From: Stenotrophomonas sp. ESTM1D_MKCIP4_1
GTDB taxonomy: Bacteria > Pseudomonadota > Gammaproteobacteria > Xanthomonadales > Xanthomonadaceae
Direction: 5' to 3'
Assembly: GCF_003086895.1 (NCBI RefSeq)
Contig: NZ_CP026004.1
Location: 1,400,731-1,464,730, forward strand
DNA: 64,000 nucleotides
The position numbers were made by a program, and so were the translations under genes. Below, piece after piece: positions 1 to 64,000 of the stretch. Position 1 is the stretch's first letter; the number at the start of each line of letters is the position of its first letter. Below the pieces are notes generated by a model that saw only the letters and a list, made by a program, of their open reading frames with translations, was not told the DNA's origin and ran no database searches.

Positions 1-1048
1 CGGTGACGATGCGGGCCATCATGCCCAGCGAATCGGAGGCCAGGCGGCCGGTTTCGCGCACGGCGACGGTGACCGCATCAAGCGGGCCGTAGCGCATCAG
101 GGTGTCGTAGGCAGGGCTGAAGGTGCCCGAGAAGCCGACGCCGATCTGCCAGACCGGCTTGCCCTGGCCGTCCTTGCCCTGCCGCGGGGTGACTTCCAGC
201 GCCAGGCGCTCGCCGCCGCGCAGCACTTCAATCATGCCCGGACCGCCGCGGCGGCCCAGTTCCTGGATCTGTGCGCTGACCTGGTCTGCGCCGTCGATGC
301 GCTGGCCGTCGATGGCGACGATCAGGTCGCCAGGCTGCAGCAGGCCGGCCACGGCCGAATCGGCGGTCAGGCTGTCCACCTGCGCCGGCTGCAGCCATGC
401 CTGCCACTGCAGGCCCGCCAGGCTTGGCACCCGCCGTTCATCGAAGCCGGCAGGCAGCTGCGACAGCGGCAACGTGCGATCGCGGACCTGGTCGCTGCTG
501 TCCAGCACGCGCAGGGTGACGTCGCGCCGGTCCATCGCGGCCGCCGTCAGCGCCATGCTGGCATCGCCCAGGGTGACGACGTCACGGTCGTCCACGCGCA
601 GCACGCGGTCGCCACCGGCCAGGCCGGCGCTGGCGGCGATGCCGGTCGTGCGGCCGATGGTGGCCGAGTAATCCTGCTTGCCGATGACGAACATCGCCCA
701 CAGCAGCAGGATGCACAGCAGCAGGTTGGCGATCGGGCCGGCGGCAACAATGGCGATGCGCTGCCAGACCGTCTTGTGGTTGAAGGCCTGCCCCCGCTCA
801 TGGGGGTGTACCTCGACCTCGCGCTCGTCGAGGAACTTCACATACCCGCCCAGAGGCAGGGCGGCGATGGCGAATTCGGTGCCGTGCCTGTCGCGGCGCG
901 ACCACAGCGGGCGGCCGAAGCCCACCGAGAAGCGCAGCACCTTGACCCCACAGAGCCGGCCCACCGCGTAGTGCCCGAACTCGTGGAAGGTGACCAGCAG
1001 CCCGAGGCTGACGATCATCCACCAGACCGATCCGATGAAGTCAGTCAT
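1..1048 (-). CDS. rseP: RseP site-2 intramembrane zinc protease (3' end cut by window)
   Basis: Inner-membrane metalloprotease that by family knowledge cuts anti-sigma factor RseA after the first DegS cut, releasing sigma-E. The frame opens at an ATG ending at 1048 and stays open to the window edge, so the C-terminus is missing. The zinc motif HEFGH lies at residues 22-26 inside the first membrane segment, followed by a second hydrophobic segment (IAIVAAGPIANLLLCILLLW) and PDZ-like sequence with LQPGDLIVAIDG. It is the last visible gene of the pyrH-frr-uppS-cdsA-dxr run, 55 bp after dxr, which is the usual order in proteobacteria. Identification is firm; only the missing end is unseen. Confidence 0.95.
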   Translation of the reverse strand, partial: MTDFIGSVWWMIVSLGLLVTFHEFGHYAVGRLCGVKVLRFSVGFGRPLWSRRDRHGTEFAIAALPLGGYVKFLDEREVEVHPHERGQAFNHKTVWQRIAIVAAGPIANLLLCILLLWAMFVIGKQDYSATIGRTTGIAASAGLAGGDRVLRVDDRDVVTLGDASMALTAAAMDRRDVTLRVLDSSDQVRDRTLPLSQLPAGFDERRVPSLAGLQWQAWLQPAQVDSLTADSAVAGLLQPGDLIVAIDGQRIDGADQVSAQIQELGRRGGPGMIEVLRGGERLALEVTPRQGKDGQGKPVWQIGVGFSGTFSPAYDTLMRYGPLDAVTVAVRETGRLASDSLGMMARIVT

Positions 1049-1103
1049 GCAGGCTCACGGTGGCAGGCGATGGCGGCGGCGTCATGCGATAGGGGCGTGG
1101 CGT

Positions 1104-2294
1104 TCAGGCGGCGTCGATGGCGTTGAGGGTCAACTGGCGGGCCCGCTTGTCGGCGGACAACAGGCCGTCCAGTGTATCGGCTGCTTCGGTCGGCAGTGTT
1201 GAAAGAGCGTTAGCAACCAGCGCGGGAATGCTCAGGAAACCGATCCTGCCCTGAAGAAACGCTGAAACAGCCTCTTCATTGGCGGCATTCAGCACCGCCG
1301 GTGCGGTACCGCCGGCCTGCATGGCCTGCCAGGCCAGCGCCAGGCAGGGGAACGCTTCAGTATCCGGGGCTTCAAAATCGAGGCGTCCCTGGGCCAGCAG
1401 GTCCAGCCCGGACACGCCGGACTCGATACGCTGCGGCCAGCCCAGGCCGACCGCCAGGGTAGTACGCATGTCCGGCAGGCCCAGCTGGGCCAGGGTCGAG
1501 CCGTCAACGAACTCGACCAGCGAATGCACCAGGCTCTGCGGATGCACCAGCACCTCGATGCGCTCGCCGGGCACCTTGAACAGGTGGTGGGCCTCGATGA
1601 CTTCCAGGCCCTTGTTCATCAACGTCGCCGAATCGACCGAGATCTTCGGGCCCATGGACCACTTCGGGTGGGCAACGGCCTGGGCCGGGGTGACCTGTTC
1701 CAGCTCGGCGCGGCGGCGGCCCCGGAACGGACCGCCGGAGGCGGTCAGCAGGATCCGGCGCACGCCGGCTCCGTCCAGGCTGGCATCGCGCGAGCGCAGG
1801 CACTGGAAGATCGCGCTGTGCTCGCTGTCGATCGGGATGATCTCGGCGCCGGCACGCTCGGCGGTGCGGGTCAGCAGTTCGCCGGCCAGCACCAGCGATT
1901 CCTTGTTGGCCAGCAGGATGCGCTTGCCGGCGGCGGCGGCGGCCAGGGTCGAGGACAGCCCGGCTGCCCCGACGATGGCGGCCACCACGGTGTCGCAGGC
2001 ATCGCTGGCAGCCAGCTGGTCCAGCGCCGCGGCACCGGCATGGGCCTCGGTGGCCAGGCCGGCGTCGCGCAGCCCATCGCGCAGGGTGGCGTACAGGCTG
2101 TCATCGGCGATGACCGCATGCGCGGGGCGGTGCTGGCGGCACAGTTCCAGCAGGGCCTCCACCTGGCGGCCGGCGGCAAGCACGGTCGCCTGGTAGCGCT
2201 GCGGGTGGCGTGCGATCACGTCCAGCGTGGAGGCGCCAATCGAGCCGGTGGCGCCGAACACGGCGACCCGGCGCAGGTCTGCAACAGCATCCAT
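1104..2294 (-). CDS. dxr: 1-deoxy-D-xylulose 5-phosphate reductoisomerase
   Basis: Converts 1-deoxy-D-xylulose 5-phosphate to 2-C-methyl-D-erythritol 4-phosphate with NADPH, the first committed step of the MEP isoprenoid pathway. The 396-residue product has the usual family length. It opens with the nucleotide-binding motif GATGSIG near residue 12 and holds the metal/substrate motif SEHSAIFQ and the loop [18 protein letters not shown]. The open frame runs further upstream into cdsA, but the ATG at 2294, two bases after the cdsA stop, gives the family N-terminus [18 protein letters not shown]. It is translationally linked to cdsA and feeds undecaprenyl phosphate synthesis together with UppS in the same operon. 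Confidence 0.96.
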
Positions 2295-2296
2295 GG

Positions 2297-3133
2297 TCAG
2301 AATCCGAAGATTTCCTTGCCCAGCGCGAACACCGGCAGGGCGGCCAGCACACCGTCGACGCGGTCCAGCACGCCGCCGTGGCCAGGAATGAGGTGGCCCG
2401 AGTCCTTGGCGCCGGCATGGCGCTTGATCAGGCTTTCGTACAGGTCGCCCAGTACCGAGGCGAACACGGCCACCACCGAGGTGACCAGCAGGCCCGGCAG
2501 GTGCGCCAGATCCACCCCGGCCAGCCAGCCCAGGCCCACCGCGACGGCAACGCCGGCCAGCAGGCCGCCGAACAGGCCTTCCCAGGTCTTGTTGGGGCTG
2601 ATGCGCGGGGCCAGCTTGTGCTTGCCGAAATGGCGGCCGGCGAAATAGGCGCCCGAATCGGCGGCCCACACCAGCGCCAGCGCGGCCAGCAGCCACAGGT
2701 GGCCCTGGTGGCCGGGCGGATCACCGCCGGCATGGATCAGCACCAGCGAGGCCCAGGCCGGGACGATGGCCAGGGTGCCGGCAAGCAGCTTGAGGATGCG
2801 TGCCGGGCTGCCCGGCTGCGCGCCGAAGGTGAAGAAGCGCAGCCAGACCAGGGCGGCCAGCCACCACCCCACGCCGACCAGGGTGGCCAGCTGGAACAGC
2901 ACCAGCGAACTGCCGTCGGCCCACACCATCAGCACCATCAGCAGCAGGTTCAGCACCAGCAGCACGGTACGGGCCAGGGTATCTTCGATGCCGGCCAGCT
3001 TCAGCCATTCCCACAGGCCGATCAGGAACACGGCGGCGGCGGCGGCAGCCAGCCACTGGGTGGGCAGCAGCAGGATCGCGGCGATGGCCACCGGCGCCAT
3101 GATCAGCGCGGCGAGAACTCGGGTCTTGGTCAT
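2297..3133 (-). CDS. cdsA: phosphatidate cytidylyltransferase (CDP-diacylglycerol synthase)
   Basis: Integral membrane enzyme that makes CDP-diacylglycerol from phosphatidate and CTP, the branch point of phospholipid synthesis. The 278-residue product has about eight hydrophobic segments and the C-terminal CdsA signature, read here as [21 protein letters not shown] followed by LDRVD. The ATG at 3133 overlaps the uppS stop by four bases (ATGA), so translation is probably coupled. Downstream it is almost fused to dxr, with a two-base gap. Length and signature match the family. Confidence 0.95.
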
Positions 3134-3897
3134 GGGCTGGGCGTCTCGGTGGCCAGGGCGGCGATCTGGGCGCTGGTCAGGCCGAAGCGGCGCTCACGGC
3201 TGGCAAAGGCGTCCAGCGCCTGCTGCAGTTGCCCGGCATCGAAGTCCGGCCACAGTGCCTCGGTGAACCACAGTTCGGTATACGCCAGCTGCCACAGCAG
3301 GAAGTTGCTGATGCGGGTATCGCCACCGGTACGGATGAACAGGTCCGGCGGCGGCAGGTCGGCCAGGGCGACCTGGCGGCCCAGCAGCGATTCGTCGATC
3401 TGCTCGGGCAGCAGGCGGCCGGCGGCTACTTCCGCCGCCAGCGCACGGGCGGCGCGGGCGATGTCCTGGCGGCCACCGTAACTGGCGGCGATCGACAGGG
3501 TCAGCGTGGTGTTGTCGGCGGTGCGCTGTTCGGCCAGCTGCATGCGGCTGACCAGCCCGGCGCCGAAGCGCTCGCGGTCGCCGATGAAGCGCACGCGCAC
3601 GCCGCGGCGGTGCAGCTCGTCCACTTCACGGTCGAGCGCGCCGAGGAACAGCTTCATCAGGGCATCGACTTCTTCCTGCGGGCGGCCCCAGTTCTCGCTG
3701 GAGAACGCGAACAGGGTCAGCGCCGGGATGCCCAGTTCAAGGCAGCGGTCGATGGTACGGTTGACCGCGCGCGCACCGGCACGGTGGCCGATCACGCGCG
3801 GGCGGCGGCGCTGCTGTGCCCAGCGTCCGTTGCCATCCATGATGATGGCAACGTGGCGGGGCAGGGCGGCCGGCAACGGAGGCGGGACTGAAGGCAT
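3130..3897 (-). CDS. uppS: undecaprenyl diphosphate synthase (cis-prenyltransferase)
   Basis: Adds isopentenyl units in cis to farnesyl diphosphate to give undecaprenyl diphosphate, the lipid carrier for peptidoglycan and O-antigen. The 255-residue protein carries the N-terminal motif HVAIIMDGNGRWA with the catalytic Asp, the FAFSSENWGRP region and the C-terminal RTGGDTRISNFLLWQ and YTELWFTEALWPDF motifs, all classic for the family. The start at 3897 is five bases after the frr stop. The 3' end overlaps cdsA by four bases. Family and function are unambiguous. Confidence 0.97.
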   Translation of the reverse strand: MPSVPPPLPAALPRHVAIIMDGNGRWAQQRRRPRVIGHRAGARAVNRTIDRCLELGIPALTLFAFSSENWGRPQEEVDALMKLFLGALDREVDELHRRGVRVRFIGDRERFGAGLVSRMQLAEQRTADNTTLTLSIAASYGGRQDIARAARALAAEVAAGRLLPEQIDESLLGRQVALADLPPPDLFIRTGGDTRISNFLLWQLAYTELWFTEALWPDFDAGQLQQALDAFASRERRFGLTSAQIAALATETPSP

Positions 3898-3902
3898 CGA
3901 CT

Positions 3903-4457
3903 TCAGACCGACAACAGTTCCTTTTCCTTGTCGGCGACGACCTTGTCGACGTCCTTGATGCTGGTGTCGGTCAGCTTCTGGATGTCGTCTTCGCCGCGCT
4001 TCTTCTCGTCTTCGCTGATGGCCTTGTCCTTGACCAGCTTGGCGATTTCCTTGTTCGCATCCTGGCGGATGTTGCGCACGGCGATCTTGGCGCCTTCGCC
4101 TTCCTTCTGCACCTGCTTGACCAGTTCCTTGCGGCGCTCTTCGGTCGGCGGCGGCATGTTGATGCGGATGGCAGCGCCCAGCGTGTTCGGGGTGAACTCG
4201 TGGTTGTACAGGCCCTTCTCGATTTCCTTGATCATGCTCTTGTCGAAGGGCGTGACCAGCAGCGAGTGGGCATCGGCGTTGGAGATCGACGCGACCTGGT
4301 TCAGCGGGGTGCTGGCGTTGCCGTAGGCATTGACCGTGACGCGGTCCAGCAGGGCGGGAGTGGCACGCCCGGTGCGGATCGAGGTGAGGGTGTGCTTCAG
4401 AGCGTCGATGCTCTTGGCCATGCGCGTCTGCGCGTTGTTCTTGATGTCGTTGAGCAT
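3903..4457 (-). CDS. frr: ribosome recycling factor
   Basis: Splits post-termination ribosomes together with EF-G. The 184-residue product is of standard length and shows the conserved blocks DALKHTLTSIRTGRATPALLD and INMPPPTEERRKELVKQV. The frame is open 48 codons further upstream, but the ATG at 4457 gives the conserved RRF N-terminus (MLNDIKNNAQTRMAKSI), and the extension does not look coded. It lies between pyrH (97 bp upstream) and uppS, the order seen in many Gram-negative genomes. Confidence 0.97.
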   Translation of the reverse strand: MLNDIKNNAQTRMAKSIDALKHTLTSIRTGRATPALLDRVTVNAYGNASTPLNQVASISNADAHSLLVTPFDKSMIKEIEKGLYNHEFTPNTLGAAIRINMPPPTEERRKELVKQVQKEGEGAKIAVRNIRQDANKEIAKLVKDKAISEDEKKRGEDDIQKLTDTSIKDVDKVVADKEKELLSV

Positions 4458-4554
4458 CGCCCGGGTCCTGGATGTAACTGGAATCGGGCGATTATAGGCG
4501 AATACGGGACGCTGCCGGGCCTGAATCGGCCCGCAGCACCCCTGGCGCTCAGGC

Positions 4555-5283
4555 TCAGGCCGGGTCGCGGCCCTGGACCAGGGTGCCGATGTTGGCGCCA
4601 CCCAGGATCTTCAGCAGTTCGCCCGGCTGGCCCATGTCGAACACGCGCATCGGCAGGTCGCTGTCACGGGCCAGCGCGAAGGCGGCCGTATCCATCACTT
4701 CCAGGCCGCGACGGATCACTTCGTCGTAGCTCAGGCTGTCGAAGCGGACCGCATCGCTGTGCTTGTTGGGGTCCTTGTCGTACACGCCATCGACCTTGGT
4801 GGCCTTCAGCAGCAGGTCTGCGCCGATCTCGATCGCACGCAGCGCGGCGCCCGAATCGGTGGTGAAGAACGGGCTGCCGACGCCGGCGGCGAAGATCACC
4901 AGGCGGCCCTTTTCCAGGTGGCGGATGGCGCGGCGGCGGATGTAGTCCTCGCACACGTCATTGATCTTGATGGCGCTCATCACGCGGGCCTTGGCGCCGA
5001 GCTTCTCCAGCGCGTCCTGCATGGCCAGCGCGTTGATGACCGTGGCCAGCATGCCCATCTGGTCGCCGGTGACGCGGTCCATGCCGCCTGCGGCCAGGCC
5101 GGCGCCGCGGAAGATGTTGCCGCCGCCGATCACCAGCGCCACTTCGGCGCCCGCCTGCTGGGCCTCGATCACTTCACGGGCCAGGCGGTTGATGATCTTC
5201 GGGTCGATGCCGTAGTCCTCGTCTCCCATCAGCGCCTCCCCGGACAGTTTCAGAAGGATGCGGCGATAGGCGAGCTTGGACAT
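4555..5283 (-). CDS. pyrH: UMP kinase
   Basis: Phosphorylates UMP to UDP in pyrimidine nucleotide synthesis; a hexameric cytoplasmic enzyme of the amino acid kinase fold, unlike eukaryotic UMP/CMP kinase. The 242 residues include the N-terminal [13 protein letters not shown], the glycine-rich [32 protein letters not shown] and [11 protein letters not shown], all diagnostic. In most relatives pyrH follows tsf directly; here a regulator gene sits between them. The start at 5283 gives the standard N-terminus [15 protein letters not shown]. Confidence 0.97.
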
Positions 5284-5402
5284 ATGGACCTCGTGAGCGT
5301 GGAAATCGCGGGGGATTCTACGCGCATGCGGCGCGCGGCCAAAGCATTTTGTGCACTGCGGCGCAGATGGTCACACCGCCCCGTTCAGCCGGGGCGGCCG
5401 GT

Positions 5403-6941
5403 TCAGCCCAGTTCCGCGCCTGCGGTGGCAGACAGCTCATCATGCCCCAGTTCACCGGGCGAGCGTGCGATGACGCGGTTGCGGCCCAGGTTCTTGGAGC
5501 GGTACAGCACGTCATCGGCGGCGCGCAGCAGGTCCTGCACGCCGGCAAAGCGCTCGTAGCCGCCCTGCGTGGCCACGCCGGCCGAGAAGGTCACGAACAG
5601 GGGGCCGCTTTCCAGTTCAACCATCGGCGTGGAGACGATGTTGGCCAGCACGCGGCGGATCACGTCCAGGGCGACCGCTTCGCTGGTATTGGGCAGCAGC
5701 GCAACGAACTCCTCGCCGCCGAAGCGGGCCACCGTGTCGCTGTTGCGCAGCTGGCCCTGCAGCTTGCTGGCGAACGCGCGCAGCACCTCGTCACCGGTCA
5801 GGTGGCCGTGGGCGTCGTTGATCTTCTTGAAATCGTCCAGGTCGATGAAGGCCACCGACAGCGGCCAGCCATGGCGGCCGGCGCGCTGGAACTCCTGGTC
5901 GAGCACGGTTTCCAGCTGGCGGCGGTTGAGCACGCCGGTCAGGGCGTCGCGGTGGGCCTGGTCGGCCAGGCGCTTGGCCCGGGCCTCGAACTCGTCGGCA
6001 CGGCGGCGCGCCTGCTCGGCATCCTGCATCTCGCGCAGGTTGCGCAGCGTGGTCAGTTCCTGCGCATGGTCGATCAACTCGCGCACGCGGGAGGGGGAGC
6101 TCAGGCCGGTCTCGAACAGGCTGGCGATGTCCGGCAGTGCTTCGCTGATCCGTGCAAGCACCTGGTCGAAGCGGGCGCTGTCCAGCTGCAGGCGCTCGTG
6201 TACGTCGTGCAGGGCGCGTTCGCGGGCGGCGTCGGCATCGGCGTCCAGCCAGATGTCGGCGACCGCGCCGGAGAGCTGCACGCAGGCCTGGAAGGCGTTG
6301 TCGATGGCGGGCTCGGACTCGCTCAGGCGGATGCTGTCCACCAGGTAGCGTGGCAGGCCCCACTGCTCGGCCACCCAGGCGCCGACCTCTGCGTGGGTGC
6401 AGCCCAGCTCCTCGCGCTCGCGGGCGACCAGGTCCAGGTTGTCACCGGCTTCGCGCAGCAGCGGCAGGTAGCGGTCGGATTCGGCCTGTGCCAGGCACAG
6501 CACCCCCATGTCCTGCAGCAGGCCGGCCAGCATCAGCTCTTCCAGCCGGCGCAGGCCGCGGGCCTGGCCCAGCTGGCTGGCGGCCAGGGCGCTGAGGATG
6601 CTGCGCTTCCACGCGCGCTGGCGCAGGTCGTGGTCGGCACCACTGCCGCCGGTCAGGCCCTGGGTAACCGTGAAGCCCAGCGCCAGGCTGATCGTGGCGT
6701 TGAGGCCGAGCATGGTCAGGGCCTGGCCAAGGTTCTCGATGCGGCGCCGGCTGGCGTACAGCGGCGAGTTGGCGATGCGCAGCATGCGAGCACTCAGCGC
6801 CATGTCGATGGCGATGATGTCGGCGGCGGTGGCGATATCCGCTTCCGGGTCCTGGGCCAGTTCGATGATGCGCAGGGCAATACCGGGAGGCGAGGGCAGG
6901 TTGCGGCACAGCGCCAGGGCAGCAGTCAGCTCAGGAGGCAT
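5403..6941 (-). CDS. HDOD-domain diguanylate cyclase (HDOD-GGDEF)
   Basis: Predicted cytoplasmic signalling protein of 512 residues. Residues about 10-215 form an HDOD domain (PSPPGIALRIIELAQDPEAD, ADIIAIDMALSARMLRIANS). A short coiled segment rich in Arg, Ala and Glu follows at about 290-335. A GGDEF domain fills the rest. The active site reads FGGEEF, so cyclic-di-GMP synthesis is possible, and RNSD five residues before it is a complete allosteric I-site. No membrane segment is seen, so the input is probably internal. It is inserted, on the same strand, between tsf and pyrH, which are normally adjacent. Its own promoter is likely, because tsf ends in a strong terminator. Target process unknown. 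Confidence 0.85.
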   Translation of the reverse strand: MPPELTAALALCRNLPSPPGIALRIIELAQDPEADIATAADIIAIDMALSARMLRIANSPLYASRRRIENLGQALTMLGLNATISLALGFTVTQGLTGGSGADHDLRQRAWKRSILSALAASQLGQARGLRRLEELMLAGLLQDMGVLCLAQAESDRYLPLLREAGDNLDLVAREREELGCTHAEVGAWVAEQWGLPRYLVDSIRLSESEPAIDNAFQACVQLSGAVADIWLDADADAARERALHDVHERLQLDSARFDQVLARISEALPDIASLFETGLSSPSRVRELIDHAQELTTLRNLREMQDAEQARRRADEFEARAKRLADQAHRDALTGVLNRRQLETVLDQEFQRAGRHGWPLSVAFIDLDDFKKINDAHGHLTGDEVLRAFASKLQGQLRNSDTVARFGGEEFVALLPNTSEAVALDVIRRVLANIVSTPMVELESGPLFVTFSAGVATQGGYERFAGVQDLLRAADDVLYRSKNLGRNRVIARSPGELGHDELSATAGAELG

Positions 6942-7042
6942 GTCGGATCGTTCAATTCCATTAGGACAAGAATACCTAGGAATGCATCACAGTCTGCGAC
7001 TTCTGTTCCTGTTATGTGATTGCGTATTCCCCTGTGCCGAGT

Positions 7043-7137
7043 ATCGGCTTGAATGGCCGATAACGCAAAGTTCCTTGTTTCCGGTGTGCGCACCAGCGGT
7101 GCGCACCCACAGGAATTGATGGTGTGCACACCCACAG
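7043..7137 (-). promoter_or_regulatory. inverted and direct repeats upstream of the HDOD-GGDEF gene
   Basis: Between the tsf terminator and the regulator gene lie three symmetrical elements: ATCGGC/GCCGAT around a 7-base loop at about 7043-7061, a perfect 9-bp inverted repeat GTGCGCACC/GGTGCGCAC at 7086-7106, and the palindrome GGTGTGCACACC at 7121-7132. The latter two are each followed by the same CCACAGG, so they also form an imperfect direct repeat. They may be operators or mRNA structures for the gene at 5403-6941; no clear sigma-70 boxes were identified. Confidence 0.4.
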
Positions 7138-7156
7138 GCTCACGGGGCAAGCAGGC

Positions 7157-7187
7157 AAAAAAAAAGAGCCGCGGTTTCCCGCGGCTC
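7157..7187 (-). terminator. Rho-independent terminator after tsf
   Basis: On the minus strand a perfect 9-bp stem (GAGCCGCGG with CCGCGGCTC, loop of four) is followed by nine Ts. It lies about 35 bases after the tsf stop and separates rpsB-tsf from the downstream regulator gene. Confidence 0.93.
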
Positions 7188-7221
7188 CTTCTGGTCGTTT
7201 CCGCAGCCCGGGGGGCTGGAA

Positions 7222-8097
7222 TCAGACCTGCATCGCCTTGGCAACTTCGGCGGCGTAGTCTTCCACCACCTTCTCGATGCCTTCGCCAACGACCAGCAGC
7301 TGGAAGCCAGCCACGTCGGCGCCGGCGGCCTTGACCACCTGCTCGACGGTGGTGTCGCCCAGCACGTAGGTCTGGCCGTACAGGGTCACTTCGCTGACGA
7401 TCTTGTTGATCTTGCCGCTGATGATCTTTTCCAGGATGTCGGCCGGCTTGGACTTGTCCTTCTCGGACATCTTGGCCAGTTCGATTTCCTTTTCCTTTTC
7501 CACGAACTCGGCCGGCACATCGGCAGCCTTGTTGTGCGGCGGCTTCAGCGCAGCCACGTGCATGGCCAGGCCGCGGGCCAGCTCGACGTCGCCGCCGATC
7601 AGGTCGACCAGCACGCCGACCTTGCCGTTGGTGTGGACGTAGGCACCGACGTTGCCGGTGGTGTCAACCTTGACCAGGCGACGGATCTGGATGTTTTCAC
7701 CCAGCTTCTGGATCGCGGTGGCGCGGGCTTCTTCGACGGTTTCGCCGGAGGCCAGCTTGGCGGTCTTCAGGGCTTCGGCGTCAGCGGCGCCCGATGCCAG
7801 GGCGGCAGCGGCGACGGCGTCGACGAAGGTCTTGAAGTTGACGTCGTTGGCAACGAAGTCGGTTTCCGAGTTGATCTCGACCAGCACGGCCTTGCCGCCG
7901 TCCTGGGCCAGGCCCAGACGGCCTTCGGCGGCCACGCGGTCAGCCTTCTTGTCGGCCTTGGCGGCGCCCGACTTGCGCAGGGCTTCAGCAGCGGCGTTGA
8001 TGTCGCCGCCGGCTTCGGTCAGCGCCTTCTTGCATTCCATCATGCCGGCGCCGGTGCGCTCGCGCAGTTCCTTGACCAGGGAAGCAGTGATTTCCAC
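7222..8097 (-). CDS. tsf: translation elongation factor Ts
   Basis: Nucleotide exchange factor that regenerates EF-Tu-GTP. The 291-residue product has the N-terminal UBA-like region with the signature [16 protein letters not shown] and the second motif ETDFVAND of the EF-Ts core. The length matches gammaproteobacterial EF-Ts. It is the second gene of rpsB-tsf, starts 126 bp after the rpsB stop and is closed by a strong terminator. Confidence 0.97.
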
Positions 8098-8223
8098 GGG
8101 ATTACCTCACGAAAGAAAGGGGTAGGGCCGGCATGGTGGCCGGCCCGTGTGACACGGTCCTGTCACGCGCCGAAGGCTGCGCGCAGGGAGGGTGGACGCC
8201 GGGCGTCCACCCCGGGGCCTGGA
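8098..8223 (-). other. rpsB-tsf intergenic region with two hairpins
   Basis: The 126-bp gap contains a GC-rich hairpin around 8127-8148 (GGGCCGGC ... GCCGGCCC) and another at about 8190-8213 (GGTGGACGCC/GGCGTCCACC). Neither has a run of Ts. In many bacteria the rpsB-tsf gap carries a partial terminator that adjusts EF-Ts relative to S2; these hairpins could do this or protect the mRNA. That role is inferred. Confidence 0.45.
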
Positions 8224-9030
8224 TCAGGCCTGGGCGTCGTCGCCCTTCTTGGCAGCCTTCTTCGCCGGAGCGCGGCGGGCAGCCTTGTCTTCGCCTTCAG
8301 CAGCAGCGTCGGCGAACTCTTCTTCACGCACCGAAGCAGCGTGCGGAGCAGCAGCCTTGCCTTCCAGCACGGCGTCGGCAGCGGCGCGGGCGTACAGCTG
8401 CACAGCGCGGATGGCGTCGTCGTTGCCCGGGATCGCGTAGTCGACCAGTTCCGGGTTGTAGTTGGTATCGACCACGGCGATGACCGGGATGCCCAGCTTC
8501 TTGGCTTCCTTGATCGCGATGTCTTCGTGGCCGATGTCGATCACGAAGATGGCGTCCGGCAGACGGTTCATGTCCTTGATGCCGCCCAGCGAGGCTTCCA
8601 GCTTGTCGCGCTCGCGACGCAGGCCCAGCACTTCGTGCTTGACCAGCTTCTCGAAGGTGCCGTCGGTTTCACCGGCTTCCAGTTCCTTCAGGCGGGCAAC
8701 CGACTGCTTGACGGTACGGAAGTTGGTCAGGGTGCCGCCCAGCCAACGCTGGTTCATGAACGGCATGCCGCAACGCTCGGCTTCTTCGCGGATGGTTTCG
8801 CGGGCGCTGCGCTTGGTGCCCAGGAACAGGACGGTGCCGCGCTTCTGGGCAACCGACGAGATGAAGTTCATCGCATCGTTGAACAGCGGGACGGTCTTTT
8901 CCAGGTTGATGATGTGGATCTTGCCGCGGGCGCCGAAGATGTACGGAGCCATCTTGGGGTTCCAGTAGCGGGTCTGGTGGCCGAAGTGGACGCCGGCTTC
9001 CAGCATCTGACGCATGGTGACCTGGGGCAT
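8224..9030 (-). CDS. rpsB: 30S ribosomal protein S2
   Basis: Small-subunit ribosomal protein. The 268-residue product begins [20 protein letters not shown] and contains the S2 signatures [20 protein letters not shown] and [19 protein letters not shown]. The open frame extends upstream, but the ATG at 9030 is preceded by the Shine-Dalgarno GGAG seven bases away and gives the family start. The C-terminal 35 or so residues are Ala, Lys and acidic-rich, a tail typical of Xanthomonadaceae S2. It is first in the rpsB-tsf unit. Confidence 0.97.
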
Positions 9031-9278
9031 TGCAAAACTCCTGATGGGGAACCGGCGATTCCGCCCGCGGGATAGGTATGCGGGACGCGTGGAAGCGCGG
9101 ATGGTTCCGGGGTTGGGCTTCCCTGTTGCCTCCGTGGCCGAACTCCTTGCGGAGCACCCCGGCACGGATGGGGGCAGCAGGTGTGGATTCGCCGATGACG
9201 TACGGCGTGGACGGTGTTCCGCGCACAGGGCGGCAGGACATCCGGGCAATTATAGCCCGCTGGTGGCGCTCACTGCAA
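9031..9278 (-). promoter_or_regulatory. rpsB promoter and long 5' leader
   Basis: Minus-strand boxes TTGCAG (9273-9278) and TATAAT (9249-9254) are 18 bp apart and would start transcription near 9241, giving a leader of about 210 nt before rpsB. A long structured leader is expected, because S2 represses its own mRNA in other gammaproteobacteria. The -10 box overlaps the stop codon of the upstream pilus chaperone gene, so rpsB starts exactly where the pilus operon ends. Which leader hairpin binds S2 was not resolved. Confidence 0.65.
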
Positions 9279-9954
9279 TTGGCTGCTCCCGGCCCGGCAG
9301 GGTGAGCACCCTTCCATCCTGCAGACGGGCGCTGAAGTGACCGCCGCGGTAGCCGTCGGCACGGGCTGGCAGGCGCCAGTGGCGATGCCGCGCGGCCAGG
9401 ACATAGCCGGCCAGGCCGGGCAGCAGCAGATGCGTCTGCCCCTGGGCATCCTCGTACGCCAGATCGCTCAGGCGGGCATGCCGGGCGCCCTCATTATGCA
9501 GTCTCAGAATGGGCTGCGATGCGCTCAGGCCGGTTTCCACCGACAGCCGTGGCTGCGCTCCGCCGGTATCGCCGCCGCGGAACAGGGGCAGGGAGTAGCG
9601 GGGCTGCTGGCGGTCGTCCGGGGTCAGCAGCACCCGGAAGGCCTGCTCCGAGGCCACCGCAGCGGGTGTGCGTGGCAGCAGCCAGACCCGCTGGCGGGCC
9701 CCGGCGGGCAGGTCGATCACGGTCGGGCTGGTGATGATCTGGTCGCTGGGCTGCAGCCGTTCGGCCCCGGTCTGCTGGTCCCAGGACCACACCTGCAGGC
9801 GCCCGCGCCAGGGCGTCGGGCCCGGGTTGTGCAGCCACAGTTCGGTGCGCCCGCCGGCCGTGGGCAACTGCAGGGTGGTCGGCGACAGTTCCAGCGCGGC
9901 GGCTGGCAGGGCCAGCAGCAGGGCCAGCAGCGCCGGAAGCCAGCGCAACCGCAT
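9250..9954 (-). CDS. second periplasmic pilus chaperone (PapD-like), last gene of the Csu-like operon
   Basis: Predicted periplasmic chaperone of 234 residues with a signal peptide (LPALLALLLALPAAALELSP). It has the PapD-type immunoglobulin-fold pattern: LSPTTLQLP, TELWLHNPGPTPWRGRLQVWSWDQ, QRVWLLPRTP and EQAFRVLLTPDD. Such proteins hold pilus subunits by donor-strand complementation until handed to the usher. This is the second chaperone of the operon (the first is at 13702-14457) and is clearly diverged from it. It starts within a four-base ATGA overlap with the small gene before it. Two chaperones in one archaic operon suggest one may serve a dedicated subunit; this is inference. Confidence 0.85.
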   Translation of the reverse strand: MRLRWLPALLALLLALPAAALELSPTTLQLPTAGGRTELWLHNPGPTPWRGRLQVWSWDQQTGAERLQPSDQIITSPTVIDLPAGARQRVWLLPRTPAAVASEQAFRVLLTPDDRQQPRYSLPLFRGGDTGGAQPRLSVETGLSASQPILRLHNEGARHARLSDLAYEDAQGQTHLLLPGLAGYVLAARHRHWRLPARADGYRGGHFSARLQDGRVLTLPGREQPIAVSATSGL

Positions 9955-10211
9955 CAGTAATAGACCGTGGGCGGCTCGGGCAGCGCGGGGCGGCTGTCGT
10001 CCGGGGGTGATGGGGCCAGTTCGCGCACCTGCGCGGGCAGGGTCGCCGCGTCACTGTACTGCACCGGTGCCGGGCAGGGCGCAGCCGTGCCGGGCGCATC
10101 GGTGCAGCCTGCGACCACCACCAGGCGGATCTGCAGCGGGCTGGCCACGGGCTCGGCCCGCGCCGTCATTGCTGTCGCCAGCAAGGCTGTCACCGTGAAT
10201 GCGCGTACCAC
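9954..10211 (-). CDS. small secreted protein, probable truncated spore coat U-like subunit
   Basis: An 85-residue product with a signal peptide (VTALLATAMTARAEP). It then has SPLQIRLVVVAGCTDAP, which resembles the first strands of spore coat U (SCPU) pilus subunits, where a Cys follows the hydrophobic strand. The rest is Pro-rich and ends PPTVYY, with no room for the remaining SCPU fold. It is likely real because its stop overlaps the start of the next chaperone (ATGA) and it sits in the operon. It could be a decayed subunit or a small accessory protein. Function unknown. Confidence 0.6.
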   Translation of the reverse strand: MVRAFTVTALLATAMTARAEPVASPLQIRLVVVAGCTDAPGTAAPCPAPVQYSDAATLPAQVRELAPSPPDDSRPALPEPPTVYY

Positions 10212-10305
10212 CGGCCCGTCCGCCCTGTTGAAATCCCTGAGCGCGGTATCGGCCGCAGGGCGCGGATCTGTAGCGCCGGGGAACGGTAGTCGAGCACGCT
10301 CGACG

Positions 10306-11349
10306 CTAATAGGTGATGGTCACCGTGATCCGATCGCTGTAGGTGCCGGCCGGGGGCTGTCCGCTGACCGGCGGCACGCGGCCGTAGATGGTCAGCTGCT
10401 GTGCGCTGCCGGTACCGGTGCCGCTGGCAGTGTCCACGTTGAGGGTGCTGCCCCAGCGCTGGCTGCGCCCAGCATCCCGGTACAGTTCGTAGTTGAGGTA
10501 GTAGCTGCTGCCGCCGATGGCCGTGCTCATGCGCCGGGTGAGGGTGGCGCTGGGATTGTTCAGGCCGTTGTTGAGGCTGACCTGGTAGGCGGTGTTCTTC
10601 AGGCAGGTCAGGGTGAGGGTGGCGGTCCGGTCGATGTTGCCGGGGATGCCGCCGGTGACATTGCCGAAATCCATCTGCGTGGTCACGTAGCTGCCGCACT
10701 GCGGCAGCACGTTGGCAGTGGCGGTGAAGCTGAAGGCGGCACTGGCAGTGGCGGTGCCGGTGGCGCCGCCGTTGCACGTGGCCGGGACCGTGGCGTTGCC
10801 CAGCAGCACCTCATTCCACGCCCAGGTAAGTACCACATTGGCGCCACTGAAGGTGCTGCTGTAGGCGCCCGATGCCAGCACCTGGCTGGCCGGGATCTGC
10901 GCGAACAACTGTGTGCTCTGCGCGCCGCTGCCGCCGGTCAGCAGGGGCACGTTGTAAGTCATGGCCAGTTCCTGTGCCGGTGGCGTGCCGCGCGGCAGCA
11001 GGCCGGTGGCCTGGCTGAAGCTGGCGGTGTTGTAAAGCTGGAAGTTCAGGGTGTCGCCGCTGCCGTTGGTCATCGTCCGCAGCGTCGTGGCGCTGCCGCC
11101 ACCGCTGCCGGGGCCGATGCCCACGCAGACGCGCACACCGGTCGTGGCCAGCAGGCTCAGCGCGGCCGTCGTGCAGGTCACGGTGATGTTCAGCGTGGCC
11201 GTGGTGGGGCCGGAGGCTGCGCTGCTGATGGTGCCGAACGGCAGCGTGGGGTTGGCCGTGGCCACGCAGGTTGCCGCAGCCCGCGCCGGCGCCATCGCCA
11301 GCAGGCCACCCAGCAGCACCAGCACCAGCAGGACATGGCGGACGGTCAT
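10306..11349 (-). CDS. two-domain spore coat U-type pilus tip subunit (CsuE-like)
   Basis: Predicted secreted pilus subunit or tip adhesin of 347 residues. After a signal peptide (LLVLVLLGGLLAMAPARA) come two tandem SCPU domains, about residues 25-185 and 200-347. Each begins with a Cys-containing strand (CVATANPTLPFGTISS; NVLPQCGSYVTTQMDFG). The last ends GTYSDRITVTITY, the typical C-terminal strand. Two-domain SCPU proteins after the usher are the tip adhesins of archaic Csu pili in Acinetobacter. The start at 11349 overlaps the usher stop (ATGA); the longer open frame upstream is only the usher gene read in another frame. Confidence 0.85.
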   Translation of the reverse strand: MTVRHVLLVLVLLGGLLAMAPARAAATCVATANPTLPFGTISSAASGPTTATLNITVTCTTAALSLLATTGVRVCVGIGPGSGGGSATTLRTMTNGSGDTLNFQLYNTASFSQATGLLPRGTPPAQELAMTYNVPLLTGGSGAQSTQLFAQIPASQVLASGAYSSTFSGANVVLTWAWNEVLLGNATVPATCNGGATGTATASAAFSFTATANVLPQCGSYVTTQMDFGNVTGGIPGNIDRTATLTLTCLKNTAYQVSLNNGLNNPSATLTRRMSTAIGGSSYYLNYELYRDAGRSQRWGSTLNVDTASGTGTGSAQQLTIYGRVPPVSGQPPAGTYSDRITVTITY

Positions 11350-13748
11350 GGTGCCGTCTCCGGGATGCACTGCAGCGTGACCGGGCGCGGCTGCGCACCC
11401 GTGGCCACCACCTGCGGCTGCGGCGGTACGCGGGTGCGGCACTGCCCACGGCTGGTGGTGATGTACAGCGCGGTACCGGGTGCCACCTCCTCCAGGTACA
11501 GCAGGCCGTCGTAGCCGATCGTGGCCTGGCGCCCGTCGGGCAGCCGCACCTCGCTGCCGGCCTCCAGCGGCTCGCCCTGCAGGTCCTGCAGGGTGAGGGT
11601 GATCGACGGTCGTGAGCGCAGCTGGAACGTCACCCCGGTACCGGCGCGCTGGCGCGGGGTCACCCAGTCCTCGATCCGGTCGGCCCGCATGTCCGCGGGC
11701 AGATCCAGCGTGTCGATCGAGACCCGGTTGCGCTGCCACGACATCAGCGGGCTGACCAGCAGCAGCCCGCGTTCGTCGGTCACGCCGATCAGGCGGTTTT
11801 CCAGCCGTACCGGCACGCCACCCACGCCGCTGGTACTGACCACCGCGAAGGCATCGGAGACCTCGCGCGTGGCGAACGCATGCCCGCCCATCCATACGAG
11901 GCTGCCGCTGGCATTGGCGTAGGCGAAGTTCAGATGGCTCTGCCGTGAGGCACCGAAGGCATAGCGGCCCACCTCGTTGAGAACGCCGACCTCGGCCAGG
12001 CCACCGATGCCATCGTCGCCGTGGCGTAGCTGGGCGCGCCAGCCGATGCCGCCGGCGCTGCCATCACCCGGCACCGGCTGGGTGATGTCGGCCACCCAGC
12101 TCTGCGCGTCGCCGTTGCGCTGGCTGGACAGGCTGGCCTGGCGGTTGTTGCCCAGGCTGGCGGTCAACGACAGGTAGATGCTGCGGTCGTCGGGCGTGTC
12201 CAGGTTCTGGTTCAGCGAAAGATAGGCGGACCAGCGTGGGCTCCAGCTGCGCGACCAGAACAGGCTGGCATAGCGGTTGTCTTCGCCGTCGGGGTAGCGC
12301 AGGCGCAGGTAGCTGGCACTGAGCGTGCCCAGTTTCAGCAGGTCCAGGCCGGCGGTGGCTTGTTCGCTGATGCTGGGCGGCAGGGTGTCCTGCAGCGCGC
12401 CGAGGTCGCGGAACTCGCCGTGGCTGCGCACGCTGCGCAGGTTGAAGTTGAAGCGCCGGTTGTTCCAGCTGTAGCCCACCGCCCACTGGCCGCCCTGCAG
12501 GCCCTGGTATCGGCTGTGCGCGTACGCCAGGTTGACCACGCCGGCAGCGCCCAGCTGCCACCAGCCACCCACGCCGGCTTCGGCCAGGCCGCCGCCGCCT
12601 TCGGCGTGGGCCTCGCCGGTGAAGCGGTCACTGATGCCGCCGCGCCAACTGGCGCTGGCCACGGTGCGGTTGTCATAGGCAAACGAGCGCTCACCGAACT
12701 GCTCGCGCAGCCGTCCCACCCCCAGCGACCAGTCCGACAGGCCCTTGGCCAGCAGCTGCTGGGTGCCGTAGAAGCTGAAATCCAGCGTCTGCATGCGCCC
12801 AAACGCATCGGTCACCACCACCTGTGCGTTGCCGGTACCACTGATGCCCGGTTGCGCCGCAAGCTGGAACGGGCCGATCGGCACCTGGCCGCTGTACTGG
12901 CGCAGCCCATCCACGTACAGCTCCACGGTGGAGGGCACCACGGCCTGGCCGAGGAAGGACGGCGTCGGGGTCAGCACCCGGTAGGGCTGCAGGCCATAGT
13001 TGCGCCCGATCTGGATGCCGCCCATGCGGACCGGCCGTGACCAGTCGACGAAGCCGCTGTAGAAATCGCCCACTTCAAGGGTCAGCGCCTGCTCGGGGAA
13101 ATCGAGGGTCCAGCGCGTGTCCAGGCGCACGCTGTCGCCGCGCCAGCGGCGGTCCTCGGCCTGCTGGAAGCGGCGGCTGATGGCGGTGTTCTCGAACGTG
13201 CCGCTGCCGAGCCCGAATACGCGCAGTTCCGATGCCAGGCTGAGGGTGGCCAGATCGTCCACCTGGCTGCCGTAAAGGTCGTAGTTGAGCAGCACGCCCG
13301 GCGACGCCTTGCCGGCGGGCGCGGCCACCTGCGGGCGGCTCAGCACGGTGGTGGGAAGGGTCAGCTGGTCCAGCGGCACGTCCAGGGCCAGGGTCTGCAG
13401 CGAGGCGTCGTAGCGCACCACCACGCCCGCGATCTGGTCCAGGAACACCGGCGCCGGGCCGCGCGCATTGAAGCCGAGCTGGCGCAGCACCTCAGGGCTG
13501 GCCTGCAGGCGCCCGCCGCTTTCGGTGAATGGCAGCAACCCACGCGGCGTGCTGTTCAGAAGCACATCCAGATAGAGCGTCTGCGTCGCGGTCAGTGGGG
13601 TGGGCGGCGGCAGGATTGCATCGGCCGATACCCCGGAGACATCGGCGGCGAGCGTCGCCGCAGGAGCCAGGGCCGCAGCCAGCAGCGCGCTCACCAGGGC
13701 CTCAGCGAGCCGGTGGCGACGATAGCGGTGTCTGCTCGGACTCGCCAT
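11346..13748 (-). CDS. outer-membrane usher of an archaic chaperone-usher pilus (CsuD-like)
   Basis: Outer-membrane secretion pore and assembly platform for the pilus. The 800-residue product has a signal peptide (ALVSALLAAALAPAATLA), an N-terminal chaperone-binding region (LYLDVLLNSTPRGLLPF), a long beta-barrel rich in aromatic strand ends, the plug-type segment STVELYVDGLRQYSGQVPIGPF, and a C-terminal domain ending in RPVTLQCIP. The usher motif GLDLLKLG and FSFYGTQQLLAKGLSDWSLGVGRLRE support the call. Its start overlaps the preceding chaperone by 47 bp; a later start would cut into the signal peptide, so 13748 was kept. Confidence 0.9.
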   Translation of the reverse strand: MASPSRHRYRRHRLAEALVSALLAAALAPAATLAADVSGVSADAILPPPTPLTATQTLYLDVLLNSTPRGLLPFTESGGRLQASPEVLRQLGFNARGPAPVFLDQIAGVVVRYDASLQTLALDVPLDQLTLPTTVLSRPQVAAPAGKASPGVLLNYDLYGSQVDDLATLSLASELRVFGLGSGTFENTAISRRFQQAEDRRWRGDSVRLDTRWTLDFPEQALTLEVGDFYSGFVDWSRPVRMGGIQIGRNYGLQPYRVLTPTPSFLGQAVVPSTVELYVDGLRQYSGQVPIGPFQLAAQPGISGTGNAQVVVTDAFGRMQTLDFSFYGTQQLLAKGLSDWSLGVGRLREQFGERSFAYDNRTVASASWRGGISDRFTGEAHAEGGGGLAEAGVGGWWQLGAAGVVNLAYAHSRYQGLQGGQWAVGYSWNNRRFNFNLRSVRSHGEFRDLGALQDTLPPSISEQATAGLDLLKLGTLSASYLRLRYPDGEDNRYASLFWSRSWSPRWSAYLSLNQNLDTPDDRSIYLSLTASLGNNRQASLSSQRNGDAQSWVADITQPVPGDGSAGGIGWRAQLRHGDDGIGGLAEVGVLNEVGRYAFGASRQSHLNFAYANASGSLVWMGGHAFATREVSDAFAVVSTSGVGGVPVRLENRLIGVTDERGLLLVSPLMSWQRNRVSIDTLDLPADMRADRIEDWVTPRQRAGTGVTFQLRSRPSITLTLQDLQGEPLEAGSEVRLPDGRQATIGYDGLLYLEEVAPGTALYITTSRGQCRTRVPPQPQVVATGAQPRPVTLQCIPETAP

Positions 13749-14457
13749 TGAGCTTGGCCGTGATCTGGTCGTTGTCGCGGTCGATCGCCGTGCGTTCCAG
13801 CGGCCAGCGCATCACCTGGCCGGGCAGGACATAGCCGAGCAGCCCGGGGTGGACGATGCGTGGCCGCTCGGCGCTGCCCAGCGCCAGATCGGCGATCTGC
13901 GCATGGCTGTTGCCGCTGTTGCGGATCTCCACGCCCATGCGTCCGTCATCCAGGCGCACCAGCTGCGCCTGCAGCTGCGGCGCCAGTTTCATGCCGCCGC
14001 CGGGCTGGATGAACACCGGGATCGAATAGCGCAGCACGAACTGCATGCCTTCGGCGCGGGTGGCCAGGTCCGGCACCTCGTCGACGATCAGGCGGTAGTA
14101 CTGCTGCTGGGAAGGGGCCTGCGGGTCGCTGCGGATCACCCGTATCAGCTGCTGCTGCCCGGCGGCCATGTCCTGCATGGGGGGCGTGGCCATCAGGTCG
14201 GTGGTGGGCAGCAGTTGTTCCTCGCCGGCCTGCTGGGTCCAGCGGAACACCCGTACCTGCACTTTCACGGGCGCGGCACCGCTGTTGGTCAGCCACAGCT
14301 CGGCGGCGCGCTGGCGCGGGTCCATCTGCAGGCTGGTCGGTGCGACCTGCATGCTGGTCGCGGCCCATGAGCTGGCGCCGGGCACAAGGACGAGCAGCAG
14401 CGCCACCCCGGCGCTGCGCCACGGGCGGGGCAGGGACATCCGATGTGCCCCCATCAA
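13702..14457 (-). CDS. periplasmic pilus chaperone (CsuC-like)
   Basis: PapD-fold chaperone of 251 residues that should escort the pilin encoded just before it. A signal peptide spans about residues 10-33. The first domain carries MQVAPTSLQMDPRQRAAELWLTNSG and KVQVRVFRWTQQAGEEQL, followed by GQQQLIRVIRSDPQAPSQQQYYRL, where Arg and the alternating hydrophobic strand are the chaperone signature. Its ATG overlaps the pilin stop by four bases, and its 3' end runs 47 bp into the usher gene. Order pilin-chaperone-usher-tip matches a compact Csu operon. Confidence 0.9.
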   Translation of the reverse strand: MMGAHRMSLPRPWRSAGVALLLVLVPGASSWAATSMQVAPTSLQMDPRQRAAELWLTNSGAAPVKVQVRVFRWTQQAGEEQLLPTTDLMATPPMQDMAAGQQQLIRVIRSDPQAPSQQQYYRLIVDEVPDLATRAEGMQFVLRYSIPVFIQPGGGMKLAPQLQAQLVRLDDGRMGVEIRNSGNSHAQIADLALGSAERPRIVHPGLLGYVLPGQVMRWPLERTAIDRDNDQITAKLNGESEQTPLSSPPAR

Positions 14458-14987
14458 TAGGTGATCGTGGCGGTGACCGTGTCCAGATAGTTACCGGCCG
14501 CGGCGTTGTTGGTGCTCAGGTTGGTGATCTGGCCATAGACGGTATAGGGAACCGCCAGGCCCGTGCCGATGCCGGCCTGGGTGTTGGTGCCGGAGGTGGC
14601 ACCCCACACGAGGGTGCGGGCGGCGTCCTGGTAGAGCTGGTAGCCGACGAAGTTGTTGGAGGTCACCGCGGCGTTGGTGTTCTTCATCCGCCGGGTAGTC
14701 ACATCATTGGCGGTGCCCGCATTGGCGCCGGCATTGAGCGAGATCGTGTACGGGGTCAGTGCCGAGCACTGCGCCGTCACCGAACCCTGGGCCAGGGTGG
14801 GCGTGGCGGTGGTCGAGGCCGCCGTGCCGAAGTCGACGTTGGTTGCGGCGGCGGCGGTGATCGTGCACGCCTTGGTGACGATGAGGGTGACGTTGAACGT
14901 GGTGGTATCGGCGGCGGTGGCGGGGCCGGCAACAGCCAGCAGCAGGGCCCAGGCCAAGGGGCAACGAACGGCGGATCGCATGGACAA
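14454..14987 (-). CDS. spore coat U-domain major pilin (CsuA/B-like)
   Basis: Secreted structural subunit of 177 residues, first gene of the pilus operon. It has a signal peptide (PLAWALLLAVAGPATAA) and one SCPU domain with the N-terminal strand TFNVTLIVTKACTITAA, VDFGTAAS, the second Cys in VTAQCSALTPYTISLNAG, and the ending GNYLDTVTATITY. The strong ribosome binding site GGAGGT sits seven bases before the ATG. Archaic SCPU pili mediate biofilm formation on abiotic surfaces in Acinetobacter; the same use here is inferred. It is transcribed divergently from map across a 234-bp gap. Confidence 0.9.
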   Translation of the reverse strand: MSMRSAVRCPLAWALLLAVAGPATAADTTTFNVTLIVTKACTITAAAATNVDFGTAASTTATPTLAQGSVTAQCSALTPYTISLNAGANAGTANDVTTRRMKNTNAAVTSNNFVGYQLYQDAARTLVWGATSGTNTQAGIGTGLAVPYTVYGQITNLSTNNAAAGNYLDTVTATITY

Positions 14988-15221
14988 CCTCCCTGACCCG
15001 AAGGTCTGCTGAACAGGACGGTGCGGCAGGTTGGGCGCCGCAGCAGATGGCGTTCGCGTTCAGCCTAGAGCGGGTAAGTGTCTGTATTCAGTGATAATTG
15101 CGGCGGACAAAGCGTCGGCTGGTTCACGTTTTCACAGTCCTTGCCGTATCCGTGCATCGTCCGTGCGGCCAGTTGGGTGGCGTTCGTTCAGATTGTGGCC
15201 GGATCGGCGATAATGGGTGCC

Positions 15222-15998
15222 ATGAGCGTGAATCTGAAAACCCCGCAGGAAATCGAGATGATGCGCATCGCCGGCCGCCTGGCCAGCGAAGTGCTCGACA
15301 TCGTCACCCCCCACGTCAAGCCCGGTGTCACCACCGAGGAACTGGACCGCATCTGCCACGACCACATCGTGAACGTGCAGGGCGCCACTCCGGCCAACGT
15401 CGGCTACCGCGGCTTCCCCAAGACCGTGTGCACCTCGGTCAACAATGTCATCTGCCACGGCATCCCCAGCGAAGGGAAGGTGCTGAAGGACGGCGACATC
15501 GTCAACATCGACGTCACCGTCATCAAGGACGGCTGGCATGGCGATACCAGCCGCATGTACTTCGTCGGCACGCCGTCGGTGATGGCCCGCCGCCTGGTGG
15601 AAGCCACCTACGAAGCCATGTGGCGGGGCATCCGCGCGGTGCGTCCGGGGGCGACCCTGGGCGACATCGGCCATGCCATCCAGAGCTATGCCGAAAGCGA
15701 GCGTTTCAGCGTGGTGCGCGAGTACTGCGGCCACGGCATCGGCAAGATCTACCACGATGAGCCGCAGGTGGTGCATTACGGGCGCCCGGGCCAGGGCCTG
15801 GTGCTGCAGCCGGGCATGACCTTCACCATCGAGCCGATGATCAACGAGGGCACCCGCTACAACAAGGTGCTGCCCGACGGCTGGACCGTGGTGACCAAGG
15901 ACCGCAAGCTGTCCGCGCAGTGGGAGCACATGATCGCCGTCACCGAGACCGGCGTGGATGTGCTGACCCTGTCGCCGGGCGAATCGCAGGTCTCCTGA
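15222..15998 (+). CDS. map: type I methionine aminopeptidase
   Basis: Removes the initiator Met from nascent proteins; a cytoplasmic two-metal enzyme. The 258 residues show all five metal ligands in context: VNIDVTVI, GDTSRMYF, EYCGHGIGK, FTIEPM and QWEHMIAV. The frame is open much further upstream. The start was set at the ATG at 15222 (MSVNLKTPQEIEMM, the family N-terminus); an in-frame ATG at 15213 is possible. GATAAT at 15208-15213 resembles a -10 box, which would leave almost no leader. It is followed two bases later by glnD. Confidence 0.95.
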   Translation: MSVNLKTPQEIEMMRIAGRLASEVLDIVTPHVKPGVTTEELDRICHDHIVNVQGATPANVGYRGFPKTVCTSVNNVICHGIPSEGKVLKDGDIVNIDVTVIKDGWHGDTSRMYFVGTPSVMARRLVEATYEAMWRGIRAVRPGATLGDIGHAIQSYAESERFSVVREYCGHGIGKIYHDEPQVVHYGRPGQGLVLQPGMTFTIEPMINEGTRYNKVLPDGWTVVTKDRKLSAQWEHMIAVTETGVDVLTLSPGESQVS

Positions 15999-16000
15999 CG

Positions 16001-18628
16001 ATGCTGCCGGCGGGTTCACTGCTGGACGCGCCGGCCGACTCGCTCGACGATCCCGAATGGGCGTCTGCCGCGCGGCAGGCGCTGCAGCAGGCCGATGCGC
16101 GCCTGTACCGCCGCTTCGACCAGGGCGACAACATCGAGCGGCTGATCGCGCTGCGCGCACGTGCCGCCGACCATCTGATCCGCCTGGCATGGCAGCGCTG
16201 CCTGCCGGCCGACAGTGGCTTGTCAGTGTTCGCGGTGGGCGGCTACGGGCGGGGTGAACTGTTCCCCCGCTCGGACATCGATCTGCTGGTGTTCGGCGAT
16301 GCGCCCGCGCAGCTGGCCCACCAGGCTGCGCTGTCGCGCCTGTTCGCGCTGTTGTGGGACTGCGGCCTGCCGGTCAGCCATGCCGTGCGTTCGGCCGCGC
16401 AGTGCCGCGAGGCGGCCGCGGACCAGACCGTATTGACGGCATTGATCGAAGCGCGCCCGATCGTGGCCGACGATGCTGCCCGGCGCGCGCTGCGCTGGGC
16501 GATTGATGACCGCGAGCTGTGGCCGGCACGCGCGTTCTTCCTGGCCAAGCTCGAGGAACTGCGCACCCGCCATGAGCGCTTCGGCGACACCGCCGACAAC
16601 CTGGAGCCGGACCTGAAGGATGGCCCCGGTGGCCTGCGCGACCTCAACACGCTGGGCTGGATGGCGCTGCGCGCGTTCGGCGTGCGCGATCTGGAAGCGC
16701 TGGTCGGGCTGGGCCACCTGGGCGCCGATGAAGCCGCCGCGCTGAAGCGCGAGCGGGCCGTGCTGGCACGCCTGCGTTTCGGCCTGCACCTGGTGGCGCG
16801 GCGCCCGGAAGAGCGCCTGCGTTTTGATTACCAGAAGACCCTGGCCGCGCGCCTGGGCTTCGAGGACGACGCCGAGAACCTGGGCGTCGAAAAAATGATG
16901 CAGGGCTTCTACCGCGCCGCCCTGGTGGTGCGCCGGATCAGCGACCGCCTGCTGCAGCGGTTCGAGGAACAGTTCGACGGCGAGGCAATGCCGGAACCAC
17001 TGACCGTCGGCTTTTCGCTGCGCCGCGGCTACCTGGCCGCCAATGATGCGGACTGGCCCTGCGGCGATATCGGCCAGGTGTTCGCGCTGTTCGCCAGCTG
17101 GGCCAACAACCCGCAGGTGCGCGGCCTGCACTCGCTCACGGCGCGCGCGCTGGCCGAGGCGCTGCCGGTGCTGCCGGCCTACGACCGCGCCGACGCCAAT
17201 GCACGCGAACAGTTCATGGCGCTGCTGCGTGGCCAGCGCCCGGTCGACACGCTTTCGCGCATGGCGCGGCTGGGTGTGCTCGGACAGTGGATTCCTGCGT
17301 TTGCCCAGGTCAGCGGGCGCATGCAGTTCGATCTGTTTCATGTCTACACGGTCGATCAGCACACGCTGATGGTCCTGCGCAACATCGGCCTGTTCGCCAG
17401 CAGCCGTGCCGACGAGCGTTTCTCCATCGCCCATGAAGTCTGGCCGCGCCTGCGCAAGCCGGAACTGCTGCTGCTGGCGGGCCTGTTCCATGACATCGCC
17501 AAGGGCCGCGGTGGCGACCATTCCGAACTGGGTGCGGTGGACGCGCGGGCGTTCTGCCAGGCCCAGGCACTGAGCGGCACCGATACCGAGCTGGTGGCCT
17601 GGCTGGTGGAGCAGCACCTGCGCATGTCGGTGACCGCGCAGAAACAGGACATCGCCGATCCGGCGGTGATCCATCGGTTCGCCACGCTGGTCGGCAGCCG
17701 TGACCGCCTCGATTACCTGTACCTGCTGACCTGCGCCGATATCGCCGGCACCAGCCCGAAACTCTGGAATGCGTGGAAGGACCGGCTGCTGGCCGATCTG
17801 TACTTCGCCACCCGGCGCGCGCTGCGCGATGGGCTGGAGCACCCGATGCCGGCCGCCGAGCGGGTGGCCGAGGCGCGTGACAGCGTGCGTGCGCTGGTGC
17901 GCGAGCAGGGCTATGACGATGCCACCATCGACCGCCAGTTCGCGGTGATGCCCGACGAGGGGTTCATGCGCCTGCGCCCGGAACAGCTGGCCTGGCAGGC
18001 CTCGGCACTGGTGCCGGTCAAGCAGGGCCACACCCTGGTGAAGGTGCGCCGGATCAGCGTTGACGACCCCGCGCTGGAAGTGTTCGTGCACTCGCCTGAC
18101 CGCGACGGCCTGTTCGCTGCGATCGTGATGACCCTGGACCGCAAGGGCTACGGCATCCATCGCGCGCGCGTGCTGGATGGCCCCTCGGACACCATTTTCG
18201 ATACGTTTGAAGTCAGCCCGGCCGATACCTTTGCCGATGGCAGCAGCGCCAACCTTGAAGCGGCGCTGCGCGAAGCGCTGAGCGGTGATCTGACCCGGCT
18301 GCGTCCGTCGCGGCGGGTGGTGCCCCGTCAGCTGCGCCACTTCCGTTTCGTTCCGCGCATCGAGTTCCGCGATGAACCCGGTGCCACCCGATTCGCCCTG
18401 GTCGCTCCCGACCGCCCCGGCCTGCTGGCCGACGTGGCGTTCGTGCTGCGCAACCAGGGCCTGCGCGTGCATGACGCGCGCATTGCCACGTTCGGCGAAC
18501 GCGCCGAAGACACCTTCGTGATCAGTGACGAACACGACCTCCCCCTGACCGAACCCGCCCGGCAGCAGCTGCATGACGCAATGCTGGCCTGCCTGGACCC
18601 TGATCGAAACGCCGGAGACCCCACCTGA
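16001..18628 (+). CDS. glnD: bifunctional [protein-PII] uridylyltransferase / uridylyl-removing enzyme
   Basis: Senses glutamine and adds or removes UMP on PII proteins, controlling nitrogen assimilation. The 875-residue product has the nucleotidyltransferase motif [17 protein letters not shown] near residues 80-96, an HD domain with [17 protein letters not shown] near residue 495, and two C-terminal ACT domains (from about residues 690 and 800). This is the full GlnD architecture. The start at 16001 lies two bases after the map stop; its stop overlaps the dapD start (TGATG). The map-glnD-dapD order is also seen in other gammaproteobacteria. Confidence 0.96.
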
Positions 18629-19692
18629 TGGCCACCAAGCCTGTGAAGAAGACTGCTGCGACCGCCAAGAGCGCAGCGGCCAAGAAGACTGCTGCCGCTG
18701 CCCCCGCTGCCAAGAAAGCCAGTGCGCCGAAGGCGCCGGCCGCCGCCAAGGTGGCAGTGAAAAAGCCGGCTGTGGCGAAGAAGGCCCCGGCCAAGAGTGC
18801 TGAAGCCGCACGTGCTGAAACCATCGCCCGCAAGTCGCTGCGCAAGCCGCCGGTGCCGGGCGTGGAGGAGCTGAAGTTCGGCATCGAGAGCGCTTTCGAG
18901 CGCCGCGCGACGCTGACCCTGCACGAGCTGGAAGGCTCCACCCGGCCGCTGGTCAACCGTGTGATTGATGGCCTGGAAACCGGTGAATTCCGTGTTGCCG
19001 AGCCGGATGGCCATGGCGGCTGGAAGGTCAACGAATGGCTGAAGAAGGCCGTGCTGCTGTACTTCCGTGTCAACGACATGGCGGTGGTCGACGCGCGCCC
19101 GGCGCCGTTCTGGGACAAGGTCGAATCGCGCTTTGCCGGCTATGACGAAGCGAAGTTCCGCCGCGCTGGCGTGCGCGTGGTGCCGGGTGCGATCGCCCGT
19201 CGCGGCACCTACTTCGGCAAGGACGTGGTGCTGATGCCGAGCTTCACCAACATCGGCGCCTACGTCGGCGAAGGCACCATGGTCGACACCTGGGCCACCG
19301 TCGGTTCCTGCGCGCAGATCGGCCAGCACTGCCATCTGTCCGGCGGCGCCGGCATCGGCGGCGTGCTTGAGCCGCTGCAGGCCAGCCCGACCATCATCGA
19401 GGACCACTGCTTCATCGGTGCCCGTTCGGAAGTGGTGGAGGGCGTGGTCGTCGGCCACCACAGCGTGATCGGCATGGGCGTGTTCCTCAGCCAGAGCACC
19501 CGCATCTACAACCGCGCCACCGGCGAAATCACCTATGGCTACATCCCGCCGTACAGCGTGGTGGTGTCCGGTTCGCTGCCGAGCAAGGATGGCACCCACT
19601 CGCTGTACTGCGCGGTGATCGTCAAGCAGGTCGACGCCAAAACCCGCAGCAAGACCAGCGTGAACGACCTGCTGCGCGGCCTGGCGGATTGA
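18628..19692 (+). CDS. dapD: tetrahydrodipicolinate N-succinyltransferase with histone H1-like N-terminal tail
   Basis: Transfers succinyl from succinyl-CoA to tetrahydrodipicolinate in lysine and diaminopimelate synthesis. The catalytic part, from about residue 75, has the DapD start [17 protein letters not shown] and the left-handed beta-helix repeats ([40 protein letters not shown]). The protein is 354 residues, about 80 longer than the usual 274. The extra N-terminal 62 or so residues are almost only Ala, Lys, Pro and Val ([20 protein letters not shown]), like histone H1 tails. The tail is in frame and begins at the ATG overlapping the glnD stop, so it is probably translated. An internal start would give a normal-size enzyme and cannot be excluded. 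Confidence 0.93.
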
Positions 19693-19705
19693 GCGGGGCA
19701 TCGGC

Positions 19706-20071
19706 ATGAGCACCACTGTCTACGGTCTGAAGAACTGCGATACCTGCAAGAAGGCGACCAAGTGGCTGGACCGCTTCGGCGTGGCGTACACCTTCGTTGA
19801 CTACCGCGACAACACGCCCAGCCCGGAAACCCTGCTGGAGTGGGCCGCGCAGCTGGGTGGCCTGGGTGCGATGGTCAACCGGTCGTCCACCACCTGGCGG
19901 CAGTTGCCGGACAACCGCAAGGCCGCCGATTCGGATGCGGAGTGGAAGCTGCTGCTGCGCGAGTACCCGCAGCTGATCAAGCGCCCGGTGGTGGTGACTG
20001 CCGACGGCACCGTCAGCCAGGGATTCAGTGACAACGGCTTCAAGGCGCGCTTCGGCGTGGGCGGCGCGTGA
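19706..20071 (+). CDS. ArsC/Spx-family thioredoxin-fold protein (YffB-like)
   Basis: Small cytoplasmic protein of 121 residues with the thioredoxin-like ArsC/Spx fold. The start [18 protein letters not shown] holds a CxxC pair, then [11 protein letters not shown] and LIKRPVVV, which resemble E. coli YffB and ArsC relatives. YffB also lies next to dapE in E. coli, so the position supports a YffB-type protein rather than a true arsenate reductase or Spx regulator. It starts 13 bp after dapD, and its stop overlaps the GTG of dapE, so the three genes are probably co-translated. The biochemical role of this branch is not established. Confidence 0.85.
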
Positions 20072-21195
20072 GCGCCGTCCTCGACCTGACCTGCGAACTG
20101 ATCGCGCGGCCGTCGGTGACGCCGGACGATGCCGGTTGCCAAGCGCTGCTGGCCGCGCGCCTGCAGCAGGCCGGGTTCCAGTGCGACCACCTGCGCCTGG
20201 GCGAGGTCGACAACCTGTGGGCCACCCATGGCAGCGGTGAACCGGTGCTGGTGCTGCTGGGCCACACTGACGTGGTACCGCCGGGCCCGCGCGAGGCGTG
20301 GCAGAGCGATCCGTTCATCCCGCAGATCCGCGACGGCGTGCTCTATGGCCGTGGCACGGCGGACATGAAGGGCAGCGTGGCGGCGTTCGTCATCGCCGCC
20401 GAGCAGTTCGTGGCCGCGCATCCCGACCATGCCGGCACGCTGGCCGTGCTGTTGACCAGCGACGAGGAAGGCGATGCCATCGACGGCGTGCGCCATGTCG
20501 CGCGCCTGTTCGCCGAGCGCGGGCAGCGCATCGACTGGTGCATCACCGGCGAGCCGTCTTCGACGGCGACGCTGGGTGACCTGCTGCGTGTCGGCCGACG
20601 TGGCAGCCTGTCGGCCAAGCTGCGCGTGCAGGGTGTGCAGGGCCATGTGGCCTACCCGGACAAGGCGCGCAACCCGATCCATCAGGCGGCGCCGGCCTTG
20701 GCTGAACTGAGTGCACGGCGCTGGGACGAAGGCTTCGAGAGCTTCCCGCCGACCAGCCTGCAGATCTCCAACATCCACGCCGGCACGGGTGCCAACAACG
20801 TGATTCCCGGCGAGATGGAGGTGGATTTCAACATCCGCTACAACCCGCATTGGGATGCGCCGAAGCTGGAAGCGGAGATCACCGCGCTGCTGGAGCGGCA
20901 CGGCCTGCAGTACACGCTGAAGTGGCACCGCAGCGGCGAACCGTTCTACACCCCGGAAGGTCCGCTGCGTGCGGCGGCGCGCGCGGTGCTGGCCGAGCAC
21001 ATCGGTCGCGCCCCGGAAGAAAGCACCGGCGGCGGTACCTCCGATGCGCGCTTCATCGCACCGCTGGGCGCGCAGTGCATCGAAGTGGGGCCGGTCAACG
21101 CCAGCATCCACCAGGTGGATGAGAACGTGCGCGTGGACGAGCTGGAAGCCCTGCCTGGGCTGTACCAGCGGCTGGTGGAGCGCCTGCTGGTGTAA
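20068..21195 (+). CDS. dapE: succinyl-diaminopimelate desuccinylase
   Basis: Zinc hydrolase that removes succinate from N-succinyl-LL-diaminopimelate, two steps after DapD. The 375 residues hold the M20 peptidase metal motifs: [21 protein letters not shown] and [11 protein letters not shown], plus [14 protein letters not shown] near the end. The GTG start overlaps the preceding stop (GTGA), indicating coupling. The length is standard for DapE. The operon dapD-yffB-like-dapE covers two steps of the succinylase lysine pathway. Confidence 0.95.
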
Positions 21196-21299
21196 CGGTA
21201 GGTGCCGACTGGTAGGTGTCGACCGTTGGTCGGCACGCCTCTGGCTGGTTGCCAACGCAACTGTTGCACGGCTGCAGAAAGCGGGTTAGCTTCAATCCC

Positions 21300-21401
21300 A
21301 TGTCGATCCGCCTGGCCACCGCCGTCAACAACACCAACCGCAATAATCTGCGCGCGAATAATCGTGCGCGGCCGATGCGGGACTGCGCCCTGGGTAGATA
21401 G
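21300..21401 (+). CDS. Asn-rich leader peptide of the asnB attenuator
   Basis: A 33-codon reading frame just upstream of asnB. Residues 10-21 contain seven Asn (positions 10, 11, 13, 15, 16, 20 and 21), coded by AAC at three and AAT at four, followed by a stop at 21399-21401. The peptide itself probably has no function; its translation speed through Asn codons would report charged tRNA-Asn. No good Shine-Dalgarno precedes the ATG. TTGCAC (21264-21269), 17 bp, TAGCTT (21287-21292) would start transcription at about the A of the ATG, so the leader may be leaderless. A longer in-frame start at 21216 exists but lies in REP-like DNA. Confidence 0.8.
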   Translation: MSIRLATAVNNTNRNNLRANNRARPMRDCALGR

Positions 21402-21458
21402 ACAGCACCATACGCCCGGACACCAGAAAACCCGCATCGGCCGATGCGGGTTTTTTTG
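21369..21458 (+). promoter_or_regulatory. transcription attenuator of asnB: antiterminator and Rho-independent terminator
   Basis: The terminator is a perfect 10-bp inverted repeat CCCGCATCGG/CCGATGCGGG (21431-21450) flanked by AAAA and seven Ts. The 13 bases CGGCCGATGCGGG at 21369-21381, near the end of the leader peptide, exactly repeat the terminator's 3' side (21438-21450), so they can instead pair with 21431-21443 and block the terminator. Upstream, CCGC and GGCC (21308-21317) can pair with 21370-21380. A small hairpin 21351-21370 also encloses the last two Asn codons. A ribosome stalled at Asn codons would open these and allow antitermination. Seen: the sequences. Inferred: the mechanism. 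Confidence 0.82.
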
Positions 21459-21541
21459 TGCCCGGGCGCAGCCCTCCCGGGCCAGGTTGGCCGGTCGAAC
21501 ACCTTCCCCCCGTGTAAATCCCCACAACAGGAGCGCCACCC

Positions 21542-23233
21542 ATGTGTTCGATCTTCGGAATCTTCGGCCTTCAGGCCGGTGACGATCTTCCCGCCCTGCG
21601 TCGCCACGCGCTGGAACTGTCGCAGCGGCAGCGTCACCGCGGGCCGGACTGGAGCGGCGTGTACCTGGACGAAGGCGCGCTGCTGGTCCATGAGCGCCTG
21701 GCCATCGTCGACCCGGCCGGTGGCTCTCAGCCGCTGCTGTCGGCCGATGGCCAGCTGGCGCTGGCGGTCAACGGTGAGATCTACAACCACCAGGCGCTGA
21801 AGGCCGCGCTGACCACCGCCTACGACTTTCAGACCGGTTCGGACTGCGAGGTGATCAACGCGCTGTACCGCCAGGGCGGTGCACCTTCGCAGTGGCTTGA
21901 ACAGCTCAACGGCATCTTCGCTTTCGCCCTGTGGGACCGCGCTGCCGGCCGCGTGCTGGTCGCCCGCGATCCGATCGGCGTGGTGCCGCTGTACTGGGGC
22001 CACGATGCACAGGGGCGCCTGCGCGTCGCCTCGGAAATGAAGGCGCTGGTCGATTCCTGCGCCGACGTCGCCCAGTTCCCGCCGGGCCACTACTACGACA
22101 GCGCCAGCGGTGAGCTGGTGCGCTACTACCAGCAGCCGTGGCGCGAGTACGCCGACGTGGAAGGGCGCCAGGCCGATCTGGCCGAACTGCGGCAGGCGTT
22201 CGAGCAGGCCGTCGAACGCCAGCTGATGAGTGACGTGCCTTACGGCGTGCTCCTCTCCGGTGGCCTCGATTCGTCCCTGGTGGCCGCGGTGGCCGCGCGC
22301 TATGCCCGTCGCCGCATCGAGGATGGTGGGCAGAGCGAAGCCTGGTGGCCGCGCCTGCACTCCTTCGCAATCGGCCTGAAGGGCTCGCCGGACCTGGCCG
22401 CCGCGGCCGTTGCCGCAGAGGCACTGGGAACCGTCCACCACGGCTTCGAGTACAGCTTCGAGGAAGGCCTGGATGTGCTGCCGGAAGTGATCCGCCACAT
22501 CGAGACCTACGACGTCACCACCATCCGTGCGTCCACGCCCATGTTCCTGCTGGCGCGCCGGATCAAGGCCATGGGCGTGAAGATGGTGCTGTCCGGCGAG
22601 GGCAGCGACGAGATCTTCGGTGGCTACCTGTACTTCCACAAGGCGCCGGATGCGCGCGAATTCCACCAGGAACTGGTGCGCAAGCTCGACGCCCTGCACA
22701 ACTACGATTGCCTGCGCGCCAACAAGTCGATGATGGCCTGGGGCGTAGAGCCGCGCGTGCCGTTCCTGGACCGCGAGTTCCTCGATGTGGCCATGCGTTT
22801 CGATGCCGCACACAAGATGGTCGGTGCCGGCTTCGGCGGCCGCCGCATCGAAAAAGCGGTGCTGCGCGAGGCATTCGATGGCTACCTGCCCGACAGCATC
22901 CTGTGGCGGCAGAAGGAGCAGTTCAGTGATGGCGTCGGCTACGGCTGGATCGATGGCCTGAAGGCGCATGCCGAAGCGCAGGTGAACGACCGCGTGCTGG
23001 CCGCAGCGGACAAGCGCTTCCCGCACAACCCGCCGCAGACCAAGGAGGCGTACTACTACCGCCATCTGTTCGAGCAGTTCTTCCCGAGCCGTGCCGCGGC
23101 CGAAACCGTGCCGGGGGGCAAGTCGATCGCCTGTTCCTCGCCGGCCGCCATTGCCTGGGATGCCAGCTTCGCCGCCGCCGCCGACCCGTCGGGCCGCGCC
23201 ATCGCCGGTGTTCACGAGCAGGCCCTGGCCTGA
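21542..23233 (+). CDS. asnB: glutamine-hydrolysing asparagine synthase B
   Basis: Makes asparagine from aspartate, ATP and glutamine. The 563-residue product begins MCSIFGIFG, with the N-terminal Cys nucleophile of the class II glutaminase domain. RHRGPDWSG, LAIVDPAGGSQPL and NGEIYNH follow. The synthetase half has the pyrophosphate loop LLSGGLDSSL near residue 238 and MVLSGEGSDEIFGGYLYF. Length and motifs match bacterial AsnB. It is a single-gene unit, preceded by an Asn-codon attenuator and followed by a long inverted-repeat terminator, so asparagine supply probably sets its expression. Confidence 0.96.
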   Translation: MCSIFGIFGLQAGDDLPALRRHALELSQRQRHRGPDWSGVYLDEGALLVHERLAIVDPAGGSQPLLSADGQLALAVNGEIYNHQALKAALTTAYDFQTGSDCEVINALYRQGGAPSQWLEQLNGIFAFALWDRAAGRVLVARDPIGVVPLYWGHDAQGRLRVASEMKALVDSCADVAQFPPGHYYDSASGELVRYYQQPWREYADVEGRQADLAELRQAFEQAVERQLMSDVPYGVLLSGGLDSSLVAAVAARYARRRIEDGGQSEAWWPRLHSFAIGLKGSPDLAAAAVAAEALGTVHHGFEYSFEEGLDVLPEVIRHIETYDVTTIRASTPMFLLARRIKAMGVKMVLSGEGSDEIFGGYLYFHKAPDAREFHQELVRKLDALHNYDCLRANKSMMAWGVEPRVPFLDREFLDVAMRFDAAHKMVGAGFGGRRIEKAVLREAFDGYLPDSILWRQKEQFSDGVGYGWIDGLKAHAEAQVNDRVLAAADKRFPHNPPQTKEAYYYRHLFEQFFPSRAAAETVPGGKSIACSSPAAIAWDASFAAAADPSGRAIAGVHEQALA

Positions 23234-23237
23234 GCCC

Positions 23238-23305
23238 AAAAAAGGGGGCGGAGGGGATCAAGTCGTTCAGGAACAAACGACATGATCCCCTCCGTCCCCT
23301 TTTTG
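23238..23305. terminator. long bidirectional hairpin terminator after asnB
   Basis: AAAAAAGGGGGCGGAGGGG at 23238 and its near-complement CCCCTCCGTCCCCTTTTT ending at 23305 form a long outer stem, with an inner stem AGTCGTT/AACGAC. As, then Ts, flank both sides, so it could stop transcripts in both directions. It starts five bases after the asnB stop. Confidence 0.85.
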
Positions 23306-23331
23306 TATCATCGGCCCCTGCACATTGGGGA

Positions 23332-24723
23332 ATGTTCATGGACGTACAGACCGGAGGCAGCGTGGCGCCGACGAAGTGGGGATGGCGTTACCTGGCCTGG
23401 GCCGGGGTTCCGTTGGCGATCGGCCTGGCCCTGGCGCGCTACGCCGGCCCGGGCGTACCGTCCGCCGCCGCCGCGCGGGCAGAGAAGGCGGTTGGCAGTG
23501 ACTGGGCCCACCACCTGTCCTCGCCGCTGGGCCTGTTCCTGCTGCAGTTGCTGGTGCTGCTGCTGGTGGCCAAGGGCGCAGGCGCACTGCTGAAGCGATT
23601 CGGCCAGCCGGCGGTGATCGGCGAAATGGCCGCTGGCCTGATGATGGGCCCGCTGGTGCTGGGCGGCCTGCTGCCGCACCTGCACGGGCTGTTGTTCCCG
23701 GCCGCTTCGCTGGGGCCGCTGGGCATGCTCAGCCAGCTGGGCGTACTGATGTTCCTGCTGGTGGCCGGCGCCGAACTCGATCTCGGCGCGTTGCGTGGTC
23801 GCCGCAGATTCGCCTTCACCGTCAGCCATGCCGGCATCGCCGTGCCCTTCGTGCTGGGTGTCGGCCTGGCCGTCTGGTTGTACCCGGCGCACGGGCCGCA
23901 GGGCGTGGGCTTCACGGCGTTCGCGCTGTTCGTCGGCATTTCCATGAGCATCACCGCGTTCCCGGTGCTGCTGCGCATCCTGGCCGACCGCGGCATCACC
24001 CAGACGCCGCTGGGGCAGACCTCCATCGCCTGCGCGGCGCTGGGCGATGCCACGGCGTGGTGCCTGCTGGCGCTGATCGTCGCCGCCGCGCAGGCCACCG
24101 GCTGGTTGTCGGCCAGCCTCAACCTGGTCTGCGTGGTGCTGTTCATTGCGTTGATGCTGGGCGCGGTCAAGCCATGGTTCGCGCGGCAGCAGATCGCGGA
24201 GGGCCAGGAGGGCCGCTGGCTGCTGGGCATCCTGCTGCTGTCGCTGGCCAGCGCACTGGTGACCGAAGTGCTGGGCATCCACGCGCTGTTCGGCGCGTTC
24301 GCGGCAGGCGTGGCGGTGTCATCGAACGCGCAGCTGCGCCACCTGCTGATGGCCAGGGTCGAGCCCTTCGCCGTGACCCTGCTGCTGCCGTTGTTCTTTG
24401 CCATGACCGGGCTGCGCATGCGCGCCGATGCATTGCAGGCCAGCGACTTCCTGCTGTGCGTGGTGGTGATTGCGGTAGCCACGGCCGGCAAGCTGCTGGG
24501 CACCTGGAGTGCCGCGCGCAGCAGCGGGATGGCAAGCCGCGAGGCCTGGCGGCTGGGGGCGTTGATGAACACCCGGGGCCTGATGGAGCTGATCGTGCTC
24601 AATCTGGGCTACGAACTGGGCCTGCTGGGTGACCGCCTGTTTGCGGTGCTGGTGATCATGGCGCTGGTGACCACCGCGATGACCGGGCCGCTGCTGAACC
24701 TGATCGAGCGGCGCCGGGCGTGA
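23332..24723 (+). CDS. cation:proton antiporter of the CPA2 (Kef-type) family
   Basis: Predicted inner-membrane Na+ or K+/H+ exchanger of 463 residues with about 12 hydrophobic segments. The family pattern is clear: GQPAVIGEMAAGLMMGPLVLG, LGVLMFLLVAGAELDL, FALFVGISMSITAFPVLLRILAD, LGDATAWCLLA and NTRGLMELIVLNLGYELGLL. It stops after the transport domain and lacks the C-terminal nucleotide-binding RCK/TrkA-N domain of KefB/KefC (about 600 residues), so glutathione or NAD gating is not expected. An ATG two codons later (23338) is an equally good start. Ion specificity cannot be read from the sequence. Confidence 0.88.
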   Translation: MFMDVQTGGSVAPTKWGWRYLAWAGVPLAIGLALARYAGPGVPSAAAARAEKAVGSDWAHHLSSPLGLFLLQLLVLLLVAKGAGALLKRFGQPAVIGEMAAGLMMGPLVLGGLLPHLHGLLFPAASLGPLGMLSQLGVLMFLLVAGAELDLGALRGRRRFAFTVSHAGIAVPFVLGVGLAVWLYPAHGPQGVGFTAFALFVGISMSITAFPVLLRILADRGITQTPLGQTSIACAALGDATAWCLLALIVAAAQATGWLSASLNLVCVVLFIALMLGAVKPWFARQQIAEGQEGRWLLGILLLSLASALVTEVLGIHALFGAFAAGVAVSSNAQLRHLLMARVEPFAVTLLLPLFFAMTGLRMRADALQASDFLLCVVVIAVATAGKLLGTWSAARSSGMASREAWRLGALMNTRGLMELIVLNLGYELGLLGDRLFAVLVIMALVTTAMTGPLLNLIERRRA

Positions 24724-24760
24724 CCCGGTAGGCCGCGCGGATGCGTCGAGCATCATGAGG

Positions 24761-24918
24761 TGCCGGCCAGCGGTCGGCACTACCTTGCTGGGACCGGGCC
24801 ATGCCCGTCGAGCGCGCCGCGTGGATTCATCGCGGGGCCCAACGGTAGTGCCGGCCGCTGGCCGGCATGCTTTGTGATGGGGTCAGATCCCTTTCCCAAG
24901 GGAAAGGGATCTGACCCC
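24761..24918. repeat. two SMAG-type REPs and a perfect GGGGTCAG palindrome
   Basis: Between the convergent antiporter and acylase genes are a reverse REP (TGCCGGCCAGCGGTCGGCACTAC, about 24761-24783) and a forward one (GTAGTGCCGGCCGCTGGCCGGCA, about 24845-24867). Then a perfect 19-bp inverted repeat runs from GGGGTCAGATCC (24879) to GGATCTGACCCC (24918) with a two-base centre. The last element belongs to a family seen five more times in this window. Confidence 0.8.
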
Positions 24919-24923
24919 GATCA

Positions 24924-27254
24924 TCAGCGCGCTGGGACCAGCGTCATCACGTGCTGGGACGTGCCCGGCAGGAACGGTGTCGGGCGGCCGTGCACCCAGT
25001 CCTCATGGCCGGCGCCCCAGTACGGCGAGAGCGGGTGGCCGCTCTGCCCGCCGGGCATGTGCACGATGCCGTCGGCTTCGTGGCCCGGTGAAACCACCAT
25101 GCGCTGCGAGGCGCCGAAGCTCGGCCCCTGCACGCGCGGCATGTCACGGTCACCCGGCAATGGATCGGCCGGCATGCACAGCCAGCGGCGAGTGAAGGCG
25201 GGCAGGGCGCGGGCGACGGGATGGCAGATGTCGGCGACGTTGCGCTCGCCCCAGGTGCGCTGCTGCAGCGGGCCCTGCGTGCCAAGGTCGGCGTCCAGCT
25301 TCTGTGCGGCAGCGGCCAGCAGCGCATCCCAGCTGTCCACGCCCGGCGGCAGCAGGTTGTCCGGGCGCTGTTCCAGCAGCGGCCAGACCACGCCTTCCAG
25401 CTGTGCAAGCCGGGGCGGCAGGTAGTCAGCCCCCAGGCGCGCCTGGGCCGGCGCCAGCAGCGCGCTCTCGATGGCATCAAGTACTTCGCCGCGGAACCCG
25501 CGCACGATCCGGTAGCTGGTGGACTGGGTAGATGCGCGTCCATCCCAGTGTTCGCTGGCCGCTGCCAGACGCTTCAGCGCGGGCGCGTCGCTGTGCCGGG
25601 CAGTCTCCTGCAGCAGCACCCACCAGCGCTGCAGGAACACCGCGCGGTCGTCCAGCTGGATCGCCAGCAGGTCGTGTTCATCGAAGCGGTCCTGGGTGGC
25701 CAGCAGGTCGCGGATCTGCTGCCCACGCGCGCCCAGATCGTAGCCGGCATTGCCGACCACGGTCAGGGTGGCATCGTCGACGACGCGGCTGTTGGCGGTC
25801 CACAGGCGCTGGCCCGGCGGGTCGATCAGGGCCGGTGCGGCATCGCTGCGGATCGGCCACGGTGCGCAGTCCGTCTGGTTCTGCAGCGTGTTGAAGCCCT
25901 GCGGCACGCAGCCCGCGCCGCGGTCCGGTCGCGCACCCACCAGCCGCCAGGCAATGCGGCCGCTGCGGTCGCCCACCACCAGATTCTGCGCGGGTATGCC
26001 GGCGTGGTCGGCGGTTGCCAGCGCCTGGTCGAGGTCACCGGCACGGGCCATGTCGGCAAAGTCCATGCGCACGGCGCCGGGCAGGTGCGCGACCCAGCGC
26101 AGGGCGTCGCCGCTGCCGTCGGCATGGGCGTGCAGGATCGGCCCCCAGGCGGTTTCGCGCACGGGGAACACGACGTCGGGCTGGCCGGCCACCGCGATGT
26201 GCTCTTCGTGCACGGTCACGGCGGCGTTGGCCGGTTCTCGGCGGAAATCGGCGGTGTCGATGTAGCTGTTGGTGAAGCCCCAGGCCACATGCCCGTTGCT
26301 GCCGACGATGACCGCCGGAACGCCTGGCAGCGAGAAGCCACTGACGTCGACCTGCCCACCCGGTGCCTTCGGGTCCGGGTAGCGCAGGCGCACGCGGAAC
26401 CAGAGGCTGGGCGCACGCAGGCCCAGGTGCATGTCGTCGGCGACGATGGCGCGGCCGTCCGCGGTCAGCGCACCGGCCACCGCGAAGTTGTTGCTGCCGA
26501 CCGCATCGGCGTCAGCCGCAGGCGTCACCGGGGCGGCGGCCAGTGTGCGCAGGTCAAGCTGTGCGGCATCGGGCAGCACCGCGTCACCGCGCGGTGCGCC
26601 CTGCAGCGGGGCATCCCAGCGAGAGCCGTCGTGGGCCAGCAGTGCATACAGGGCTGGCGGCACCCCATTGCGGATACGGCTCAGGGCCAGCTCGTTCTGG
26701 TTGGCTGGATCCTGCAGGTCGGCGTACATGGCGAGCCCGGCCAGCACGCTGTCGCTGGCCTGCCAGGCCGTCGGCGACTGCCTCAGCAGCAGATAGGCCC
26801 AGGGTCGTACGGACAGATCGGCGAGGCCTTCGTTGACGCCCTCCACGTACGCGCGCACGGCCTGCGGGTTGTCTCCCAGCGCAACGTCCAGGTGCGCCTC
26901 GGTACGCGCGCGCAGCCGATGCACGCGCATGCGCTTGTCAGCGTCGATGGCCACCGGCCCGAACAGCGCCGAGAGTTCGCCGGAAGCGCTGCGGCGCATC
27001 AGGTCCATCTCGAAGAAGCGTTCCTGCGCGTGCACATGCCCGAGTGCGCGCATGGCATCGGCTTCACTGCTGGCGGTCACGGTGACCACGCCCAGCGCAT
27101 CACGTTCAACGGTGACCGGCGCCGCCAGGCCGGGCAGGGCGTGTTCCCCGTCCAGTTCAGCCAGGCTGCCGCGCAGCAGCAGCCACAGGACCAGTGCGAT
27201 GGCCAGCACCATGGCGATGAGCAGAGCCAGTATCCAGCGCCAGGTACGTCGCAT
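24924..27254 (-). CDS. penicillin acylase family protein (Ntn-hydrolase), membrane-anchored
   Basis: Predicted amide hydrolase of the Ntn superfamily, 776 residues. An N-terminal membrane segment (ILALLIAMVLAIALVLWLLL) should anchor or export it. The precursor should self-cleave before the catalytic Ser at about residue 254 in AVGSNNFAVAG, leaving an N-terminal Ser beta chain. ALGHVHAQERFFEMDLMRR in the alpha part and VGSNGHVAWGFTNSYIDTADF are family hallmarks. Relatives hydrolyse penicillins, acyl-homoserine lactones or other N-acyl compounds; the substrate here is unknown. The ATG at 27254 follows AAGGA at good spacing, so a 16-codon longer start was rejected. It stands alone between convergent and divergent neighbours. 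Confidence 0.88.
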   Translation of the reverse strand: MRRTWRWILALLIAMVLAIALVLWLLLRGSLAELDGEHALPGLAAPVTVERDALGVVTVTASSEADAMRALGHVHAQERFFEMDLMRRSASGELSALFGPVAIDADKRMRVHRLRARTEAHLDVALGDNPQAVRAYVEGVNEGLADLSVRPWAYLLLRQSPTAWQASDSVLAGLAMYADLQDPANQNELALSRIRNGVPPALYALLAHDGSRWDAPLQGAPRGDAVLPDAAQLDLRTLAAAPVTPAADADAVGSNNFAVAGALTADGRAIVADDMHLGLRAPSLWFRVRLRYPDPKAPGGQVDVSGFSLPGVPAVIVGSNGHVAWGFTNSYIDTADFRREPANAAVTVHEEHIAVAGQPDVVFPVRETAWGPILHAHADGSGDALRWVAHLPGAVRMDFADMARAGDLDQALATADHAGIPAQNLVVGDRSGRIAWRLVGARPDRGAGCVPQGFNTLQNQTDCAPWPIRSDAAPALIDPPGQRLWTANSRVVDDATLTVVGNAGYDLGARGQQIRDLLATQDRFDEHDLLAIQLDDRAVFLQRWWVLLQETARHSDAPALKRLAAASEHWDGRASTQSTSYRIVRGFRGEVLDAIESALLAPAQARLGADYLPPRLAQLEGVVWPLLEQRPDNLLPPGVDSWDALLAAAAQKLDADLGTQGPLQQRTWGERNVADICHPVARALPAFTRRWLCMPADPLPGDRDMPRVQGPSFGASQRMVVSPGHEADGIVHMPGGQSGHPLSPYWGAGHEDWVHGRPTPFLPGTSQHVMTLVPAR

Positions 27255-27379
27255 TCCAGGTCCTTCCGGGAGTCGTGGGGGGGAGTGTAGCCGCAGGCGC
27301 AACTGCGAGTGATTCCGATTAGATCACCGTCTTTTGAAATGCGGCACCCTATGCCGCATCGATCCACAGGAGCACCCCC

Positions 27380-27868
27380 ATGAAAGGCAACCCGGACGTC
27401 ATCGCCTGCCTGAAGGAACTGCTGCGCGGCGAGCTTGCTGCCCGTGACCAGTACTTCATCCATTCCCGCCGCTACGAGGACCAGGGCCTGTTCGCGCTGT
27501 ACGAACGCCTGAACCACGAGATGGAAGAGGAAACCCAGCACGCCGACGCGCTGCTGCGCCGCATCCTGTTCCTGGGCGGCGACCCGGACATGCGCCCGCA
27601 TGCCACCGAGCCGGGGAAGACCGTGGAAGAGATGCTGCAGAAGGATCTCGATACTGAATACGCCGTCCGGAACAATCTCGCCGCCGGCATGAAGCTGTGC
27701 GAAGAGAAGGGCGACTACGTGAGCCGCGACATGCTGCTGGCGCAGTTGAAGGACACCGAGGAAGACCACGCCTGGTGGCTGGAGCAGCAGCTGGGCCTGA
27801 TCAAGCGCCTCGGCCTGGAGCTGTACCAGCTGAGCAAGATCGACGGCAACGGCGCCCCGGCGCACTGA
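27380..27868 (+). CDS. bfr: bacterioferritin-type iron storage protein without the haem-ligand Met
   Basis: Subunit of a 24-mer iron storage shell. The 162 residues align over their length with bacterioferritin ([51 protein letters not shown]). The ferroxidase ligands are kept: Glu18, Glu51, His54, the Glu in DLDTEYAV, and Glu/His in DTEEDHAWW. However, position 52, the Met that binds haem between two subunits, is Thr (EEETQHAD). In organisms with two bacterioferritin types, one lacks this Met. So this subunit may make a haem-free shell or pair with a second subunit elsewhere. AGGAG eight bases upstream supports the start. Confidence 0.93.
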
Positions 27869-27885
27869 GCCGACGCCCCGCTTGG

Positions 27886-28174
27886 GTAGAGCCGACCGTT
27901 GGTCGGCTGCCTTCCGGTAGAGCCGACTGCCAGTCGGCTGTCATTCGGTAGAGCCGACTGTCAGTCGGCTGCCATGCGGTAGAGCCGACCGTTGGTCGGC
28001 TGCCATGCGGTAGAGCCGACCGCTGGTCGGCTGCTCCGAAAGAAGCAGCCGACCAGCGGTCGGCTCTACCAGAAGCAAAACAGCCGACCAACGGTCGGCT
28101 CTACCAGAAGCAAAGCAGCCGACCAACGGTCGGCTCTACCAGAAGCAAAGCAGCCGACCAGCGGTCGGCTCTAC
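27886..28174. repeat. SMAG REP cluster: five forward and four reverse copies
   Basis: Five forward 23-bp elements of the form GTAGAGCCGACCGTTGGTCGGCT start at 27886, 27917, 27948, 27979 and 28010 (31-bp spacing). Four reverse elements ending CTAC start at about 28047, 28082, 28117 and 28152 (35-bp spacing). Each folds as a GCCGACC/GGTCGGC hairpin, with compensating changes in some stems (CGACTGCCAGTCG). The two arrays face each other, so the 290 bp could also fold into one very long hairpin. No gene lies in 27869-28391. Confidence 0.92.
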
Positions 28175-28291
28175 CAGAAGCGCAACACCAGAAGCGCAAC
28201 ACCAGACGCACCAAGCAACGTCGCCCGCCAGCACCGGAGCACCGCGCGCCAGCCTTCGCCAGCCAGCCGCTCCACCGCCCGCCAGCCGACA

Positions 28292-28328
28292 CACGAAAAA
28301 GCCGGGGAATCCCCCGGCTTTTTCGTGT
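28292..28328. terminator. symmetrical terminator between bfr and parC
   Basis: ACACGAAAAAGCCGGGG and CCCCGGCTTTTTCGTGT around a four-base loop form a perfect stem with A and T runs on either side. It can end bfr transcripts on the plus strand and parC transcripts on the minus strand. Confidence 0.9.
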
Positions 28329-28391
28329 CTGGCGTCCGCCAAAGCGTGTCAACCAAGGTTGACACCTACCAAGGCGGCGACCCCGCGTGCG

Positions 28392-30635
28392 TTACTCCAC
28401 CGACAACCCTTCGACCTTCTGCCAGCCACGCGGCAGCAGGTGGCCGCGGGTGGCGCGGGCGCCGAGGTAGGCGTCGAGCTCGTTGAACTTCAGGCCCATG
28501 GTGCGCTGGCCGCTGCGCACCTGCAGGGTCTGGCCCGGACTGATGGCCACGATCGCCACAACCCGCTCGGTGGCCAGCTTGGCCTTGGGGATCTCGATGA
28601 TCTTGTTGCCCTTGCCCTTGTCCAGTTCCGGCAGGTCATTGGCGGCAATGGCCAGCAGGTTGCCCGAGCTGGTTACCGCCACGATGCGGTCGGTCGCCAC
28701 GTTGGCCACCGCCGACGGGGTCAGCACCGAGGAGCCGGACGACAGGTTCAACATCGCCTTGCCAGCCTTGTTGCGGCCGATCAGGTTCTCGAAGCGGGTG
28801 ACGAAGCCGTAGCCGTGGCTGGAGGCCAGCACGAAACGGGCATCTGGTTCGGCACTGGCCAGGGTCACGAAGCTGGTGCCCGGTGCCGGCGAGAAGCGGC
28901 CGGTCAGCGGTTCGCCATTGCCGCGCGCGGAGGGCAGGGTATGCACGGGCGTCGAGTAGGCGCGGCCTTCGCTGTCCAGGAACGCGACCTGCTGGGTGCT
29001 GCGTGCGCGCACCGAACCCTGCAGGGCATCACCATCGCGGTAGGACAGGGTGGAGGCATCGATGTCGTGGCCCTTGGCCGCGCGGATCCAGCCCTTCTCC
29101 GACAGCACGACGGTCATCGGCTCGCTCGGCACCAGCTCGGTCTCGTCGATGGCCTGCGCCGCCTGGCGCTGCACCAGCGGCGAGCGGCGTGCGTCGCCGA
29201 ACTTCTTCGCGTCGGCGGTCAGTTCGTCGCGGATCAGCTTTTTCAGCTTGGCCTTGCTGTCGAGGATGCCGAGAATCTTCTCGCGTTCCTTGGCCAGCTC
29301 GTCCTGCTCGCCACGGATCTTCATCTCTTCCAGTCGGGCCAGCTGCTTCAGCTTGGTTTCCAGGATGTAGTCAGCCTGGTCTTCGGACAGACCGAAGCGC
29401 GCGATCAGTGCCGCCTTCGGTTCGTCCTCGGTACGGATGATGTGGATCACCTCGTCCAGGTTGAGGAACGCGACCAGCAGGCCTTCCAACAGGTGCAGGC
29501 GGCGCTCGACCTTCTGCAGGCGGTGCTGCAGGCGGCGGGTGACGGTGCTGCTGCGGAACGCCAGCCATTCGCTGAGCAGCATCTTCAGGTTCTTCACCTG
29601 CGGACGGCCATCCAGCCCGATCACGTTGAGGTTGACGCGGTAGCTGCGCTCCATGTCCGTGGTGGCGAACAGGTGGCCCATCAGCTGGTCGGCGTCGACG
29701 CGGTTGGAACGCGGCACCAGCACCACGCGCACCGGGTTGGCGTGGTCGGATTCATCGCGCACGTCTTCCAGCCACGGCAGCTTCTTGGCGCGCATCTGCG
29801 CGGCGATCTGCTCGATCACCTTGGACGGCGACACCTGGAACGGCAGCGCGGTGACCACCACGTTGTTCGCTTCCTTGGTGAAGGTGGCACGCGCCCGCAC
29901 GCTGCCGTTGCCGGTCTCGTACATCGTGCGCAGGTCGTTGGCCGAGGTGATGATCTCGGCCGTGGACGGGTAGTCCGGACCCTTCACGTGCTCGCACAGG
30001 TCGCGCACGCTGGCATCGGGATCGTCCAGCAGGTGCAGCAGGGCGCTGACGATCTCGTTGAGGTTGTGCGGGGGCACGTCGGTGGCCATGCCCACGGCGA
30101 TGCCGGTGGTGCCGTTCAGCAGCAGATGCGGCAGGCGCGCCGGCATCCAGGTGGGCTCCTGCAGGGTGCCGTCGAAGTTCGGCGCCCAGTCGGTGGTGCC
30201 CTGGCCCAGTTCGCCCAGCAGCACTTCGGCGATCGGGGTCAGCTTGGATTCGGTGTAGCGCATCGCCGCGAACGACTTCGGGTCGTCACTGGAGCCGAAG
30301 TTGCCCTGGCCCTCGATCAGCGGGTAGCGGTAGGAGAACGGCTGGGCCATCAGCACCAGCGCCTCGTAGCACGCGCTGTCGCCATGGGGGTGGTACTTAC
30401 CGATCACGTCACCGACGGTGCGCGCGGACTTCTTCGGCTTGGACGCGGCATTCAGGCCCAGCTCGCTCATCGAATAGATGATGCGGCGCTGCACCGGCTT
30501 CAGACCGTCGCCGATGAACGGCAGGGCGCGGTCGAGCACCACGTACATCGAATAGTCGAGGTAGGCGCGTTCGGCGTACTCGCGCAGCGGCAGTTGTTCA
30601 AAACCGTGGAACACGGGGCGGGCAGGTTCGGTCAT
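28392..30635 (-). CDS. parC: DNA topoisomerase IV subunit A
   Basis: DNA-cutting subunit of topoisomerase IV, which unlinks daughter chromosomes together with ParE. The 747-residue product has the ParC start ([29 protein letters not shown] in two blocks), the active-site Tyr in [27 protein letters not shown], and C-terminal beta-pinwheel repeats. The quinolone region reads [14 protein letters not shown], with Ser87 and Glu91 in place of E. coli Ser80 and Glu84, so the common resistance changes are absent. It is a single-gene unit with a terminator shared with bfr. Confidence 0.96.
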
Positions 30636-30694
30636 GCGGCGTTGTTACCTATGTCGGGAGGCGAGGACGGCGGTCTGCGCTCTCAATGCACTGA

Positions 30695-31603
30695 TTATCC
30701 GGATGCGGCGGGGGATGCCAAGCCACGTGCCGGATCCAGCCCCGGTTCCAGGCCATGGCCGACCCGCGCCAGGTAGCGCCCGGGCGGCAGGCCGAAGTGG
30801 CGGCGGAACACGGTGACGAAGGCGCTGGCGCTGCTGAAGCCCAGCGCATGGGCGATGTCGGCCACGCTGCGGCCTTCGCTGAGCTGGCGCAGGGCCTCGG
30901 CCAGCCGGGCCTGCTGCCGCCACTGGGCGAAGCTGAGGGTGGTCTCGTCGCGGAAGTGGCGGGTAAGGCTGCGCGGCGACAGCCCGGCCCAGTGCGCCCA
31001 TTCGGCCAGGCTGCGCTCGTCGGCGGGCTCGGCCAGCAGCTGCGAGGCGATCTTCAGCAGGCGGCGGTCGCGCGGCATCGGCAGGTGCATGCGCTGGCGT
31101 GGCGCGGTGCGGATCTCATCGCACATCACGCTGATGATGTGCGCGCGGTCCTCGCTGAGGGCGTCGTCGAGCGGCCATTCGCAGATGCGTTCGGCCACGG
31201 CCTGGGCCAGCTTGGACAGGCCCAGCACGCAGGGGTCGGCGGGCAGGTCGGCACAGGCCGGCCCGGCCAGCGCCATGCCCCAGCCGCGCATCGGCCCGTC
31301 CAGGCTGACGGTGTGCGGCTCCAGGGGCGGCATCCAGCCCGCCGAGCCCGGGGCCAGCGACCAGGTGCCGTGCGATGTGCGGGTGGTCAGCAGGCCGCGC
31401 TCGACGTAGATCAGCTGGGCGCGGGCGTGGTGGTGCCAGTCCACCTCGCGGGCCAGGCCCTGCGGGCTGTCGAAGCGGAATCCGATGACCGGCGGGCCGT
31501 CGTTGCGCTCGAACCAGTCCATGGCGACCTCACGCAGCAGGGTCGGTGGCCCCGGTTCACCGGCCGTTACGATCGGTGGGGCTGGCTTGAATGTGACATT
31601 CAT
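30695..31603 (-). CDS. AraC-family transcriptional regulator
   Basis: Predicted DNA-binding regulator of 302 residues. The N-terminal part is a cupin sensor (VDWHHHARAQLIYVERGLLTTRT, GWMPPLEPHTV). The C-terminal 100 residues hold two helix-turn-helix motifs (LAEWAHWAGLSPRSLTRHFRDET; VADIAHALGFSSASAFVTVFRRHFGLPPGRY). This layout resembles NimR-type AraC regulators that control a neighbouring transporter. It is divergent from emrRCAB with about 145 bp between them, so control of that operon is possible but unproven. The ligand is unknown. Confidence 0.88.
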   Translation of the reverse strand: MNVTFKPAPPIVTAGEPGPPTLLREVAMDWFERNDGPPVIGFRFDSPQGLAREVDWHHHARAQLIYVERGLLTTRTSHGTWSLAPGSAGWMPPLEPHTVSLDGPMRGWGMALAGPACADLPADPCVLGLSKLAQAVAERICEWPLDDALSEDRAHIISVMCDEIRTAPRQRMHLPMPRDRRLLKIASQLLAEPADERSLAEWAHWAGLSPRSLTRHFRDETTLSFAQWRQQARLAEALRQLSEGRSVADIAHALGFSSASAFVTVFRRHFGLPPGRYLARVGHGLEPGLDPARGLASPAASG

Positions 31604-31685
31604 TGGCTGAATTGTACTACCGGGCCAGTTCCGGGCGCCATTAAGGTAGCGTCCTCACTGATCGAGCCCATTGCTGCAACACAGC

Positions 31686-31723
31686 ATTCGATGCCAGATC
31701 GAATATTTCCATTGAGAAATATT
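31686..31723 (+). promoter_or_regulatory. two overlapping inverted repeats upstream of emrR, candidate EmrR operator
   Basis: ATTCGAT/ATCGAAT with a five-base centre (31686-31704) overlaps AATATTTC/GAAATATT with a six-base centre (31702-31723). Both are perfect, and the A+T content is far above the surroundings. They lie 25-62 bases before the emrR start, where a MarR-family repressor would be expected to bind its own promoter. No direct evidence of binding. Confidence 0.5.
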
Positions 31724-31747
31724 TTTTTTGGAAGAAAATGCTCCCCC

Positions 31748-32191
31748 ATGATCTGTCCGTCCTCCAACCCCCCCAGCTTCGGCCTGCTGCTGCGCCAGGT
31801 GCGCGACGGCCTGGTCCGCCAGCTCGATGCGTCCATGGCCGAGGAAGACCTCGGCATCGGCTTCACCCATTACATCGGCCTGAAGCTGCTGGCCCGCATG
31901 GCGCCGTGCACCGCCAACGAACTGGCCCAGGCCATCGACCAGGTGCCCAGCGCGGTCACCCGCCTGCTCGACAAGCTGGAAGCGCTGGGCTGCGTGCGTC
32001 GCGAGCCGCACAGCCAGGACCGGCGGGCCCTGCAGATCGTGCTGACCGATGAAGGCCGTGCCCTGTGGGCGCGGCTGCAGAAGCGCGGCGACGCGGTGAT
32101 GGATTTCGCCCTGCGCGACCTGTCCGCCGACGAGCGCACGCTGCTGCTGTCCCTCCTGACCCGAATCCGCGATTCCCTGACGACCCCATGA
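31748..32191 (+). CDS. emrR: MarR-family repressor of the Emr efflux operon
   Basis: Winged-helix repressor of 147 residues. The DNA-binding core reads MAPCTANELAQAIDQVPSAVTRLLDKLEALGCVRREPHSQDRRALQI in family order, ending in a wing with DRR. In S. maltophilia the emrRCAB operon has exactly this order, and EmrR represses it, being relieved by hydrophobic uncouplers. The ATG at 31748 was chosen for a normal MarR start; an in-frame ATG at 31691 would overlap the inverted repeats. The stop overlaps emrC (ATGA). Confidence 0.9.
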   Translation: MICPSSNPPSFGLLLRQVRDGLVRQLDASMAEEDLGIGFTHYIGLKLLARMAPCTANELAQAIDQVPSAVTRLLDKLEALGCVRREPHSQDRRALQIVLTDEGRALWARLQKRGDAVMDFALRDLSADERTLLLSLLTRIRDSLTTP

Positions 32192-33681
32192 ACCCGATCC
32201 CGTATCCCACTCTCCGCCGGTCCGGGCGCGCGCTGCTGGTTTCAGCGCTGGCCCTGGCCCTGGCCGCCTGCGCCAGCAGCCGCGGCCTGAACCCGCAGGG
32301 CCACGTGCTCGACGTGGACAGCCTGCACAGCGAACGCACCCTGGCCGACAGCGACCTGAGCGCCACCGGCTTCCCGGCCCAGGACTGGTGGAAGGCGCTG
32401 GGCGATGCCCAGCTCGATGCCCTCATCAGCGAAGGCCTGGCCGGCCACCCGAGCCTGGACGCGGCCGATGCGCGCCTGCGCCAGGCCCAGTCGCAGGTGG
32501 GCACCGCACGCGCCGACCGCCTGCCCAGCCTGTCGGTGTCCGGCGGCTATACCGGCCTGCGCCTGCCCGAATCCATGCTCGGTGACGAGACGGGCGGGCA
32601 CTACGCCGGCAGCAGCCAGGTCGCCTTCGATTTCAGCTACGGCATCGACCTGTGGGGCGGCAAGCGTGCCGCCTGGGAAGCGGCGGTGGATGGCGCCCAT
32701 GCCGCCACCGTGGATGCGCAGGCCGCGCGCCTGAACCTGTCCACGGGTATTGCCCAGGCCTACACCGACCTGGCCTATGCCTGGCAGCTCAACGACGTGG
32801 CCGAGGAAGAACTGGCGCGTTCGCAGAAGTCGCTGGAACTGACCCGCCAGCGCCGCAGCGCCGGCATCGACAGTGACCTGCAGGTGCGCCAGGCCGAGGC
32901 CCGCGTGCCGGCCGCGCAGCAGCAGCTGCTGGCCGCACAGCAGCGTATCGACGCTGCCCGCACTGCATTGGCCGCGCTGGTCGGCAAGGGCCCGGACCGT
33001 GGCCTGTCGATCGAGCGCCCGCAGGCGCTGAACCCGCTGGCCCTGCAGCTGCCGGGCGTGCTGCCGAGTGAACTGCTTGGCCGTCGCCCGGACATCGTTG
33101 CCGCGCGCTGGCGTGTTGAAGCGGCCGAGAAGCAGATCAAGGTCGCCAAGACGAAGTTCTACCCCAGCTTCAACCTGACCGCGCTGGCCGGCGTGGTCGC
33201 TCCGAACGTCGGCGACCTGCTGAAGAGCAGTTCCACCTTCGCCTACATCGGTCCGGCCCTAAGCCTGCCGATCTTCGAGGGCGGCAAGCTGCGCGCCAAT
33301 CTGGACAACACCGACGCGCAGTACGACCTGGCGGTGGCCAACTACAACCAGGCCGTGCTGGACGCGCTGCGCGACGTGGCCGACCAGGTCAACGCGGTGC
33401 GTTCGCTGGCGCAGCAGGCACAGGCCCAGCAGCAGGCAGTGGATACCGCCCGCGCGGCCTTCGATCTGGCCCAGCAGCGTTACCGCGCCGGCATCGGCAG
33501 TTACCTGGACGTGCTCAGTGCGCAGTCCATCCTGCTGCAGTCGCAACAGCAGCTGGCCGGCCTGCAGTCGCAGCAGGTGCAGACCTCGGTGCGCCTGAGC
33601 AAGGCCCTCGGCGGTGGCTTCCAGCCCACTGACGCCGACGCCGCACCGCTCGCCTCCCATTCCGATTCCTCGCATTCCTGA
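32188..33681 (+). CDS. emrC: outer-membrane channel lipoprotein of the Emr pump (TolC/OprM-like)
   Basis: Outer-membrane exit duct of the tripartite MFS efflux pump, 497 residues. A lipoprotein signal with lipobox LAAC puts Cys at about residue 28. Two OEP repeats follow, with the typical helical segments rich in Gln and Ala and the motifs SYGIDLWGGKRAAWEA and LLGRRPDIVAARWRVEAAEKQI. It belongs to the NodT/OprM branch rather than classic TolC. It is translationally coupled to emrR and lies 11 bp before emrA. Having its own channel gene in the operon is a known feature of this S. maltophilia pump. Confidence 0.93.
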   Translation: MNPIPYPTLRRSGRALLVSALALALAACASSRGLNPQGHVLDVDSLHSERTLADSDLSATGFPAQDWWKALGDAQLDALISEGLAGHPSLDAADARLRQAQSQVGTARADRLPSLSVSGGYTGLRLPESMLGDETGGHYAGSSQVAFDFSYGIDLWGGKRAAWEAAVDGAHAATVDAQAARLNLSTGIAQAYTDLAYAWQLNDVAEEELARSQKSLELTRQRRSAGIDSDLQVRQAEARVPAAQQQLLAAQQRIDAARTALAALVGKGPDRGLSIERPQALNPLALQLPGVLPSELLGRRPDIVAARWRVEAAEKQIKVAKTKFYPSFNLTALAGVVAPNVGDLLKSSSTFAYIGPALSLPIFEGGKLRANLDNTDAQYDLAVANYNQAVLDALRDVADQVNAVRSLAQQAQAQQQAVDTARAAFDLAQQRYRAGIGSYLDVLSAQSILLQSQQQLAGLQSQQVQTSVRLSKALGGGFQPTDADAAPLASHSDSSHS

Positions 33682-33692
33682 AGACCCACGCC

Positions 33693-34865
33693 ATGAGCCA
33701 GACCCAAGACACTGCGGCCCCGGCCGCCTCCAACCGCCGCGGCAACCTGCTGCGCGGCCTGTTCGTCATCGTCGTGCTGCTGCTTGCCGCACTCGCGCTG
33801 TGGTACTTCATGTTCGGCCGTTGGTTTGAAGAAACCGACGATGCCTACGTGCAGGGCAACCAGGTGCAGATCACCCCGCTGGTGGCCGGTACCGTGGTCG
33901 CCATCAATGTGGATGACGGCATGCGCGTCGAGCGCGGCCAGCTGCTGGTGCAGCTGGACCCGGCCGATACCACCGTCGCCCTGCAGCAGGCCGAAGCAAA
34001 CCTGGCCAAGACCGTGCGCCAGACCCGCGGCCTGTACCGCAGCGTGGAGGGTGCGCAGGCTGACTTGAATGCCCGCCAGGTGACCCTGAAACGCGTGCGC
34101 GACGATTTCGCCCGCCGCAAGGATCTGGCTGCCACCGGCGCCATCTCCAACGAAGAACTGGCCCACGCCCGCGACGAACTGGCGGCTGCCGAAGCGGCGG
34201 TGGCCGGTTCGCGCGAGACCGTCGAACGCAACCGCGCCCTGGTCGATGACACCGTCATCGCCACCCAGCCGGACGTGCTGGCTGCCGCCGCGCAGCTGCG
34301 CCAGGCGTTCCTCAACAACGCCCGCGCCGGCATCGTCGCGCCGGTCACCGGGTATGTCGCCCGCCGTTCGGTGCAGGTGGGCCAGCGCGTGCAGCCGGGC
34401 AATGCCCTGATGGCCGTGGTGCCGACCGAACAGATGTGGGTGGAAGCCAACTTCAAGGAAACCCAGCTGCGCCACATGCGCCTGGGCCAGGAAGTCGAGC
34501 TGAAGTCGGACCTCTACGCCGGTGACGTGAAGTTCAAGGGCCGCATCGAAAGCCTGGGCCTTGGCACGGGTTCGGCGTTCTCGCTGCTGCCGGCGCAGAA
34601 TGCCAGCGGCAACTGGATCAAGATCGTGCAGCGCGTGCCGGTGCGCATCGCCATCGATGCCAAGCAGCTGGCCGAACACCCGCTGCGCATCGGCCTGTCG
34701 ATGAAGGCCGAAGTGAGCCTGCGCGACCAGAAGGGCGAAGTGCTGCCGACCGCCGCCGCCAAGGGCACGGTGTTCGACACCGACGTGTACGCCAAGCAGC
34801 TGCATGATGCCGACGAGGTGATCCACACGATCATCGAAGGCAACCTGCCGGCGAAGGTGGGCTGA
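33693..34865 (+). CDS. emrA: Emr pump membrane fusion protein (HlyD family)
   Basis: Periplasmic adaptor joining the inner-membrane transporter to the channel, 390 residues. There is one N-terminal membrane segment (LLRGLFVIVVLLLAALALWYF) and the family start EETDDAYVQGNQVQITPLVAGTV. A lipoyl half-motif follows (VDDGMRVERGQLLVQLDPAD), then a coiled-coil hairpin at about residues 90-200, and the second half APVTGYVARRSVQVGQRV. It matches EmrA in length and order. It sits between emrC and emrB. Confidence 0.94.
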   Translation: MSQTQDTAAPAASNRRGNLLRGLFVIVVLLLAALALWYFMFGRWFEETDDAYVQGNQVQITPLVAGTVVAINVDDGMRVERGQLLVQLDPADTTVALQQAEANLAKTVRQTRGLYRSVEGAQADLNARQVTLKRVRDDFARRKDLAATGAISNEELAHARDELAAAEAAVAGSRETVERNRALVDDTVIATQPDVLAAAAQLRQAFLNNARAGIVAPVTGYVARRSVQVGQRVQPGNALMAVVPTEQMWVEANFKETQLRHMRLGQEVELKSDLYAGDVKFKGRIESLGLGTGSAFSLLPAQNASGNWIKIVQRVPVRIAIDAKQLAEHPLRIGLSMKAEVSLRDQKGEVLPTAAAKGTVFDTDVYAKQLHDADEVIHTIIEGNLPAKVG

Positions 34866-34872
34866 GGTCGCC

Positions 34873-36459
34873 ATGTCCGCACAAGCTCCAGCTGCGCCCG
34901 GCACTCCGGGCGCACCGGCGGCGCCGGGTGCGGCCTCCGGGTTTCTGCCGCCCAGCGTGGCCCTGTGCACCGTCGGCCTGGCGATGGCCTCGTTCATGCA
35001 GGTGCTCGACACCACCATCGCCAACGTCTCGCTGCCGACCATCGCCGGTAATCTCGGCGCCAGTTCGCAGCAGGCGACCTGGGTCATCACCTCGTTCGCG
35101 GTCAGCACGGCCATCGCGCTGCCGCTGACCGGCTGGCTCAGCCGTCGCTTCGGCGAACGCAAGCTGTTCATCTGGGCCACCCTGGCCTTCGTCATCACCT
35201 CGCTGCTGTGCGGCCTGGCCCAGAGCATGGGCATGCTGGTGCTGTCGCGCGCGCTGCAGGGTTTCGTGGCCGGGCCGATGTACCCGATCACCCAGTCGCT
35301 GCTGGTATCGATCTACCCACGCGAGAAACGAGGGCAGGCGCTGGCGCTGCTGGCGATGATCACCGTGGTGGCGCCCATCTGCGGGCCCATCCTCGGTGGC
35401 TGGATCACCGACAACTACAGCTGGGAATGGATCTTCCTGATCAACGTGCCGCTCGGCGTGTTCGCCGCGCTGGTGGTGGGTAACCAGCTGAAGGGGCGCC
35501 CGGAGCAGATTGAAAAGCCGAAGATGGATTACGTCGGCCTGATCACCCTGGTGATCGGCGTGGGCGCATTGCAGCTGGTGCTCGACCTGGGCAACGACGA
35601 AGACTGGTTCTCCTCGACGAAGATCGTGGTGCTGGCCTGTGTCGCGGTGGTGGCCCTGGCGGTGTTCCTGATCTGGGAACTGACCGACAAGGACCCCATC
35701 GTCGACCTGAAGCTGTTCCGCCACCGCAACTTCCGCGCCGGTACGCTGGCGATGGTGGTGGCCTACGCGGCGTTCTTCAGCGTGTCGCTGCTGATTCCGC
35801 AGTGGCTGCAGCGTGACATGGGCTACACCGCCATCTGGGCGGGCCTGGCGACGGCGCCGATCGGCATCCTGCCGGTGATCATGACGCCGTTCGTGGGCAA
35901 GTATGCGTCGCGCTTCGACATGCGCATGATCGCCTCGTTCGCCTTCGTGTTCCTGTCATTCACCAGCTTCATGCGGTCGGACTTCAACCTTCAGGTGGAC
36001 TACGCGCACGTGGCTGGCGTACAGCTGATCATGGGTATTGGCGTGGCGTTGTTCTTCATGCCGGTGCTGCAGATCCTGCTGTCGGATCTGGATGGCCGTG
36101 AAATCGCTGCCGGCTCGGGCCTGGCCACGTTCCTGCGTACGCTGGGCGGCAGCTTCGCCGCATCGCTGACCACCTGGCTGTGGGCACGACGGACCCAGGT
36201 GCACCATGCCGACCTGACCGAACACATCTCGGCCTACCAGCCGGGCATGCAGGACCAGGTGACCGCGATGGGGCAGGGTGACCTGCAGCATGGCGCGGCG
36301 GTGCTCAACAACATGATCAACCACCAGGCCTCGCAGATGGCGTTCAACGACATCTTTTACCTGCTGGGCTGGACGTTCCTGGCGATCATCGCGTTCCTGT
36401 GGCTGGCCAAGCCGCCGTTCGGTGCAGGTGCGGGTGCGGCGTCTGCCGGCGGGCATTGA
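34873..36459 (+). CDS. emrB: Emr pump MFS transporter, 14-TM DHA2 drug:H+ antiporter
   Basis: Inner-membrane proton-driven drug exporter of 528 residues with about 14 membrane segments. Diagnostic stretches are FMQVLDTTIANVSLPTIAGNL (DHA2 motif D1), GWLSRRFGERKLF (motif A) and ITVVAPICGPILGGWI (motif C). An Ala/Pro-rich stretch precedes the first segment. Start at 34873, seven bases after emrA. A strong terminator follows. In S. maltophilia this pump exports hydrophobic compounds such as CCCP and nalidixic acid. Confidence 0.94.
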   Translation: MSAQAPAAPGTPGAPAAPGAASGFLPPSVALCTVGLAMASFMQVLDTTIANVSLPTIAGNLGASSQQATWVITSFAVSTAIALPLTGWLSRRFGERKLFIWATLAFVITSLLCGLAQSMGMLVLSRALQGFVAGPMYPITQSLLVSIYPREKRGQALALLAMITVVAPICGPILGGWITDNYSWEWIFLINVPLGVFAALVVGNQLKGRPEQIEKPKMDYVGLITLVIGVGALQLVLDLGNDEDWFSSTKIVVLACVAVVALAVFLIWELTDKDPIVDLKLFRHRNFRAGTLAMVVAYAAFFSVSLLIPQWLQRDMGYTAIWAGLATAPIGILPVIMTPFVGKYASRFDMRMIASFAFVFLSFTSFMRSDFNLQVDYAHVAGVQLIMGIGVALFFMPVLQILLSDLDGREIAAGSGLATFLRTLGGSFAASLTTWLWARRTQVHHADLTEHISAYQPGMQDQVTAMGQGDLQHGAAVLNNMINHQASQMAFNDIFYLLGWTFLAIIAFLWLAKPPFGAGAGAASAGGH

Positions 36460-36484
36460 TCGCTCGGTGTTGATGAAAAAACAG

Positions 36485-36513
36485 AACCCCGCCGGAAGGC
36501 GGGGTTTTTGTTT
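36485..36513 (+). terminator. Rho-independent terminator of emrRCAB
   Basis: AACCCCGCC/GGCGGGGTT with a GGAA loop (36485-36505) followed by five Ts, about 25 bases after the emrB stop. Confidence 0.92.
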
Positions 36514-36536
36514 GTGGCGCATCCATCTGTGGCGCA

Positions 36537-36560
36537 TCCACGCATGGCGTGGATCTACTG
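36537..36560 (-). repeat. single SMAG-type REP (ATCCACGCATGGCGTGGATCTAC)
   Basis: An ATCCACGC/GCGTGGAT hairpin with a trailing CTAC, between the emrB terminator and the tRNA-Leu terminator. The same hairpin core makes up the large arrays at 43.2 and 54.0 kb. Confidence 0.75.
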
Positions 36561-36584
36561 CCTCATTCCCGAACGCTGGACATG

Positions 36585-36607
36585 AAAAAACCCGCTTTCG
36601 CGGGTTT
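36585..36607 (-). terminator. terminator of the first tRNA-Leu gene
   Basis: On the minus strand AAACCCGCGAAAGCGGGTTTTTT, about 18 bases after the tRNA 3' end. Confidence 0.88.
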
Positions 36608-36624
36608 GATCATTTGCTGAGTCA

Positions 36625-36711
36625 TGGTGCCCAGGAGAGGACTCGAACCTCCACGAAGTTGCCCCCGCTAGCACCTGAAGCTAGTGCGTCTACCAATTCC
36701 GCCACCTGGGC
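36625..36711 (-). tRNA. tRNA-Leu (anticodon CAG), copy 1
   Basis: An 87-nt class II tRNA with a long variable arm. On the minus strand it opens GCCCAGGTGGCGGAATTGG and ends with acceptor CCTGGGC, A and an encoded CCA. The anticodon loop TTCAGGT gives CAG, which reads CUG, the main Leu codon here. T-arm GGTTCGAGTCC is standard. An excellent promoter lies just upstream: TTGACA (36749-36754), 17 bp, CATAAT (36726-36731). It is identical to the copy at 38666-38752. Confidence 0.97.
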
Positions 36712-36761
36712 GACTCAGGAGACGAATTATGGGGAACGACTGAGGATGTGTCAACAACATT

Positions 36762-37661
36762 TCACGCTTTTTTCTGCGGCGGTACGCCGAGGTGCTGCAG
36801 CAGGCTGCGCATCGCCGGTGACAACCGTGTCCAGTCGGTAAAGCAGGCACACAGCCGACGCTGCGCCCAGGCATCGGCAAGCGGTACCGCAACGGTGTGC
36901 GTGCTGCGCCGATGCTGCCGCGCGATCGTGCGCGGCACGATGCCGACACCAATGCCATGCCCGACCATCGTGCACAGGCCTTCAAAGGTCTTCATGCGGA
37001 TGCGCACATCCAGCCTGCGGCCGGCTTCGGCTGCGAGTTCATCCAGATAGGTCTGCAAGGCGTTGCCATCGGCCAGGGCGACGAAGGTTTCGCCCAGCAC
37101 ATCGACGAAGTCCAGCGAGCGTCGTGCAGCGAAGCGATGGCTGGCGGGCAGCAGCATCACCAGTGGATCCTCGGAGACCACATGCCGCTGCAGGCCCTCG
37201 GCGGGAACGGCATCGCTGATGATGCCTGCTTCCGCCTGGCCGGCAGTGAGTGCACGAACGACGTCGGTGCTGGTGCGCTCGTGCAGTTCCACATGCAGGC
37301 GCGGGCGCTGCGCCAGCCAAGGGGCAAGCCGCGAAGGCAGGTAGTTGGTCAGCGCGGCGGTGTTGGCATACAGATGCAGCGTGCCGCGCGCGCCGTGGGC
37401 AAAGGCTTCCAGCTCGCCACGCAGCTGCGCCTGCTGCTGCAGGATCAGGCGCGCGTGATGGGCGAGCGCGGCACCGGCTTCGGTCAGGCTGACCCCGCGC
37501 GGGTGCCGGCTGAGCAGGGCGGTTCCCGCATCCGCTTCGATCGCGCGCAGGCGCTCGCTGGCCGAGCCCAGTGCGAGGTTGGCCTGGGCGGCGCCTGCAG
37601 TGATGCTGCCAGCGTCAGCCACGGCCAGGAACAGGCGCAGGTCGGCAATGTCCATCCGCAT
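36762..37661 (-). CDS. LysR-family transcriptional regulator
   Basis: Predicted regulator of 299 residues. The N-terminal winged helix-turn-helix reads MDIADLRLFLAVADAGSITAGAAQANLALGSASERLRAIE, with a typical SLTEAGAALAHHARLIL linker helix. The rest is a periplasmic-binding-like effector domain. It is divergent from the TauE/SafE-like permease gene, a common pairing in which the regulator controls the transporter, so a sulfonate or related anion may be the signal; this is inference. An in-frame ATG at 37655 gives the more usual LysR start MDIADL. The stop is close to the tRNA-Leu promoter. Confidence 0.88.
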   Translation of the reverse strand: MRMDIADLRLFLAVADAGSITAGAAQANLALGSASERLRAIEADAGTALLSRHPRGVSLTEAGAALAHHARLILQQQAQLRGELEAFAHGARGTLHLYANTAALTNYLPSRLAPWLAQRPRLHVELHERTSTDVVRALTAGQAEAGIISDAVPAEGLQRHVVSEDPLVMLLPASHRFAARRSLDFVDVLGETFVALADGNALQTYLDELAAEAGRRLDVRIRMKTFEGLCTMVGHGIGVGIVPRTIARQHRRSTHTVAVPLADAWAQRRLCACFTDWTRLSPAMRSLLQHLGVPPQKKA

Positions 37662-37756
37662 GGGGGCGCTCCAGTGGGGCCTGCCTTCGGTTGATCCGAA
37701 GGCTGTGGCGGCAAGACCGCATTGTGCGCCCGTGTCGCGCCCGCTCCAATGGCGGC

Positions 37757-38503
37757 ATGAACGAAACGATGTACTTCTATGGGTTGCTGGTGGTGGTGTT
37801 CGTGCTGGCCGGCGTGGTCAAGGGCGTGACAGGCATGGGCCTGCCGACGGTGGCGATGGGCCTGCTCGGTGGCGCGTTGTCGCCGGTGGCAGCGGCGTCG
37901 ATGCTGTTCATTCCCACCTTCGTCACCAATGCCTGGCAGCTGCTGTCCGGTCCATCGCTGGGCCATACGGTGCGGCGGCTGTGGCCGATGATGCTGGCGG
38001 TGGTGGTGGTGACGCTGGGTTCGGCGGCGCTGCTGGTACGGGTGGATCGCACCTGGTCGCGGGTGGCGTTGGGTGTGGCGCTGGTGGTGTATGCGCTGTA
38101 CGCGCTGCTGGCACCGGTGTTCCGCGTGCCGCAGCGGCGCGAGCGCTGGCTTGGGCCGCTGGTCGGTGCGGTATCCGGCGTGGTGACCGGGGCCACCGGT
38201 GTGTTCGTGATGCCGGCGGTGCCGTACCTGCAATCGCTGGGCATGCAGCGCGAGGAGCTGGTGCAGGCGTTGGGCCTGGCGTTCACCGTGTCGACGATCT
38301 CGCTCACCACCGGATTGGTGATCAACGGTGCCTTCGGTGTGCAGCAGCTGGGGTTGAGTGCGTTGGCGGTACTGCCGGCACTGCTGGGCATGTGGCTGGG
38401 GCAGGTGATCCGGCAGCGCATCAGCGCACGGGTGTTCCGTGCGTGTTTCCTGGGCTTCCTGCTGCTGCTCGGATTGGAGCTGGTGCTGCGGCCGCTGTTC
38501 TGA
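37757..38503 (+). CDS. TauE/SafE-family anion permease
   Basis: Predicted inner-membrane protein of 248 residues with about eight hydrophobic segments. The TauE/SafE (DUF81) duplication is visible: GVVKGVTGMGLPTVAMGLLG in the first half and GAVSGVVTGATGVFVMPAVPYLQSLGM in the second. Family members export sulfite, sulfoacetate or related organosulfur anions, or take them up. The ATG at 37757 was chosen over a more upstream one because it begins with the first membrane segment (MYFYGLLVVVFVLAGVV). The gene is divergent from the LysR gene with about 95 bp between. Confidence 0.87.
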   Translation: MNETMYFYGLLVVVFVLAGVVKGVTGMGLPTVAMGLLGGALSPVAAASMLFIPTFVTNAWQLLSGPSLGHTVRRLWPMMLAVVVVTLGSAALLVRVDRTWSRVALGVALVVYALYALLAPVFRVPQRRERWLGPLVGAVSGVVTGATGVFVMPAVPYLQSLGMQREELVQALGLAFTVSTISLTTGLVINGAFGVQQLGLSALAVLPALLGMWLGQVIRQRISARVFRACFLGFLLLLGLELVLRPLF

Positions 38504-38547
38504 CTACGTTCGCCGGGCATGGCCCGGCGCTACCGCGATGCGCTTTC

Positions 38548-38608
38548 GTAGCGTCGAGCTTGCTCGACTGCTTTGCACGGAATCAGTCGAGCAAGCTCGA
38601 CGCTACGT
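38548..38608. repeat. inverted pair of TCGAGC-type REPs
   Basis: GTAGCGTCGAGCTTGCTCGAC (38548-38568) and its reverse GTCGAGCAAGCTCGACGCTAC (about 38587-38607) form a head-to-head pair. The same pair recurs at 63671-63726 upstream of pstS. A further reverse hairpin (CGCCGGGCATGGCCCGGCGCTAC) precedes it at about 38511-38533. Confidence 0.8.
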
Positions 38609-38626
38609 GGCCCGGATTGCAGGCAA

Positions 38627-38650
38627 GAAAAAACCCGCTTGCGCGGGTTG
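38627..38650 (-). terminator. terminator of the second tRNA-Leu gene
   Basis: On the minus strand AACCCGCGCAAGCGGGTTTTTT, about 15 bases after the tRNA 3' end; nearly the same as the terminator of copy 1. Confidence 0.88.
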
Positions 38651-38665
38651 TTTTCTTTCTCGACA

Positions 38666-38752
38666 TGGTGCCCAGGAGAGGACTCGAACCTCCACGAAGT
38701 TGCCCCCGCTAGCACCTGAAGCTAGTGCGTCTACCAATTCCGCCACCTGGGC
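38666..38752 (-). tRNA. tRNA-Leu (anticodon CAG), copy 2
   Basis: An 87-nt gene with the same sequence as copy 1, including the CCA end and anticodon CAG. It has its own promoter TTGACA (38789-38794), 17 bp, CATAAT (38766-38771) and its own terminator. It is not in one transcript with copy 1, from which it is separated by two protein genes. Confidence 0.97.
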
Positions 38753-38811
38753 GTCGAGGAGCGAGATTATGGGGTGTTGTTACGGGGGTGTCAACACCTT
38801 TTGCAGATCCC

Positions 38812-38897
38812 GGGTCAGAGCCCTTTCCGGTGGAAAAGGATCCGACCCCAGCACCGGGGTCGGATCCCGTTTCGCTTGCGGAACGGGCTCTGACCCC
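38812..38897. repeat. two adjacent GGGGTC palindromes
   Basis: GGGTCAGAGCCCTTTCC ... GGATCCGACCCC (38812-38849) and GGGGTCGGATCCCG ... CGGGCTCTGACCCC (38856-38897) are two inverted repeats of one family. Their outer ends are GGGGTCAGAG/GGGGTCGGATCC. They lie between tRNA-Leu copies 2 and 3. Confidence 0.8.
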
Positions 38898-38913
38898 ATC
38901 GCCGGATCGCAGG

Positions 38914-38946
38914 CAAAAAAAATCCCCGCCGAAGCGAGGAGTTTTT
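38914..38946 (-). terminator. terminator of the third tRNA-Leu gene
   Basis: On the minus strand CTCCTCGCTTCGGCGGGGA followed by eight Ts, directly after the tRNA 3' end. Confidence 0.85.
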
Positions 38947-38950
38947 TCGT

Positions 38951-39035
<85 letters not shown>

Positions 39036-39164
39036 GTTCCAGAGGCGCAATTGTGAAGATGAATCCGCAGGCTGTCAACGACTTCCAACAAATATTTCAC
39101 GCGATGCCTCCATCGGCGATCGCTGACCCGTTCTGCACGCCTGCAACGGCTACCATGGAGGGCG

Positions 39165-41633
39165 ATGACTACCAAAAAACCAAGCAAGGGCGGGAGCAAG
39201 TCCCGCAGCCAGGGCCCGAAGAAGGGCGCCAAGGCGGGCGAAGCCCGCAGCACCAAGCCGGGCAAGCCGTTGCCGGGCTGGTTCCCCGAATTGAATGAAG
39301 GCGGTGCACCGCCGCGTGGCCGCAAGGGCCGCAGCGCCGATGCTGCCGCACCCGGTCCGGCGCCGGGGCGCAAGCTGCCTCCCGCCGGCAAGGTGATCGA
39401 TGATCCCTATGCCGCCCGCGAAGCCGAGAAGTACGAACAGCCCATCGCCAGCCGTGAGGCCATCCTGGCCCTGCTGGAACGTTGCGAAGGGCCGCAGACC
39501 GCCGAAGAGCTGGGCGCGCGCCTGGGCCTGACCGCTGCCGACCGTGCCGAGGCGCTGTCGCGCCGGCTGGGCGCGATGGTGCGTGATGGGCAGCTGGTGC
39601 AGAACCGCCGGGGAGGCTTCGCGCCGATCCAGACACTGAACCTGGTTACCGGTGTGGTGATCGCCAACCCGGAAGGGTTTGGCTTCCTGCGCCCGGTCGA
39701 GGGTGGCGACGATCTGTTCCTGCCGCCTTATGAAATGCGCAAGGTGATGCACGGTGACAAGGTGCTGGCCCGCGTGACCGGCATCGACAACCGTGGCCGC
39801 CGCGAAGGCAGCATCGCGCGCGTGCTTGAGCGCGGCATGACCCGCCTGATCGGTCGCTTCAGCATCGAGATGGGCATCAATTACGTGGTGCCCGACGACA
39901 AGCGCATCCAGCGCAACGTGCAGGTGCCGCCGGACCAGACCGGTGGCGCGCGTGATGGCCAGCTGGTGGTCTGCGAACTGACCCAGGCGCCCGACAGCCG
40001 CCGCCCGCCGATCGGCCGCATCATTGCCGTGATCGGCGACAAGCTCACGGCCTCGCTGGTGGTGGAGACCGCCATCCACGGCCACGAACTGCCGTTCGAG
40101 TTCCCGCAGGAGGTGCTGGACGAAGCCGCGTCGGTGCCGATGGTGGTCGAACCGGCGATGATCGGCGACCGCGTGGACCTGCGCAGCACGCCGCTGGTCA
40201 CCATCGACGGCGAGGATGCCAAGGACTTCGACGATGCCGTGTACTGCGAGCCGAATGCTGATGGCTTCCGGCTGGTGGTGGCTATTGCCGATGTCTCCAA
40301 CTACGTGCGCCCCGGCACGCCGCTGGACGAGGAAGCGCAGAAGCGCGCCACGTCGGTGTACTTCCCGGGCTTCGTGGTGCCGATGCTGCCAGAGACCCTG
40401 TCCAACGGCATCTGCTCGCTGATGCCGAAGGTCGACCGCATGTGCTTCGTGTGCGACATGCAGATCGACCGGGAGGGTGTGGTCAGTCATTCGCGCTTCT
40501 ACGAAGCAGTGATGAACTCGCACGCGCGCCTGACCTACACGCAGGTGTGGAAGGCGGTGGGCGAGGACGATGCCGATACCAAGGCCTGGATGGGCGAACT
40601 GCTGCCGCAGGTGCAGCGCCTGCACCAGCTGTACAAGGTGCTGTCCAAGGCGCGCGCCAAGCGTGGTGCCATCGAGTTCGAGAGCAGCGAAGTGCGCTTC
40701 GTGCTGGACAACCGGGGTGAAGTGACCCAGGCCGGCATGCTGGTGCGCAACGACGCCCACAAGCTGATCGAGGAGTGCATGATCGCGGCCAACGTGGAGG
40801 CGGCGAAGTACCTGCTGTCGCGCCACGTGCCGGCGCCGTACCGCATCCATGAGAAGCCGCCGGAAACCAAGTACGCGGATCTGCTGGAGTTCCTCAAGGA
40901 ATTCAAGCTCAGCCTGCCGCCGTGGTCGAAGGTGCGCCCGGGCGACTACACCAAACTGCTGAAGAAGATCCGCGACCGCCCCGACGCCACGTTGCTGGAA
41001 TCGGTGCTGCTGCGCAGCCAGAGCCTGGCCATCTACAGCCCCGACAACCACGGTCACTTCGGCTTGGCGTTGGAGGCGTATGCGCACTTCACCTCGCCCA
41101 TCCGCCGCTATCCCGATCTGCTGGTGCACCGGGCAATCAAGCACGCGCTGTCTGGCAAACCGCTGGACAAGTTCACCTACAACGCCCGCGAGATGGCGGC
41201 GCTGGCGCTGCAGTGTTCCGAGCGCGAGCGTCGTGCCGATGAGGCCGAGCGCGAGGTGGACGAGCGCTACCGCGCGGCGTGGATGGAAAAGCATGTTGGC
41301 GGCCAGTTCGACGGCGTCATCAGCGGCGTCACCAGCTTCGGCCTGTTCGTGGAGCTGGATGATTCCAAGGTGCAGGGCCTGGTCCACGTGACCCAGCTGC
41401 CGCAGGACTATTACAAGTTCGACGCGACCCGCAAGACGCTGACCGGCGAACGCCGCGGCGCCAGTTACCGGTTGGGCGACCGCGTCCGCATCCTGGTGCT
41501 GAAAGCCAGCATGGAGGAGCGCAAGATCGACTTCCGCCTGGTCGAGCACAAGGGCGAGGACGAGGGTGATGGTGGCGTGCCGCCGCTGCCCGAACGCGGC
41601 AAGCCGGCCAAGCGGGCCAAGAAGCCATATTGA
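39165..41633 (+). CDS. rnr: ribonuclease R
   Basis: 3'-5' exoribonuclease that degrades structured RNA, 822 residues. After a Lys/Gly/Pro-rich tail of about 80 residues come a winged-helix domain (about 90-150), two cold-shock domains (VVIANPEGFGFLRPVEGGDDLF), the RNB catalytic core with VTIDGEDAKDFDDAVY near residue 351, and an S1 domain near 705-790 (GGQFDGVISGVTSFGLFVEL). A short basic end (AKRAKKPY) closes the protein. In other bacteria rnr is directly followed by rlmB; here a GFA-like gene lies between. Confidence 0.96.
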   Translation: MTTKKPSKGGSKSRSQGPKKGAKAGEARSTKPGKPLPGWFPELNEGGAPPRGRKGRSADAAAPGPAPGRKLPPAGKVIDDPYAAREAEKYEQPIASREAILALLERCEGPQTAEELGARLGLTAADRAEALSRRLGAMVRDGQLVQNRRGGFAPIQTLNLVTGVVIANPEGFGFLRPVEGGDDLFLPPYEMRKVMHGDKVLARVTGIDNRGRREGSIARVLERGMTRLIGRFSIEMGINYVVPDDKRIQRNVQVPPDQTGGARDGQLVVCELTQAPDSRRPPIGRIIAVIGDKLTASLVVETAIHGHELPFEFPQEVLDEAASVPMVVEPAMIGDRVDLRSTPLVTIDGEDAKDFDDAVYCEPNADGFRLVVAIADVSNYVRPGTPLDEEAQKRATSVYFPGFVVPMLPETLSNGICSLMPKVDRMCFVCDMQIDREGVVSHSRFYEAVMNSHARLTYTQVWKAVGEDDADTKAWMGELLPQVQRLHQLYKVLSKARAKRGAIEFESSEVRFVLDNRGEVTQAGMLVRNDAHKLIEECMIAANVEAAKYLLSRHVPAPYRIHEKPPETKYADLLEFLKEFKLSLPPWSKVRPGDYTKLLKKIRDRPDATLLESVLLRSQSLAIYSPDNHGHFGLALEAYAHFTSPIRRYPDLLVHRAIKHALSGKPLDKFTYNAREMAALALQCSERERRADEAEREVDERYRAAWMEKHVGGQFDGVISGVTSFGLFVELDDSKVQGLVHVTQLPQDYYKFDATRKTLTGERRGASYRLGDRVRILVLKASMEERKIDFRLVEHKGEDEGDGGVPPLPERGKPAKRAKKPY

Positions 41634-41645
41634 TCGACCGACCCG

Positions 41646-41719
41646 GTAGTGCCGGCCGCTGGCCGGCATTCCCGGCGACATCGGTACCCGGTGGTTGCCG
41701 GCCAGCGGCCGGCACTACC
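41646..41719. repeat. inverted pair of SMAG REPs after rnr
   Basis: GTAGTGCCGGCCGCTGGCCGGCA (from 41646) faces TTGCCGGCCAGCGGCCGGCACTAC (to about 41719). The two arms can fold separately or as one long stem. Confidence 0.85.
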
Positions 41720-41765
41720 GGTTCACCCACCCGGCAGGTGGCACGACGCGATGGAGGAACCGATC

Positions 41766-42248
41766 ATGCAAGGCCAACCCGAATACCGCGGCGGCTGCCA
41801 GTGCGGTGCCATCCGCTTCGAGGTGCGCGGCACTCTCAACGAAAGCTCGATCTGCCACTGCCGGATGTGCCAGAAGGCCTTCGGCGCCTACTTCGCGCCC
41901 CTGGTTTCCGTGCGTGGTGCGCAGTTCACCTGGACCCGTGGCCAGCCGCGCCACTTCCACTCGTCCAATGTGGTCCGCCGCGGTTTCTGCGGCGACTGCG
42001 GCACCCCGCTGACCTACGAGGCTCCGGATGGCATGGCCGTGGCGGCCGGTGCATTCGACGAACCCGAGCGCCTGCCGCCCACCCTGCAGTACGGCATGGA
42101 GCGCAAGCTGCCATTCGTGGACACCCTGGGCCAGCTGCCCGGCAGCCGGACCGAGGAGGATGTGGCGTTCCTGCAGTTCCTGGCCACCCTCGTGTCCCAC
42201 CAGCACCCCGACCACGACACCCCCCACTGGCCGCCGCGCACCCGTTGA
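41766..42248 (+). CDS. GFA-family (glutathione-dependent formaldehyde-activating enzyme-like) zinc protein
   Basis: Cytoplasmic Mss4-fold protein of 160 residues. The zinc-binding Cys set is complete: GGCQCGAIRFEV, ICHCRMCQKAFGAYF and GFCGDCGTPL. Family members are often named after glutathione-dependent formaldehyde-activating enzyme, but most have no tested activity. The start at 41766 is preceded by GGAGGA at good spacing, which rules out the slightly upstream ATG. It lies between rnr and rlmB on the same strand. Substrate unknown. Confidence 0.88.
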   Translation: MQGQPEYRGGCQCGAIRFEVRGTLNESSICHCRMCQKAFGAYFAPLVSVRGAQFTWTRGQPRHFHSSNVVRRGFCGDCGTPLTYEAPDGMAVAAGAFDEPERLPPTLQYGMERKLPFVDTLGQLPGSRTEEDVAFLQFLATLVSHQHPDHDTPHWPPRTR

Positions 42249-42256
42249 GGGTCGTG

Positions 42257-42280
42257 TAGAGCCGGGCCCACGCCCGGCTG
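42257..42280 (+). repeat. single SMAG-type REP between the GFA gene and rlmB
   Basis: GTAGAGCCGGGCCCACGCCCGGCT, a GTAG-headed hairpin. Confidence 0.75.
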
Positions 42281-42344
42281 CCTTGAAGCGCGGCCGCCGC
42301 CGATGCTCTACCATAGCCACCCCCTTTCCGGTTCGACCCCCCGC

Positions 42345-43088
42345 ATGAGCAAGAACAGCCAGTGGATCGTCGGCGTCAACGCCGTCGCCTCCTCCATCGA
42401 GAACGACGCCGACAACGTCCGCGAAGTGCTGGTCGAGGCCGGTGCAAAGAACCCGCGCCTGGTCGAAATCGAGGAAAACGCCCGCCGCAAGGGCATCGAC
42501 GTGCGCAAGGTGAACACCCAGGCGCTGGACGGTGTCGGCGGTTCGGTGCGCCACCAGGGCGTGGCGGCGCGCTATGCCGCGGCCCGCACCTACAGCGAGA
42601 ACGAGCTGGAAGGCCTGGTCACCGCGGCCGAGGGCAAGGCCCTGCTGCTGGTGCTGGACGAGGTGCAGGATCCGCACAACCTGGGCGCCTGCCTGCGTTC
42701 GGCCGCTGCGGCGGGTGCCACGGCGGTGATCATTCCCAAGGACAAGTCGGCCACGGTCAATGCCACCGTGCGCAAGACCTCGGCCGGTGCTGCCGACCTC
42801 ATTCCGGTGGTGGCGGTGACCAACCTGTCGCGCTGCCTGAAGGATCTGCAGAAGCAGGGTGTATGGATCTATGGCCTGGCCGGTGAAGCCACCGCCTCGC
42901 TGTACCAGCTGGACCTGAAGGGCAACATCGCCCTGGTGCTGGGCGGCGAAGCCGATGGCCTGCGCCGCCTGACCCGCGAGAACTGCGATGGCCTGGTCAA
43001 GATCCCGATGCCGGGCGAGATCGAGAGCCTGAACGTGTCCGTCGCCGCCGGCGTCAGCCTGTTCGAGGCCGTGCGCCAGCGCGGTTGA
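42345..43088 (+). CDS. rlmB: 23S rRNA Gm2251 2'-O-methyltransferase
   Basis: SPOUT-class methyltransferase that methylates G2251 of the 23S rRNA P loop. The 247 residues have the small N-terminal substrate-binding domain (IVGVNAVASSIENDADNVREVLVE) and the three SpoU motifs: LDEVQDPHNLGACLRSAAAAG, LVLGGEADGLRR and IPMPGEIESLNVSVAAGVSLFE. The start was set at the ATG at 42345 (MSKNSQWIVG), which fits the family; 14 codons further upstream are also open. Confidence 0.95.
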   Translation: MSKNSQWIVGVNAVASSIENDADNVREVLVEAGAKNPRLVEIEENARRKGIDVRKVNTQALDGVGGSVRHQGVAARYAAARTYSENELEGLVTAAEGKALLLVLDEVQDPHNLGACLRSAAAAGATAVIIPKDKSATVNATVRKTSAGAADLIPVVAVTNLSRCLKDLQKQGVWIYGLAGEATASLYQLDLKGNIALVLGGEADGLRRLTRENCDGLVKIPMPGEIESLNVSVAAGVSLFEAVRQRG

Positions 43089-43092
43089 GCGC

Positions 43093-43132
43093 GGGGTCGG
43101 ATCCCTTTTCCCTGGAAAAGGGCTCTGACCCC
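43093..43132. repeat. GGGGTC palindrome after rlmB
   Basis: GGGGTCGGATCCCTTTTCC ... GGAAAAGGGCTCTGACCCC, an inverted repeat with a two-base centre, five bases after the rlmB stop. Same family as at 24879, 38812 and 50621. Confidence 0.8.
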
Positions 43133-43155
43133 ATTGCGGAAGGAGCGCCGGCGCA

Positions 43156-43617
43156 GGGGTCGGATCCCTCGCTGCGACGCTCCCATCCACGCATGGCGTG
43201 GATCTACCGTGTCGACCAAGGTCGACACCTACCCGGTAGTCGCCAACCTTGGTTGGCGCTCCTGGTTGAGCGCGGGGTCGGATCCCTCGCTGCGACGCTC
43301 CCATCCACGCATGGCGTGGATCTACCGTGTCGACCAAGGTCGACACCTACCCGGTAGTCGCCAACCTTGGTTGGCGCTTCTGGTTGAGCGCGGGGTCGGA
43401 TCCCTCGCTGCGACGCTCCCATCCACGCATGGCGTGGATCTACCGTGTCGACCAAGGTCGACACCTACCCGGTAGTCGCCAACCTTGGTTGGCGCTCCTG
43501 GTTGAGCGCGGGGTCGGATCCCTCGCTGCGGCGCTCCCATCCACGCATGGCGTGGATCTACCGTGTCGACCAAGGTCGACACCTACCCGGTAGTCGCCAA
43601 CCTTGGTTGGCGCTCCA
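43156..43617. repeat. 118-bp composite unit, four tandem copies
   Basis: Units begin with GGGGTCGGATCCCTCGCTGC at 43156, 43274, 43392 and 43510, exactly 118 bp apart and almost identical. Each holds, in order, half of a GGGGTC palindrome, the hairpin ATCCACGC/GCGTGGAT, the hairpin GTGTCGACC/GGTCGACAC and a GTAG element with GCCAACC/GGTTGGC. So the unit is a mosaic of several REP types amplified as a block. It fills the gap between the convergent rlmB and macC genes. Confidence 0.93.
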
Positions 43618-43623
43618 GTCGTC

Positions 43624-45063
43624 TTACCCCGCGCTGCCGCCGAGGGCCTTGAACAGGGTCACGTCGTTGCTCAGCTGGCTCTGCCGCACGCGTGCCAGAG
43701 ACAGCTCGGCATCGCGGCGGGTCTGCTGCGCTTCCAGCCAGGTGCGCAGGTCGGTGGCGCCCACGCGGTAACGCACCTCCTGTGCGCGCTCCACTTCCAC
43801 CGCCTGGTCATAGGACGCCTGCGAGGCCGCCACCTGGCGCGCCAGCTGCTCACGCGCGGACAGCGCGTTGTCCACCTCCGAAAGTGCCGTGTACAGCGTC
43901 TTGCGGAAGTTGGTTGCGGCAATCTGGTAGGCGGTACCGGCGATGTCGGTATCCAGCTGTGCACGCTGCAGGTTGAGGAAGGGCAGCGACAGGCCGGCGC
44001 CGAGGGTGGCCACCGGGTTGCGCAGCACATCGCCCAGCGAGGTCGCACTTGAACCCAGGCTGCCGGTCAGGCTCAGCGCCGGGTAGTACTGGGTGGCGGT
44101 CACCTTGATCGTCTTCAGGCTGTTGCGCAGGCGCAGTTCGGCCGCGCGCAGGTCGGGGCGGCGGCCCAGAAGGTCGGCCGGCAGGCCTTCGTCGATGCCG
44201 GGGCTGCGCGCCGCCTGCAGGTCCTGCGGTTCGTCCTGCTGTGGCCAGGGCGTGCCATCCAGCAGCACGGTCAGCGCATTGCGCACTTCCACCCGCTGCT
44301 GCTCCAGCGCGCTCTGTGCCGAGCGCTGCGATTCCAGATTCTGCAAGGCCTGGCGCACTTCCAGCCGCGATACCGCACCGGCGTCGAAGCGGGCCTGGAC
44401 CAGGTCGCGGGTGCGTTCCAGCCGCTGCAGGTTGGCCTCGCCACTGGCGATGGACTGGTTGAGGTAGGCCAGCGACCAGTACTGGTTGATCGTGTCGCCG
44501 ATCACCAGCAGTGCGGTGTTCTGCCGGTCTTCTTCGCTGGCCTGTGCTTCCCAGCGGGCGATGTCGCGCTCGGTGCGCAGGCGGCCCCACAGGTCGATCT
44601 CCCACGACAGCGACACGCCGGTGGAATAGCCGCGGCTCCAATCCGCCGCCTGGTCGGTCGGGCGGCTGCCGCTGGCACTTACGCCGGATGACGACGGCTG
44701 CGGCCACAGTGCATTGCTGGCCAGGCCGGCCTGCAGGCGTGCGCGCTGCACCGCCAGGCCGGCGGCACCCAGGTCGCTGTTGGCGGACAGTGCCTGTGCC
44801 ACCAGGCGGTCCAGGCGCGCATCGCCGAAGCCGGTCCACCAGGTGTCCTGGCGGATGTCGCGGCCCGGCGTATCCAGGCCGCTGCGCGGGTCGTCGGCCG
44901 GCGCATTGAGCGTCGCATCGCCACGGCCATAGGTGGCCGCCACGGCGGGGTCCTGGATCGGGTAGCGCCCCACCGAGGCGCAGCCGGACAGTGCAAGCAG
45001 AACGGCGCCGGCCAGCAGCAGGCGGGAAGGAACAGGGGAGGTCAGTCGGGTCATGATCTTCAT
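43624..45063 (-). CDS. macC: outer-membrane channel lipoprotein of the MacABC pump
   Basis: TolC/OprM-type channel of 479 residues, third gene of macABC. The lipobox LSGC follows a signal peptide ([13 protein letters not shown]). Two OEP repeats are visible, with [24 protein letters not shown] and [20 protein letters not shown]. The ATG at 45063 overlaps the macB stop (ATGA); an internal ATG at 45054 is possible. In S. maltophilia MacABC contributes to drug, oxidative and envelope stress tolerance. Unlike E. coli MacAB, which borrows TolC, this pump has its own channel. Confidence 0.92.
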
Positions 45064-47018
45064 TCGCGGGCCAGGGCCTCCACCGGGTCGAGCTGGGCGG
45101 CATTGCGTGCGGGGAGGAAACCAAATGCCACGCCGATCAGGGTCGAGCAGGCGAACGCGGCAATGATGGAAGCGGTCGAGAACACCACCTGGAAGTTGCT
45201 GGAGAAATGGCCGATCAACACGCCCAGCAGCAGGGCCAGGCCGATGCCCAGAACGCCGCCGATCAGGCACACCAGCACCGCTTCGATCAGGAACTGCTGG
45301 CGGATGTCGCTCTGCCGCGCACCCACGGCCATGCGCACGCCGATCTCACGGGTACGTTCGGTCACCGACACCAGCATGATGTTCATCACGCCGATGCCAC
45401 CGACCAGCAGGGCAATGGCGGCGATGGCACCGATCAGCAGGGTCATCGTGCGGGTGGTCTGTTCGATGGTCTCGCGGATCTCGGCGCTGTTGCTGAGGAA
45501 GAAATCCTCGGTGCCGTGGCGCAGGGTCAGCAGCCGGGTGATCGCTTCCTGCGCCGCATCCATCGGCGTTTCATCGTTGACGCGCACTGTGATGCTGGAC
45601 ACGTAGCGCTGCCCGAGCATGCGCGACATCACCGTGGTGTAGGGCACGAACACGCCCAGGCTGGTGCTGCCGCCGAAACCGAAGCTCTGTTTCTTGGCCA
45701 CGCCGACCACGCGCACCGGCACGTTGCCGAGCAGGATCACCTGGCCGATCGGATCACTGTCCGGGAAGAACTGGGTCTTCGTGTTCTCGTCGATCACCGC
45801 TTCCTGGGCCAGGCCACGGATCGCATCGCTGTCGAAGAAGCTGCCGCTGAGCAGGGTCACGCCTTTCACCCGGAAATACTGCTCGCCCACGCCACTGATC
45901 TGCGCGGTGGCCGACTGGTTGCGGTAGCGCGCGGTGACCGAGGTCGACACGCTGGGCGTGGCGCTGTCCACGTAGCTCTGCAGCGCCAGTGCATCGGCGT
46001 CGCTGGCCTTGAGCGTCTGCACGCGTGCCGAGCGCATGTCACCGAAACCGCGGCCGGGATAGACATCGATGGTGTTGGTGCCCAGGGCGCTGATGTTCTG
46101 CAGGATCTGCTGCTGCGAGCCATTGCCCAGGGCGACCACCGACACCACCGAGGCGATGCCGATGATGATGCCGAGCATGGTGAGGAAGGTGCGCAGGCGG
46201 TGCGCGTTCATCGCCAGCAGGGCCATCCGGAACGCTTCGGTGAAGCGGTCGCGGGCTGCCCGCCAGCTGCTGCCATGGGCGACGTCGGTGCTGGGCTGGC
46301 GCTGCGCACGGTAGTCCGGCGCCTTCGGATTGGCACGGTCGGCGATGATCTCGCCATCGCGGATCTCGATGATGCGCTGGGCGTGTTCGGCCACGCTCAT
46401 GTCGTGGGTGACGATGATGATGGTGTGGCCTTCGGCATGCAGCTCGCCGAGGATGGCCATCACTTCCTCACCGGATTTCGTGTCCAGCGCGCCGGTCGGT
46501 TCGTCGGCCAGGATCACCTCGCCGCCGTTCATCAGGGCACGGGCGATCGACACGCGCTGCTGCTGGCCGCCGGAGAGCTGGCCCGGCTTGTGGTGCATGC
46601 GGTCGTGCAGGCCCAGCCGCTGCAGCAGCTGCTCGGCGCGCGCGTTGCGGGTCGGGCCGGGGCTGCCGGCATACACCGCCGGTACTTCCACGTTGCCGCG
46701 CGCATCGAGGTCGCCCAGCAGGTGGTAGCGCTGGAAGATGAAGCCGAAATGTCCGCGGCGCAGTTCGGCCAGCTCGTCCGGCTCCATCTTCCCGGTCTCG
46801 CGGCCGGCCACCTGGTAGCTGCCGCGCGTCGGGCGGTCCAGGCAGCCCAGGATGTTCATCAGCGTGGACTTGCCCGAACCGGACTGGCCGACGATGGCCA
46901 CCATTTCACCGGCGTGGATGTCCAGGTTGACGTCGCGCAGCACGGCGATGACATCGTCGCCGGCCGGGAATTCGCGGCGCAGGTCGCGCAGGCGCAGCAG
47001 GGGCGCCTTCGTGCTCAT
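45060..47018 (-). CDS. macB: MacB ABC transporter, ATPase-permease fusion
   Basis: Inner-membrane ABC protein of 652 residues that drives the pump. The N-terminal ATPase has Walker [10 protein letters not shown] (about residue 45), signature LSGGQQQR and Walker [14 protein letters not shown] linker leads to four membrane segments: one after residue 270 ([25 protein letters not shown]), a large periplasmic domain, then three near the C-terminus, with the last region holding [16 protein letters not shown]. It overlaps macA and macC by four bases each, so all three are coupled. Confidence 0.95.
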
Positions 47019-48262
47019 CGGCGCGGGCCCATGCCACCGGGCGGGCCCATCCGCATTGCGCCACTGCCGCGGTTGCCGGTGCCGCTGCTGGCGGCTGCCG
47101 CGCCGCCTTCGCCGACCACCACGCGGTCGCCTTCCTTCAGCCCGGACACGATCTGCGCGGAGGCCCCGTTGTTGATGCCGACCTTGACCTTGCGCGGCTG
47201 TGGCTGGCCCTGTTCGTCGACCACGCGCACCACGCGCTCGCCGTCACGGGTCTTCGGGCCCAGCGCCACCGCCGGCACCAGCAGCACGCCCTTGGCCTGC
47301 TGCAAGAGCACCGACACCTGCGCGGTCATGTCGATGCGCAGGGTGCCATCGGGGTTTTCCACGTCGAACAGGGCGTTGTAGTACACCGCGCTGCTGGAGC
47401 TGGAGCTGGAGGAACTGCTGGAGCTGGACGAGCTTTCATTGGCGATGGACGACGGCGCCGGATTGATCTGGCGCAGCGTGGCGTGGTACTTGCGGTCCGG
47501 GTCGCCCAGGGTGGTGAAGTACACCGGCATGCCGGCCTTGATCTTGACCACGTCGGCCTCGGACACCTCGGCATTGACGGTCACTACGTCCAGCCGCGCC
47601 AGCATGACGATGGTCGGCGCGGTCTGGTTGGCATTGACCGTACGGCCTTCTTCGGCCACCACCGCCACCACGGTGCCGTCCATCGGCGCGGTGATGCGGG
47701 TGTAGGCCAGGTTGGCACGGGCGGTGCCGAGTTCGGTTTCGCGGCCCTTGATCTGCGCTTCGTACGACTGCAGCTGGGCACGGGCCGTCTTCAGCGTGGC
47801 CTCGGCGGCATCGTATTCCTGGCGCGAGGTGGCCTCGGCGGCCAGCATTTCCTTCTGCCGGGCGAAATCCAGTTCGGCCTGGCGCAGGCTGGCCTGCTGC
47901 ACGGCCCGCTGGGCGATGACCTGGTCCAGCGAGGCCTGCGCGTTGAGCACCTGGTTCTGCTGGGTGGTGGCGTCGATCTCGGCGATCAGGTCGCCTTCCT
48001 TCACCGTATCGCCCAGCTGCACCTTCAGCGATTTGATCTGGCCGGAGGCCTGCGCACCGACGCTCACCAGCTTGTAGGCATCGATCACGCCGGTGGCTTC
48101 CACCGTCTGTTCGATGTCGCCGCGGCTGACCGGGGTGGTGGCCAGGGCCGGTGCGGCGGGCTTGCGCAGCAGCCACCAGGCTACGGCTGCAGCGATCACG
48201 ACAAGCAGGACGATCAGGATCAGGCGGCCCCGGCGGGACGCGGGCAACAGGCGGGAGATCAC
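47015..48262 (-). CDS. macA: MacA membrane fusion protein with a poly-Ser tract
   Basis: Periplasmic adaptor of 415 residues that stimulates MacB and docks with the channel. There is one N-terminal membrane segment ([20 protein letters not shown]), then the lipoyl and coiled-coil region (VTPVSRGD-type start, [20 protein letters not shown]) and the second half [19 protein letters not shown] run of 15 Ser, coded by mixed AGC, TCC, TCG and AGT codons, lies at 47390-47434 in the beta-barrel region. The start is GTG at 48262 with a poor ribosome binding site, so the exact start is less sure. Gene order macA-macB-macC. Confidence 0.9.
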
Positions 48263-48467
48263 GTGGTGGCTTCACTCAGGCAGGCCGCCGCAGCGGCATT
48301 GGCAGGCATTGTGAAGATCGGGCGCAGGGCGGCTCAATCCTCGGGGTGTGTCTGTATGTAACACTGTCGGCCAAAACGCGTAACCCCAGGTATCCGGCCC
48401 CGCCGCCGATACAGTGGTACGCACTGGACAGGATGCGGTTCAGCTCCCGACACGGGAAAATCGCGAC

Positions 48468-49196
48468 ATGGAGACCGAAAACCCGATGCATCGCCTGTTG
48501 ATCGTCGATGACGACAATGACATCCGCACCCTGCTGGCCGAACAGCTGGGTCGCGCCGGCTATCTGGTCAGCACCGCGGCCGATGGCACCAGCATGCGGC
48601 AGCTGCTGGAACGCGAACACGTGGACCTGATCGTGCTCGACCTCAACCTGCCGCGCGAAGATGGCCTGACCCTGTGCCGCGACCTGCGCGCGCGCTCGAA
48701 CACCCCGGTGATCATGCTGACCGCGCGTGCCGAGCCGATCGACCGCGTGCTGGGCCTGGAAATGGGCGCCGACGACTACCTGGCCAAGCCGTTCGAGCCG
48801 CGCGAGCTGCTGGCGCGCATCCGCAACGTCCTGCGCCGGACCGAAGCCCTGCCGGCCAACCTGGAGCCGCTGGCGGTGCGCCGCGCACGCTTCTCGCGCT
48901 GGATCTTCGACCTTGAGCACCGCCACCTGGTGGATCCGGATGGCCGCGTGGTGGTGCTGTCCGGCGCCGAGTTCCGCCTGCTGCGGGTGTTCATCGCCCA
49001 TGCCAACAAGGTGCTCTCGCGTGAGCAGCTGGTCGCGCTCAGCAGCGGCCGCAACTACGAGGCGCAGGACCGCGCGATCGACCTGCAGGTCAGCCGGCTG
49101 CGCAACAAGCTGGCCGACGATGGCGGGCCCGATGGCCTGATCAAGACCGTGCGCAACGAAGGCTATGTGCTGGCCTCGGCCGTCAACCTGGAATAA
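48468..49196 (+). CDS. OmpR-family response regulator beside macABC
   Basis: Two-component regulator of 242 residues. The receiver domain begins HRLLIVDDDNDIRTLL, has the phospho-Asp in LIVLDLNLPREDG, the conserved Thr/Ala in MLTARAEP and Lys in DDYLAKPFEPREL. The C-terminal winged helix has LSGAEFRLLRVFI and IDLQVSRLRNKLADDG. It is divergent from macA with about 205 bp between, and its kinase follows. In S. maltophilia this neighbouring pair has been called MacRS, I believe, but control of macABC by it should not be assumed. Confidence 0.92.
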   Translation: METENPMHRLLIVDDDNDIRTLLAEQLGRAGYLVSTAADGTSMRQLLEREHVDLIVLDLNLPREDGLTLCRDLRARSNTPVIMLTARAEPIDRVLGLEMGADDYLAKPFEPRELLARIRNVLRRTEALPANLEPLAVRRARFSRWIFDLEHRHLVDPDGRVVVLSGAEFRLLRVFIAHANKVLSREQLVALSSGRNYEAQDRAIDLQVSRLRNKLADDGGPDGLIKTVRNEGYVLASAVNLE

Positions 49197-49202
49197 GCCG
49201 TG

Positions 49203-50600
49203 ATGAAGCGCCTGCGCCACTTCCTGTCCTCGATGGTGGGGCGCCTGTTCGTGATCCTGCTGCTGGGCATGTCGGTGGCCGCGATCGGTGCGACCCTGCT
49301 GGCCACCTCCAAGCGCCAGCAGGATTTCGAGCGGCAGAACCTCAACCGCGTCGCCGATCGCCTGCAGGGTTACGTCAACATGCTGGACGGCAACCCGGAG
49401 CTGCGTGAGCGGTTGCTGGAAACCGGCGGCCCCAGCGTGCGTGCGCTGCAGCCCGGCGCACGCCTGGGCCGTGAAGACACCGCGCTGATGGAAGTGCTGG
49501 ATGACCGCCCGGGACCGGTATCGCGCGCCCACGTGCACTTCACCTCGTTCCGCTCGTGCATTCCCAAGCTTCAGGAACTGCTGCCGCCACCGCCGCCGGG
49601 CAACCGACGGCCTCCGCGCGAACGCGATCCGTCCTTCATCCCGCCCAAGTGCCGGGCCGTGGATGTGGTGCTCAGTGATGGGACGACGCTGAAGCTGGCG
49701 CTGGATTCGCCCGCGGTGGCGCACAACGGCATCCTTGCGGTGGATCCCCTGTTCCTGACGATGCTGGTGCTGGCCATTGCCGTGCTGGCTTACACGGTGT
49801 CGCGCATAGCCAGCGCGCCGCTGCAGGAGCTCGCGTCGGCGGCCGAGGAGCTGGGCGATGACCTGCAGCGTGCCCCGTTGCCGCTGCGTGGCCCGCGCGA
49901 AGTGCAGCGTGCGGCCGAAGCGTTCAACGCCATGCAGCAGCGGCTGCAGCGGCATCTTGCCGAACGCACGCAGATGCTGGCGGCCATCACCCACGATCTG
50001 CAGACCCCGCTGACCCGGCTGCGGCTGCGCCTGGAGAACGTCACCGACGAGCTGCTGCGTGAGCGCCTGATCGGTGATCTGGCGGCGATGCAGGCGCTGG
50101 TGCGCGAAGGCCTGGAACTGGCGCGCAGCGCCGAGAGCGCCGAACAGCGTGCCGCGCTGGATCTGGATTCGCTGCTGGAAAGCATCGTGGAGGACACGGC
50201 CGAGGCCGGCGCCGACGTGGCCTTTGAAGGCGGCAGTGGCGCGGTGCTGATGCTGCGGCCCCTGGCCATGCATCGCCTGTTCTCCAACCTGGTGGACAAC
50301 GCCGTGATGTACGCCGAGCGCGTGCGGGTTCGGGTGGACCGCAGCGGCGGCGCGATCACCGTGGTCGTGGCCGACGACGGTCCGGGCCTGGCCGATGACC
50401 AGCTTGAAGCGGTCTTTGACCCGTTCGTACGGGTTGAAACGTCACGCTCGCGGCAGACCGGCGGTGCGGGCCTGGGCCTGACCATCGCCCGCGCGCTAGC
50501 GGAGAAGGACGGCGCGCGGCTGTGGCTGCGCAACCGCCCCGAGGGGGGACTGGAAGCGGTGGTGCAGTGGCCGGCCGGAACCCCGGTCGCCGCGCGCTGA
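49203..50600 (+). CDS. sensor histidine kinase, partner of the upstream response regulator
   Basis: Membrane kinase of 465 residues. Two membrane segments (LFVILLLGMSVAAIGATLLA and FLTMLVLAIAVLAYTVS) enclose a periplasmic sensor of about 150 residues with an unusual Pro-rich stretch (LLPPPPPGNRRPPRERDP) between two Cys (SCIPK and PKCRA) that could form a disulfide. A HAMP region, the H box ITHDLQTPLTRLRLRLE, the N box HRLFSNLVDNAVMYA, and the G boxes VVADDGPGL and GGAGLGLTIAR follow. The ATG at 49203 is six bases after the regulator's stop; a GTG one codon earlier is possible. Signal unknown. Confidence 0.9.
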   Translation: MKRLRHFLSSMVGRLFVILLLGMSVAAIGATLLATSKRQQDFERQNLNRVADRLQGYVNMLDGNPELRERLLETGGPSVRALQPGARLGREDTALMEVLDDRPGPVSRAHVHFTSFRSCIPKLQELLPPPPPGNRRPPRERDPSFIPPKCRAVDVVLSDGTTLKLALDSPAVAHNGILAVDPLFLTMLVLAIAVLAYTVSRIASAPLQELASAAEELGDDLQRAPLPLRGPREVQRAAEAFNAMQQRLQRHLAERTQMLAAITHDLQTPLTRLRLRLENVTDELLRERLIGDLAAMQALVREGLELARSAESAEQRAALDLDSLLESIVEDTAEAGADVAFEGGSGAVLMLRPLAMHRLFSNLVDNAVMYAERVRVRVDRSGGAITVVVADDGPGLADDQLEAVFDPFVRVETSRSRQTGGAGLGLTIARALAEKDGARLWLRNRPEGGLEAVVQWPAGTPVAAR

Positions 50601-50620
50601 GTCGGGCGTCCGGATGGCTG

Positions 50621-50699
50621 GGGGTCAGAGCCCTCTGCGTGCGCAGAGGGATCCGACCCGGGGTCAGATCCCTTCCGCCGCAGGCGGCAGGGCTCTGAC
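50621..50699. repeat. two adjacent GGGGTCAG palindromes
   Basis: GGGGTCAGAGCCCTCTGCG ... CGCAGAGGGATCCGACCC (50621-50659) and GGGGTCAGATCCC ... GGGCTCTGAC (about 50660-50699). Same family and paired layout as at 38812-38897. Confidence 0.8.
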
Positions 50700-50894
50700 G
50701 CCGCTTCACGCCCCGGTTTTCACGCCACGGTGACGCGGGGAGGGGTGTTTGCCCTATCATTCGCCCCATCTCCCCACAGTTTCCGCGATGAGCCAGCCTG
50801 TTCGCGCCGGCGCGAGGCCCCGTGCCGCCCGGCTGTTCCTGTTCCTGCCTGTTGCCGTACGCGGCAACCGCACCTGGCCGCCGCCGTTGCAGTA

Positions 50895-53800
50895 ATGGGC
50901 GGGCAGGGGGCTGGCAGGCGCCTGGCGGGGCGCCACCCGGAACACGGCATCGGTCGCCTGCTGCGGCTCGGCGTGCTGTGGCTGTGGCTGCTGCTGGCTG
51001 CGCCGCTGGCCGCGCAGACCATCGCGCCTCCCCTGCGCGATTACGCCATCGACGTGTGGACCTCGCGCAACGGCCTGCCGCACAACTCGCTGCGCGACAT
51101 CGCCCAGACCCCGGAGGGCCACCTGTGGTTCGCCACCTGGGAAGGCCTGGTGCGCTACAACGGCCTGGATTTCACCGTGTTCGACCGCAGCACGCGTCCC
51201 GGGCTGCGCGACAACGGCATCGGTGCACTGCTGGTCGATCGCCAGGGTGGCCTGTGGATCAGTGATTCGCGCGGCAACGTGACCTACCGCAGCGCCGATG
51301 GCCAGTGGCGGGTCTGGGAACACCAGGCCAACACCCCGGAAGTGCTGATCCAGTCGATGCAGATGGACAGCCAGGGCCGCCTGTGGCTGCTCTACGAAGG
51401 CAAGGGCATTGCCTACCTGACCCCTGAAACCGGCGTGGTCTACGAGCCACCGCCGCCGGATCTGCCGCTGGCGATGAGTTTCACCAAGCTGATGGTCGAT
51501 GCCCAGGACCGGGTCTGGATCGGCACCCTCGACGGGCTGGTCCTGCGCGACAACGACGGCCAGCTCAAGCGCGCGCCAGCCGAATGGGGCGTCGGCAAGG
51601 GCCTGACCTGGCCTTACCGCGCACCCGATGGCGCGTTGTGGATCGTCGCCGGCGAGCGCCTGTATAGGGTCGAGGATGACCGCCTGGTGCTGGTCCACAG
51701 CCTGCCCGGGCAGCTGCACATGACCGCGATGCTGCAGGACCGCCATGGTGATCTGTGGCTGGGTACCGAGAACCAGGGCCTGCTGCGCATTTCCAGCCAC
51801 GGACTGGAGCGCCTTCCGGCCGGCCTGAACCTGCCCGGTGGCCGGGTGGTCAGCCTGCGCGAGGACGCCGAGGGCAGCATCTGGGTAGGCGCCAATGGCG
51901 GGCTGTACCGCCTGCGCGAAACGCTGTTCAGCAGCTACACCGAACGCGATGGGCTGAGCGGTGATTACGTGCGCACCGTATTCGAGGACCGCGACCGGAA
52001 GCTGTGGGTGGGCAGCGCCAGTGGCCTGGACCAGCAGACCGCGGACGGCCGCTTCCGCGCGATGCCACTGCACAACCGCGGTGGCAAGGCGGCGTCGGTG
52101 CTGAGCCTGGCCCAGGGCCCCGATGGCGACCTCTGGGTGGGCACCTTCGGCGACGGCGTCTACCGCCTGCGTGCCGATGGCAGCCTGCGCCACAACTACG
52201 ACGCGGCCGATGGCATGCCCGGCGGCAACATCCGCGCCATCAGCATCGACCCGTCCGGCGTGGTCTGGGCCGGCACGCAGAAGGGCGTGGTGCGGGTCGA
52301 CGGCAACCGGGTCCGGGTGTCGAACGTGCCGGGGATGCCCGATGGCCTGATCACCGCGCTGGAACACGACCACCAGGGCAACCTGTGGATCGGCACCATC
52401 GAAGGCATCCGCGTGCTGCGCGGCGACCATGTGCAGTCCATCGACCTTGCACCGATGGGCGGCGGCCGCAGCGTGTTCGGCTTCCACCAGATCGGTGACG
52501 CCATGTGGATCAGCAGCGACCGCGGCCTGTACCGCTGGTACCACGATCGCCTGTCACGGGTCGGCCTGGAGCAGGGCATGCCGGTCGACGCGGTGTTCCA
52601 GCTGGTGCCCGACCGTTTGGGCAATGTCTGGATCAGCAGCAACCGGGGCGTGCTGCGTACCGACATGGCTACCCTGAATGCCGTGGCTGACGGCCGCGCA
52701 CTGCGGGTGACGGTGGAGCGTTACAACGAGATCGACGGCATGGCCAACGCACAGGCCAATGGCAGTTCCGGGCCGTCGGCGATCCTGCGCCAGGATGGCT
52801 CCTTCTGGGTGGTGACCGCCGGCGGCCTGAGCATGGTGGATCCGCAGCGCCTGCAGCGCTTCCGCGAACGCCCCGCGCCGCCTGCGGCCATCGAGAACGT
52901 GCAGGTCGATGGCGCACAGGTGCATTGGGAAGGGGCCGAGCGCAACCTGATTCCCGGCGGGCGCCGGCTGGCGGTGAGCTTTGTCGGCCTCAGCTACCTG
53001 ATGTCCGACCGCATCCGTTACCGCACGCGCCTGGACGGGCTGGACGCCGGCTGGGTCGAACGCGGCCCGCAGCGCAGCGTCGAGTTCGTGGGGCTGCCGC
53101 CGGGCGATTACACCCTGCACGTGGCTGCCTCGCACCCTGGTGGTGCCTGGGGCCAGCAGGAAGCGGTCTGGAGCTTCACCGTCGAACCGTTCTGGTGGCA
53201 GCGGCACAGCGTGCAGGCGCTGATCGGCCTGCTGCTGCTGGGCGCGCTGGTGGCGCTGTACCGCTTCCTGCTGCAGCAGTACAAGGCAAGCAACCTGCGC
53301 CTGGCGCGGCGCGTGGACGAAGCCACCTTCGACCTTCAGGCCCAGACGGTGCACCTGCAGGCGCTGAACCAGGAGAAGACCGAGCTGGCCGAGCGCCTGG
53401 CGCGGCAGGCCGAAGCCTTCGAGCGGCAGGCCCGCGAAGATGCGCTCACCGGCCTGGCCAACCGCCGTGGCTTCGACGAAACGCTGGCGCGTGACTTCGC
53501 CCGCTCACAGCGCAGTGGTCACCCGTTGAGCCTGGTGGTGCTGGACATCGACCACTTCAAGGACGTCAACGATACCTACAGCCACAGCATCGGCGACCTA
53601 GTACTGAAGGAAGTGGCCGAAGTGATTGCTGCCGCCTGCCGTGATTCCGACCTGCCGGCGCGTACCGGCGGCGAAGAGTTCGCGCTGCTGCTCAATGACA
53701 CGCGCCTGGAAGAAGCGGCGCAGGTCTGCGCGCGCCTGCGCGGCCTGTTCCATGACCATCCGGACTGGGCCGGGGTGAAGGGCCTGCGCGTGACCTTCAG

Positions 53801-53918
53801 TGCGGGGCTGGTGGAACTGGCGGCTGATGATCGCACCCCGGCGCTGCTGTACCAGCGCGCCGACCGTGCGCTGTACCGCGCCAAGAGTGACGGCCGCGAC
53901 CGTACCAGCATCGGGTGA
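50895..53918 (+). CDS. two-component-propeller diguanylate cyclase (Reg_prop-Y_Y_Y-GGDEF)
   Basis: Predicted membrane sensor that makes cyclic-di-GMP, 1007 residues. A signal peptide (LWLWLLLAAPLAAQ) is followed by about 14 propeller blades of the type GNLWIGT-x-GL (for example GHLWFATWEGLVRYNG and GDLWVGTFGDGVYRL) up to about residue 640. A Y_Y_Y domain (YRTRLDGLDAGWVE, GDYTLHVAASHPGGAW) comes next, then one membrane segment near 775 (LIGLLLLGALVALYRFLL), a coiled coil and GGDEF. The active site is GGEEF near residue 925 with a complete I-site RDSD five residues before. So a large periplasmic ligand sensor controls a cytoplasmic cyclase. The ATG at 50895 was preferred because upstream codons look non-coding. 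Confidence 0.9.
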   Translation: MGGQGAGRRLAGRHPEHGIGRLLRLGVLWLWLLLAAPLAAQTIAPPLRDYAIDVWTSRNGLPHNSLRDIAQTPEGHLWFATWEGLVRYNGLDFTVFDRSTRPGLRDNGIGALLVDRQGGLWISDSRGNVTYRSADGQWRVWEHQANTPEVLIQSMQMDSQGRLWLLYEGKGIAYLTPETGVVYEPPPPDLPLAMSFTKLMVDAQDRVWIGTLDGLVLRDNDGQLKRAPAEWGVGKGLTWPYRAPDGALWIVAGERLYRVEDDRLVLVHSLPGQLHMTAMLQDRHGDLWLGTENQGLLRISSHGLERLPAGLNLPGGRVVSLREDAEGSIWVGANGGLYRLRETLFSSYTERDGLSGDYVRTVFEDRDRKLWVGSASGLDQQTADGRFRAMPLHNRGGKAASVLSLAQGPDGDLWVGTFGDGVYRLRADGSLRHNYDAADGMPGGNIRAISIDPSGVVWAGTQKGVVRVDGNRVRVSNVPGMPDGLITALEHDHQGNLWIGTIEGIRVLRGDHVQSIDLAPMGGGRSVFGFHQIGDAMWISSDRGLYRWYHDRLSRVGLEQGMPVDAVFQLVPDRLGNVWISSNRGVLRTDMATLNAVADGRALRVTVERYNEIDGMANAQANGSSGPSAILRQDGSFWVVTAGGLSMVDPQRLQRFRERPAPPAAIENVQVDGAQVHWEGAERNLIPGGRRLAVSFVGLSYLMSDRIRYRTRLDGLDAGWVERGPQRSVEFVGLPPGDYTLHVAASHPGGAWGQQEAVWSFTVEPFWWQRHSVQALIGLLLLGALVALYRFLLQQYKASNLRLARRVDEATFDLQAQTVHLQALNQEKTELAERLARQAEAFERQAREDALTGLANRRGFDETLARDFARSQRSGHPLSLVVLDIDHFKDVNDTYSHSIGDLVLKEVAEVIAAACRDSDLPARTGGEEFALLLNDTRLEEAAQVCARLRGLFHDHPDWAGVKGLRVTFSAGLVELAADDRTPALLYQRADRALYRAKSDGRDRTSIG

Positions 53919-53930
53919 TGCCCGGTGGGT

Positions 53931-54000
53931 TGGTGGGTGCGGACCGTGGGTCCGCACTGCGACGGGCATCATCCACGCATGGCGTGGATCTACTGCCGTA
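53931..54000. repeat. mixed REPs preceding the 35-bp array
   Basis: GGTGGGTGCGGACCGTGGGTCCGCAC hairpin followed by a reverse SMAG element ATCCACGCATGGCGTGGATCTAC (about 53971-53993). Confidence 0.7.
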
Positions 54001-54552
54001 GTAGAGCCACGCCATGCGTGGATGCGGTCACCGCAGTAGATCCACACCATGCGTGGATGCAGTCACCGCAGTAGATCCACGCCATGCGTGGATGCAGTCA
54101 CCGCAGTAGGTCCACGCCATGCGTGGATGCAGTCACCGCAGTAGATCCACACCATGCGTGGATGCAGTCACCGCAGTAGAGCCACGCCATGCGTGGATGC
54201 GGTCACCGCAGTAGATCCACACCATGCGTGGATGCAGTCACCGCAGTAGATCCACGCCATGCGTGGATGCAGTCACCGCAGTAGATCCACGCCATGCGTG
54301 GATGCAGTCACCGCAGTAGATCCACGCCATGCGTGGATGCAGTCACCGCAGTAGATCCACACCATGCGTGGATGCAGTCACCGCAGTAGATCCACGCCAT
54401 GCGTGGATGCAGTCACCGCAGTAGAGCCACGCCATGCGTGGATGCAGTCACCGCAGTAGAGCCACACCATGCGTGGATGCAGTCACCGCAGTAGATCCAC
54501 GCCATGCGTGGATGCAGTCACCGCAGTAGATCCACGCCATGCGTGGATGCGG
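54001..54552. repeat. 35-bp tandem array of SMAG hairpins, 16 copies
   Basis: Sixteen units start every 35 bp from 54001 to 54526. Each has GTAGATCCACGCCATGCGTGGAT (23 bp, hairpin ATCCACGC/GCGTGGAT) and a constant 12-bp spacer GCAGTCACCGCA. Differences are few: T/G at base 6 (GATCC or GAGCC), G/A at base 11 (CGCC or CACC), A/G in GCAGTC/GCGGTC. The order of variants suggests several rounds of block duplication. It fills the gap between two convergent genes. It is not a CRISPR: the spacers are all alike. Confidence 0.95.
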
Positions 54553-54569
54553 TAGCGCCGATGGTTCGT

Positions 54570-55229
<660 letters not shown>

Positions 55230-55289
55230 CTAGCAGAGCGACCCTGAGCGCCCGGCCACGCCGCGCATGGCCGGGATGCTACGCGGGGC

Positions 55290-55607
55290 TCAGCGATGTG
55301 CCAGCACCACGTCGGCGATCACGCCGGTCGCCACGGCAATCAGCACATAGCGGTTGTCGACCTTGCGCCATTCCTGGCCGCGGGTCGGGGCACGCAGGCC
55401 ATGGTGGCGGTAGTCGCGGACAGGTTCGCCGCGGTGATCGCGGGCAAGCGTGTGGCCGCGGCGGGGCGGATCACGACGGTCGTCGTGGTGATCCTTCTGG
55501 TGGTGATGGTCGTCGCGCCCAGCGGCGCCGTAGGGAGCGGCCATCGCCGGCGAGACGGCGGTGGCCAGCAGGGTCAGCGAGAGGGTGGCGGCAATCAGAC
55601 GCTTCAT
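55290..55607 (-). CDS. RcnB-like periplasmic protein, His-rich
   Basis: Small exported protein of 105 residues. A signal peptide (MKRLIAATLSLTLLATAVSPAMA) is followed by a His/Asp/Arg-rich stretch (DDHHHQKDHHDDRRD) and a C-terminal domain with WRKVDNRYVLIAVATGVIADVVL, the pattern of the RcnB family of nickel/cobalt homeostasis. Metal binding through the His run is likely, but which metal is unknown. It lies 3' of the copper-peptide operon on the same strand but about 200 bp away, so it is probably separate. The ATG at 55607 was chosen at the signal peptide. Confidence 0.8.
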   Translation of the reverse strand: MKRLIAATLSLTLLATAVSPAMAAPYGAAGRDDHHHQKDHHDDRRDPPRRGHTLARDHRGEPVRDYRHHGLRAPTRGQEWRKVDNRYVLIAVATGVIADVVLAHR

Positions 55608-55806
55608 GAGGCAACTCCGGGGGAAGGGCGTGGTCATCGGGGCCACGGATCCAGCATCGGATTTTTTTCATGAATAGGCGATTAAATCGGCCTTCTTGCC
55701 GGTTTCAGTGCGTATCAGCATGTAACGGGCCAGTGCGATGGCCCCGGATCCAGGGGGATGCCAACCTGGGTTGGCATGCGCAGCAACTGCCCACCAAGCT
55801 TGGCGA

Positions 55807-56304
55807 CTACGGATGCGTGGCGGTCCGGCGCGCGAACCAGGCATCCATGCTCAGCCGCCCGGCCCCGGTGAACAGCAGGGGCAGCAGCATCGCCATGAAC
55901 AGCACGGGCAGCTTGAAGTTGCCGAAGCCCTGGTCGCTGATCGCGTAGCCCATGGCCAGGTCGCCCAGCGATTGCCAGTGCATGGGCCAGTGCACCGCGT
56001 AGGTGGCAACCACCGTCAGCACCAGCAGGCTGGCCGCAGCGAACCGGGTGCCCAGGCCAAACAGCAGGCAGGCCGCGCCGACCAGCTCGAACCAGGTCGC
56101 CAACTGCCAGTTCACGCTGGCGGGCAGTACATCGAACGGAAACGGAAAGGCGCTCTGCAGGTCGCTGAACCAGTTTTCCCCCAGCAGCTTTTCGCGGCCG
56201 GACTCAAAGTATTCCCAGGCCAGCAGCACGCGCAGACCGAGGGGGGCCAGCCATGGGCCGCAGCGGTCCAGCTGGCCACGCACAGTGGCCAGGGTGTTCA
56301 TCAT
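55807..56304 (-). CDS. DoxX-family membrane protein of the bufferin operon
   Basis: Integral membrane protein of 165 residues with four hydrophobic segments and the DoxX pattern ([56 protein letters not shown]). DoxX proteins are the regular fourth member of bufA-bufB-bufC operons (HvfD in Haemophilus). The exact role, perhaps redox or metal handling at the membrane, is not known. It starts 24 bp after the DUF2063 gene. A GCCAACC/GGTTGGC hairpin lies about 45 bp past its stop. Confidence 0.85.
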
Positions 56305-56328
56305 CAGGGTCGTCTCCTTGGAGGGGTA

Positions 56329-57084
56329 TCAGTCCGTTGCCGTCTGCGGGCCTATCACGCCGGCGTGCAGGAACTGCAGCAGCAGCTGGGCACCGGGTTC
56401 GGCCAATGCGCCGGCATCGAGGTGATGCAGGGCGGCCAGTTGCTGCAGGTAGTGCTGCCCGGTGGCGCCGGGGGTTTCGTCGATCAGGGTGAGCAGATGC
56501 ACGGCCAGCAGGCTGAGGTGGGCAAACCGGACCACGCCATCGGCGTCGCGGCGTACCAGCAGGCCCGTTGCCTCCGGTGGCGGTTCGGCAGGGCCGTCGT
56601 CGGCACCCAGGCGGTGGACCGGCCAGCGGTACAGCAACGGCCAGGCCAGGGGGGAGCCGCGCAGCGGTGCCTGCAGCGGGTCGGTGCCGGGTGCCGCTGG
56701 CAACGGCTCGGCCACGCGCTGGTAAAGCTCGGTTTCCACCCACTCGTAGTGGGCCAGTTCGGCCAGCGCAGGATGGGGCAGCGCCGGCTGTGCCTGCAGC
56801 CACTGCACGAACTCGCCGGCCACTTCCGTGAACAGCGGCGTACGTGCGCGGTGCCGGGCGAAGTACTCGCGCACCAGCCCGGTCCAGGCGGGTTCACCCA
56901 ACAGGCGTACGCAGACCGGGAAACCGTTGCCCAGCAACCCCAGCAGATTGTTGAACAACAGGCGCTGGTATACCGCCACCCGCCGCGGGTCCAGATCGGC
57001 AGGGGCGGGGACCTGCTGCGGGTCGCGCAGGTGCGCGGTGAAGGCGTGCTGCTGCCTGCGCAGGTGCGTGGGTGTGTCAGCCAT
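56329..57084 (-). CDS. DUF2063 RiPP maturation partner (BufC/HvfC type)
   Basis: Putative DNA-binding-domain-named DUF2063 protein of 251 residues. In methanobactin-like and bufferin systems this type forms a complex with the DUF692 enzyme and helps modify Cys in the precursor. Visible features are [45 protein letters not shown], and [19 protein letters not shown], all in the usual N-terminal helical part. The ATG at 57084 overlaps the end of the DUF692 gene by eight bases, indicating coupling. No catalytic motif of its own is seen. Confidence 0.87.
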
Positions 57085-57952
57085 GGGCGACCCCGGGCGT
57101 GGTGGCCTGCAGGCGGCGGATGGTCTGCAGTTCGCCCTGCAGTTCGCGGTACGGCGGGAAGTTGAAGTCCCGTTCCAGCAGCGTCGGCCGCGGCCCCATG
57201 CGGGCATAGGTACGTTCCAGCAGCGCCCAGACCGGGTCGATCACGGGGCTGCCATGCGTATCGATCTTCAGGTCCGGGGCCTCGTCCAGATGGCCGGCCA
57301 CGTGCAGGCAGACGATGCGCTGGGCCGGCAGGCCTGCAATGAACGCGTCGGCGTCGTAGCCGTGGTTGCAGGCGTTGACGTAGACGTTGTTGACGTCCAG
57401 CAGCAGATCGCAGTCGGCTTCGGCCAGCACCGCGTTGGTGAACGCCAGTTCGTCCATCGCCGGTTGCGGCGCCAGGTAGTAGGACACGTTTTCCACGGCG
57501 ATGCGGCGGCCAAGCAGATCCTGCACGCGTGCGATGCGCAGGGCGGTATGGCGCACGGCCTCGTCGGTGAAGGGAATCGGCAGCAGGTCGTACAGCTGCC
57601 CCTCGTCGCTGCAGTAGCTCAGGTGTTCGCTGTACAGCGGCACGCGGTGACGATCGAGGAACTGGCCGATCTGCTGCAGCAGCCGCGTATCCAGCGGGGC
57701 ACTGCCGCCCAGCGACAGGGACAGCCCATGGCAGCTGAGAGGATGGCGGTGGGCCAACGCGTCGAGCGCTTCGCCGGCCAGGCCGCCGACGCCGATCCAG
57801 TTTTCCGGCGCGCATTCGAGGAAGTCGAAATCGCCGGCCGGTGCATCGCGCAGGTCCTGCAGCAGCGCCCGGCGCAGGCCCAGCCCCACGGCCGCCGCAG
57901 GCAGCGGCGACCGTGGAGAGACCGCGCTTGCGCGGACGTCAGTGCTTGCCAC
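57077..57952 (-). CDS. DUF692 multinuclear iron RiPP-modifying enzyme (BufB/HvfB type)
   Basis: TIM-barrel oxidase-like enzyme of about 291 residues, related to MbnB, that by family knowledge converts peptide Cys to oxazolone-thioamide using Fe and O2. Metal-ligand-bearing stretches are seen: [64 protein letters not shown] and DTHGSPV. The frame is open upstream through the whole precursor gene, but that part is just the EGKCG gene read in another frame. The most likely start is the GTG at 57952, with GAAGG before it, overlapping the precursor stop by 14 bases. Confidence 0.9.
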
Positions 57953-58307
57953 CGCACTTGCCTTCGCCGCACTTGCCTTCGGCCGCCTTGGCCTTGGCAC
58001 CGGCTGCGGCGCCGGTCTTGCCCTTGTCGGCGCCGCACTTGCCCTCGGCATGCTTGCCGTCAGCGCCGCACTTGCCCTCGGCCTTGCCCTTGTCGGCGCC
58101 GCATTTGCCTTCGGCATGCTTGCCCTTGTCGCCACCACACTTGCCCTCGGCGGCCTTGGCATCGCCCGCCTTGGCCGCCTGGCCGGCGACCAGGTAACCC
58201 TGGGCAAGGTCGGTCATGCTCAGGGCGGAGGCACTGGCCGTGACGCCCAGGCCTGCAGCCAATGCAGTGGCGGTCAGCAGGGACAGGGACTTGTTGGAAC
58301 TGCTCAT
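57939..58307 (-). CDS. bufferin/HvfA-type RiPP metallophore precursor with six EGKCG motifs
   Basis: Exported peptide precursor of 122 residues. A signal peptide ([19 protein letters not shown]) is followed by the conserved [14 protein letters not shown] segment and a Cys/Lys/Gly-rich tail with six EGKCG motifs; the last two overlap as [11 protein letters not shown]. In related systems the Cys of such motifs are modified by the DUF692/DUF2063 pair and bind copper. Cys occurs only in these motifs. AAGGAG upstream of the ATG is strong. It is the first gene of a four-gene operon with coupled starts. Function as a copper-binding peptide is strong inference. Confidence 0.9.
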
Positions 58308-58440
58308 CGGTCGTACTCCTTGGGTGGTGGGCGGGCGCCCGGGGTGAAACGATGGTGCAGTGATCCTACTCAAGGAATCCTCGCCGAGACCTCAAATTTC
58401 CGTGAGAATTGTTACAGACGTGAAGGGGGTGGCCAGTGCC

Positions 58441-58770
58441 CGGCATCCACGCATGGCGTGGATCTACAACGGTGCGCCGATGAATCGGATTCCCTTGGGA
58501 ATGGTTGCCGACGGGGAAGGGGCATGTGCCCGGCATCCACGCATGGCGTGGATCTACAACCGTGCGCTGGTGAATCGGATTCCCTTGGGAATGGTTGCCG
58601 ACGGGGAAGGGGCATGTGCCCGGCATCCACGCATGGCATGGATCTACAACCGTGCGCTGGTGAATCGGATTGCGGTGGGAATTGTTGCCGGCGGGGAAGG
58701 GACCGGTGCCCGGCATCCACGCGTGGCGTGGATCTACAACCGGCCCGGTAGATCCACGCCATGCGTGGAT
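58441..58770. repeat. 90-bp tandem repeat (four copies) upstream of the bufferin operon
   Basis: CGGCATCCACGCATGGCGTG starts at 58441, 58531, 58621 and 58711, exactly 90 bp apart. Each unit has the ATCCACGC hairpin and about 60 bp of constant sequence with AATCGGATTCCCTTGGGAAT and GCCGACGGGGAAGG. The fourth is followed by a reverse SMAG element (GTAGATCCACGCCATGCGTGGAT). Small changes mark the copies (GGCGTG/GGCATG, CTTGGG/GGTGGG). No convincing gene is present in 58308-58856. Confidence 0.9.
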
Positions 58771-58792
58771 GACGGCGCCTGTCACGCGCAAA

Positions 58793-58824
58793 CAAAAAAG
58801 GCCCCTCTCATGCCGACAGGGGCC
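58793..58824 (-). terminator. terminator after phoU
   Basis: On the minus strand GGCCCCTGTCGG ... GAGAGGGGCC followed by six Ts, about 33 bases after the phoU stop; it closes the pst-phoU operon. Confidence 0.88.
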
Positions 58825-58856
58825 TGCGGAGGCGTTTCCGCTGTTGCAGCGCAGTA

Positions 58857-59564
58857 TCAGACGTGATCGGTGCTCGACGTCTCGTCGCGCTTCTCGCGCG
58901 GCGGCAGCGGCTGCTCACCGTGCACCAGGAACCACACGTTCTCGGCGATGTTGGTGGCGTGGTCACCCACGCGCTCCAGGTTCTTGGCCATGAACAGCAG
59001 ATGGGTGCACGGGGTGATGTTGCGCGGGTCTTCCATCATGTAGGTCAGCAGCTCGCGGAACAGCGCGGTGTACTGCGCGTCCAGACGGGCATCGTCCTGG
59101 CGCAGGGCGATGGCGGCCTCGGCGTCGTTGTCGCGGTAGGCGGCGATGGCGCGGCGCACCTGCTGTGCGGCCAGGCGGCCGAGGGCGCGCAGGCCCTGGA
59201 TCTGCGGCAGCGGCGGCACCTTGCCCAGCGCGATGGAGCGCTTTGCCACGTTGGCGGCGTAATCGCCGATGCGTTCGATGTCGGCCGGAATGCGCAGGCC
59301 GGCCAGGATCTCGCGCAGGTCGCGGGCCATCGGGCCACGCAGGGCCAGGCGCATCACGTCGTGGCTGATCTGCTGTTCCAGCTGGTCGATGGCTTCATCG
59401 TTGGCGATGATGCGGTGGGCGGCGTTCTCGTCGCGCTTCTCGATGACGTCCATCGACGCCTCCAGCTGGGCGACGGCCATCTCGCCCATGCGCACGATTT
59501 CAGCCACCAGCCGCTGCTGCTCTTCGTCGTAGCTCTTGACGATGTGGTCGTTGGGAAGATTCAT
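58857..59564 (-). CDS. phoU: phosphate signalling protein PhoU
   Basis: Cytoplasmic helical protein of 235 residues that links the Pst importer to the PhoR kinase and represses the Pho regulon when phosphate is ample. Two PhoU domains with the metal-binding pattern are visible (LRIPADIERIGDYAANVAKR near the middle and LLFMAKNLERVGDHATNIAENVWF near the end). The frame is open far upstream, but the ATG at 59564 gives the usual start. It is last in the pstSCAB-phoU order and followed by a terminator. Confidence 0.96.
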   Translation of the reverse strand: MNLPNDHIVKSYDEEQQRLVAEIVRMGEMAVAQLEASMDVIEKRDENAAHRIIANDEAIDQLEQQISHDVMRLALRGPMARDLREILAGLRIPADIERIGDYAANVAKRSIALGKVPPLPQIQGLRALGRLAAQQVRRAIAAYRDNDAEAAIALRQDDARLDAQYTALFRELLTYMMEDPRNITPCTHLLFMAKNLERVGDHATNIAENVWFLVHGEQPLPPREKRDETSSTDHV

Positions 59565-59577
59565 GGTCTGCAATCCG

Positions 59578-59604
59578 GGTAGAGCCAGGCCACGCCTGGC
59601 TGGA
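59578..59604 (-). repeat. SMAG-type REP between phoU and pstB
   Basis: GTAGAGCCAGGCCACGCCTGGCTGG, a GTAG-headed hairpin inside the operon, which could lower or protect mRNA across the pstB-phoU junction. Confidence 0.7.
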
Positions 59605-59629
59605 ACATGTGGCGAGGGGACAACAACGA

Positions 59630-60487
59630 TCAGCCGAAACGACCGGTGATGTAGTCCTCGGTCTGCCGCTGCGAGGGCTGCGAGAAGATCACTTCGGTAC
59701 GGTCGTGTTCGATCAGGTCGCCCAGGTACATGAAGGCGGTGTAGTCGGACACGCGCGCGGCCTGCTGCATGTTGTGGGTGACGATGACGATGGTGTACTC
59801 GTGCTTGAGTTCTTCCACCAGCTGCTCGATGCGGCTGGTCGAGATCGGGTCCAGTGCCGAGGTCGGCTCGTCCAGCAGCAGCACCGACGGGCGCAGGGCC
59901 ACGGCACGGGCGATGCACAGACGCTGCTGCTGGCCACCGGACAGGCCCAGCGCGCTCTGGTTGAGCTTGTCCTTCACTTCGTCCCACAGCGCGCCCTGGC
60001 GCAGCGCCTGCTCGACGCGGTCGGCCATGTCGGCCTTGCTCAGCTTTTCATGGTGGCGGATGCCGTAAGCCACGTTCTCGAAGATGGTCATCGGGAACGG
60101 CACCGGCTTCTGGAACACCATGCCGACCTTGCTGCGCAGGCGGTTCATCGGGTACTTCGGCGAGAGGATGTTCTCGCCATCCAGCAGCACCTCACCACGC
60201 GCTTCCAGCTTCGGGTACAGCGCATAGATGCGGTTGAAGATGCGCAGGAGGGTCGACTTGCCGCAACCGGAGGGACCGATCAGCGCGGTCACGCGCTTTT
60301 CCGGAATTTCCAGGTTGATGCCCTTCAGGGCGTGGAACTTGTCATAGTAGAAGTCCAGACCACGCGCGGCCAGCTTGACCGGCGACGGCGCGTGCAGGTT
60401 CTCGTGCGAGGCCGGCACCGCGATGCGCTGCATGGGCACGGCGTTGGAGAGGTCGTTCATGGCGTTATCCACGGAAAGGTCAGTCAT
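59630..60487 (-). CDS. pstB: phosphate ABC transporter ATPase PstB
   Basis: ATPase subunit of the high-affinity phosphate importer, about 285 residues. Walker [10 protein letters not shown], the PstB-type [20 protein letters not shown], signature [14 protein letters not shown] and Walker [13 protein letters not shown] are all present. The start at 60487 overlaps the pstA stop by eight bases; an inner ATG at 60460 is also possible. The N-terminal 40 residues are extra to the core fold. Followed by phoU. Confidence 0.95.
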
Positions 60488-61343
60488 GGGAGATACGGTT
60501 GCGCAGCAGGATGCCGCGGGCAGCAAGGCTGACCAGCAACACGAAGACAGTCAGCACCAGGGCACCGGCCCAGGCCAGCACCTGCCAGGATTCATACGGG
60601 CTGCCGGCGAACTGGTTCATCACCACCGGCACCGAAGCCATCGGCTGGAAGATGTTGTTGTTCCAGTACTGGTTGCCGAACGCGGTGAACAGCAGCGGGG
60701 CGGTCTCGCCGGAAATGCGGGCCAGGGCCAGCAGGATGCCGGTGATGATGCCGGCCGAGGCGCTGCGGTACAGCACCTGCACGATCACCTTCCACTGCGG
60801 TATGCCCAGCGACAGGGCGGCTTCGCGCATCTGCGAAGGCACCAGGCGCAGCATCTCGTCAGTGGTGCGTACCACCACCGGCAGCACGATGAAGGCCAGC
60901 GACAGCGCACCGGCGAAGGCGGAGAAGTTGCCGCCGGTCTGCATCACGTACAGCGTGTAGACGAACAGGCCCAGCACGATGGACGGTGCCGACAGCAGGA
61001 TGTCGTTGACGAAGCGGACCACGGTGCCGGCCTTGCGGGCGTTGCCGTACTCGGCCAGCCAGGTACCGGCCAGCACGCCCAGCGGGGTGCCGATGCCGAT
61101 TGCCAGCGCACACATCACCGCGCTGCCGAAGAAGGCATTGGCCAGGCCACCTTCCTGCATCGGCGGCGGCGTCATCTTGGTGAAGAGATCCAGGTTGATG
61201 CCGGCCAGGCCCTTGGAGGCCAGGGTGAACAGGATCCAGCCCAGGAAGAACAGACCGAACAGGGCGGTGGCGCAGGACAGCGCAATGGCGATGACGTTGC
61301 CGATGCGGCGGCGCAGGTACAGGGAGTCAGCGGTGGTGGACAT
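60480..61343 (-). CDS. pstA: phosphate ABC transporter permease PstA
   Basis: Membrane subunit of the Pst importer, 287 residues with about six membrane segments. The permease loop motif [29 protein letters not shown] and [22 protein letters not shown] are typical of PstA. The ATG overlaps the pstC stop by one base (TGATG). It pairs with PstC to form the channel energised by PstB. Confidence 0.95.
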
Positions 61344-62311
61344 CAGTTGCCCTCCTTGCGGGACAGGCGCATCAGCATCAGGCGGGCGATGGCCAGCACG
61401 ACGAAGGTGACGATGAACAGGACGAAGCCAAGCAGCAGCAGCGCCGAGCGGTAGGTTTCAGTGGCTTCGCCGAAATCGTTGGCGATCAGCGCGGCGATGG
61501 TGGTGCCCGGTTCCAGCAGCGAGGGCGACAGGCGCACGCTGTTGCCGATCACGAAGGCCACGGCCATCGTTTCGCCCAGTGCACGGCCGAGGCCGAGGAA
61601 GACGCCGCCGATGACGGCCGAGCGGGTGTAGGGAAGGACGATGTCCCAGCTCACTTCCCACTTGGTGGAACCCAGCGCGTAGGCCGATTCCTTCAGGCGG
61701 GTCGGCACGGTCAGGAACACTTCGCGCATCACCGAGGAAATGAACGGGATGACCATGATGGCCAGCACGAAGCCGGCGGTGAGCATGCCGATGCCCAGCG
61801 GCGGGCCCTGGAACATCGGCCCGATGATCGGCCATTCGCCCAGGGTTTCGTTGAGGAACGGGGTGACGTACTCGGTCATCACCGGCACCAGCACGAACAG
61901 GCCCCACATGCCGTAGATGATCGAGGGAATGCCGGCCAGCAGTTCGATGGCGGTACCGACCGGGCCACGCAGCCAGCGCGGCGCGACTTCGGTGAGGAAG
62001 AAGGCGATGCCGAAGCTGACCGGCACGGCGATGACCATCGCGATGAACGCGGTGACCAGGGTGCCGTAGATCGGGGCCAAGGCGCCGAACTTGTTCTCGA
62101 CCGGATTCCAGTCGGAGGAGAAGAAGAAGCTCAGGCCCTGCATCTGCAGGGCATGGCGGCCGCCCCACAGCATGGACAGCGCGGCGCAGGCCAGGGCGAT
62201 CAGGACGAAGATGACGGTGCCGACCAGCACCCATCGGAACAGTTTGTCGTTGCGGGCATCACGCGCATCGCGCGTGGACGGGGCGGCTACAGGCTGGGCG
62301 ATGGCATTCAT
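61343..62311 (-). CDS. pstC: phosphate ABC transporter permease PstC
   Basis: Membrane subunit of the Pst importer, 322 residues with about six membrane segments after a soluble N-terminus. Typical stretches are GLSFFFSSDWNPVENKFGALAPIYGTLVTA, ELLAGIPSIIYGMWGLFVLVPVM, the loop ESAYALGSTKWEVSWDIVLPYTRSA and GRALGETMAVAFVIGNSV. It lies about 80 bp downstream of pstS, separated by a hairpin that may let pstS be made in excess. Confidence 0.95.
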   Translation of the reverse strand: MNAIAQPVAAPSTRDARDARNDKLFRWVLVGTVIFVLIALACAALSMLWGGRHALQMQGLSFFFSSDWNPVENKFGALAPIYGTLVTAFIAMVIAVPVSFGIAFFLTEVAPRWLRGPVGTAIELLAGIPSIIYGMWGLFVLVPVMTEYVTPFLNETLGEWPIIGPMFQGPPLGIGMLTAGFVLAIMVIPFISSVMREVFLTVPTRLKESAYALGSTKWEVSWDIVLPYTRSAVIGGVFLGLGRALGETMAVAFVIGNSVRLSPSLLEPGTTIAALIANDFGEATETYRSALLLLGFVLFIVTFVVLAIARLMLMRLSRKEGN

Positions 62312-62354
62312 GGGGACGGCAGGGCCAGGAAAGGGGGCGGCACGACGTGGAAGT

Positions 62355-62383
62355 GACGGTGCCCGCGCGGGGCGGGCACCGTC
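62355..62383 (-). other. stable hairpin between pstS and pstC
   Basis: GACGGTGCCCGC/GCGGGCACCGTC with a short loop and no T run. In other pst operons a hairpin here stabilises upstream pstS mRNA and lowers read-through to the permease genes; the same is inferred. Confidence 0.6.
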
Positions 62384-62390
62384 GGGTCCA

Positions 62391-63476
62391 TCACTTCAGC
62401 TCGGTGCCCCAGTAGGCCTCGATCTGCTTGGTCAGCTCGGCCGGCAGCGGCACGTAGTGCAGCTCGTTGGCCTGGGCCTGGCCGTTCTCGAAGGCCCATT
62501 TGAAGAAGGCCAGGGTGTCCTGGTTGCGCTTGGCGTCCTTCGGCTGCTTCTGCATCAGCATGAAGTTGGTGGCGGTGATCGGCCACGCCTGCTCGCCCGG
62601 GGCATTGGTGATGACCAGGTTGAAGTCCTTGGCGCTGGCCCAGTCGGCGCTGGCAGCCGCTGCGGCGAAGGTCTCGGCGCTCGGCTGCACCCAGGTGCCG
62701 GCGGCGTTCTGCAGGGCGGTGTAGGGCATGGCGTTCTGCAGGGCGTAGGCCAGTTCGACGTAGCCGATGGAACCCTTGATCTGCTTCACGTAGGAGGCAA
62801 CGCCTTCATTGCCCTTGCCACCGACGCCGTCCGGCCACTGCACCGAGGTGCCTTCGCCGACCTTGGTCTTCCACTCCGGGCTGACCTTGGACAGGTAGTT
62901 GGAGAAGTTGAAGGTGGTGCCCGAACCGTCCGAACGGTGGACGATGGTGATCTTGCCGTCCGGCAGGGTCACGCCCGGGTTGGCGGCAGCGATGGCCGGG
63001 TCGTTCCAGGTCTTGACCTTGCCCAGGAAGATGTCGGCCAGCAGGGCGCCGGTCAGGCGCAGCTTGCCGGCTTCCAGGCCTTCGATGTTGACGACCGGGA
63101 CCACGCCGCCGATGGCCGACGGGAACTGGGCCAGGCCGGCCTGGGCCAGCTCGTCGCTGCTCAGGGGCTTGTCCGAGGAACCGAAATCAACGGTGCCGGC
63201 CTTGATCTGGGCGATACCGCCGCCTGAACCGATCGACTGGTAGTTGATCTTGGCGCCGGTGGCGGTGTTGTAGTCGGCCGACCACTTGGACACCAGCGGG
63301 AAGATGAAGGACGCGCCTGCGCCGGAAACCTCAGCGGTCACCTTGTCGCCGGCAGCGGCCGGGGCAGCAGCGTCGGCAGCCGGCTGCTGCGCGGCCTGCT
63401 TGTCGCCACCGCAGGCCGACAGGCCCAGGGCGATGGCCAGGGAAAGGGCGGCGAGGCCGGCCGAGTGCAGTTTCAT
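62391..63476 (-). CDS. pstS: phosphate ABC transporter substrate-binding lipoprotein PstS
   Basis: Periplasmic phosphate-binding protein of 361 residues. A lipoprotein signal ends LSAC (Cys about residue 22), then an Ala/Gln-rich linker, and the PstS core: VSGAGASFIFPLVSKW, YQSIGSGGGIAQIKAGTVDFGSSD, HRSDGSGTTFNFSNYLS. These hold the phosphate ligands (Ser, Asp, Arg, Ser, Gly, Thr). The ATG at 63476 with GGAG before it was chosen over a GTG two codons upstream. It is first in pstSCAB-phoU. A second pstS begins to show upstream at 63836-64000. Confidence 0.96.
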   Translation of the reverse strand: MKLHSAGLAALSLAIALGLSACGGDKQAAQQPAADAAAPAAAGDKVTAEVSGAGASFIFPLVSKWSADYNTATGAKINYQSIGSGGGIAQIKAGTVDFGSSDKPLSSDELAQAGLAQFPSAIGGVVPVVNIEGLEAGKLRLTGALLADIFLGKVKTWNDPAIAAANPGVTLPDGKITIVHRSDGSGTTFNFSNYLSKVSPEWKTKVGEGTSVQWPDGVGGKGNEGVASYVKQIKGSIGYVELAYALQNAMPYTALQNAAGTWVQPSAETFAAAAASADWASAKDFNLVITNAPGEQAWPITATNFMLMQKQPKDAKRNQDTLAFFKWAFENGQAQANELHYVPLPAELTKQIEAYWGTELK

Positions 63477-63540
63477 GGTCACTCCATAGCGGGGAAGAGC
63501 CGACGTCGTCGGCGGATGCGGCTATGAAATGATGTTTTTG

Positions 63541-63590
63541 TTACAGCCGTATGACGCCCATGACAGAGGTGTCGGACATCACGTTCTGAC
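63541..63590 (-). promoter_or_regulatory. candidate PhoB box upstream of pstS
   Basis: On the minus strand the region reads CTGTCATGGGCGTCATACGG then CTGTAAC, with further TTGTCAG upstream. The CTGTCAT element and degenerate GTCAT/GTAAC repeats resemble the PhoB binding box (two CTGTCAT units 11 bp apart), but the spacing is irregular. Location before pstS supports it. Confidence 0.45.
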
Positions 63591-63670
63591 AAGGCTTTCA
63601 CGGGGTCTGCGACCCTGCCGGCGCGGGCGTGGAACGCCGCAGATGCGCGGATTGAGGGCGTCGCGCCCTT

Positions 63671-63726
63671 GTAGAGTCGAGCTTGCTCGACTGAACGCGC
63701 TGCAGTCGAGCAAGCTCGACGCTACG
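63671..63726. repeat. inverted pair of TCGAGC-type REPs between the two pstS genes
   Basis: GTAGAGTCGAGCTTGCTCGACTG and its reverse CAGTCGAGCAAGCTCGACGCTAC are separated by ten bases. Nearly the same pair occurs at 38548-38608. Confidence 0.85.
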
Positions 63727-63743
63727 TGACCGGCCCCCCAAAC

Positions 63744-63775
63744 AAGAAAGGCGCCGGACCCGAAGGTCCAGCGCC
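63744..63775 (-). terminator. terminator after the upstream pstS copy
   Basis: On the minus strand GGCGCTGGACC, TTCG loop, GGTCCGGCGCC, followed by TTTCTTG. It lies about 60 bases after the stop of the partial pstS and separates it from the complete pst operon. Confidence 0.85.
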
Positions 63776-63835
63776 CGTTGGGGCGGCGGGGGAGAGAGGA
63801 CCCGCCGCCCCCGTTCCTGCGGGGGAACGCCTTGC

Positions 63836-64000
63836 TCAGTACTTCAGGTTCTGGGTCCAGTAGGTCTCGATCTGCTTGACCAGGCTGTCCGGCAGCGGCA
63901 CGTAGTCCAGCTGCTTGGCCTGCGCATCGCCGTTCTTGTAGATCCAGCGGAAGAATTCCTGGGTCGACTTGGCGCCGGCCACGTTCTTCGGCTGCTTGCG
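63836..64000 (-). CDS. second PstS-like phosphate-binding protein (only the C-terminal 54 residues in window)
   Basis: The frame enters from the right edge and ends with TGA at 63836-63838. The visible end contains STQEFFRWIYKNGDAQAKQ, LDYVPLPDSLVKQIETYW and the last residues TQNLKY. It aligns with the end of the neighbouring PstS (FFKWAFENGQAQANELHYVPLPAEL), so two tandem pstS genes lie upstream of pstCAB. It has its own terminator, so it is probably transcribed separately. The signal peptide and ligand residues are outside the window. Confidence 0.9.
   Translation of the reverse strand, partial: RKQPKNVAGAKSTQEFFRWIYKNGDAQAKQLDYVPLPDSLVKQIETYWTQNLKY

Follow-up and report, generated by a model that had tools for sequence, protein, structure and literature searches.

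A predicted asparagine-specific transcription attenuator upstream of asnB in Stenotrophomonas and related bacteria

Introduction

Is the asparagine synthase gene of this Stenotrophomonas chromosome controlled by a ribosome reading asparagine codons? The question is raised by a short region on the forward strand of the window (the whole 64,000 nucleotide stretch of DNA analysed here), where a small open reading frame rich in Asn codons and a hairpin followed by a U-run lie ahead of asnB. In the enteric his, leu, thr, trp and pheA attenuators, a leader ORF with many codons for the amino acid being synthesised is combined with overlapping alternative hairpins and an intrinsic terminator, and the leader stop codon is placed so that a ribosome standing there masks segment 2. 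The original prediction had assigned the asnB leader to this layout, and every anatomical part of it was indeed found. We consider it very likely that the region senses asparagine as a transcription attenuator of the classical, ribosome-mediated type. This reading rests on how the region is built and conserved, on pairings that exclude each other, and on the dependence of folding on ribosome position.

Materials and Methods

The asnB upstream regions compared with that of the window came from several sources. Named contigs supplied 80 loci, the best of 586. A class draw covering 369 genomes, 7 of which had asnB at E≤1e-100, added six new loci. An order draw of 398 genomes, 307 with asnB, added 27 new loci among those returned and 80 stretches that were fetched. 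To these were joined 30 loci from each of two families (asnB in 33 of 41 and 34 of 39 genomes), and 14 selected genomes. By best matches, the order draw covers 110 of its 307 asnB genomes, three already in the sample being counted. Thirteen exact duplicates, L040 and L147 (short upstream) and L269 were left out of the 254 distinct regions; counts by set use 255 distinct regions, L269 being added. L089 and L185 match asnB from residues 24 and 10 on, respectively, and their upstream ends are approximate.

An automatic rule scored the layout when at least three Asn fell within 12 codons and a terminator lay 15 to 50 nt after the leader stop. For folding with a ribosome in place, each locus was folded at 30 °C, the free RNA being assumed to begin 13 nt beyond the first base of the A-site codon.

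Leader ORF, terminator and putative promoter

The gene downstream of the leader (21542..23233, forward strand) had been taken for asnB, and the assignment holds: its product matches glutamine-hydrolysing asparagine synthase B, NF006949, with 864.5 bits (cut-off 499), and TIGR01536 with 429.1 bits (cut-off 267.1). Upstream on the same strand, the leader peptide ORF occupies 21300..21401, with its ATG at 21300-21302, 33 codons and a TAG stop at 21399-21401; an Asn-rich leader is likewise placed in relatives. The seven Asn within 12 residues reported for this 33-codon leader were recovered when coordinates were rechecked by script. They are codons 10, 11, 13, 15, 16, 20 and 21, starting at 21327, 21330, 21336, 21342, 21345, 21357 and 21360, and the control region that they form (21327..21362, forward strand) reads AAC AAC ACC AAC CGC AAT AAT CTG CGC GCG AAT AAT.

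Stop-free windows of 12 codons with at least five Asn codons number nine on the two strands of the 64 kb, and all nine are inside the leader ORF. When the 330 nt preceding asnB were simulated 3000 times with a first-order Markov model, the highest Asn count was 5, and it was reached once. The pattern AAY AAY N3 AAY N3 AAY AAY has a single match in the genome, at the leader, but the backwards control also has one match, so that this genome-wide count is weak taken alone. The case against chance rests on the position of the leader, on the Asn-window and Markov controls, and on conservation.

Both Asn codons are used. In the control windows of the 164 loci recovered by the automatic rule (see below), AAT was counted 482 times and AAC 485 times. 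The asnB genes of loci L004-L069 have 73 AAT and 464 AAC (73 of 537 being AAT), and all 17 Asn codons of the window's asnB and dapE are AAC. The rarer Asn codon, AAU, seems to be over-represented in the control region, the amino acid being kept via both codons. Asn is the commonest residue of the control windows in these 164 loci, which had been chosen for Asn.

The hairpin is built on a perfect palindrome at 21431-21450, and A/U pairs lengthen the terminator stem to 21427-21454. All its parts lie on the forward strand: segment 3 (21427..21442) comprises the terminator 5′ arm, 21427-21438, and the loop GGCC, 21439-21442; segment 4 (21443..21454) is the 3′ arm of the intrinsic terminator; and the U-run follows at 21451..21457, its first four bases pairing in the stem too. 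Thirteen bases at 21369-21381 had been said to repeat the 3′ half of this terminator, and a script found them identical, letter for letter, to 21438-21450, the first copy lying within the leader ORF. Segment 2, the 5′ side of the antiterminator (GGCCGATGCGGG, 21370..21381, forward strand), overlaps the end of the leader ORF and is a 12-nt perfect complement of 21431-21442; its core is present in other loci. Since segment 3 is common to both structures, the antiterminator (12 bp, 21370-21381 with 21431-21442) and the terminator are mutually exclusive, as had been claimed. A putative 1:2 protector hairpin (21338..21380, forward strand) is formed by the pairings of 21338-21342 with 21376-21380 and of 21348-21357 with 21362-21371, which belong to the MFE structure. 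As a whole, the 161-nt region folds at −67.8 kcal/mol, compared to a shuffle mean of −50.9 (z −4.7, 0 of 200 shuffles being as stable). A consensus scan of 21100-21600 listed neither a promoter nor a forward terminator; presumably the stem swallowed the U-run, and the promoter hexamers fell below the threshold of the scanner.

A putative −35 element, TTGCAC (21264..21269), and a putative −10 element, TAGCTT (21287..21292), separated by 17 nt, precede the leader on the forward strand, the −10 lying 7 nt before the ATG. Of the promoter-like pairs this one has the best position, and it lies upstream of 21381. In the 160 loci scored, the −35 is of the TTGC type with mostly a 17-nt spacer. A TANNNT hexamer was found 6 or 7 nt before the in-frame leader ATG in 91 of these 160 loci, the other distances from 4 to 10 totalling 5; loci devoid of it mostly carry other hexamers at this place. 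Relative to the ATG, the best −35/−10 pair has a mean of 6.6 matches out of 12, versus a median of 4.1 at shifted positions, the choice of ATG having used the same promoter score, which favours position zero. The kept distance between a −10-like hexamer and the ATG suggests that the leader mRNA is probably leaderless, its first base being the A of the ATG or a neighbour of it. Three short repeats, GTTGC at 21248, GCAAC at 21257 and GTTGC at 21263, adjoin or overlap the −35 of this promoter, and similar ones are seen in Stenotrophomonas and Xanthomonas loci. They may form an operator.

Ribosome position and proposed mechanism

Folding with the ribosome position varied had been proposed as a check. 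When the ribosome is placed on the first Asn codon of the window's leader, the antiterminator core has a probability of 1.00 before segment 4 is made, and the terminator one of 0.0008 afterwards. With the ribosome at the stop codon, these values become 0.00 for the antiterminator and 1.00 for the terminator; at the last Asn codon, the terminator probability is 0.67. The behaviour expected of an attenuator, with Asn codons favouring the antiterminator and the stop codon favouring the terminator, is thus obtained. It extends to the other loci: before segment 4, the antiterminator core exceeds 0.5 in 156 of the 164 loci for a ribosome at the first Asn codon, 153 at the middle one, 129 at the last one, and 0 of 164 at the stop, where the terminator exceeds 0.5 in all 164. 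At equilibrium, the terminator still wins in 116 of 164 loci when the ribosome is at the first Asn codon, which means that those loci can only switch kinetically. In ribosome-free folding, the terminator probability is only 0.33 for the window, a value that does not bear out the putative protector hairpin there; it is above 0.5 in 140 of the 164 loci.

The start site, the stalling of the ribosome and the response of asnB to asparagine are what we infer from the sequence. Transcription would start at or next to the leader ATG, and the ribosome would trail RNA polymerase closely. When charged Asn-tRNA is ample, the ribosome would reach the stop codon at 21399-21401 and cover segment 2 (21370-21381), segments 3 and 4 would pair, and the terminator so formed would end transcription near 21457. 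With poorly charged Asn-tRNA, the ribosome would stall in the Asn run; segment 2, left free, would capture segment 3 ahead of the synthesis of segment 4, so that no terminator would form and asnB would be transcribed.

Distribution upstream of asnB

Asn runs, the conservation of which the original prediction proposed to check by alignment, are kept upstream of asnB: the automatic rule recovered the layout in 164 of the 254 distinct upstream regions, window included, while 88 failed and two were too short. The distance from leader stop to terminator has a median of 29 and ranges from 22 to 39. By set, the layout was found in the window (1 of 1), in 64 of 80 contigs of named species and MAGs, 2 of 5 loci of the class draw, 27 of 27 best order matches, 65 of 69 fetched order loci, 4 of 14 selected genomes, 0 of 30 loci of family f190, and 1 of 29 loci of family f188 (one too short). 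Among the loci missed by the rule, inspection revealed an Asn leader in L055, L060, L260, L266 and L268. L055 and L060 have a hairpin devoid of U-run, L266 has too few Us for the rule, and the leaders of L260 and L268 end 425 and 344 nt upstream, respectively. Leader and terminator are both present in L269.

By eye, a leader was found in every examined locus of families f1, f2 and f183, or order-labelled, whose asnB is at least 73% identical to that of the window and which has enough upstream sequence. Families f1 and f2 presumably correspond to Xanthomonadaceae and Rhodanobacteraceae, as identical upstream sequences bear names such as Pseudoxanthomonas and Dyella. Loss of the Asn codons or of the repeat in close relatives, which would speak against attenuation, was looked for, and neither was lost in those examined. 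L039, L044 and L070 lack the leader, with asnB 80%, 74% and 74% identical to that of the window; their contigs are labelled Holophagales, Rhodococcus and Deltaproteobacteria, respectively, and transfer or mis-binning is possible for these genes.

The asnB lineages of lower identity nearly all lack a leader. These are family f190, family f188 with the exception of L150, and loci L181-L190, several of these being from genomes of families f1 and f2. L150 carries the attenuator layout, with the leader MFAIYNTINTTNNRLLRSAGSF. Parsimony on the asnB tree gives six changes of leader presence, and gain, loss and transfer are therefore indistinguishable.

Conservation of the antiterminator pairing

In 138 of the 164 loci, the final 34 nt of the leader contain a complete (5/5) complement of the antiterminator core, versus 24.4 expected by shuffling of that stretch; the other 26 lack it. 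None of the 164 loci has such a complement between stop and terminator, 7 have one within the 38 nt further 5′, and 1 has one within the 38 nt that adjoin asnB on its 5′ side. In 83 of 164 loci the complement occupies a single fixed position, 13 nt ahead of the stop. The register chosen for the columns was picked for best pairing, and the preceding counts in shuffles and other regions serve as its control. In this register, 105 of 164 loci have the first base of the segment 2 core 13 nt ahead of the stop, and 146 have the core in one reading frame. The core columns between segments 2 and 3 are Watson-Crick in 160, 147, 159, 162 and 154 of the 164 loci, the second having 16 G-U pairs in addition, and those of the terminator in 156 to 164. 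Peptide endings vary from group to group (RARPMR, PRAGD, WRARA, GWAGV) yet encode the same RNA motif.

Co-variation of the stems, the other proposed check, was obtained in part. In eight loci from Lysobacter and relatives, segment 3 has a U and segment 2 an A, which keeps the antiterminator pair and turns that of the terminator into G-U. A shuffle test counted 696 Watson-Crick cells versus 595 +/− 11 (z 9.2, with 88 collapsed rows and kinship ignored). When kinship was corrected for by independent pairs on the asnB tree (99 rows), co-change was found in 3 of 3 pairs at column 2, the one with U in segment 3 and A in segment 2, with a p of 0.25, the minimum reachable with three independent pairs. 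The other three of the four columns tested (5, −1 and −2) gave no kinship-corrected co-change. Corrected in this way, covariation is weak and no more than suggestive. A swap control failed, as the core GCGGG is common throughout the group: the native partner outscored all swapped ones in only 17 of 65 loci, and 1028 of 3438 swaps scored no lower than the native pairing. In these alignments, the pairing is supported by a near-invariant core in a fixed place, rather than by rich covariation.

Alternative explanations

Attenuation may be real but be exerted by a protein, a small RNA or a ligand binding the leader, the Asn ORF merely tuning the response. The repeated GTTGC/GCAAC motif at the promoter could bind such a regulator. 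We nevertheless regard this explanation as very improbable, given that Asn is retained through both of its codons and that, at the gathering threshold, Rfam detected neither riboswitch nor T-box in the window, only three tRNAs. No leader family was found at this threshold either, and the search of 21230-21545 at E≤1 returned only five sub-threshold leader or sRNA matches, none of which fits; among them, Thr_leader (RF00506) scores 22.2 bits for a gathering threshold of 55, and Leu_leader (RF00512) 19.4 bits for one of 50.

More remote still is the explanation that the hairpin terminates the dapE transcript, the Asn-rich ORF being a coincidence and the asnB promoter lying within 21458-21541. 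The gene preceding the leader is indeed dapE (TIGR01246), whose end at 21195 is near, and 84 nt are available between the U-run and asnB. However, leader and terminator stay with asnB at loci with no adjoining dapE: among L004-L190, dapE was found in the available flank of 31 of the 98 leader-bearing loci, some flanks being short, and on this ground a hairpin belonging to dapE was ruled out. As judged from these flanks, the leader is associated with asnB and not with dapE. In addition, the Asn richness, the spacing from stop to terminator and segment 2 are kept together, and no well-formed promoter was seen by eye past the terminator, in agreement with the empty scan of 21100-21600.

Just as remote, the Asn-rich ORF could encode a small protein with a function of its own, the hairpin fixing a level of read-through: the peptide is similar over its full length within species groups, but it matches no NCBIfam family, and between groups likeness is confined mainly to the Asn run and to the part of the peptide specified by segment 2, the pattern that a control region should show.

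Relation to known attenuators

The attenuator reading being retained, the asnB leader differs from the enteric his, leu, thr, trp and pheA systems in that it is predicted to sense asparagine, and in its probable leaderless start. T-box control of asparagine genes in Firmicutes also couples expression to tRNA-Asn charging; there, the T-box RNA binds the tRNA directly, independently of the ribosome. Unlike it, the proposed mechanism is ribosome-based, and the asnB leader has no T-box match in Rfam, either at gathering in the window or at E≤1 in 21230-21545.

As to the start, the closest likeness among the systems compared is with the S. meliloti trpL/trpE(G) attenuator, whose transcript is reported to have the leader ATG as its first bases (PMC7298713), as predicted for the asnB leader. 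The S. meliloti system differs by its Trp codons and its trpE(G) target, and its released RNA and peptide are reported to act in trans. Leader-peptide attenuators have been predicted in Actinobacteria (PMC1262725), and premature terminators have been surveyed (PMC2965389); as far as the sections consulted go, these predictions resemble ours in combining, comparatively, a leader peptide and a terminator. The words asparagine and asnB are absent from the main texts of PMC2965389, PMC1262725 and PMC4833913. No title on an asparagine attenuator was found among the matches listed in the open full-text literature. PMC5009743 and PMC5864092 contain asparagine terms on other subjects, in the parts available, and PMC3771888, similarly seen in excerpt, names AsnB2 of a Xanthomonas among the genes tested. 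Provisionally, we regard the asparagine attenuator as a known mechanism with a newly described amino acid.

A broader scenario, which we think unlikely, is that the attenuator would be ancestral to Xanthomonadaceae and Rhodanobacteraceae and leaderless, and that the terminated RNA of ~158 nt and the Asn-rich peptide would also act as a trans signal.

If the attenuator is real, asparagine would join the amino acids sensed by ribosome-mediated attenuation, in bacteria where free asparagine seems needed for charging. The leader peptide would then be predicted to control asnB across numerous genomes of Stenotrophomonas, Xanthomonas, Lysobacter, Dyella and Rhodanobacter. Their naturally occurring variants would allow the tuning of attenuation by segment 2, by the choice of codons and by leaderless initiation to be compared.

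Asparagine supply and neighbouring sequences

Among 34 genomes tested, asnS was over cut-off in 33, and on this count we ruled out that genomes devoid of the attenuator lack AsnRS. In the same genomes, gatA was over cut-off in 4 (G367, G370, G378 and G384), all four having no asnB match at E≤1e-40. No asnA was found in 21 genomes, the E. coli positive control being detected. The genome of the window has asnS over cut-off, no asnA match, and a gatA match below cut-off only. With asnS present, asnA absent and gatA mostly below cut-off, free asparagine seems to be required for the charging of tRNA-Asn. The genome of the window carries a second asparagine-synthase-like gene (G000:C1:2735805-2737007), in an open frame of 648 residues; it is 43% (residues 1-169) and 40% identical to asnB over two stretches, so asnB is not proven to be the sole asparagine supply.

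Nine genomes of the same family (G480, G534, G589, G597, G638, G642, G699, G743 and G745) have no asnB at E≤1e-40. No asnA was found in these nine, and gatA was below cut-off in the five tested for it. They are possibly asparagine auxotrophs.

Past the end of asnB, at ~23240-23310 of the window, a long inverted repeat bounded by runs of A and T was noticed by eye, and is perhaps a bidirectional terminator.
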